Shown here piece after piece: positions 1 through 30,693 of a stretch of 30,693 nucleotides of DNA (position 1 is the first letter of the stretch; each line of letters opens with the position of its first letter). The notes below the pieces were generated by a model. That model saw nothing but the letters and a program-made list of their open reading frames with translations. It was not told the DNA's origin and made no database searches. The position numbers and the translations under genes are program-made. This DNA is from a virus. The stretch spans positions 1 to 30,693 of the IMG/VR virus record IMGVR_UViG_3300021376_000239. One strand, written 5' to 3'.

Positions 1-108
1 AATAATTGTCCACCAATCTTCGGTTTCATATGATAAACAATATTCCTTACGCTTTTGCATATATTTAATAGCGTAAGAGCCTTCTTTGCAGCATTTAACT
101 TTTAGCAT
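1..108 (-). CDS. Hypothetical small protein, truncated by the window edge
   Basis: A 36-codon open reading frame starts with ATG at 108 and runs off the left edge, so its C-terminus is not visible. It begins MLKVKCCKEGSYAIKYM and contains two adjacent cysteines and the stretch EDWWTII. It starts 3 bases after the stop of the preceding zinc-finger gene, with a GGGG run about a dozen bases upstream as a possible ribosome binding site. Tight co-directional packing supports it as a real gene. No family is recognised. Confidence 0.5.
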   Translation of the reverse strand, partial: MLKVKCCKEGSYAIKYMQKRKEYCLSYETEDWWTII

Positions 109-111
109 AAA

Positions 112-345
112 TTAAAAAGCCCCACAAGAACACTGCACCCAATCTTTATGCCACCAACACTTTTTATCATGTCCAGTTAGTGACATATCTTTAATACCAT
201 GCTTACCTACGCTGCGCTTTAAATAATCTTTTCCACCGTCAACGGCCAAATTGCCACAGCTGCACATAACAAAATCGTGACGATGCTTACTTTCTACGAC
301 TTCTTGACAATTTAAACATTTTGCTGCATTCTTTATTATTTGCAC
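112..345 (-). CDS. Small zinc-finger-like phage protein (DUF7695-like)
   Basis: This 77-residue protein has a CLNC pair near residue 11, a CSCG pair near residue 28 and a second CSCG at the very C-terminus, with a KHRHDFVMC segment and a DGGKDYLKRS segment between them. That layout resembles small phage proteins annotated as DUF7695, which probably bind a metal through paired cysteines; function unknown. The start is GTG at 345, chosen because GGAGG lies 4 bases upstream; it overlaps the end of the lipoprotein gene by 10 bases, which suggests translational coupling. Family placement is from memory of the pattern and moderately secure; any biochemical role is not known. Confidence 0.65.
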   Translation of the reverse strand: MQIIKNAAKCLNCQEVVESKHRHDFVMCSCGNLAVDGGKDYLKRSVGKHGIKDMSLTGHDKKCWWHKDWVQCSCGAF

Positions 346-1490
346 GTTTCCTCCGCTACGATAGAGTCTAACACAGATTCCATTTCTGGTTGAGACAGGT
401 ATAAATTATATATTCCGCCGTCTGTTGCATCAGTTATTGGTTGGTAAGAAGCATAAACATTGGAAACAGTAAATGTATATACATGTCTATTTTCTTGAAC
501 CGCCATATCTACAACTTCCTGCAAAACAAGTGGTGGGTTATATTCATATGATTGTCCCCCTTCATCCGTAAACATGATAATCACTTTAACTGAATTGTTT
601 CTCCATGTCAAGCCTAATTCATTTAACGAATTACTTAATAAATATATAGCGTCCCACGTTGGTTCAAGAGCACAATTACCTGCATATTGATTTGATAAAG
701 CGATTGAAGCAGCACTAGCATTAGTTAAATCTTGTATTAATAACGTCCGACCATCATAAGTAGAATTAGACCAAGGAGCGGCAACAACGGCAAATTTTAA
801 ATCAGCACGATTATTATATTTTATGACCCATGTTTTTGAAACATTAGCTATATTTCTAATAACATTTTCCATTGAGCCGCTTTCATCAATAACAAATACA
901 ATATCTATTAAGCGGTTTGGTTTTGTTACGTTTTCATCTATTTCACCGTCGCAATCATTATCTTTACCATCACACGTTTCATATTTTGGTAATTGCTGAT
1001 TAATACACTGTACTTTTCCTGCGATACATCTTGAAGAACCGGGGTGGCATTCTCCATACATTAAATTACCAGCATCTCCTGTGTAACATGGTTGCGATAT
1101 AAATTGCAAATCGTCTACTCTACCATTACAATCGTTGTCAAAACCATCACAGATTTCTGTCTGTGGTTTTGGAGCATCGCAATTAATAAATTTTCCATTA
1201 GAACATATTTCAAATCCCATACCACATTGGGTTTGACAAGTTTGATTTATTGATTCATCAATATATCCATCACAATTATTATCTAAACCGTCACATATTT
1301 CTTTTCCAGCGGCACCATATCCTACACATTCTGGTTCCTGTCCTTCGTTACATTCCCAATATCCTAAATGACATATGCCAACACCAGCTTTTTTAGAGTC
1401 TGGGTGGCATACTTGTCCACATATATTATATTTTTGTATTTTTGAATTATCGCAAGAAACTAAAAGGATTAGTAATAGTATTTTTTTCAT
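336..1490 (-). CDS. Predicted lipoprotein with three MopE-type metal-binding repeats and a vWA domain
   Basis: The 384-residue product starts with a lipoprotein signal peptide (basic MKK, a Leu-rich core, lipobox LVSC with Cys13). Asp14 directly follows the lipidated Cys, which in E. coli favours retention in the inner membrane. A Cys-rich region follows with three copies of CDGxDNxCxGxxDx at about residues 66-79, 114-127 and 173-186, the signature of MopE-type metal-binding repeats known from myxobacterial and other surface proteins. Residues about 195-384 look like a von Willebrand A domain: IVFVIDESGSM carries the MIDAS DxSxS and VIIMFTDEGG a later strand. It is therefore expected to be anchored outside the cytoplasm and to bind metal and perhaps a protein ligand. 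A role in altering the infected cell envelope is inference. The ATG at 1490 follows AAGGAGG, which partly lies in a hairpin. Confidence 0.8.
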   Translation of the reverse strand: MKKILLLILLVSCDNSKIQKYNICGQVCHPDSKKAGVGICHLGYWECNEGQEPECVGYGAAGKEICDGLDNNCDGYIDESINQTCQTQCGMGFEICSNGKFINCDAPKPQTEICDGFDNDCNGRVDDLQFISQPCYTGDAGNLMYGECHPGSSRCIAGKVQCINQQLPKYETCDGKDNDCDGEIDENVTKPNRLIDIVFVIDESGSMENVIRNIANVSKTWVIKYNNRADLKFAVVAAPWSNSTYDGRTLLIQDLTNASAASIALSNQYAGNCALEPTWDAIYLLSNSLNELGLTWRNNSVKVIIMFTDEGGQSYEYNPPLVLQEVVDMAVQENRHVYTFTVSNVYASYQPITDATDGGIYNLYLSQPEMESVLDSIVAEETCK

Positions 1491-1492
1491 AA

Positions 1493-1517
1493 GATGCCTC
1501 CTTAATAACTAGGCATC
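1493..1517 (-). promoter_or_regulatory. Hairpin overlapping the ribosome binding site of the lipoprotein gene
   Basis: On the minus strand a perfect 7-base inverted repeat, GATGCCT and AGGCATC, encloses an 11-base loop just before the lipoprotein start codon. The Shine-Dalgarno AAGGAGG straddles the loop and the 3' arm, so folding would hide part of it. There is no T-run after the stem, so it is not a classical terminator. Translational control is inference. Confidence 0.4.
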
Positions 1518-1526
1518 TAAAATGCA

Positions 1527-1664
1527 TTAAGGACGCCAAATGCCGTCTTTACTTTTTTTCATTTTATAAAAAACATAAATCGAAAAACCGATACATAAAA
1601 TGGAAATACCAAGAGCTATATCTATCAATACTGGTTCAACCCAATTGTTACTGGTCGGCATCAT
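1527..1664 (-). CDS. Small single-pass membrane protein (45 aa)
   Basis: A 45-residue ORF starts with ATG at 1664, 9 bases after a clear GGAGG; a second in-frame ATG follows at 1661. The sequence has a short polar N-terminus (MMPTSNNWVEP), one hydrophobic stretch of about 20 residues (VLIDIALGISILCIGFSIYV) and a basic tail (FYKMKKSKDGIWRP). This predicts an inner-membrane protein with the basic end in the cytoplasm. It overlaps the previous gene by 17 bases and lies directly before the lipoprotein gene, so the two may be co-expressed and act at the same membrane. No family is recognised; phage proteins of this shape include holin-like and superinfection-exclusion proteins, but nothing here decides that. 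Confidence 0.6.
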   Translation of the reverse strand: MMPTSNNWVEPVLIDIALGISILCIGFSIYVFYKMKKSKDGIWRP

Positions 1665-1902
1665 TAACTATATCCTCCAAGACATTAAGTGAAGAGTAAA
1701 GAGAATCAGCACTCTTTAATGCTATCTCTAACATTTCTTTTAATTCATTGACTTTTATATTTTTTGATGAACTAAAGAAAAATTCATTAACAAACATCAT
1801 TTGATCAAAAGTAAGATCTAAATAATTGATTGGTAAATTAGCTGCTAATTTGATGTGCATCGGTATCTGGTTGTATATCTTTTCTGCGGCTACGATCATC
1901 AT
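1648..1902 (-). CDS. Hypothetical protein (84 aa)
   Basis: The 84-residue product is acidic and helix-prone, with a hydrophobic centre (NYLDLTFDQMMFVNEFFF) and a C-terminal half rich in Leu, Glu and Lys. No motif is recognised. The ATG at 1902 follows GGAGAAAAT at good spacing, which supports this start although it lies about 65 bases inside the end of the preceding gene in another frame. Its own end overlaps the small membrane-protein gene. Such nested overlaps suggest translational coupling. Confidence 0.55.
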   Translation of the reverse strand: MMIVAAEKIYNQIPMHIKLAANLPINYLDLTFDQMMFVNEFFFSSSKNIKVNELKEMLEIALKSADSLYSSLNVLEDIVNDADQ

Positions 1903-2722
1903 ATTTTCTCCGATTGCCTTTAAAGAGAGTCACTGGTTTACTATACAAACTACTTTGTTCTGAAGATAAATAGTTCTTGTAGCCGTCCCAAGTACTTATA
2001 TCGTGAAACCATGATAAATCTATCACTTCAGCTTCAGTTGTGTCAACACCTTTAAAAACAGTCGCTATATCATAAAACCTAGCACTTTTTGTGCCCCACT
2101 CTTCTGCCTGTTTTCCTTTAACTAAATCTCTGCAACGGAAAAAATCTTCTGCATCAAAAGTAAAAGGTAAGTGTAAATTATCTTTCACAGTTTTGTTATT
2201 ATAAGAATAAATAACTTTTTTTTTTGAAGATAGTAATAATCTATTCTGTCTTAGACTTTCATCGGGTACAATACCATATGGAAAGGAACAAAAAAACTTT
2301 TCTGGTGCTATCCATTTGCTAATAAATTTGGAAACACGAAAAGCACTATCGGCACCATATAAAGCACTCCATCCTAGACAATCTCTTTTTTCTTTATCTC
2401 TAGGATGTATTGGCACATAATAAACGCTTACTTCTTTTATTCTTTTATACGTAGCAGGATTAGTTGAAAGATTAATTGGATCAACAAGAATATCGCCTAC
2501 CCTTTTTCTAACTAAAGGCTGTGTGCCTAAATGACCTACAATCCATACTGTTTCGCATCCCGCTAAAACACATTGAAATACAGCACGCTCCACTGCAAGA
2601 TAGTTTTGTGATATAGGCATAAGGCAATCGTGCCAAGGCATATTAAAATCAAGTTTTTGCCCTGCAATTGACACTATGCCAGCTAAATGTTGAATTGTTT
2701 TATCTTTGTTTACTTGTTCCAT
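1838..2722 (-). CDS. Putative nucleotidyltransferase/GT-A-like protein
   Basis: The 294-residue product has an N-terminal segment that reads like the first Rossmann-like unit of sugar-phosphate nucleotidyltransferases: IVSIAG at about residues 16-21, MPWHDCLMPIS in the place of the usual KPLLPIxGKP, then AVERAVFQCVLAGCETVWIVG, which matches the LAxAGIxEIxVVxG pattern. Later landmarks are VYYVPIHPRD, GWSALYGADSAF and FFCSFPYGIVPDE. The canonical GxGTRM glycine loop is not evident, so activity is uncertain. The C-terminal tail is very basic and overlaps the next gene by 65 bases. The start at 2722 overlaps the previous gene by 13 bases. Transfer of a nucleotide to a sugar, or glycosylation of DNA or surface, is possible but inferred only. 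Confidence 0.45.
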   Translation of the reverse strand: MEQVNKDKTIQHLAGIVSIAGQKLDFNMPWHDCLMPISQNYLAVERAVFQCVLAGCETVWIVGHLGTQPLVRKRVGDILVDPINLSTNPATYKRIKEVSVYYVPIHPRDKEKRDCLGWSALYGADSAFRVSKFISKWIAPEKFFCSFPYGIVPDESLRQNRLLLSSKKKVIYSYNNKTVKDNLHLPFTFDAEDFFRCRDLVKGKQAEEWGTKSARFYDIATVFKGVDTTEAEVIDLSWFHDISTWDGYKNYLSSEQSSLYSKPVTLFKGNRRKYDDRSRRKDIQPDTDAHQISS

Positions 2723-3537
2723 AAATATCTACTCTGCACTAAATCATACCATCTTTGATCATATGTGGCTTTTTCTAGTATTGTTTCTACTTTATCATAC
2801 AACATACAGATAGACGGTGGTAAGTTATTGTATATATTTTTTCCTAATGGATATATATCTCGTTTAACTGATGATATTTTTGGTTTTAAAAAAATGTTGT
2901 TACTTTTATCCCAGATGCCTTTTATACCATTTTTTTTCATTAAGTTTAGAACTTTTAGTCTTGCTATATTTTGCGAATAATCATCGCTTTTTAAGTTTTT
3001 ATCTGTTATTTTGGAAACGGCAACAAGATCTTTTCTTTTTTCTACTGAATGTCTTCTTTGTGAAATATAAAAGTATATTTTTTTAACAAAATCATCATCG
3101 TCTTCAATTATGTCTAATGGATGAATAGATCCCCTATTAATGTTGAACCAATCAATCACCCAATTATCATAATTTGTTTTTGAAGAAGGAGTTGGTAAAC
3201 CTTCAACATTTAAATCATTTGAAATTATTAATTTATTAAATGTAACTGTAGTAACAAGACCTAATTTTGTAATGACTTTTAACTTTTTATCATCCTCAAT
3301 TCTTATATTGACTATCTTATCGCTAAACGGAACAAACTTGTCATTAGATATTAAGTAAGCCAGATCATTCCATAAAGCTATATCTTCATCCCAATTTAAA
3401 TTTTCACTATAAACATATGGTTTATCTACACACATAAAAATAGCAGGACATTTATTCACATAGCAATAAGAAAGCGCACTCAGGTCACTACCAATGACCA
3501 ATTGATCATAATAGAGTTCAAGAGTGCGCTGATACAT
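2710..3537 (-). CDS. Unknown protein with a Rossmann-like dinucleotide-binding N-terminus
   Basis: The 275-residue product opens with YYDQLVIGSDLSALSYCYV, close to the beta-alpha-beta start of FAD- or NAD-binding flavoproteins (hydrophobic strand, then GxGxxA), except that the second glycine is Asp. The middle has KVITKLGLVTTVTFNKLIISND, similar to the strand pattern before the second dinucleotide-facing loop of such enzymes. The remainder is Lys/Asp-rich and unrecognised. It starts one base after the ThyX stop codon, which suggests coupling with a flavin-dependent enzyme. A degenerate flavoprotein is the best guess; a phage-specific protein that only mimics the pattern is equally possible. 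Confidence 0.45.
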   Translation of the reverse strand: MYQRTLELYYDQLVIGSDLSALSYCYVNKCPAIFMCVDKPYVYSENLNWDEDIALWNDLAYLISNDKFVPFSDKIVNIRIEDDKKLKVITKLGLVTTVTFNKLIISNDLNVEGLPTPSSKTNYDNWVIDWFNINRGSIHPLDIIEDDDDFVKKIYFYISQRRHSVEKRKDLVAVSKITDKNLKSDDYSQNIARLKVLNLMKKNGIKGIWDKSNNIFLKPKISSVKRDIYPLGKNIYNNLPPSICMLYDKVETILEKATYDQRWYDLVQSRYLWNK

Positions 3538-3538
3538 A

Positions 3539-4255
3539 TTACTTACTATTTCTTACTTCACTGTAGGCTTTAATAGTTTCAGGAAATAAGTCTTCGGCTA
3601 GTTTCAAACAAGCATTAGCTACTTGCTGTATTTCCCATTGAGCACCTTCATGAGTTCTTAGCTCAACAAACTTGAAAAGATTATTTAAATTTGTAGTGCC
3701 ATAATATTCTGTGTATAAATTCTGCGGTAATACCCCACGCGCTTGTTCACGACATACACCTAAATCTAGCATCTTTTCATAAAACTCAACAGATATTTTA
3801 TGATGATCTTGCACAATATCACTTACATGCATACCTTGAATCCATTGGTCAGGCTCCTGATACCAAGGATTAATTAACTGTTCTGCGTTGCTAGCTTGAC
3901 GATTGCTTTTATGCTGTGTACGAAATGCTTTTGGTTCATAGAACTGTAGTTTCTCATCAGTATATCTACGTGAAATTTCGTTATATGACCAAGTGCGATG
4001 CCTGTGATGTTGAGAACGAATATAAAGCGGCACAACAAACTTAAAAGTAACTAAGTTGTGTTCAAGAGTAGAGGTATGCTTGTGTTGAATGAGATAGCGA
4101 ATTAACTTTCTATCTCTATCGTCTAACTCTTTATCGTTATCTTGTCCAAAACTAACACGGGCTGCGTTTACAACTGTTTTATCACTACCAACGTGTTGAA
4201 CATATTGAACACGCCCAATATTGTCATCATATAAATAAATTGTGTCGTTAATCAT
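3539..4255 (-). CDS. thyX: Flavin-dependent thymidylate synthase ThyX
   Basis: The enzyme makes dTMP from dUMP using methylenetetrahydrofolate and reduced FAD. The ThyX signature is complete at about residues 85-98, RHRTWSYNEISRRY (RHRxxSxNExSxRY), and the upstream HTSTLEH matches the HxSxxEH element that contacts flavin. The length of 238 residues is normal. The C-terminal part (CREQARGVLPQNLYTEYYG) matches the family's R-x-LP region before the helix bearing the dUMP-activating Arg. The ATG at 4255 has AGGTGA upstream. It lies in the nucleotide-supply block with RNR, thioredoxin and a deaminase, consistent with dTMP supply during replication. Confidence 0.95.
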   Translation of the reverse strand: MINDTIYLYDDNIGRVQYVQHVGSDKTVVNAARVSFGQDNDKELDDRDRKLIRYLIQHKHTSTLEHNLVTFKFVVPLYIRSQHHRHRTWSYNEISRRYTDEKLQFYEPKAFRTQHKSNRQASNAEQLINPWYQEPDQWIQGMHVSDIVQDHHKISVEFYEKMLDLGVCREQARGVLPQNLYTEYYGTTNLNNLFKFVELRTHEGAQWEIQQVANACLKLAEDLFPETIKAYSEVRNSK

Positions 4256-4262
4256 CTATCAC

Positions 4263-4541
4263 CTATTTGTAAAATGCGCCATAAACGCCAACTTCTGGTA
4301 CAACATAAATTGTTTTTCCAAGTACATTAATTGTTTCAATCATATTTGCAGAAACAACTAATACACATTGTCCTAAATTACTATATGGCGAATCACCGGC
4401 TGCTCTAGTTAACTTTACAGCTTTATAGTTTTCAACCTTTTTGTAGTCCTCTGGAAGAATGAAGCCAGAGGTTTTATTCTCTGGCTTCGTTTCTTCAATA
4501 GGCTCTACCAAAAGATATTTATTCTTAGGGTAGAATTGCAT
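4263..4541 (-). CDS. GroES-like co-chaperonin
   Basis: The 92-residue product matches the length and layout of GroES-fold co-chaperonins: N-terminal YPKNKYLLVEPIEE corresponds to the RPLxDRVLVKxxE strand; KTSGFILPEDYKK corresponds to the mobile loop that docks on GroEL, including the hydrophobic F-I-L tripeptide (IVL in GroES) after a glycine; LGQCVLVV and IETINVLGKTIYVV correspond to later barrel strands. T4 gp31 is the precedent of a phage co-chaperonin needed to fold the capsid protein. Sequence similarity is remote, so the call depends on the strand and loop order. ATG at 4541 has AAGGA upstream. Partner is presumably the host GroEL. Confidence 0.6.
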   Translation of the reverse strand: MQFYPKNKYLLVEPIEETKPENKTSGFILPEDYKKVENYKAVKLTRAAGDSPYSNLGQCVLVVSANMIETINVLGKTIYVVPEVGVYGAFYK

Positions 4542-4550
4542 GTTATATCC

Positions 4551-4811
4551 TTACTTTACTTTGTTAAATGTGTCTACGAACTTATCAATATCAAAATCGC
4601 TCTTTTTAGCTAACGTATAAGCCCTAGATACATATTTCATATCTTCCTTACTCAACCAATCGTTCTCAACATAATTCTTTTTTAAATCAGAGCGTTGTTC
4701 CTTAAATGGTTGCATTGCCTGATCAACAGCGGATAGGGCTTTAACAAAATCTTTAATGCGTTCCTCTTTAGTCTTAGGTTTATCTACAACATTATTAACG
4801 GCGTATGACAT
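4551..4811 (-). CDS. Hypothetical small helical protein (86 aa)
   Basis: The product is charged and predicted helical throughout, with Lys-rich N-terminal KPKTKEERIKDFVKAL and an acidic/Lys C-terminal half ending in DIDKFVDTFNKVK. It contains no cysteines and no membrane segment. AGGAG precedes the ATG at 4811 at good spacing, and the gene is packed 9 bases from the GroES-like gene. Related small proteins occur in many phage replication regions, but no named family is recognised here. Confidence 0.6.
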   Translation of the reverse strand: MSYAVNNVVDKPKTKEERIKDFVKALSAVDQAMQPFKEQRSDLKKNYVENDWLSKEDMKYVSRAYTLAKKSDFDIDKFVDTFNKVK

Positions 4812-4819
4812 ATATTCTC

Positions 4820-5062
4820 CTATCGGTTAATGTGTTTTTCAATCTGTCCTAAAAGTACTTTGTACTTATCCTCTAATCTACCACGTTCTTCAGCTTCTTG
4901 CAAGTGGTCTAATCGAACTTTGATACCTGTATCTTTATTATCAATCAATAGCTTGCGATAAAAACCAAAGTCGTCAGACATATAATAAGATTCGTTTGAA
5001 AAACGCACATCTTGGTTAGACCTACGAGTTAATTCATTTTCTATGACTTTGATATTAAACAT
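4820..5062 (-). CDS. Hypothetical small protein (80 aa)
   Basis: The start is set at ATG 5062 because a strong GGAGG lies 8 bases upstream. A longer in-frame start at 5107 would fall inside a terminator hairpin and has no ribosome binding site. The product begins MFNIKVIENELTRRS and has a charged, helix-prone C-terminus rich in Glu, Arg and Lys. No family is recognised. It is the first gene after a terminator-like hairpin and lies 8 bases before the next gene. Confidence 0.6.
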   Translation of the reverse strand: MFNIKVIENELTRRSNQDVRFSNESYYMSDDFGFYRKLLIDNKDTGIKVRLDHLQEAEERGRLEDKYKVLLGQIEKHINR

Positions 5063-5074
5063 AGCTTTTCCTCC

Positions 5075-5117
5075 AAAAGCAAACGGCACTACAGTCTTTT
5101 GTACCATAGTGCCGTTT
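5075..5117 (-). terminator. Rho-independent terminator-like hairpin
   Basis: On the minus strand, AAACGGCACTA pairs perfectly with TAGTGCCGTTT (11 bp, 15-base loop), followed by GC and TTTT. It starts 18 bases after the stop of the upstream gene and ends just before the ribosome binding site of the next. The tail is short, so termination may be partial, or the stem may protect or process the mRNA. Confidence 0.65.
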
Positions 5118-5134
5118 AAATGTTAAGTTTTATA

Positions 5135-5767
5135 TTAAATATTAACAAATTCTTCATCACCACCGTCTCTCATCATTTTAATAAAATCTCGATTAGACAT
5201 TGTTTTTACTGTTTTATTAACATGTTTGCCATATGGGATTTGAACAAGAGGATAGATAGATTTAGAAACAACACCAGCGTTTTTTATTACTATAGCAGTT
5301 ACAACTTGCGGAATATCTAAAGTGTCATTTTTTTCAGATGGTATTTTTCTATTATCAAAATCATAACCTCCATATTCTTGAGCAGTAGGCCATAAACTAG
5401 TAGGAAATAATTTTACAAATGAATTAAACAAAGATATTTTATCACTACTTTTTTTAAATTGTTTTTCTATTTCTTGGGCTACGGAAAAAATTTGTTCTAC
5501 TTTTTTTATACGTTCTTTTAATTGCTCTTCAGTTTTTTTAGGAATATTCTGTAACTCATTAGCTAAACTTCTAATTTTATTTAGAAGCTGTTTCTCTGAA
5601 ATATTTGTGATTTCAGCACCTGTAGCAGTATCATCGTCTGTAGATGGTTCGTTTGAAGATGGAGTCGATTTTCTAAATCGACTAGAAGCGTCAATAACAT
5701 CGCCTTCAGTTATTTTATTAATTTCTTCTTTAATGATCTGCTTTAAGAACTGTTTAGTGATTTTCAT
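5135..5767 (-). CDS. Phage protein with an N-terminal MKITKxxLKxIIKEE motif
   Basis: The start is ATG 5767, with GGAG 6 bases upstream; a longer TTG start would overlap that site. The 210-residue product opens with MKITKQFLKQIIKEE, a motif I recall at the N-terminus of many otherwise unrelated proteins in large T4-like phages. It is followed by an acidic Ser/Thr-rich linker, a coiled-coil-like stretch (roughly residues 60-110, rich in Lys, Glu and Gln) and a C-terminal domain with SLWPTAQEYGGYDFDN and FIKMMRDGGDEEF. Function is unknown; a virion-associated role is conceivable because that motif family includes structural proteins, but this is inference. Confidence 0.6.
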   Translation of the reverse strand: MKITKQFLKQIIKEEINKITEGDVIDASSRFRKSTPSSNEPSTDDDTATGAEITNISEKQLLNKIRSLANELQNIPKKTEEQLKERIKKVEQIFSVAQEIEKQFKKSSDKISLFNSFVKLFPTSLWPTAQEYGGYDFDNRKIPSEKNDTLDIPQVVTAIVIKNAGVVSKSIYPLVQIPYGKHVNKTVKTMSNRDFIKMMRDGGDEEFVNI

Positions 5768-5794
5768 AATTTTCTCCAAAAGTGTAAATTAAAT

Positions 5795-5824
5795 AGTATA
5801 GCATACCCCAAAAAGTCTATTTAA
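5795..5824 (-). promoter_or_regulatory. Candidate extended -10 promoter
   Basis: In the gap after the RNR gene, the minus strand reads TGCTATACT, an extended -10 box. The best -35 match is TTAAAT at 18-base spacing, which is weak. The box would give a start site just before the ribosome binding site of the gene beginning at 5767. An AT-only inverted repeat (AATTAAATAG and CTATTTAATT) flanks it. Confidence 0.4.
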
Positions 5825-7679
5825 TTGGGCATGCGCCAGAAGAACATTCAAAACTAGTATCTAATTCGCCTTCTCCTACGCCATTATCAATATTGATTGG
5901 TTTAATCTTGGAAGATAGCTTTTCATATTGCTCCTTACTAATCTTCTCTTTTGGAGCCTGCTTAAAACCATGTTCGCTATGACAAAGGAAAGATATAGTT
6001 TTAAGATATTTAAGATTATCTTTTAACCATACTTTTAGCTGTTCTAGTTCTTCACGTTTATAATACACGGTTACACTAACCGCTTGATCTGCCCAATGTT
6101 TTTGTGCCATTTTAACGACATCTAATTGTTTCCAAGTTGTCCAATTTTCATCAGCAACAGGAGCGCTATCAGGAGCAGCAACGTAGAAATCAACAACTTG
6201 TGTATTGTGGTCTAATGTACCATCAAAACGTATTGTAGGCTCCATATAATGTCCCGCTTCTTTTAATAATGGAAGAAGTGGGTCACTGCCTGAAAAACGT
6301 ACACGTTGAATAATGTAGCGTGAATAAGCTGGATGTACACCTTCATAACAATCCATTACTTTGCTAATTGTGCCGCTTGGTTTAATAACGGTTGTACGGA
6401 TACTTTCTGGAATGTTTAATTCTTTAGAGTAGTCGCGGTTTTCTTTTTGAATAGCTGCATAAACTCTATCAAGGATATCGGGTGTAAATAGTGCGCTCTG
6501 CAAGCAACCTGTGATGCCTGTGCCAATTCTACGATTACGTTTAACTACCGCATCACACTTTGGCTGGTGATAAGTTTCGATAGTTACACGCTTACCCCAA
6601 CGATGCATTAAACGTCCCGCTTCAACGAACTCTTCTTCATTTAATAAGTTAGGTAATGCAATTTCTTGAAGATTGCAAGGCTCGCCATCTTCTAATGTTG
6701 CCTCTGCACAAGGATTTACACCAATAGCGGTATCAGGTTTTAAATCACCCATACGTGCATACTTCTGAATGTTCTTGCGATTTACAATGCCAAATGGCTC
6801 ACCCTGTTCATATGTTTTCCAGAATAGGGGATGTAAATCTTCTACATCGTCAACTACTACGGAGAAATTAGCCATAGCACGTTGTGTAGGAATATTGCCC
6901 AAATCCCAGCGCTTTGCTTTTAAATATTCCTTATCCCAAGGGTCACCAAGGATAATGATTGCAGAACGACGAACGTTACCGCTAACAACCATTTCACCAA
7001 TTGAACATAGAATATCTGCCGCATCTACAGGGCGTAAATGGCGACCCTCACGACTCTTTAAAAGTCCTACAAGCTTTTCTATATATACCACCAATGGCTT
7101 TGGACCGCTAGATACACCGCCAAACCCTTTAATTGGCTCACCAGCAGGACGAACACAAACAGTAGAATAAGAGAAAGATTTGCCTGTTACAAAGTATGCT
7201 TCCAATACTCTGCGAGTTAATTCATTCCATCCTTCACGGGAATCAGGAACAATGAAATCAGCATCTTTTGTATCACGACTTACAATGCTTACATCTTTCT
7301 TTAATCTTGGAAGCTTACTTACAAAGCGGTGTTCAACACTCATACCCACACCACCACCAAGCATTAGCAAATCCTGTGCTAATACAAAGTTATTCCATTC
7401 ATCACCGGCAACAAACCAGCAATTATTAAGAGCAACGCCACCAAGCTTTTTATGACTTGGGGCACCACTATACCACCAACCTCGTCCAGCTGGACCAGCC
7501 TTGCGATTCATTAGATAATAACGCAAACGCTGAATTTCTTCTGCTGACACATTATGTCCTTGCACATTACCACGAATAACACGTTCTACCGTATCTGCCC
7601 AATTTTCAAGTGAACCATTATCTTTACGGGCATATGTACGTTTATAAACTACTTTTGCAAGGTTGGACCAGTTAGACAT
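5817..7679 (-). CDS. nrdJ: Adenosylcobalamin-dependent (class II) ribonucleotide reductase
   Basis: The 620-residue enzyme reduces ribonucleotides to deoxyribonucleotides with a B12-generated thiyl radical. Visible landmarks match the monomeric Lactobacillus-type reductase: NNCWF with Cys87 (first redox Cys), NPCAE at 322-326 (radical Cys324 with Asn and Glu), PCNL with Cys335 (second redox Cys), and the C-terminal relay ECSSGACPIK with two Cys separated by four residues. The P-S-G-T phosphate loop appears as VIKPSGTISKVMD. It is somewhat shorter than the roughly 740-residue reference enzyme. No small subunit (NrdB) is seen, as expected for class II. The thioredoxin gene lies directly upstream and probably reduces the C-terminal cysteines. 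Activity would not need oxygen but would need cobalamin from the host. Confidence 0.93.
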   Translation of the reverse strand: MSNWSNLAKVVYKRTYARKDNGSLENWADTVERVIRGNVQGHNVSAEEIQRLRYYLMNRKAGPAGRGWWYSGAPSHKKLGGVALNNCWFVAGDEWNNFVLAQDLLMLGGGVGMSVEHRFVSKLPRLKKDVSIVSRDTKDADFIVPDSREGWNELTRRVLEAYFVTGKSFSYSTVCVRPAGEPIKGFGGVSSGPKPLVVYIEKLVGLLKSREGRHLRPVDAADILCSIGEMVVSGNVRRSAIIILGDPWDKEYLKAKRWDLGNIPTQRAMANFSVVVDDVEDLHPLFWKTYEQGEPFGIVNRKNIQKYARMGDLKPDTAIGVNPCAEATLEDGEPCNLQEIALPNLLNEEEFVEAGRLMHRWGKRVTIETYHQPKCDAVVKRNRRIGTGITGCLQSALFTPDILDRVYAAIQKENRDYSKELNIPESIRTTVIKPSGTISKVMDCYEGVHPAYSRYIIQRVRFSGSDPLLPLLKEAGHYMEPTIRFDGTLDHNTQVVDFYVAAPDSAPVADENWTTWKQLDVVKMAQKHWADQAVSVTVYYKREELEQLKVWLKDNLKYLKTISFLCHSEHGFKQAPKEKISKEQYEKLSSKIKPINIDNGVGEGELDTSFECSSGACPIK

Positions 7680-7692
7680 TTCTGTATTTCCT

Positions 7693-7947
7693 TTATTGGT
7701 TAATAAATGCTTTTAATTTATCTGCTGATGCTCCACCACTCATACGAGCTACTTCCGTATTATCCTTAAGTAGTACAAAGGTTGGAACAGCACGAATATT
7801 AAATTGCTCTGCTAAATGACCTTCTTCATCGACATCTATTAGCTGATATTCTATATCGGTTACACTTTCTTTTAAACTATTAAAAGTTGGCTTTGTACGT
7901 TGACAGGGTTGGCACCAAATCCCACTAAACATAATCAACTTTTTCAT
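7693..7947 (-). CDS. Thioredoxin
   Basis: The start is ATG 7947 (MKKLIMFSG), 7 bases after AAGGAG; an ATG two codons upstream is too close to that site. The 84-residue product carries the redox motif WCQPC (canonical WCGPC), the cis-proline VPT and the DVDEEG strand/turn of the thioredoxin fold. It is shorter than E. coli thioredoxin by lacking the N-terminal strand and helix, as in many phage glutaredoxin/thioredoxin proteins. It precedes the class II RNR by 13 bases, which strongly suggests it supplies electrons to that enzyme. Confidence 0.93.
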   Translation of the reverse strand: MKKLIMFSGIWCQPCQRTKPTFNSLKESVTDIEYQLIDVDEEGHLAEQFNIRAVPTFVLLKDNTEVARMSGGASADKLKAFINQ

Positions 7948-8159
7948 TTTCATTCTCCTTTATAAATTTAAAGTATTTTCCAGAAGCCTTCGGAAATTTT
8001 CCACTACATACTCTACTAATATTACTGGAATCTACTCCAGTTTTCTTTGCTGCATCGGCTATTGACTCATATGTACAAATTAAGTTTCCATCTTTATCTA
8101 ATTCAGCAACTTTCTTTTTTTCTGCTTTTTTAGAGATTACTGGGTTTAACTTTTTTCAT
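7925..8159 (-). pseudogene. NUMOD1-type DNA-binding module, frameshifted near its start
   Basis: The frame ending at 7925 encodes about 75 residues with a NUMOD1 motif: VAELDKDGNLICTYESI, then ADAAKKTGVDSSNISRVCSG and GKYFKFI. NUMOD1 modules bind DNA next to nuclease domains of homing endonucleases. The frame has no start codon. The only ATG with a ribosome binding site (AAAGGA; ATG at 8159) is in another frame and stops after nine codons. Removing one A from the A6 run right after this ATG would join the two frames. It is therefore a broken gene, a slippage-dependent gene or an assembly error. No nuclease domain is attached. Its end overlaps the thioredoxin start. Confidence 0.6.
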
Positions 8160-8163
8160 GTTT

Positions 8164-9543
8164 TTATCCTTTCTTTTCCTTCTTGTAATTCTTGTATTTT
8201 TCCTTCAAATTCGCTTCCTGACGTTTTGTTGCTTTCTCAATAATTTCTGTTGCACTTTCTGCGCTTTGAGATAGAACCTTTATTTTAACATTACTTGTGT
8301 CCATGAATATCGGAAAAACAACACCATCTGGTCCATTTCTATTTTTAGCTACGAAAAGTCTGCCTTCATTCGTATTTTTATCTTTGATTGTTCTGGAAAT
8401 AGTAAAGATAAAATCAGCTACGAAACATTTGTTGAATGCCTCGCTGATACTTTCCATTGTAATTACTTCCGCATTTAGTCCAGAACGATTTGTTTGTGAA
8501 GCTGTCCATAAAGTACATTGATAAACCTGTGCTAACCCACGCAGTTCTTCATAGATGCTTTCAAGTTCAATACGTTTCTCTTTTTGTGCGCTAATTGGTC
8601 TAATTAGGTCGCCATAGTCTACAATTACCATATCAATACGAAAATCTTTACGCTTTAGTTTTTCAAGATGGTTCTTGATTGTATTGGTTGATGCAGATTT
8701 TGTGGGATACTCTTTGATAATAAGTTTACCCTTAACATCTTTTACACCGTCCCAAACGATTTGCTTTTGGTCTTTAACGTTAGAGATAGGAATACCTGTA
8801 ATACAGGAATCATAGCGTAATGCTACAACTTTATCCTGTAATTCAAGAGTATAATGTACAACGTTTAATCCAGCTTGTAATGCCATAGCGCCAAGATGCA
8901 CTAATGCCATGCTTTTACCTGCACCAGTTGGTGCAATAACTACACCAAGTTCTCCACGACCTAATCCACCCTTGATAATATTATCAACTAATTCCCAACC
9001 AGTTGTAATTGGATTACGTGCCTTTAACTCAAAACGTTTTTCAAAGTCAAGAATAAAATCATAGCCATGATTATTATCCGTTCCCAATTTAAGAGCATCA
9101 TTGATAATTTTAGAAATCTCGTCATATGATGAATTCTGAATAAGACCAACACTTTTAATCATTGCTTCTTTTAACTTCTGTTTACGGCAGAAATCAAGAG
9201 AAATATCTTTAATATGTTGTTCACCATCTAAACTAAATTCATTAGATGAAATGCGAGCAAAATATTCACGAACTTGTTTTTGCAGTAAATCACTTTCTTT
9301 ATCTAAATCACTACGAAGAATAGTAGTTATTGTATCTCTTGATGGGTGTGTACCATATTTCTTGCGATATTCTAATATTTTATCTACGAACACTCGTAGA
9401 TATTTTAATTCAAAGAAATTAACGTCTACGACTTCTGATAATTGGTCACAGAAACTACGGTCATCAAGCATAATCTGTACAAGATTTTCCTGAAAGGTTT
9501 TACCATATTTTTCAAAGCTTGCTTTTTCGTTGATAAACGACAT
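8164..9543 (-). CDS. Replicative DNA helicase, DnaB/gp41 superfamily
   Basis: The 459-residue protein is the expected 5'-3' helicase that unwinds the fork ahead of the polymerase. A helical N-terminal domain (about 1-165) is followed by a RecA-like ATPase: Walker A APTGAGKS ending near residue 211, the YTLELQD segment after it (DnaB family SLEM-like), Walker B MVIVDYGDL, then TLWTASQTNRSG containing the family's sensor-type Q. The tail is Lys-rich. Length matches T4 gp41. ATG 9543 has GGAGG 4 bases upstream, and a promoter-like sequence lies just before it. No separate primase is seen in this window; whether it lies elsewhere cannot be told. Confidence 0.93.
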   Translation of the reverse strand: MSFINEKASFEKYGKTFQENLVQIMLDDRSFCDQLSEVVDVNFFELKYLRVFVDKILEYRKKYGTHPSRDTITTILRSDLDKESDLLQKQVREYFARISSNEFSLDGEQHIKDISLDFCRKQKLKEAMIKSVGLIQNSSYDEISKIINDALKLGTDNNHGYDFILDFEKRFELKARNPITTGWELVDNIIKGGLGRGELGVVIAPTGAGKSMALVHLGAMALQAGLNVVHYTLELQDKVVALRYDSCITGIPISNVKDQKQIVWDGVKDVKGKLIIKEYPTKSASTNTIKNHLEKLKRKDFRIDMVIVDYGDLIRPISAQKEKRIELESIYEELRGLAQVYQCTLWTASQTNRSGLNAEVITMESISEAFNKCFVADFIFTISRTIKDKNTNEGRLFVAKNRNGPDGVVFPIFMDTSNVKIKVLSQSAESATEIIEKATKRQEANLKEKYKNYKKEKKG

Positions 9544-9565
9544 TGTTCCTCCAAAGAATCTCTAT

Positions 9566-9593
9566 ACTATAGCATCTTAAAACATTGTTTCAA
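9566..9593 (-). promoter_or_regulatory. Candidate sigma70-type promoter for the helicase gene
   Basis: On the minus strand, TTGAAA and TATAGT are 16 bases apart and the -10 box is extended (TGCTATAGT). It sits entirely in the 52-base gap before the helicase gene and would give a leader of under 20 bases with GGAGG. The same architecture recurs before the deaminase region. Confidence 0.55.
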
Positions 9594-9595
9594 TA

Positions 9596-9871
9596 CTATT
9601 CTTTTCCACCTTTAATCAAAGTAAATTTAGGCTTTTCTAATATAGGTTTTGAGTGATGTGGGGCAGTCCTATAATGTATAGATGCCCAAATGAAAAGTTG
9701 AAATTTGTTTTCACACTTTTCACATTTTATAGTTCGATAAAAATCGCCTTTTTCTCCATCATAATCAATTCTTTGCCATAATACTTCATCTTCTTCATAG
9801 GTTTTATGGCAATAGGGACATATAAAACTTTCTTCTACATAATCATCAAACGATTGCTTTTGCTCTGACAT
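9596..9871 (-). CDS. Zinc-ribbon small protein with a KGGK tail
   Basis: The 91-residue product has CPYC at about 18-21 and CEKC at about 50-53, a zinc ribbon with a spacing of roughly 30 residues, and ends FTLIKGGKE. The protein encoded at 12240-12560 has the same plan (CPHC, CKSC, then LKVIKGGKTE), so the two are paralogues in one genome region. A nucleic-acid or protein-binding role is typical of such ribbons but not demonstrated. It is packed 4 bases after the HNH gene. Confidence 0.65.
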   Translation of the reverse strand: MSEQKQSFDDYVEESFICPYCHKTYEEDEVLWQRIDYDGEKGDFYRTIKCEKCENKFQLFIWASIHYRTAPHHSKPILEKPKFTLIKGGKE

Positions 9872-9874
9872 AAC

Positions 9875-10741
9875 TTAATCTTTCTTTTTCGAGAATCTTA
9901 TAGAATGATTTTCTAATTTAGCTGCCTTTTCTTCAGGAGACATAACAGAATATTTTCCAGTTGCATTTTTTACAGAAGCAACCATATTGCAAATTTCTAA
10001 AAATTCTGTAGGTGTGCTTCTATTTCTATACATATTTACAGTTTTTGTATCTAAAACAATGTTGTCTATTGTATATCCTTTATTGCTGTTAAGCCTATCA
10101 ATAGACCAATTATTTTTATCGCCTCTAATAGAATTACAAATTAATTTTGCACCTGTAAAAGCACATAAACCATTTTGTTTTTTATATAACTCTAAAATAT
10201 CTTCTGGAGTTATATCAAAATTTAAATTTCTTTTTTTGGCATTTTTTTTATATTTATTCCAAACTGCATTATTAATATAAAAACCAGTATTTATATCTTG
10301 TATAATCATGGAGTTTTTATTATTTTTTGTGGCGCTGGCGCGGAGGGCACATTTAGGACAGCCATGACTTTTCAAGTGACTATCCGGTGTTTGTTCAAAA
10401 ATATGCTTGCAAATTTTGCACTGTATTTGTATTTTTGTTTTTTTATTCACATAAACTGACAGATAGACAAATTTATCGGGATGGATTTCTTGCGCTTCTT
10501 CTAAAAACTGTTGATGAGTTTTTGTTTGTTTTTCTATAAAACATTTATGGCAACCCCGACCGCTTAAATGATCTTTTGGCGTTTGTTCAAAGTCGCCGTG
10601 TTTATGACATGTGATGATTATTTTTGTAACGTAATTTACATAAACTGTTTTTTCGTAACCGTATTTTTTTTCGTTTTCTGGGTGTTTTTTAAACAATTGT
10701 AGTAAATATGTTTCTAATGTATGTTTTTTTCCTGTTGGCAT
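9875..10741 (-). CDS. HNH homing endonuclease with two N-terminal zinc-finger-like repeats
   Basis: The 288-residue protein carries two related repeats of the DUF723 type: ITCHKHGDFEQTPKDHL then GRGCHKC (about 48-72), and IQCKICKHIFEQTPDSHL then SHGCPKC (about 107-132). A C-terminal HNH domain follows, with GLCAFTGAKL, then WSIDRLNSNKGYTIDNIVL (the DR...GY..DN core of this HNH class) and a final NMYRNRS. It would make a site-specific cut to copy its own gene. It lies between the 5' nuclease and helicase genes with no sign of an intron, so it is a free-standing type. Its lysine-rich, very AT-rich composition differs from its neighbours. Confidence 0.88.
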   Translation of the reverse strand: MPTGKKHTLETYLLQLFKKHPENEKKYGYEKTVYVNYVTKIIITCHKHGDFEQTPKDHLSGRGCHKCFIEKQTKTHQQFLEEAQEIHPDKFVYLSVYVNKKTKIQIQCKICKHIFEQTPDSHLKSHGCPKCALRASATKNNKNSMIIQDINTGFYINNAVWNKYKKNAKKRNLNFDITPEDILELYKKQNGLCAFTGAKLICNSIRGDKNNWSIDRLNSNKGYTIDNIVLDTKTVNMYRNRSTPTEFLEICNMVASVKNATGKYSVMSPEEKAAKLENHSIRFSKKKD

Positions 10742-10742
10742 A

Positions 10743-11714
10743 TCAACAATTCTCCACTACTATTTTATTCATGTGTGCATAAAGCTCTTCAAAATTACTT
10801 TCACCAAAACCATCTTTTAACATCATGGTCACTAATTCTGTTTTGTTAAACGTACATTCACTATTTTGTAATGCATAGTTAATTTTTTGCATATCCTGAA
10901 TAGACATATTAGGGATTGCTAACTGCATTATTTTATAATTTTCCCGAATCAAAGCTTCTTGTTCAAGAATATTAGAGTATAGTTTAACCTTTGAATCTAT
11001 TGTCTTACAGTATTCTAACACTTCATCAATACGATAGCATTTTTCTTCGCTTAATTGCGGAAGTCTTTTAGCAATTGTTGGCAAACCTGCACCACCAACC
11101 CCGTCCAAATTATCGCTTGTATCACCAGAAATGGATCTTGCAAGACAAAAATTAGTAGGATGAATGCCATATTCTTCAATAATCCGTTTTGTATTCAAGA
11201 TTTCATCTTGAACGGGTCTATAAAGAATAGTATCATTTGTACATAACTGAATAAAATCTTTATCGTTAGAAACAATGACTTTATTATAGTCAGCTAAATC
11301 AGCGTGTTGACATACAGCAGAAATAATATCATCAGCCTCTACTGCATCTAGTAGTAGCTGAATAATAGGAAAGTTATTTAGATATTCTACTACACGGGTC
11401 ATCTGCCAGATTTTATTCTCTAGCTCTTCGTTCTCATTTAAGTTACGTATGTTACGATTTAAACGGAATGGTTTACGTCCCTCTTTATAATTTTTATTTA
11501 CTGCCCGACGTTTAGAAGAACCGCCTTTACCGTCCCAAGCAATAACAACACGATTAGGCTTTATCTCACGACAAAGCTTTTGTAGGCTTTTAATAGTTCC
11601 ATATATTCCACCAATAGGATCACCCTTGGTAGATACAGCAGGATTCATAACATAATTGCGGATATAAAGATTATTACCGTCAATAACTAATACACGTTTC
11701 TTATCGTTGCTCAT
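10743..11714 (-). CDS. T4 RNase H/FEN-type 5'-3' nuclease
   Basis: The start is taken as ATG 11714 (MSNDKKRV) rather than a TTG eleven codons upstream. The 323-residue product has the acidic residues of the PIN/FEN nucleases: VLVIDGNN at the N-terminus, VEADDIIS, VSNDKDFIQL, and the helix-3-turn-helix region GDTSDNLDGVGGAG. In T4 this enzyme removes RNA primers and 5' flaps on the lagging strand together with gp32, which is also encoded in this window. Together with the polymerase, which has no 5' nuclease domain, it would complete Okazaki fragment processing. Its C-terminus is followed 2 bases later by the homing endonuclease, a common insertion neighbourhood. Confidence 0.9.
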   Translation of the reverse strand: MSNDKKRVLVIDGNNLYIRNYVMNPAVSTKGDPIGGIYGTIKSLQKLCREIKPNRVVIAWDGKGGSSKRRAVNKNYKEGRKPFRLNRNIRNLNENEELENKIWQMTRVVEYLNNFPIIQLLLDAVEADDIISAVCQHADLADYNKVIVSNDKDFIQLCTNDTILYRPVQDEILNTKRIIEEYGIHPTNFCLARSISGDTSDNLDGVGGAGLPTIAKRLPQLSEEKCYRIDEVLEYCKTIDSKVKLYSNILEQEALIRENYKIMQLAIPNMSIQDMQKINYALQNSECTFNKTELVTMMLKDGFGESNFEELYAHMNKIVVENC

Positions 11715-11919
11715 TCGGACAATTTCCTTTCCAATGATGCTCTTCAATGCATTGTCCTTGTACAGTTAATAGCTCAAGTGTTAAAGACTCAACTTCTTTG
11801 CGTAATTTAGATAAATCATCGCTCATGACTTTCATTTGAGTTTTAAGAAAATCATTTTCGCTTTCAAGATTAGAAATATACTTCATAAAATGTAAACTAA
11901 TCGTCATAATATTCATCAT
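11701..11919 (-). CDS. Small coiled-coil protein
   Basis: The 72-residue product is almost all heptad-like helix (ISNLESENDFLKTQMKVM, then LSKLRKEVESLTLELL) with a short C-terminal tail containing His, Trp and two Cys. The start is uncertain: ATG codons at 11919, 11916 and 11907 all lie inside the end of the previous gene near the sequence AGGGG. It overlaps the next gene by 14 bases. It may form dimers; function is not recognised. Confidence 0.5.
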   Translation of the reverse strand: MMNIMTISLHFMKYISNLESENDFLKTQMKVMSDDLSKLRKEVESLTLELLTVQGQCIEEHHWKGNCPNEQR

Positions 11920-12238
11920 CCCCTAGATTCTTTTTACCAGCAAAATGCTCAATTAAAGAAAAAAGAATACGTCCTTCAAGGCTTACACCATTTAATTTTA
12001 GTTTAGCCACATTTTTAGTTTTTAAACATTTATCACAGGGCACATAATTAAATGCTTTTAAATTTTGTAAAAGTTGTTTCTTGTTTTTCTTTTTATTTAT
12101 TTGATCTCTCAAAATTTCACCATTTCGACCAGCCATAAAAGGTATAATACAACATACTGGTATCCCCGAATATACTCCTTCTGTAGCATCAAATGCTTGC
12201 ATAAGTATTTCTACTAAAAACGGATTTCGTTTAGCCAT
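11897..12238 (-). CDS. Hypothetical protein with a CxxC pair (113 aa)
   Basis: The product contains VYSGIPVCCIIPFMAGR in the first half and NYVPCDKCLKTKNV in the second, then a helical, acidic C-terminus (LGDDEYYDD). Two adjacent cysteines plus a CDKC pair could bind one metal ion. The pattern resembles uncharacterised small proteins of large phages, but I cannot name a family. It starts 2 bases before the zinc-ribbon gene's stop and is packed into the same run of small genes. Confidence 0.55.
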   Translation of the reverse strand: MAKRNPFLVEILMQAFDATEGVYSGIPVCCIIPFMAGRNGEILRDQINKKKNKKQLLQNLKAFNYVPCDKCLKTKNVAKLKLNGVSLEGRILFSLIEHFAGKKNLGDDEYYDD

Positions 12239-12239
12239 A

Positions 12240-12560
12240 TTATTCTGTCTTTCCGCCTTTGATAACCTTCAAATAAGGCTTATTCTTTACGGTATCAGGA
12301 ACTGTCTTTTCGTGATATACAACATTCTTTTGCTTATCAACAATTTTATAGACACAAATTACGGATAGCTCTACAGTGAATTCTTGATTACAGCTTTTGC
12401 AATCTACAGTATGAACTTCGTCTTTACCTGTAAATCCTACATAATTCCAAGTATCATTATTGTGTTCATAAAGATGACTACAGTGAGGACACTTAAAATA
12501 CTCATTCCATTTGTCGCTGTTCACAGTATGCCGCCACATTCCAGAATCATTTGAATTCAT
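12240..12560 (-). CDS. Zinc-ribbon small protein with a KGGK tail (paralogue)
   Basis: The 106-residue product has CPHC at about 24-27 and CKSC at about 54-57, Trp/Tyr-rich flanks, and ends LKVIKGGKTE. It shares this plan with the protein at 9596-9871. AAAGGATAATT precedes the ATG at 12560. It lies between the deaminase and further small genes. A duplicated nucleic-acid-binding or host-protein-binding ribbon is a plausible reading, without direct evidence. Confidence 0.65.
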   Translation of the reverse strand: MNSNDSGMWRHTVNSDKWNEYFKCPHCSHLYEHNNDTWNYVGFTGKDEVHTVDCKSCNQEFTVELSVICVYKIVDKQKNVVYHEKTVPDTVKNKPYLKVIKGGKTE

Positions 12561-12571
12561 ATAATTATCCT

Positions 12572-12970
12572 TTAAAATTTATAAGTACCAACCGCATTTT
12601 CATCAACTGTATAATAAACTTTACGGATACCACGTTCTTCCATGACAGCGTGGCACATATTGCAAGGCTTACTCATTCTATCATCACTACCGTTCTTAGA
12701 GCAACGAGCAACAAACATAACAGAACCTTTTGTAATATGTCTAGGAATATTTAAGAGCGCCTTGATCTCCGCATGGTACGTTGCGTTTCCTTTTTCTTCG
12801 GGACGGTAATCTTTTCCAACTGAACAATACCGCTCTGAATTGACGCCCAAGCCAATAATGGCACCACCGCGAACAAGAACCGCACCATGTCTAAAATTAC
12901 CATAAGTAGAATTACCAGCAAGCTTTTTAGCTAACTGGAAGATACCTCCGAACTTTCTTAGAAGCTTCAA
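12572..12970 (-). CDS. Deoxycytidylate/cytidine deaminase family protein
   Basis: The product carries the zinc-binding and catalytic residues of the deaminase fold: YHAEIKALL (HAE) and SKPCNMCHAV (PCxxC). It probably converts dCMP to dUMP, the substrate of ThyX in the same region. The N-terminus is the odd part. No ATG lies in this frame, and TTG at 12970 has no ribosome binding site. A small ORF with a good one (12927-13040) runs into it one base out of register. The real protein may start by frameshifting from that ORF, from TTG, or the sequence may hold an indel. The catalytic region itself is intact. Confidence 0.82.
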   Translation of the reverse strand: MKLLRKFGGIFQLAKKLAGNSTYGNFRHGAVLVRGGAIIGLGVNSERYCSVGKDYRPEEKGNATYHAEIKALLNIPRHITKGSVMFVARCSKNGSDDRMSKPCNMCHAVMEERGIRKVYYTVDENAVGTYKF

Positions 12971-13040
12971 TTCGCGGAATATGATTATCCACTACATCAT
13001 TGTGCTTCTTAATATAGCTCGTCGTCGCATCGGTATCCAT
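12927..13040 (-). CDS. Small ORF overlapping the deaminase, possibly its N-terminal part
   Basis: A 37-codon ORF starts at ATG 13040 with AAGGAGAAAGAC directly upstream and follows a promoter-like sequence. It reads MDTDATTSYIKKHNDVV, then IPRIEASKKVRRYLPVS and stops inside the deaminase gene. A +1 shift anywhere between 12991 and 12927 would fuse it to the deaminase frame. Within that window lie tandem CGG AGG codons. Whether it is a separate peptide, the 5' part of the deaminase or an indel product cannot be settled here. Confidence 0.45.
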   Translation of the reverse strand: MDTDATTSYIKKHNDVVDNHIPRIEASKKVRRYLPVS

Positions 13041-13070
13041 GTCTTTCTCCTTGGTTGGAACTACTAATAC

Positions 13071-13098
13071 ATAGTACCACACTAATCTGTGCTTTCAA
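13071..13098 (-). promoter_or_regulatory. Candidate sigma70-type promoter before the deaminase region
   Basis: On the minus strand, TTGAAA and TACTAT are 16 bases apart with an extended -10 (TGGTACTAT). The -35 box lies in the end of the preceding small gene. The spacing and layout equal those of the helicase promoter candidate. It would drive the 37-codon ORF, the deaminase and the following small genes. Confidence 0.5.
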
Positions 13099-13303
13099 CA
13101 TCATTTAATAATTTTAAATTTTTTAGTTGTAGAGCAATAATCCAGTTGTTTTTTAAAAATGATACTTCTACCAATCCATCTGGAAATATATGAGTTATTA
13201 TGCCTATATATTCTATTGGCTCTCCAGTAAAAGTATACTGCATAGGCCAAGCCACTAATTGACCTATCTTTGCTTTAAACCTGTTTTTACGTCTGGATGC
13301 CAT
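13082..13303 (-). CDS. Hypothetical small basic protein (73 aa)
   Basis: The N-terminus is basic (MASRRKNRFKAKIGQLV). Short alternating strands follow (YIGIITHIFPDGLVEVSF, then WIIALQLKNLKLL), as in small SH3-like barrels. It overlaps the end of the UV endonuclease gene by 17 bases, suggesting coupling. No named family is recognised. A nucleic-acid-binding barrel is possible. Confidence 0.5.
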   Translation of the reverse strand: MASRRKNRFKAKIGQLVAWPMQYTFTGEPIEYIGIITHIFPDGLVEVSFLKNNWIIALQLKNLKLLNDVESTD

Positions 13304-14216
13304 AATCTTGTCTTAACTTAATTAGAGCAAGATTTTTCATTTTAGCCTCAATGTCAACGTCAACCAAATTATCTTTCATGGCAGCTAACTGAATATCTGG
13401 TACATAATGAATGTAATTTGAGTGGCTTCGACGTTCACTGAAAGAACCGTTTATCTTATCTGGCTCTGTATTAGATAAATGTTGCAATGGTTTTATCTTG
13501 CCCCATGTTTTTAGCGTTTCATAAAAAGCATCTATGAGAGACAAATCACCAGTTCCGAAAGAATGGTGATGACTATCAAGAACAACAGGAACTCCTGTTT
13601 TTTCATGTACTTCAAGCAATTGTTTAACATTGAAACACCTTTCATCATTCTCAAATGTAAGACGATTTTTAATATTGGATGGTAACGTTTGTGTTACTTC
13701 AATAAGTTTCTGCATATTGCCACGTTTACCGCCGTGAATATTAATTGCGTAGTAAGGAGTTTGATCAAAACCCATCGTATCAAATATCCATGCATGATAT
13801 CCTAATTCACGAATGCTATTTTCTATAATCTTGTCACTATTACTGTTGATGATTGTAAATTGACCCGGATGTGTAGTTACGCGGATTCCATGTTTGAAGA
13901 ATAAACCACCTAGATAAGCAAGTTTGTTTATAAGAGACTGATCTTTTGTTGCTAGTTCGCTAACAAATTCAAAAAGAGGAAACATAGAACTTGTTATGCG
14001 AAATGATTTAATGTTATTTTCAAGTAGTTTAGGAAAGAAACGAATATGTTCATCAACGTTATTGTGATAAGTAACTTTAATGCGTTGTTCGCTGTATTTT
14101 CCAGCACGATAGGCACCTAGCTGTAGGTTCTTTTCGTTGATGATATTTTCTGTATAAACTGTACCGTTATGTTTTGTTTTTTGTTCCAGCCATTGACAAC
14201 AAACAGATAAGGACAT
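13287..14216 (-). CDS. uvsE: UV damage endonuclease (UvdE/UvsE family)
   Basis: The 309-residue protein belongs to the TIM-barrel UV damage endonucleases, which nick DNA 5' of pyrimidine dimers and other lesions using divalent metals. Landmarks in order are LGAYRAGKYS near the N-terminus, KSFRITSSMFP, VTTHPGQFTIINS, YYAINIHGGKRGNM, RLTFENDE, PVVLDSHHHSFG and ERRSHSNYIHYVPD; these supply the His, Glu and Asp metal ligands of the family. Length is typical. It follows UvsX after a terminator and would give the phage dark repair of UV lesions. ATG 14216 has GGAGAAATT upstream. Confidence 0.92.
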   Translation of the reverse strand: MSLSVCCQWLEQKTKHNGTVYTENIINEKNLQLGAYRAGKYSEQRIKVTYHNNVDEHIRFFPKLLENNIKSFRITSSMFPLFEFVSELATKDQSLINKLAYLGGLFFKHGIRVTTHPGQFTIINSNSDKIIENSIRELGYHAWIFDTMGFDQTPYYAINIHGGKRGNMQKLIEVTQTLPSNIKNRLTFENDERCFNVKQLLEVHEKTGVPVVLDSHHHSFGTGDLSLIDAFYETLKTWGKIKPLQHLSNTEPDKINGSFSERRSHSNYIHYVPDIQLAAMKDNLVDVDIEAKMKNLALIKLRQDYGIQT

Positions 14217-14229
14217 AATTTCTCCAAAT

Positions 14230-14265
14230 AAAAAACCGCACTAGTATTAGATTACACTAGTGCGG
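14230..14265 (-). terminator. Rho-independent terminator downstream of uvsX
   Basis: On the minus strand CCGCACTAGT pairs with ACTAGTGCGG (10 bp, 10-base loop), followed directly by six T. It lies between the uvsX stop and the ribosome binding site of the UV endonuclease gene. Structure and T-run are those of a classical intrinsic terminator. Confidence 0.85.
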
Positions 14266-14288
14266 CTCTATCTGCAACAACTATTTTA

Positions 14289-15428
14289 TTAGTTTAATTG
14301 TTCGCTTTGTTCTTCACCTTCAATATTATAGAAGTTCTTTGCATCACCTTCACGGGTATCAAATTTAACAACTACTTCCCGATCCATGATATCAAGAACA
14401 CCTTTTTTGAATGCATCTTCCTTCATTAAATCTTCCCAAGAGCTTTGCTGGAATTTCTTTGATTGTCCGTCAAATTCAATTTCATACCAAGCACCTGTTT
14501 GCTTAAGGAAAGGTTTGATTGCTTCAAAGATACTTTCGTTATCTAGCACCCCGATTGCACCACCCCACATTATCTTGAAAAGACATTCACGACCAGCAGT
14601 ACCAAAGCGCGACTTTTCAAGTCTTGCCTTGACCTCGCTACCGACTTTATATCCACGTTCGTCAAGAACATAGCTATCCTTCGCTTTGCGTCCTGTAAGC
14701 CAAATGCGGAGGCTATAGGCATAAGATAATGCCTTACCACCGGGAGTAGTATAACGTTCGCTATCCGTAGCATACTTGATATTCTGAACCTGTAGGTTTG
14801 TCTTTAACTGGTTAAGAACCAGAAGTGTGCTTTGGCTGTTGGCAATAGGTTGAATAAGTTTTGATAAGCCTTTGGCAAGGATACGTGGCTTAACCGCCAT
14901 AGAAGATTGTGGATCAAAATCACCTTCTAAATCAGTCTTGCTTGGAGTTAATGCCATAGAGTCCCATACAAATAACATACGGTTTTGGTTGTTCTTTAAT
15001 AAATCTTCAATGCTTTCCAAAACATATTCTACGTTCTCTGCTTGAACGTACAGAATTCTCGACATATCACAGCCAGCTTTCTTCATGAATTCAGGGTCAA
15101 TAGCACTTTCAGAATCAAAGTAAATAACATCAATTCCCATCTTTTGTGCATTAGCGGCAATTTGTGCAGCCATATATGATTTACCGCTACCTTCAAGACC
15201 AGCTAGTTCGCTAATCTTTCCTACTGGAATACCTGCGAGCTTTCCACGGCAGATAATTGAATCAAGCCAACGTGAACCAGTTGGAATCCAATCTGTAACT
15301 TCTGTTGGATTATCATCTTGTAAATCGTATGCAACTTCACGACCACTTTTCTTATTTAATAAATCACGTAATTGTCCAATAGATACTTTACCAGCAGATT
15401 CTTTATTTTTATTTTTTGCCATTGACAT
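14289..15428 (-). CDS. uvsX: UvsX/RecA-type recombinase
   Basis: The 379-residue protein forms filaments on single-stranded DNA and catalyses strand exchange. Seen are the RecA-like start of the ATPase domain (WIPTGSRWLDSII, then GIPVGKISELAG), Walker A GLEGSGKS at 77-84, the FDSESAIDP segment with the catalytic Glu, the strand MLFVWDSMAL (Walker B) and the YTTPGGKAL loop region typical of DNA-contacting loop 2 surroundings. The C-terminus is acidic. Length is close to T4 UvsX. GGAGATAAC precedes ATG 15428. It is flanked by the ssDNA-binding protein upstream and the UV endonuclease downstream, a recombination-repair grouping. Confidence 0.92.
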   Translation of the reverse strand: MSMAKNKNKESAGKVSIGQLRDLLNKKSGREVAYDLQDDNPTEVTDWIPTGSRWLDSIICRGKLAGIPVGKISELAGLEGSGKSYMAAQIAANAQKMGIDVIYFDSESAIDPEFMKKAGCDMSRILYVQAENVEYVLESIEDLLKNNQNRMLFVWDSMALTPSKTDLEGDFDPQSSMAVKPRILAKGLSKLIQPIANSQSTLLVLNQLKTNLQVQNIKYATDSERYTTPGGKALSYAYSLRIWLTGRKAKDSYVLDERGYKVGSEVKARLEKSRFGTAGRECLFKIMWGGAIGVLDNESIFEAIKPFLKQTGAWYEIEFDGQSKKFQQSSWEDLMKEDAFKKGVLDIMDREVVVKFDTREGDAKNFYNIEGEEQSEQLN

Positions 15429-15439
15429 GTTATCTCCAG

Positions 15440-15649
15440 TTATACATCGTAAGCTATTTTCAACATTCCTTCAAGAGCATCAAGCATTATTTGTTTGCCT
15501 TCTTCTGTTAAAGTTCTAACGGCACCGTCTATATCTGGATTATTTAATGGACTCCATATAATTCTTGTGTTCTTGCCGTTCTTATTTATAATTTTTCCAT
15601 CAACTAATTTGCATTCGTATTTTTCAAGCAGATTTAAGTATTCTTGCAT
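15440..15649 (-). CDS. Hypothetical small protein (69 aa)
   Basis: The product has a helical N-terminus (MQEYLNLLEKYECKLV), a basic middle and a helical C-terminal half (VRTLTEEGKQIMLDALEGML). No motif is recognised. GGAGATAGT precedes the ATG at 15649. It is the first gene after the terminator that follows the ssDNA-binding protein gene and is 12 bases from uvsX, so it probably shares a transcript with uvsX. Confidence 0.55.
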   Translation of the reverse strand: MQEYLNLLEKYECKLVDGKIINKNGKNTRIIWSPLNNPDIDGAVRTLTEEGKQIMLDALEGMLKIAYDV

Positions 15650-15658
15650 ACTATCTCC

Positions 15659-15699
15659 AAAAAGGAAGAAGGGAACAAGTTTTACTCTGTTCCCTTCTT
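15659..15699 (-). terminator. Rho-independent terminator downstream of the ssDNA-binding protein gene
   Basis: On the minus strand AAGAAGGGAACA pairs with TGTTCCCTTCTT (12 bp, 10-base loop), then CC and five T. It lies in the gap before the 69-residue gene. A possible promoter (TTAACA, 17 bases, TATAAA at 15726-15698) runs into its left arm, so the stem might also shape the 5' end of a new transcript. That second reading is weak. Confidence 0.75.
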
Positions 15700-15722
15700 T
15701 ATACTATACTCTCATACCTTTG

Positions 15723-16499
15723 TTAATTACTCATTAATTCTTCAAACGCAGAATCTACAGCGCTCTTGCCCTTAACAGGGGTTGCAGCAGCAAATTTCTT
15801 TGTTTCGCTTGAAGAAGCTTCGGCATCGGCGTCATTATCTGCGCCTGCAAGATATTCGTCAAGGATTACAGAAACTTCTTGTGAAGTCTTACGTGTGTGG
15901 AGCTTGTCGAAATCAGGAAGAGTCTCAAGCAATTCTTTGCACTCTACATCAGTTCCTTGACAAAGCTTACTGGTCTTACGAGCAGGCGTAATCTTTGTAG
16001 TTGGGAAAGATTGACCCGGAGCCTTGGCAGAGTGAATGGACAAATCCGTTCCATTTTCTGGATCTGTGATATCACCGTAATCAGGATTGAGAACAAGATT
16101 AATAAGGTCTTGATAAGCATTCTTACCATAACCCCAAACCTTTAGACCTTCCTTCTCTTCACCACGTACAAGCACAGGAGAGAAGAAACGCTGACGGGGG
16201 AGAAATTTCTTTGCCATCTTTGCTGATTCTTCATCTTTTTCCTTATAGAGTTTGCTGGCAAAGTCACAAGCAGCGCATTGGTCGCCAAAGTTCTTCTTTG
16301 GACAGAGGAAACCGCCCTGTGTGCCTAATTCGTAATGGAACCAATACTCCTTAAACGGATCACCGTCTGGTGTTGGAACAATACGGAGTGAATAATTTTG
16401 TCCTTCCTTTGGACTCCAAAAGAGAGTCTTGCTGCCAGAACCGCCCTTATTTTGTAGTGCTTGAAGCTTTGCTTTCATTTTTTTTACGTCGATACCCAT
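15723..16499 (-). CDS. Single-stranded DNA-binding protein, T4 gp32 type
   Basis: The start is ATG 16499 (MGIDVKKMKAKLQ), which has AAGGAG 8 bases upstream; a longer frame to 16568 lacks one and crosses a promoter-like region. The 258-residue product has a basic N-terminal segment, the core strand TLFWSPKEGQNYSLRIVP and a zinc site His55, Cys66, Cys75, Cys78 (WFHYELG, FLCPKK, DQCAAC), nearly the spacing of T4 gp32. A Ser/Ala/Asp/Glu-rich linker and acidic end (AFEELMSN) match the gp32 tail that contacts other replication proteins. It coats ssDNA and works with UvsX, the 5' nuclease and the helicase encoded nearby. Confidence 0.88.
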   Translation of the reverse strand: MGIDVKKMKAKLQALQNKGGSGSKTLFWSPKEGQNYSLRIVPTPDGDPFKEYWFHYELGTQGGFLCPKKNFGDQCAACDFASKLYKEKDEESAKMAKKFLPRQRFFSPVLVRGEEKEGLKVWGYGKNAYQDLINLVLNPDYGDITDPENGTDLSIHSAKAPGQSFPTTKITPARKTSKLCQGTDVECKELLETLPDFDKLHTRKTSQEVSVILDEYLAGADNDADAEASSSETKKFAAATPVKGKSAVDSAFEELMSN

Positions 16500-16545
16500 G
16501 TGTGTTTCTCCTTGTTGGTCGGTAAATCTCCCGCCAACTGCTATA

Positions 16546-16575
16546 AACTGTAACACGGTATGTGCCACAGTTAAA
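16546..16575 (-). promoter_or_regulatory. Candidate promoter within a dyad upstream of the ssDNA-binding protein gene
   Basis: On the minus strand TTTAAC and TACAGT are 17 bases apart, with an extended -10 (TGTTACAGT). The whole element is covered by an imperfect inverted repeat, AACTGTGGCAC and GTGTTACAGTT with two G-T pairs, at 16572-16546. The dyad could be an operator or, if transcribed, a hairpin in the leader. Both are inference. Confidence 0.4.
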
Positions 16576-16589
16576 CTACTATATATTAC

Positions 16590-17417
16590 TTACTGCTGAA
16601 TTGCTCTGCTGTAATGAACCGCAAAGCAATAATCGATGTTACTCGATGTTTTATGAATTGTATAAGAAATTTTAGTTTTGTCAATCATTTTATTTTTTAA
16701 TTTATCTTTTATTTCACGCATTAACTTCGTATTTGTTTTTAGTGTTTCTTCTGTAAGAAAGAAATGATATATCTTATCGTCAATTAGCTCTAAGTCATAC
16801 ATAGGTGCTTCTTTATCGGCATGTAAATCATAAAAGCTAAATGTACAAATTCTACTTACATCTGATGGTTGAGAAGAGTTGTCTATTAACGGCTCCTGTG
16901 CAGCACTGTTCAAGTTTAAAACAAAGTTATATATCATTTTTAAATAAGAATCATATATTTCTGTTATAGGCATTTCATTCAGTAAATGCTGCTCTACGTT
17001 TTCTTCATTAATCAAAAACATTTTTTTGAATAGTCCCGATCTTGCATATTCTTGAAATACATTAAAAGCCATACGATCTTGCAAAACACCTTGCCTACCA
17101 AGAAAATCAGTATTAGGACGTAAATATATGATACTAATATCCTTTTGTTTTACCTGTTGTAATATTTTCAAAGAGCTACTTAATACATCACACTCGCCGG
17201 TTGTTATAAATAGTATTTCATCGCAAACATCATTGAGAAAAGCAGACATATCAGGTACATTTTTTTCATAATCTTCTGGTGTTTTTTGTTTGATTAAACT
17301 AAAGCAATTATCTCCTTCAATTTCTTTATCAACAAGCTTAACTTGAAAATGAGAATTGTTTTCAAATAACTCACCTATATCACAGGCTTTTGGTCCAAGA
17401 CAAATAATAGTTTTCAT
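16590..17417 (-). CDS. Divergent tubulin/FtsZ-like protein (putative)
   Basis: The start is ATG 17417, sharing its A with the polymerase stop (TGATG), with AAGG upstream; a TTG one codon earlier is less likely. The 275-residue product follows the strand order of the FtsZ/tubulin GTPase domain: TIICLGPKACDIGELF (loop T1 region), a first strand ending KLVDKE, then DEILFITTGECDVLSSSLKI in the place of the FITAGMGGGTGTG segment, DISIIYLRPN in the place of the VAVVTKPF strand, and KKMFLINEENVEQ in the place of the IPNDRL strand. The GGGTGT/S loop is replaced by GECDVLS, so GTP hydrolysis is doubtful. Translational coupling to DNA polymerase suggests a replication or DNA-positioning role. The fold call is remote inference; an unrelated Rossmann protein is possible. 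Confidence 0.45.
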   Translation of the reverse strand: MKTIICLGPKACDIGELFENNSHFQVKLVDKEIEGDNCFSLIKQKTPEDYEKNVPDMSAFLNDVCDEILFITTGECDVLSSSLKILQQVKQKDISIIYLRPNTDFLGRQGVLQDRMAFNVFQEYARSGLFKKMFLINEENVEQHLLNEMPITEIYDSYLKMIYNFVLNLNSAAQEPLIDNSSQPSDVSRICTFSFYDLHADKEAPMYDLELIDDKIYHFFLTEETLKTNTKLMREIKDKLKNKMIDKTKISYTIHKTSSNIDYCFAVHYSRAIQQ

Positions 17418-18631
17418 CAATCAACCTTCAAGTTTAGTTTCTTTAAATCTTCATAATTCTTTCCTGCTTTTACATTAACAGGAAATTTGCCATATGGAGT
17501 ATCTTGCAATATCTTAATTATCTCGACTATATCATTTTTTTCTTCGTTTGTTACATCTAAAACAAATTCATCATGAACCATAAAAGATACAAAACTTTTC
17601 TTGTCACGTAGATAGTCATCTACTTTGATAATCTGGCGATGAAACATATCTATAAACGTAGATTGATTTAGGTATGATATTGCATGATGTTCATCAGCTT
17701 GCATTTTACGACCATATGGTGTTTCAACGTATCCATCAATCCAATATTTATTCAGTAATGATTGCTTGTCATAAAGCTGCGCTAATTCCGCATCATATTT
17801 TATAGAAAGTGGAGAATGCGAGTTGTACAACCACGCAGTTGCAGTTTCTTTCGCTTTAGAGCGGTCTAGCTGCCCTTTAAAAACGTTTTCTGCACTCCAA
17901 CCATGTAAGTCGCCTTCGGGTTGGCCTCGCCCGTTTAAAGCCAAAGCTGTGCGTAATTCAGCAGCATTCATATCAAATACAATAAACCAATTATTTTGCG
18001 GATGAAGAATATTACGATATTGTTTTGGGAAAGTCAATATAGGAAAACTATTTTTGTTAACTGTCAATCTGCCAGTTATACTAGAAAACATATTATAAGA
18101 AATGTTATTTTTACCGTTAGCGACTTTACGATAAAAATTCATTGCTCCTTCTTTCCATAATTTATTCTGGATGCTCTCTAGCTTAATATTTAAATCACGA
18201 TTTTTGATATCAACAAGCAATTCAGTAAAACGCTTATAAAAATCATATTGTGCAGGTCTTGTATGGTTTTGAAATACATACTCGCTAATTTGATTTCGTA
18301 AATGACAGTATTCAATAAGAAAACGTTCAGGGGTTAAATCAAAAAAACAATTTTCTCTTAAAGAGACTTTAGATTCAACGCATGACGCAATAATGCTTTT
18401 TAGCTTTTTATTAATAGCCGACCATTCATCTTTTAAATGTTCAGGGCACACATCATCTAAAGATTTACCATCACAATATAATTGAGCATAGTCTATATTT
18501 TTGCCTTTTAAAAAAGCAGAATAAGACCATGTTTTATTTAAATTATTTGGTAATGGCTGATGGAAAGTTAATTTGTTATCTGTATAAAATCCTACACATT
18601 GCGCCTTATCGTCAAGAGTTTGAAATAGCAA
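17417..18631 (-). CDS. Small family A DNA polymerase lacking an exonuclease domain
   Basis: The 404-residue product has the polymerase core of family A: TGRLTV (186-191), motif A FDMNAAELR (219-227; Asp220, Glu225), O helix RSKAKETATAWLY (257-269; Arg257, Lys261, Tyr269), YVETPYGRK (301-309) and motif C MVHDEF (351-356; Asp354). Relative to E. coli Pol I, Phe762 of the O helix is Thr265 and the following Gly is Asn270. The roughly 180 residues before the core show no DxE/DxD exonuclease motifs, so proofreading must be absent or separate. The core also looks compact between the O helix and motif C. The start is TTG 18631 with AAGGTG upstream. It would be the replicative polymerase, in a genome whose other replication proteins are T4-like. 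Confidence 0.87.
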   Translation of the reverse strand: MLFQTLDDKAQCVGFYTDNKLTFHQPLPNNLNKTWSYSAFLKGKNIDYAQLYCDGKSLDDVCPEHLKDEWSAINKKLKSIIASCVESKVSLRENCFFDLTPERFLIEYCHLRNQISEYVFQNHTRPAQYDFYKRFTELLVDIKNRDLNIKLESIQNKLWKEGAMNFYRKVANGKNNISYNMFSSITGRLTVNKNSFPILTFPKQYRNILHPQNNWFIVFDMNAAELRTALALNGRGQPEGDLHGWSAENVFKGQLDRSKAKETATAWLYNSHSPLSIKYDAELAQLYDKQSLLNKYWIDGYVETPYGRKMQADEHHAISYLNQSTFIDMFHRQIIKVDDYLRDKKSFVSFMVHDEFVLDVTNEEKNDIVEIIKILQDTPYGKFPVNVKAGKNYEDLKKLNLKVD

Positions 18632-18639
18632 GGTTCACC

Positions 18640-19887
18640 TTAGAAATGTATTTCATTCTTTATATCACTTGAACTTGGCGCTGTAAAGTCTTTAAAATAC
18701 TTTTCTACGTATGTTAAGGCAGCAAACATTTTATTACATTTTACAAAGTTATTTGCTTCCCTTACTATATTTTCAAACTGTTGTTGAGATAGGTTTTTTC
18801 TTGTTTCGTAATTCCTAAAATACACAAATAATCTTAACCAAAACATATCAGAGAAATATTTATAATATTCTTCTTTAGTGACACTATCTCTAATTAAAAT
18901 ATTAGGTTCTGCCATTTTACGTTTACAAAGTAACGAATAGTCTTCATTATAATATTCATTATCTTTTAAAAAATATACATAACTGTCATAAAACATTCTT
19001 TTAAAATATATTATTTCTTCATAAATTGTAGAAGTATATCTTTTATAAAACAAATCAGAACTGTTATCAATATTATTTTTTCTCATATAACCGATGTGTC
19101 TGTTTTCGTCATTATTATCATATGATGATTTAGTCATTGCTGGCGATTCAAGATCAGCGACTAATCTCCAAGGAACGTTAGCGTCAATGAAAAAACCAAA
19201 CTTAATACATGCTGCTCTAAATATATTAAAGTCGTTTATATTTAAATATTTATTAAACTTTATTTCATCATCATCCACTTTGTCTTTAGAAATATCAAAG
19301 ATTAATCCACTGGATAAATTAGAAAGATAATTATTTGTAATGATTCCAGACCTAGTAACTGGTAAACCATTTTTCATTTTATCTTTTAAAAAATAAATAA
19401 AATGAGTAGTAAAATCTTTATAATTTTTAATAGAAGAATTGAGTTTTATATCTGAAATAACTTGTTTTTTAAACTGATCAATATATACGACTGTAGCTGC
19501 TATCACATCTGCATCAGCGTCAGAATATGATTTATGAACTTTTAAATTGGCATATGGACTGTCTGGTGGCAATTTGCCGGAAATAGCAGCAGATTTCATA
19601 TATTCTCGTAAATCATTAAAAGCATCAGCAACAAAATCTTGTAATTTTTGTTCTTGATTATTAGCAGATAACACCCTAACTAAATATTTTTTGTCAGGAA
19701 GGATGATAGAGTTATTATTATCAATTAAACCATAAAACTTATTTTTACCCACTAAATCACAAAAAGGTATTTTTTCTCCGGATGGAACGGACTCAAGAAA
19801 ACTTCTAATAAAAAATTTATAAAACCTTCTTTCAACCAATAGTTCTTCAGTGGAAATAATTGAATTTTTGCCTTTTGGTACTAACAT
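18640..19887 (-). CDS. Unknown protein at the junction of structural and replication genes (415 aa)
   Basis: The 415-residue product is rich in Tyr, Phe, Asn and Lys, with no cysteine pairs and no clear membrane segment. Recognisable landmarks are PFCDLVGKNKFYGLID, WRLVADLESPAM and a C-terminal NNFVKCNKMFAALTYVEKYF. It overlaps the end of the large hub-like gene by 7 bases, and the polymerase gene follows 8 bases later, so it belongs to the same transcript. A virion or baseplate-associated role is suggested only by its position and aromatic-rich composition. I do not recognise a family. Confidence 0.5.
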   Translation of the reverse strand: MLVPKGKNSIISTEELLVERRFYKFFIRSFLESVPSGEKIPFCDLVGKNKFYGLIDNNNSIILPDKKYLVRVLSANNQEQKLQDFVADAFNDLREYMKSAAISGKLPPDSPYANLKVHKSYSDADADVIAATVVYIDQFKKQVISDIKLNSSIKNYKDFTTHFIYFLKDKMKNGLPVTRSGIITNNYLSNLSSGLIFDISKDKVDDDEIKFNKYLNINDFNIFRAACIKFGFFIDANVPWRLVADLESPAMTKSSYDNNDENRHIGYMRKNNIDNSSDLFYKRYTSTIYEEIIYFKRMFYDSYVYFLKDNEYYNEDYSLLCKRKMAEPNILIRDSVTKEEYYKYFSDMFWLRLFVYFRNYETRKNLSQQQFENIVREANNFVKCNKMFAALTYVEKYFKDFTAPSSSDIKNEIHF

Positions 19888-22800
19888 ACCTTTGTCAACT
19901 CTCCAAGTTTTTTAATTTTTTCATCTTGTTGTTTTTTGCTTATTGCTTCTTTCTTTTGCTCTTCAGTTATAGCAGATAATTGAAAAATACATTTTATATC
20001 TGTAGTAAATTGAAAGTCGCTTATTGTGCCTTTAACATTAGATATGAAATAATATCCTCCCAAACCTAGCGAATCTTGTAGATTTAGTATTCTTCTACCA
20101 AAAGAATATATTGGCTCTATATAAATATAATCACCAATGTTAAATACATTGTTACCAAATAAAGATATGTTTGCATTATATACTTGTTTCATAAATATTG
20201 CGTTATTCATACCTAACTGCTCAGCAGCATATTCCCTCGCGCCGGGGACTTCTGTTTTAGAAAATGACATTTTCTTAATCAAGCTACCATCAGAGCCAAG
20301 AACTAAATGATAAATATCACTTTTTTCATCGTTTTCTCTATCGCCAGATGTATTTTTTGGCATAGTAAACGAAGCAAATATAAAATAATAGTTTAAAATT
20401 CCGTTAATTGGGTTGAGAGAAGAGTTTTTATCTATTCTTGGATTAACGCCACTATCATTATAAATTCCATTTAATTTATTAATTGTATCATCAGTAATGG
20501 CAGGCACAACTCCTTGTGCATTTCTAAACTGAGTTGGGTGTAAATCAGTTAATGGATTGTTTTCCCCGGCAGATAGCTTGTATTGTATAGCTTTTGTAGA
20601 AAGTTTACTAGTATTTGTATATATTGTTTCTCCAAACGCGCTTGGAGAAAGGGCATCTTTTATTAAAGATGTTACAATATCTCTTATAAACTCTATAAGA
20701 GGATATGCTTCACGCATTGGTTGCACTATTCTTTCTAGCATGAACTGTTGAAAATATTCAAAAGATATAGGAATATCCGCTATATTAATATATAAATCGT
20801 TAGTGTCAACTAGCTTAGAAATGGTATCATCATAAGCAGTTGGTATACTAACGGGTATTTCTCCAAGTACCATTCTTGTAGCCATTAAAGCAGAATCTAT
20901 ATCATTAATAACTAAATCATTATTGATACACTCAGCAGCAATATCTATGATATCTCCCAAGAACAAAAATTTTACTTTAGAATAATTCTCATTACCTTTT
21001 TTAATAGAATTGATTTTTTGTAAACTTTTATCTAATGCCTTTTGTTCAGCGGCACCAACTTTTTCAGGGGTAGGAGTGTCTTTTCCTTGTTCTTGTGCTC
21101 TTTTTTTTGCTTCCTCAGAAACCTCTTTCGGTGGTCCGCTATTTAAAATATTAGCACGAATTGTTCTTTTATCGTTTACATTTAATCTTTTCATTTCAAG
21201 AATTTTATTTTTTCTATTAAATGTTTTTTTCCTTATAGATAAAGAATTTTTATCCACTTCTGCTGATTTATTTAAGCCAAGAACATTAGTGTTTATATAT
21301 GCCGAGTATAAACCAACAGTGTCATTCCTGTTATAGAAACTATCAATACCAAGAAATCTACGATAAAAGTTGTTATACATATCTTTTTTAAGATAAAAAA
21401 TAGAATTTTCTAGTTTTTTTCTTTTCAGTTTTTCTATTCTTTTAACTTCTTTATCAAAATTTTCTAATTTTTTACTTACTTGTTCTGGTGTTATATTTTT
21501 GTTTGTTTCTTTTAATTTTGTTATTTTAGCAGCTCTCTCTTTATCGTTTGCTTTTAACCAATTTTCAAATTCTTTTTTTAATAATTTTATTTGTTTAGAT
21601 TCTTCGCTAGATAAAAATATGTCTGTTTCTTTCAATGCCATAGAAGTATTAACCATCGCATTACATTTAATCTTCATGCCAACAGAACCATCGTCATTAA
21701 AAGTTAAATCTTGCTGATATGGATTTAAAACAAATACCTGTTGTGTATTGTCTATCGCATCTTTTAATACAGGAATTTCATCGTTACTATAACCGTGTTT
21801 TAGTAAACTATCTTTTAAAATATTCCAATATTGTTTTGGAATTGGCTCATAACCAACAACGACTTTCAAAGTATAATAATGGGGATTAATTAATTTTTTA
21901 TCAGGACAAATAAGATTTTTTTCTTCTAGCGGAGCTGGGTATACTAAATCAGAGTAAGAAAAAGAATATTTAAAATCTTTATTTTCTGGTTGAATTACAA
22001 ATCTTTCATCATCAGAAGAAAACTCTATCTTTTTTAAGATATCTTCTACATTTCTAAAATATAATTCTAAATCAGCCGCTATATTAGTGGAAATAGAAAA
22101 AGGATCTGTGCCATCATAACTATAAGAAAAGCTTTTAATACCTACAGCATGCATACTGGCGGCAGGTTGAAAAAACTTAGTATCAACTTTATTGTCAAAG
22201 CTAGCAGAAGTCGCGCTCCTGTCCATTGTATAGGATGCCTCTGGTGTTGCCTTTTGACCAACGACTGTAGTTTTTTGACCATTTATATTCAATGTGTATT
22301 CGCCAGATAAAAATTCGCTTGCTTGTGAATCCTTATATTTATAGTTATAGGACGTATCATCAAACGGAATACGCCAATCAAAGCCAGTAAATTTATATAT
22401 TTCTTTGGAAATGAATTCGGCATCTTTTCCAGCTTTTTGAGCATCAATAATTTGAGGATAAAATACTTTATATATTTTTATAGATGGAACTAGTGCTGAT
22501 AAAACAGCATTAGGTAAATTTCTATAAAATAGATGCATTCCTTTTCTTTTAGTTAAAACCTTTGATAAGTCTTGAATTGTTTGTTCATTTTCGGATTTAG
22601 ATCTTATAATTCCAAAATTACGATAAAGAACTTTTTTTCTATTATATTTTCTATTGTTTAATAAATCTTCTAATGATAAAATTAAAGCTGTTTGTTCACC
22701 CAAGCGATTTCTTGCAGCTCTTTCTTTAATAGCCAGCTCAGCTTTTTCTTTTTCTGCTTTTTGTTTAGCCTCTAACTCAGCTTTAAGCTTTTCATATTTT

Positions 22801-23177
22801 TCTCTTTTTAATTTCTTAGCTTCATCTGATTCAACCAAAACTGGACTCCATTCATATAAAGGATTAGTAAAATTATCACGTCCAAGAGAGATTGGCTTGC
22901 CTTCAACAGCATATTCCGCTATCTGCCACCCAGCATCAAAAAAAAATATAGGTGCTTCTAAAAGCAGAGCACCGGGTATTAATGCTGTACTACCTATATT
23001 TTTTGCAATATTTGTAAAAGATACTTCCTGCCCGTCTTCTTTGATTACGCTTTTTTCTGCTTCTTGTTGAGCTTTCTTTTTATCTTTTTCTTCTTGAATT
23101 TCTTGCTCCATCTTTTGAGGATCAAGAGCAGCTAATTCTTGTTGTAGATCAGACGCAGATTTAGGTTTTTCAGCCAT
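19881..23177 (-). CDS. Large baseplate/tail hub-like structural protein
   Basis: The 1098-residue product has a highly charged Lys/Glu/Gln N-terminus, a hydrophobic patch (ALIPGALLLEAPIFFFDAGW, about 63-82), a charged coiled-coil-like stretch (about 120-155), a beta-rich middle, a second coiled-coil region (about 540-620) and a C-terminal domain with FNIGDYIYIEPIYSFG and LGLGGYYFISNV followed by a strand pair; that ending I associate with hub proteins of large myoviruses. It lies directly after the gp53-like wedge gene. Assignment as a baseplate component is by position, size and that ending. The exact T4 counterpart is not clear. AGGATAATACT precedes the ATG. Confidence 0.55.
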   Translation of the reverse strand: MAEKPKSASDLQQELAALDPQKMEQEIQEEKDKKKAQQEAEKSVIKEDGQEVSFTNIAKNIGSTALIPGALLLEAPIFFFDAGWQIAEYAVEGKPISLGRDNFTNPLYEWSPVLVESDEAKKLKREKYEKLKAELEAKQKAEKEKAELAIKERAARNRLGEQTALILSLEDLLNNRKYNRKKVLYRNFGIIRSKSENEQTIQDLSKVLTKRKGMHLFYRNLPNAVLSALVPSIKIYKVFYPQIIDAQKAGKDAEFISKEIYKFTGFDWRIPFDDTSYNYKYKDSQASEFLSGEYTLNINGQKTTVVGQKATPEASYTMDRSATSASFDNKVDTKFFQPAASMHAVGIKSFSYSYDGTDPFSISTNIAADLELYFRNVEDILKKIEFSSDDERFVIQPENKDFKYSFSYSDLVYPAPLEEKNLICPDKKLINPHYYTLKVVVGYEPIPKQYWNILKDSLLKHGYSNDEIPVLKDAIDNTQQVFVLNPYQQDLTFNDDGSVGMKIKCNAMVNTSMALKETDIFLSSEESKQIKLLKKEFENWLKANDKERAAKITKLKETNKNITPEQVSKKLENFDKEVKRIEKLKRKKLENSIFYLKKDMYNNFYRRFLGIDSFYNRNDTVGLYSAYINTNVLGLNKSAEVDKNSLSIRKKTFNRKNKILEMKRLNVNDKRTIRANILNSGPPKEVSEEAKKRAQEQGKDTPTPEKVGAAEQKALDKSLQKINSIKKGNENYSKVKFLFLGDIIDIAAECINNDLVINDIDSALMATRMVLGEIPVSIPTAYDDTISKLVDTNDLYINIADIPISFEYFQQFMLERIVQPMREAYPLIEFIRDIVTSLIKDALSPSAFGETIYTNTSKLSTKAIQYKLSAGENNPLTDLHPTQFRNAQGVVPAITDDTINKLNGIYNDSGVNPRIDKNSSLNPINGILNYYFIFASFTMPKNTSGDRENDEKSDIYHLVLGSDGSLIKKMSFSKTEVPGAREYAAEQLGMNNAIFMKQVYNANISLFGNNVFNIGDYIYIEPIYSFGRRILNLQDSLGLGGYYFISNVKGTISDFQFTTDIKCIFQLSAITEEQKKEAISKKQQDEKIKKLGELTKVC

Positions 23178-23181
23178 AGTA

Positions 23182-23520
23182 TTATCCTAACATATAATTT
23201 AACACGGTAATTAGTGGTACAGGAATATATATTATATCACCAACTTGAATATGCGATTCTGTTGGTTTTAAATTATATTTAGCAATTATCCACCAATCTC
23301 TAGAATCTCCGTAATAAGTATCTGCTAATTTATAATATTTATCTCCATCTTTCCAGATGTGTTTTATGGTTTCAAATTTTTTTAAATCATTTTTATTAGG
23401 AAACTTAAAATTGGCAGTTGAGTAGTGATTAATGAATTTTAATCCTCTCCTTGCAAATGTTTCTTCATACATAGAAACATCGTTTTTTAATATAATTCTA
23501 TTTCTATATCTATCAATCAT
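23182..23520 (-). CDS. Baseplate wedge protein, gp53/LysM-like
   Basis: The 112-residue product has a C-terminal LysM-like module: HIWKDGDKYYKLADTYYGD, then SRDWWIIAKYNLKPTES and VGDIIYIPVP. This order (GD, LAxxYYGD, WWxIAxxN, GDxIxIP) is typical of T4 gp53-type wedge proteins and of LysM modules adopted by phage tails. The N-terminus (MIDRYRNRIILKNDVSM) is a short extension as in other gp53 homologues. It probably helps lock wedge to hub. It sits between the hub-like protein and the tube-initiator-like protein. Confidence 0.75.
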   Translation of the reverse strand: MIDRYRNRIILKNDVSMYEETFARRGLKFINHYSTANFKFPNKNDLKKFETIKHIWKDGDKYYKLADTYYGDSRDWWIIAKYNLKPTESHIQVGDIIYIPVPLITVLNYMLG

Positions 23521-23524
23521 AATA

Positions 23525-24292
23525 TTATCCTAAAATGTTTTCTTCTTCTGCCTTGCTTCTATCGCCTTCTACTTTAGAAGTAGCAGATGCTTCAGTGTTT
23601 TCTTTTGGAGGCTTGATTGGACGTATATAATCATAATATCCATGAGGATAAGTAGAATATTCATCTGTTCTTCTAGATACTATGTCGCCATTTTCATTGA
23701 ATTTATTTCCCAATGGATGTTCGTGAACAACGTTTAGAGTTAAGTTTACAGATATTAATTTTGGATATAATTTATTACCTAAATTAAAAAAACCACTATC
23801 AATTTTGGGCTTAAAATCAAATGTAGGAATAAAGCCCAATAATCCCTCTTGTAAAGAATCATTTTCATTTCTTGTTTTTTCATTTATAGAAGAATTAGAA
23901 ATTAAATTACAAAATTTTATTCTAAACATTGGTGGTGAACTAACAATATAAGTTCCTTTACCATTTTGTTTTGCTTCAGAAGAATAAACGGGGTATAAAC
24001 TTTGAATAAGAGTATCAATTTGAGAAGAATTGATGGATGACTCATCTGCGTTATTATTAGGTATATCAAAGCCTAAAGTAACTGTTCTAACAGTATTTTT
24101 ATAACTGTAAATCGGATCCATTCTTCCAAGCACTGTTGTATTAGAAAAATCTAATTTAAAAGAATCTGAAAAATCAGTCAAAAACGCAGGAAAACTAATT
24201 CTTTTAGACGTACTAAAACAAAAAATATCGATTCTATAAGCAGAAGAAATTTCAGACGGCAATAAAGATTGTATTCTTGGATCGTAACTCAT
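23525..24292 (-). CDS. Baseplate/tail tube initiator-like protein
   Basis: The 255-residue product is beta-rich, with FPAFLTDFSDSFKLDFS, NTVRTVTLGFDIP, SSPPMFRIKFCNLI, GFIPTFDFKPKIDSGFF and LISVNLTLNVVHEHPLG. These strand patterns resemble the proteins that cap the baseplate and seed the tail tube in large myoviruses (a T4 gp48/gp54-like role). The C-terminal 40 residues are polar and probably flexible. It follows the tape measure gene by 3 bases. The position between tape measure and wedge genes supports the role; homology is uncertain. Confidence 0.5.
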   Translation of the reverse strand: MSYDPRIQSLLPSEISSAYRIDIFCFSTSKRISFPAFLTDFSDSFKLDFSNTTVLGRMDPIYSYKNTVRTVTLGFDIPNNNADESSINSSQIDTLIQSLYPVYSSEAKQNGKGTYIVSSPPMFRIKFCNLISNSSINEKTRNENDSLQEGLLGFIPTFDFKPKIDSGFFNLGNKLYPKLISVNLTLNVVHEHPLGNKFNENGDIVSRRTDEYSTYPHGYYDYIRPIKPPKENTEASATSKVEGDRSKAEEENILG

Positions 24293-24295
24293 TTT

Positions 24296-27130
24296 TTATT
24301 GTCCTTTTAAGCCTGCTCTTGAACTGCCAACGTAAGCTTTTATTGGCTCTCCGTCTTCTATTCTTACCATAATAGGTATTTCATTTTTGCTCATTTCTTC
24401 ACGATTTTCTTTATTAGCACTACTAAATGCGCCAGTTAACATCTTTAATAAATTATCGCTTTCTAATTTCTGTGATTCAATTCTAACTTCATATAATTGC
24501 TTAACTTGTTTAATAAATTCAGTAGATGGTTTCAACGAATCATCGGTGGTACTATTAGCTACAGAAACTAATTCTTTTATCTCTTTAAATGCTGTAACCT
24601 TTATAGTCATATCAGGCGGTAGTTCTTTTAACGCCTTAGCAGTGTCTTCTACGAAATTAGATATATTCTTAAGAGGTCCACCAAATAATCCTCCAAGCCC
24701 TAAAGTCGATAAACCGGCTAATGCAGTCGCAACAGCTGTTATACCTCTAGCTAAACCGTTTAATTTTTCCTCTGCTCCTTCGCCTTGAACTAATGCAACT
24801 AAATTTTGAGTAGCTAAATTAATTCCCAATCCCATAAGAGCAAATGCAGCGCCAAGACCATATAAAGCAGGTCCACCTATTAATGCTGCGACACCTATTG
24901 CTAGTAGTGCTCCAATTAATGACCATAAAGAAATAGAAATCATACCAAACCCAGTAGCAAGTGCGATAATTTGTTTTGGATCTAATTCTTTAAATGAAGA
25001 CACCAATAAACTCATTCCAGCCGCTGCAAGCATAATACCAAGACCCATTAAAGCAATAGCGCCACCAAATGCTAACATACCTAATGCAGCTGCTGGAAGA
25101 ACGCCGCTGTATGCCAAAACTCCTAATATGACCGCTAAACCGACTATAACTCCACCAAAATAAAGAATAGCCGTTGTGGCACCGTCAATTTGTTCTTTAT
25201 TTAACCCCGCAAACGATTCTACTAACAAAGATATACCATAAGCCGCTATTGCTATACCAAGACCAATACCTACCGCTGCTAAACCAAATGCTGCTATACC
25301 ACCAGCAGATATACGCGCCGCATTACCAGCAACTTGTAATCCGGGGGCGGCACCTGCGGCTAAATTACCACCAGCTGCCATTTCAGCGCCGCCAGCTGCT
25401 GCTCCAGCTCCAGCAGCTGCCATTTCTGTTCCAGCAGTGGCGGCAGTAGTGCCTGCTAATTTTGTAGCTATTGCAGAAAAAGCAAAAGCATTTTTCATAG
25501 CGGCGGCTGCGCCAACAACGGTAAATATTGTGCCAACTATTCCAGCAAGAACCGGTGTTAATGCCATTACTGTTATAATAACAGTTTTTGTAGTTCCACT
25601 TAGGCCATTAAACCAGTGCATTACTTCCATTAGGGCATCAGCTATTGGTTGAAAGGCTTGTGCTAATTGACGTACAGAAGCTTCTAGCTTATTAGCAACA
25701 CTTCCAGCAGCCATTTGTGCTTTAATAAGCCTTTCCTGTGAAGCTTCTTGAGTATTCATATCTTTAGCCATGTCGGCAGAAGACTTACCGAACAAGGCAT
25801 TTACATCATTTAAATTTTTTACTCCTAATGCACCAGCGACTGCTTTTCTTCCATATTTATCCATTGAATCTATATTTTTGCCAGAAACTTCAAATGCTTC
25901 TTTTAAAATTTTAGTGCGTTCTTCTTCGCTAGCTCCTACTAATTGTACAGCATTTAAATAATTGCCACCTAATATAGCATTTAATTTACCGGCTTTTTCT
26001 GCTGCGCCTTCAAAAGTATCAAAACCTTCACCTACTATTCCAAGTAGACTCTGAACTTCAATTCCAAGAGATTTGGACTGCTTTTGTAAGTCAAAGAAAA
26101 CATCTACCGCTTTTTTACCATGAGCAGCTAATTGAGGCATTGCAGATCCAAATTCTTTCAACATTTTTGCTGGTGCTATGCCAGCACCAATAGCAACTTT
26201 AGCAATTTTATCTTGAACATCCATAGCTTGAGTAGCATTCATTCTAAGAGAATTAGTTAAAATATTAAAGTTCTGTCCAGTGGTAGCTACATCAACTCCT
26301 AGATTTTTCATTCGTGCTGCTGAATTAGCTAATTCTCCCTGTAAACTAGAATTAAGTGTAGAAAATGATGACATGCTATTTTGTAACTCTGCAAAAGCAG
26401 CTACTTGATCTTTATATAAAATACCAAATCCGCCCAAACTGCCTTTCATACCTGCCATCATTGCAGTAGATTGACCGGTGGCAGCAACGAATTGAGCGTT
26501 AGCTTCCATCGCTTCTCTTCTTTGTCTACCTAAAACATCTAAAATGCTACTAAAGCTCAATAACTGAGCGGCAGGGAACATACCACCGGAAGCGGTATTA
26601 GCTAAATTAGCTATATTTTGAAAACCAGAAGCTATTTCTTTAGCAAGACCGACGATTTTTTCGCCTTTTTTAATCATCTCCTGCTCTTTTTGTACGGCTC
26701 TTTCTTGATTGTTGATTGAGAGATTTTGTTGTTCTATTTGCTTCTTTTTATCTTCTATTTGTTTCTTTATATTTTCTGCTTGTTGTTTGTCGTTTTTATC
26801 AACTAACTTACTTTTTTGCACTAATTGCTCAAGCTCTAATCTGTAAACTTTATCTTGTTGTTTTAACGCGGCAAGTACTTTTTCTTTAGAACCTAATATT
26901 CCCTGATTAGCTTCTTTTATGGCATTTGCAGTATTAAGGTCTTCTCTAGCAAAATTAAGCGATTGTTCCAACAAAGCATTAGAATTATTAAGAGTATCAA
27001 AAATTTCATTTTCTACGTCTTTTCTTTGAGTCGCTAGTTTTAAAAGAGCTTCTTCAAGTTTTATACCTTCTTTTTGTGCTAAACTTTTAGCTTCTTCTAA
27101 ATTTTTTTGTTCTTCATCACTTATAGCCAT
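24296..27130 (-). CDS. Tail tape measure protein
   Basis: The 944-residue product has the standard tape-measure plan: a Glu/Lys/Gln-rich coiled coil (about 1-165), an Ala/Gly/Met-rich helical middle (about 180-500), a strongly hydrophobic stretch near 515-545 and a long Gly/Ala hydrophobic cluster at about 600-760, then a charged helical C-terminus. It sets tail length and its hydrophobic part probably enters the host membrane during DNA ejection. No lytic or peptidase motif is seen. It lies between the tail chaperone pair and baseplate genes, as in most tailed phages. At about 0.15 nm per residue a tail of roughly 140 nm would be expected. Confidence 0.85.
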   Translation of the reverse strand: MAISDEEQKNLEEAKSLAQKEGIKLEEALLKLATQRKDVENEIFDTLNNSNALLEQSLNFAREDLNTANAIKEANQGILGSKEKVLAALKQQDKVYRLELEQLVQKSKLVDKNDKQQAENIKKQIEDKKKQIEQQNLSINNQERAVQKEQEMIKKGEKIVGLAKEIASGFQNIANLANTASGGMFPAAQLLSFSSILDVLGRQRREAMEANAQFVAATGQSTAMMAGMKGSLGGFGILYKDQVAAFAELQNSMSSFSTLNSSLQGELANSAARMKNLGVDVATTGQNFNILTNSLRMNATQAMDVQDKIAKVAIGAGIAPAKMLKEFGSAMPQLAAHGKKAVDVFFDLQKQSKSLGIEVQSLLGIVGEGFDTFEGAAEKAGKLNAILGGNYLNAVQLVGASEEERTKILKEAFEVSGKNIDSMDKYGRKAVAGALGVKNLNDVNALFGKSSADMAKDMNTQEASQERLIKAQMAAGSVANKLEASVRQLAQAFQPIADALMEVMHWFNGLSGTTKTVIITVMALTPVLAGIVGTIFTVVGAAAAMKNAFAFSAIATKLAGTTAATAGTEMAAAGAGAAAGGAEMAAGGNLAAGAAPGLQVAGNAARISAGGIAAFGLAAVGIGLGIAIAAYGISLLVESFAGLNKEQIDGATTAILYFGGVIVGLAVILGVLAYSGVLPAAALGMLAFGGAIALMGLGIMLAAAGMSLLVSSFKELDPKQIIALATGFGMISISLWSLIGALLAIGVAALIGGPALYGLGAAFALMGLGINLATQNLVALVQGEGAEEKLNGLARGITAVATALAGLSTLGLGGLFGGPLKNISNFVEDTAKALKELPPDMTIKVTAFKEIKELVSVANSTTDDSLKPSTEFIKQVKQLYEVRIESQKLESDNLLKMLTGAFSSANKENREEMSKNEIPIMVRIEDGEPIKAYVGSSRAGLKGQ

Positions 27131-27173
27131 AAAAATATATCCCTAAAGCAGAACTTTAATTAAATAGTTCAAC

Positions 27174-27208
27174 AAAAAAAATAGGCAAGAGACTATTCAT
27201 CCCTTGCC
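27174..27208 (-). terminator. Rho-independent terminator between the tail chaperone pair and the tape measure gene
   Basis: On the minus strand GGCAAG and CTTGCC form a 6-bp stem with a 13-base loop, followed by TA and eight T. It follows the stop of the 65-residue ORF by 6 bases. The stem is short but the T-run is long. It may reduce tape measure expression relative to tube proteins. Confidence 0.65.
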
Positions 27209-27213
27209 ACTTT

Positions 27214-27411
27214 TTATCTTCTACTAGCTCTTTTTATTGCATCACTTTCTTCTTTTAACTGGTTCATTAATTTGTCAATAAACCATTTTCGTAAACCTAC
27301 AGGTAAGTTATAGCTTTCAAATAAACTAAAGCCGCCAAAGTATTTAAGATAGAAGAAAACTTCATATATATTTTGTTGATATTCGCTACTTAAACCAAAA
27401 AAAGTCAGCAC
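27214..27411 (-). CDS. Tail assembly chaperone second frame (putative)
   Basis: The 65-residue frame contains IYEVFFYLKYFGGFSLFESY, then NLPVGLRKWFIDKLMNQL, the type of short helical extension seen in tail assembly chaperones of large myoviruses. As a separate gene it would start with GTG at 27411, 9 bases after GAGG. Alternatively it is the extension of the gp26-like protein, reached by a +1 or -2 shift on the run of seven T at the end of that gene (27399-27405). The position directly before the tape measure gene is where chaperone pairs with programmed frameshifts normally lie. Confidence 0.6.
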   Translation of the reverse strand: MLTFFGLSSEYQQNIYEVFFYLKYFGGFSLFESYNLPVGLRKWFIDKLMNQLKEESDAIKRASRR

Positions 27412-28249
27412 TTAGCGGCACCTCTAGGACCGCTTCATAATCACATTTATTACAAACAAAGTTGTTTCTTAAATCTACATTAGGCACAATTTGACTATAA
27501 ACACTGCGAATATATTTGGAGTCTTTAGCGGGCATACTTTCTATAGCTAATAACACAGTATTTTTATCCGCCTCTACGGATACGCCATTAATTGAAACAA
27601 TCATCATTTTTAATTGTTCTACAATAACGGAATCGTTATCTTTTTTATTTTCAGAAAGTTTAAAAATAGTTTTTTCGTCATAACCATTAAGTGCTCGACA
27701 TTTTACAGTCCAATTAGATTTAGGTAAAGTTAAAGAAAATAAACCATTTTCATCGATTGCAACATTTACTGGTTCTTTATTTTCAACTTGTTCTAGTTTT
27801 TCGAGAAGATCAAATTTATATTTAGTTTTAGTAGAACAAGAAGGACAAGAAACGGTAGTTTCATAATCAGAGCCATAAGCAGACATTCTAGCAGCCACTA
27901 GAACGGCATTACGATCTTCCATTACCAATGTATCAGTATTAATAGCCTTGTTGATTACAAGAGATTGAATAAGCTTGTCTAAAGCAACACCTTTCTTAAT
28001 TAAGTTTCTGGAAGTGAGAATATCTTCCTCTTTGGCAGTCATCTGCTTAATCTCAATTGTTTCCTGCATATGCAGAGGGTGATGTTTTGGATAAAATCTT
28101 CCCTTTGAAGGTAAAGCAACAAATTCTGTTGGAACAATAAAATTTAATGTTTGTTGATTATCTCTAGGGGAGTCTTGTATTAATTGTTGCGGTGGATTGC
28201 TATCTTGTCTAAGGACATTAGCTCCAATTCGCTCTTCATTATTTCTCAT
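27386..28249 (-). CDS. gp26-like baseplate hub assembly/tail chaperone protein
   Basis: The 287-residue product resembles T4 gp26-type proteins: FVALPSKGRFYP, then IEIKQMTAKEEDILTSRNLI and GVALDKLIQSLV are the conserved start of the family. It also carries two Cys pairs, VSCPSC and FVCNKC, that could form one zinc site across a beta insertion. In T4 gp26 catalyses hub assembly and is not a stable virion part. The C-terminus ends in a T-rich stretch that overlaps a second frame by 26 bases. A promoter-like sequence precedes it. Confidence 0.75.
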   Translation of the reverse strand: MRNNEERIGANVLRQDSNPPQQLIQDSPRDNQQTLNFIVPTEFVALPSKGRFYPKHHPLHMQETIEIKQMTAKEEDILTSRNLIKKGVALDKLIQSLVINKAINTDTLVMEDRNAVLVAARMSAYGSDYETTVSCPSCSTKTKYKFDLLEKLEQVENKEPVNVAIDENGLFSLTLPKSNWTVKCRALNGYDEKTIFKLSENKKDNDSVIVEQLKMMIVSINGVSVEADKNTVLLAIESMPAKDSKYIRSVYSQIVPNVDLRNNFVCNKCDYEAVLEVPLSADFFWFK

Positions 28250-28287
28250 TATATCCTACGCTTTCTTTGGTGGAACAAATACAACAA

Positions 28288-28316
28288 ATTATATAGTATT
28301 ATACAAATAATTTAAA
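28288..28316 (-). promoter_or_regulatory. Candidate promoter before the gp26-like gene
   Basis: On the minus strand TTTAAA and TATAAT are 17 bases apart in the 69-base gap after the second tail tube gene. A second TATAAT lies 10 bases upstream, so the exact -10 is ambiguous. The region is very AT-rich, which raises the chance of a random match. Confidence 0.4.
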
Positions 28317-28318
28317 CA

Positions 28319-29074
28319 CTATTTGTTGAATGTTTTATTTAATGAATTAAGAATATCAAATTCTCTTTTATTAGGTAATTTATTATCTATTCTTAACGGC
28401 GGTATAGGACGCGCTGGGGGTTGTAGTGTCTGTAATTCATCCGGAAAACCCGGAGTTCCTCTTTTGACTACCGAGTTGCCATCTTCGGATAACTTATAAT
28501 CTGCCTTTAATAAAGCGTATTCACTTTGAGTTATTTTTCCAGCAAGCAGTTCAGCATAATCATAAGTTATATTCACTTTAATATCTACCAGACCTTCGTT
28601 TTCATAACTCAAGGAGCCAAAGTTAATTCCTGTAATAATAGCAGAATATAATTTCCATGTTTCTATTGTATAGCCATTTGCATCTACTTGATTAATTTCT
28701 ATATTACTTAAAGGAGCAAGTGCTAATGAGTTATTGTTTTGAAGAACAACTAATTTTTGAATGGAACCAAAGTTACCATTATTATAGCCACTATCATAAA
28801 TTAGTTTCATCAATACCTCTGGCAAGCTAGCTACGCTAGGCTTATCAGACGGCACAGAAACCAGTGTAAATTCTATTGGTTGCCAAACTAAATTTTTTGG
28901 ATAATTATATGTGTCATTAATTAATACGTGAGAGGTCGTATCAATCTTGAAACTTGGTTTTTGTATATCCTTGATGGCCCAACTATAGCTATTATCTAAG
29001 TTAGGCTCACCAAAACGTACAAACCACCTATTCTGTCTGTGAGGCTCTTTAGAGCGTTGTGACCAAAAAGCCAT
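28319..29074 (-). CDS. Tail tube protein paralogue 2 (gp19 family)
   Basis: The 251-residue product begins MAFWSQRSKEPHRQNRWFV and contains ITGINFGSLSYENEGLVDIK and TYDYAELLAG, the N-terminal and C-terminal landmarks shared with its upstream neighbour. It has an extra C-terminal segment after GTPGFP that is Pro-rich and ends in a basic helix. Tail tube proteins stack as hexamers inside the sheath. With two copies, one is probably the main tube and the other a tube end or specialised ring; the longer C-terminus makes this one the candidate for the specialised part. GAGG precedes the ATG. Confidence 0.8.
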   Translation of the reverse strand: MAFWSQRSKEPHRQNRWFVRFGEPNLDNSYSWAIKDIQKPSFKIDTTSHVLINDTYNYPKNLVWQPIEFTLVSVPSDKPSVASLPEVLMKLIYDSGYNNGNFGSIQKLVVLQNNNSLALAPLSNIEINQVDANGYTIETWKLYSAIITGINFGSLSYENEGLVDIKVNITYDYAELLAGKITQSEYALLKADYKLSEDGNSVVKRGTPGFPDELQTLQPPARPIPPLRIDNKLPNKREFDILNSLNKTFNK

Positions 29075-29086
29075 TTAGACCTCATT

Positions 29087-29671
29087 TTATGGGAAACCGG
29101 GAGAAGTGGTGCCGACTAATTCATCTGCTGCGCCGCCTGCTTCACTTGTTGGTGTATTTAATTTAGCCCAATCGTATTTAACAGTAGTTTGAATTTCAAC
29201 AATTTCTTCGTTTGAGTAATCCAAAGAACCGAATTGAACGCTAATGAAAAAAGGATTATTTAATTCCCATTGTTCAATTGTAGTTCCTTCTGGGTTTAGC
29301 TGTTCAATGTACAATTTATTTCCCAAAGAACCGTTGAATTTCAATTTACCAATAGTAGATAATTGACTAGGTGATAAATTATCTACAGGAACACCATAGC
29401 CAGCTTTTACTAAAACATCATTTAATAAAAATGTGGCATCTGGTTGGGTGATTGAAGCAAATGTCATGCTGATATCTTCCCATTCCAAACGACCGGGATA
29501 GTTGAAGAAGTGGTTTAAGTATTTGTGTTGTATGCTGCCAATCTTTGCTTTTGGTTTATCTACTTTTTTTAATGCAAAAGAAATACCGCTTTGCAAATTT
29601 GGTGAAGCAAATTTAACTACCCATCTATATTGTCTTTTAGGTTCTGGTCCCTGTGAACTCCAAAATGCCAT
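29087..29671 (-). CDS. Tail tube protein paralogue 1 (gp19 family)
   Basis: The 194-residue product begins MAFWSSQGPEPKRQYRWVV and has FISVQFGSLDYSNEEIVEIQ, then TVKYDWAKL, ending in SPGFP. This is the tube protein plan of T4-like phages, where gp19 (163 residues) forms the inner tube. It is directly downstream of the sheath gene, the usual gp18-gp19 order, so it is the likelier major tube subunit. GGAG lies 7 bases before the ATG at 29671. Confidence 0.85.
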   Translation of the reverse strand: MAFWSSQGPEPKRQYRWVVKFASPNLQSGISFALKKVDKPKAKIGSIQHKYLNHFFNYPGRLEWEDISMTFASITQPDATFLLNDVLVKAGYGVPVDNLSPSQLSTIGKLKFNGSLGNKLYIEQLNPEGTTIEQWELNNPFFISVQFGSLDYSNEEIVEIQTTVKYDWAKLNTPTSEAGGAADELVGTTSPGFP

Positions 29672-29724
29672 TTGTTTATCTCCTAATGTTATCTACTAAT
29701 ATATATAGTATCTAATTCAAAATT

Positions 29725-30693
29725 TTAATCTGCGAAGCTAGCGCCTGTATTTGTAATAACGAAGTCAAGAGCGATAAACTCAATAGCGCGGGTTGGCTTC
29801 AAAAGAATCTTGGCGTATACTATGTTACGATCTACTAAATCAGGTGTAGTGGTTGTTTCATCTAAGATAACCTTATAATCTGATAAACCAAAATTAGACT
29901 TAACTGTTGCTAAGAAAGGTTGAACAAGATTTAAGAATCTTTTCCACGTTACGTCAATGTTTGGATCAAACAAAACAGTTGTAGCCATGCGGCTAACTTC
30001 TTTCTTCAAATAGATCATCAAACGACGAACGTTGATACGATCTAAAGCACTTGGAGTAGCTTGAAGAGTCTTTTGACCAAAAATGACAATTCCTTCTGCT
30101 GGGAATGTGGCAATCGGATTTACGTTATTTTCATATAAGGCATCACGATCTTTAGAAGAAAGGCGTAATGCAGTTTGTAGAACCGGTAAGCCAGCTGCGC
30201 CGTCACTTAAACCACCACGGTTAAAGCCCGCTGGGGCGAACCATAATTCTGTTTTCTTTTGTGAAGAAGAGAAGGTTCCTAAAGCAATAACAGAAGGTGG
30301 AACCCAAACTTTATTAGAATTAATGGTATCACGTACTAATACCCAAGGAAAATAAGTACAACCATAGCTGCTATTTAAACCACGATCCTTCATACGTTGA
30401 ACAGTGTCGGCTACACTTGGAACGGTGTTTTTATTTTCTGGATCGTAATCGGTAGGAAGATCAATAACTGCTAATGCATCACCTCTTTGTTCACATTTAT
30501 CAATTAACAAATTGGTTAATGATTCGTTACTGATACCGGGGATAGCAGCCAAATTCATTTCTACAACTTCAGGATCAGAAATGCTTTCAATAGCTACTTT
30601 GACAGAGTTATATTCATAGCTTGTTGTTTCAGCCAAACTGTTTTCTAAGATAGATTTAGCGAATGGATCTTTTTTAGTAATATCTAAACCGTC
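29725..30693 (-). CDS. Tail sheath protein, N-terminus beyond the window
   Basis: The frame is open to the right edge, leaving 322 residues of the C-terminal part. Landmarks of contractile sheath proteins are visible: AIPGISNESLTNLLI, ALAVIDLPTD, TYFPWVLV, VWVPPSVIALGTF, FAPAGFNRGGL, GIVIFGQKTL and RINVRRLMIYLKKEV, followed by the C-terminal domain with LKPTRAIEFIALDFVI that interlocks neighbouring subunits. The sheath contracts to drive the tube through the host envelope. A TTG at 30636 is in frame but is not the true start, since sheath-like sequence continues upstream to the edge. It is the first gene of the structural block seen here. Confidence 0.92.
   Translation of the reverse strand, partial: DGLDITKKDPFAKSILENSLAETTSYEYNSVKVAIESISDPEVVEMNLAAIPGISNESLTNLLIDKCEQRGDALAVIDLPTDYDPENKNTVPSVADTVQRMKDRGLNSSYGCTYFPWVLVRDTINSNKVWVPPSVIALGTFSSSQKKTELWFAPAGFNRGGLSDGAAGLPVLQTALRLSSKDRDALYENNVNPIATFPAEGIVIFGQKTLQATPSALDRINVRRLMIYLKKEVSRMATTVLFDPNIDVTWKRFLNLVQPFLATVKSNFGLSDYKVILDETTTTPDLVDRNIVYAKILLKPTRAIEFIALDFVITNTGASFAD

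Follow-up and report, generated by a model that had tools for sequence, protein, structure and literature searches.

The uncultivated virus record IMGVR_UViG_3300021376_000239 from IMG/VR, whose 30,693 nt (~30.7 kb) are the window analysed here, encodes a predicted 384-aa lipoprotein that combines MopE repeats with a C-terminal vWA domain containing a MIDAS. We see an even chance that this protein is a phage-made envelope lipoprotein of the MIDAS-adhesin type, which binds a ligand via a metal ion and modifies the surface of the infected cell. Judged by profile matches, variants of it occur in more than 100 further uncultured viruses of bacteria. The MopE-vWA lipoproteins are apparently an undescribed phage family, and a literature search for MopE together with phage returned nothing related.

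The lipoprotein gene (336-1490, minus strand) is supported as an ORF, by profile matches and by its phage relatives. It is preceded by the Shine-Dalgarno sequence AAGGAGG (1497-1503, minus strand, as are all features of the gene given below), 6 bases upstream of the ATG. The N-terminus reads MKKILLLILLVSC followed by DN, which corresponds to a short predicted signal peptide (residues 1-12, 1455-1490), the lipobox LVSC and an Asp at position +2. The predicted lipidation site, Cys13 (1452-1454), is invariant in 15 and conserved in more than 90% of 44 aligned phage proteins. Three repeats of the pattern CDGxDNxCxGxxDx follow, namely CDGLDNNCDGYIDE (residues 66-79, 1254-1295), CDGFDNDCNGRVDD (residues 114-127, 1110-1151) and CDGKDNDCDGEIDE (residues 173-186, 933-974). 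They are recognised in the alignment and by the profile PF11617 (Cu-binding_MopE), which matches in three stretches (E 8.9e-16, 58.3 bits versus a cut-off of 27). The vWA domain (residues 193-383, 342-914) is matched by PF00092 (E 2.1e-6, 28.5 bits versus a cut-off of 23.8) and is also evident from the AlphaFold2 model and its fold matches. Both matches lie above the curated cut-offs, and the HMM search thereby confirms the initial annotation, which had proposed MopE repeats and a MIDAS-containing vWA domain within one phage lipoprotein. A search of the lipoprotein against the NCBIfam profiles gave no match above cut-off, and a sequence search of the PDB gave no match.

All elements of a MIDAS are present in the vWA domain: the DxSxS motif, the loop-2 residue (Thr or acidic, here Glu) and an Asp in loop 3. 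Loop 1 is formed by D202-E-S204-G-S206 (873-887), with the first Asp in 135/135, the first Ser in 134/135 and the second Ser in 135/135 of the compared ORFs. Loop 2 contributes Glu276 (663-665) within E-P-T-W-D-A; this Glu is found in all ORFs (135/135), as part of the motif E-x-x-x-D-A, and the Asp following it in 133/135. Asp309 of loop 3 (FTDE, 564-566) and the Glu next to it are each conserved in 134/134. The five positions are therefore invariant or nearly so in these ~135 ORFs, which were chosen by their match to the vWA profile and are biased towards conserved MIDAS residues to that extent, and likewise in the 44 aligned relatives. The MIDAS of the classical alpha-I type has a Thr where this family has the invariant Glu.

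The structure predicted by AlphaFold2 with the 44 aligned phage proteins (pLDDT 86) contains a confident, Rossmann-like vWA fold. Aligned over about 172-192 residues, it matches known structures with Z-scores of up to 18.8. The best PDB fold matches are integrin beta I domains (E 5.5e-11, Z 18.8), followed by TFIIH p44 (Z 18.4) at a distance of less than one Z unit. This is a tie, and no ligand can be named from the fold. The N-terminal repeat region, modelled alone, reached a pLDDT of 84 and had no fold match of weight among known structures, which is evidence neither for a novel fold nor for a known one.

The family is large and divergent. Scanning IMG/VR with the lipoprotein yielded 65 loci, seven at 82-90% identity and most of the others at 24-37%; three of the 65 match through the repeats only. 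A second scan was evaluated for the best 80 of 434 related stretches, many of the 434 being perhaps repeat-only matches. Both profiles match 110 distinct phage ORFs whose 5' side is complete; a MopE repeat is present in 110/110 of them and a lipobox-like N-terminus in 107/110, the latter called by a simple rule of our own rather than a trained predictor and not used for selecting the ORFs. PF11617 is detected at an E-value up to 0.001 in all 44 aligned family members, PF00092 at E ≤ 0.001 in only 14 of the 44. Numerous cysteines are also invariant in alignments of the phage relatives, which fits export of the protein. The initial annotation had drawn attention to the Asp directly after the lipidated Cys. 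This residue is indeed present, but it occurs in only 10 of the 107 family members, where Ser is the commonest residue, and most relatives at 84-86% identity have Gly instead. Asp at +2 is thus not conserved and is probably not to be taken for a sorting signal, and with a +2 residue that varies in this way the membrane is not fixed by the sequence. We found no isolate with a MopE-vWA lipoprotein in a collection of 50,697 phage records; a tblastn search of INPHARED with three family members returned only a weak 27% match, covering the vWA region, in an uncultured gut phage.

The virus itself is an uncultivated myovirus. Profile matches in the window comprise a DnaB helicase, a UvsX/RecA-like recombinase, SSB, RNR, ThyX and a DNA polymerase, together with a baseplate hub and a tail tube. 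Terminase, portal, tail sheath and baseplate wedge are found in G002, a relative of 103 kb, and on these the assignment to the myoviruses is based; the window and G002 together bear out the phage gene cluster described initially. The nearest relative of the G002 terminase is that of Microcystis phage Mel-JY01 (44%), followed by Flavobacterium phages (40%). Within this lineage the neighbours of the lipoprotein gene are replication and nucleotide genes (ThyX, RNR, DNA polymerase), and no recognised lysis gene adjoins it. Its end overlaps the gene of a 77-aa DUF7695 protein (PF24749; 112-345, minus strand) that travels with it, and the order of the two is conserved in L002, L003, L005, L008 and L200 (the record of L004). 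Neither an Rfam search nor a search for tRNA genes in the window and the relatives tried produced a match, and promoter and terminator scans stayed at chance level. Further observations concern the surrounding genes. The RNR (5817-7679, minus strand) matches a B12-dependent insertion-domain family. A 214-aa protein (5135-5779, minus strand) has the N-terminal stretch MKITKQFLKQIIKEEI, and this tag recurs in 34 of 1468 ORFs of related loci, in proteins of differing length, and in none after shuffling. The tag is reminiscent of those that target T4 internal proteins to the capsid. A second N-terminal tag (~MKLLxENWRxYLxE) occurs in 30 ORFs of related loci (L023, L026, L028, L029 and others) and again in none after shuffling.

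Strong purifying selection acts on the lipoprotein gene. Omega is 0.08-0.11 (about 0.09) between the window and six relatives, values that are approximate because dS (0.8-1.4) is near saturation. Protein identity to the relatives is 84-90%, and 79% in L006, where the gene continues in another frame. By comparison, RNR reaches 91-94%, ThyX 68-88% and the two genes adjoining the lipoprotein gene 44-78%; the lipoprotein is therefore better conserved than its two adjoining genes and mostly than ThyX, and comes near RNR. The MopE-vWA frame of L006 (8001-9269) runs on into the DUF7695 end and gives a product of 422 aa, by a frameshift or a sequencing error.

At the same time, the gene is accessory in its own lineage. 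An IMG/VR scan by RNR showed that it is present in the sampled relatives with at least 91% RNR identity wherever the site is covered, and absent from sister phages (RNR 83-86%) and from L191 (RNR 90%). Eleven records lacking the gene at the site were searched as a whole without a match, although these records may be fragments. In L191 the site (about 17940-18017), immediately ahead of the DNA polymerase gene, retains only a short stretch similar to the DUF7695 end, a deletion scar. The same site is filled by the lipoprotein gene, DUF7695 and one more ORF in L005 and L008. A tree of the family separates the window clade from the RNR-bearing L031, L032 and L060 and forces at least three changes of this RNR label; several of its branches are long and make the details unsure. 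More than one gain or loss is needed to explain it. This accessory status argues against a core structural or an obligatory lysis role in the window lineage.

We found no partner gene common to all lineages. In one lineage (L011, L015 and much of L277-L323) the genes directly upstream encode two small proteins, exported or membrane-anchored, and overlap the start of the lipoprotein gene in the majority of members; trypsin-like lipoproteins or an M50 protease are encoded close by. The temperate phage L302 has an Amidase_3 endolysin and a small lipoprotein, then the MopE-vWA gene, a position after the endolysin that fits late expression. In L324, a temperate phage with integrase and repressor, the genes for an endolysin, a small lipoprotein and the MopE-vWA lipoprotein follow one another (5001-7053). 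In L040 a DUF5658 membrane protein adjoins the gene, with look-alikes in L027 and L061.

Such neighbourhoods make it conceivable that the protein is a late outer-membrane component of lysis, either similar to a spanin or a factor that helps to disrupt this membrane. The order of genes in L302 favours this explanation, as do the neighbours in other lineages that match endolysin or transglycosylase families and, in one lineage, the N-terminally membrane-anchored protein whose gene overlaps the start. However, the gene of the window lineage lies among ThyX, RNR and DNA polymerase without an adjoining lysis gene, sister phages with the same backbone do without it, so that it is not needed for lysis there, and to our knowledge a MIDAS head has not been described for spanins. 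We therefore consider a function in lysis unlikely. The proposal that the gene is a neutral host gene acquired by chance could draw on the frequency of MopE repeats in Myxococcota and on the accessory status. It appears extremely unlikely to us in view of an omega of about 0.09, a MIDAS that is invariant across the ~135 phage ORFs, a codon GC3 resembling that of several neighbours, and the fact that the best vWA match among 284 Myxococcota genomes is itself located on a phage contig.

Capture of metal, as a copper or calcium store, had been among the functions suggested initially, and Pfam does name the PF11617 repeat a putative metal-binding motif. This suggestion did not hold up well, because the copper ligands of MopE are two His and a kynurenine (PMC3423442), whereas the conserved residues of the repeats are here Asp, Asn, Gly and Cys. 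These would rather suit calcium and disulphides as elements of structure, and a metal store is very unlikely. A more serious competitor is an adhesin that attaches infected cells to one another, to prey or to particles, so that more progeny is transmitted locally. Bd0875 offers a precedent for such an adhesin, MopE repeats are abundant in a Polyangium genome and the MIDAS is conserved. However, the strong conservation would equally fit a conserved ligand on the own cell, and a social or predatory host is an assumption of this explanation, which we rate as possible, if somewhat unlikely.

The repeats were also thought to point to the host, and they do so towards Myxococcota and relatives: one Polyangium genome contains ~100 matches, compared to 0 in 14 control genomes. 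A genome scan with the full alignment hit, among the matches listed, mostly MAGs of Myxococcota or Deltaproteobacteria. The 284 Myxococcota genomes contain one strong vWA match, on a 35-kb contig in a MAG, whose genes match those of the phage contig L062; the 35-kb contig thus looks like a phage binned in a Myxococcota MAG. Two other phyla gave one weaker vWA match each, and on the contigs concerned no gene besides the vWA gene matched the phage gene set. On L182 (G234 contig), a phage contig in a Myxococcota MAG, the MopE-vWA gene is accompanied by a fatty acid hydroxylase-like gene. The best lead to the host is therefore Myxococcota or bacteria related to them, albeit an unproven and weak lead, since binning errors are common.

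We therefore return to surface modification of the infected cell. Divergent as the family members are, they retain the lipobox, the cysteines and the MIDAS, which speaks for a binder that is exported, anchored and metal-dependent, and modification of the envelope, as suggested initially, is the most economical reading. The phage would make the protein during infection, and the host cell would export it and lipidate Cys13. It would then sit on the envelope, most likely at the outer membrane and presumably on its surface side, the MopE repeats, rich in disulphides, forming a stalk that carries the vWA domain as its distal head. The head might bind a protein ligand through the metal ion at the MIDAS, and if this ligand were a protein of the infected cell's own envelope or one of its receptors, the surface of that cell would be altered. 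Bacterial lipobox MIDAS adhesins and phage exclusion lipoproteins together lead us to rank surface modification first and superinfection exclusion as its likeliest benefit, a leading guess that we hold tentatively, ahead of adhesion and, in third place, a role in lysis. Many phage lineages might even share a dedicated surface-remodelling kit that centres on the MIDAS lipoprotein and alters recognition or adhesion of infected Myxococcota-like bacteria. In one lineage the kit would also comprise an M50 protease, trypsin-like lipoproteins and two partners, exported or membrane-anchored, whose genes overlap. As a whole this proposal is unlikely to apply. Few phage proteins are known to us to work on the exterior of an infected cell, and these are mostly small. 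The MopE-vWA family is large, conserved and widespread, has a recognisable site for metal-dependent binding and is represented by no cultured phage in the searched collection. The lipidation Cys and the five MIDAS residues provide a defined target for studying how phages refit the host surface, and the MopE-vWA combination might serve as a marker of phages that infect Myxococcota-like bacteria.

Among known systems, the MopE and other PF11617 proteins share the repeat CDGxDNDCDGxxDE and are exported as well, but MopE binds copper by residues other than those conserved in the repeat. We know of no vWA domain in MopE. Integrin beta I domains resemble the phage protein in fold (Z 18.8) and carry the same loop-2 Glu and E-x-x-x-D-A motif; they differ by their low identity (13-17%) and by the predicted lipid anchor of the phage protein. 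The outer component of a two-gene spanin has no counterpart in the gene order of the window lineage, whereas the arrangement in L302 resembles it. Shared with the adhesins Bd0875 and Bd1483 of Bdellovibrio bacteriovorus are a lipobox, a vWA/MIDAS fold, an expected envelope location and a central MIDAS Asp, which the adhesin Bd0875 needs (PMC11003981). These proteins are bacterial, however, and their MIDAS domain is inserted in a small beta domain formed from both termini, while in the phage lipoprotein the vWA domain is C-terminal (residues 193-383 of 384); the text of the paper describing them does not mention MopE (PMC11003981). The other precedent is Llp of phage T5, a lipoprotein that excludes superinfection (PMC9586334). 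Llp is small, has neither vWA nor MopE and adjoins a receptor-binding gene, so that the protein described here, with 384 aa and ThyX, RNR and DNA polymerase as neighbours, does not belong to the Llp/Cor type. Both are nevertheless phage lipoproteins made during infection, with an anchor in the outer membrane as the likely case here.
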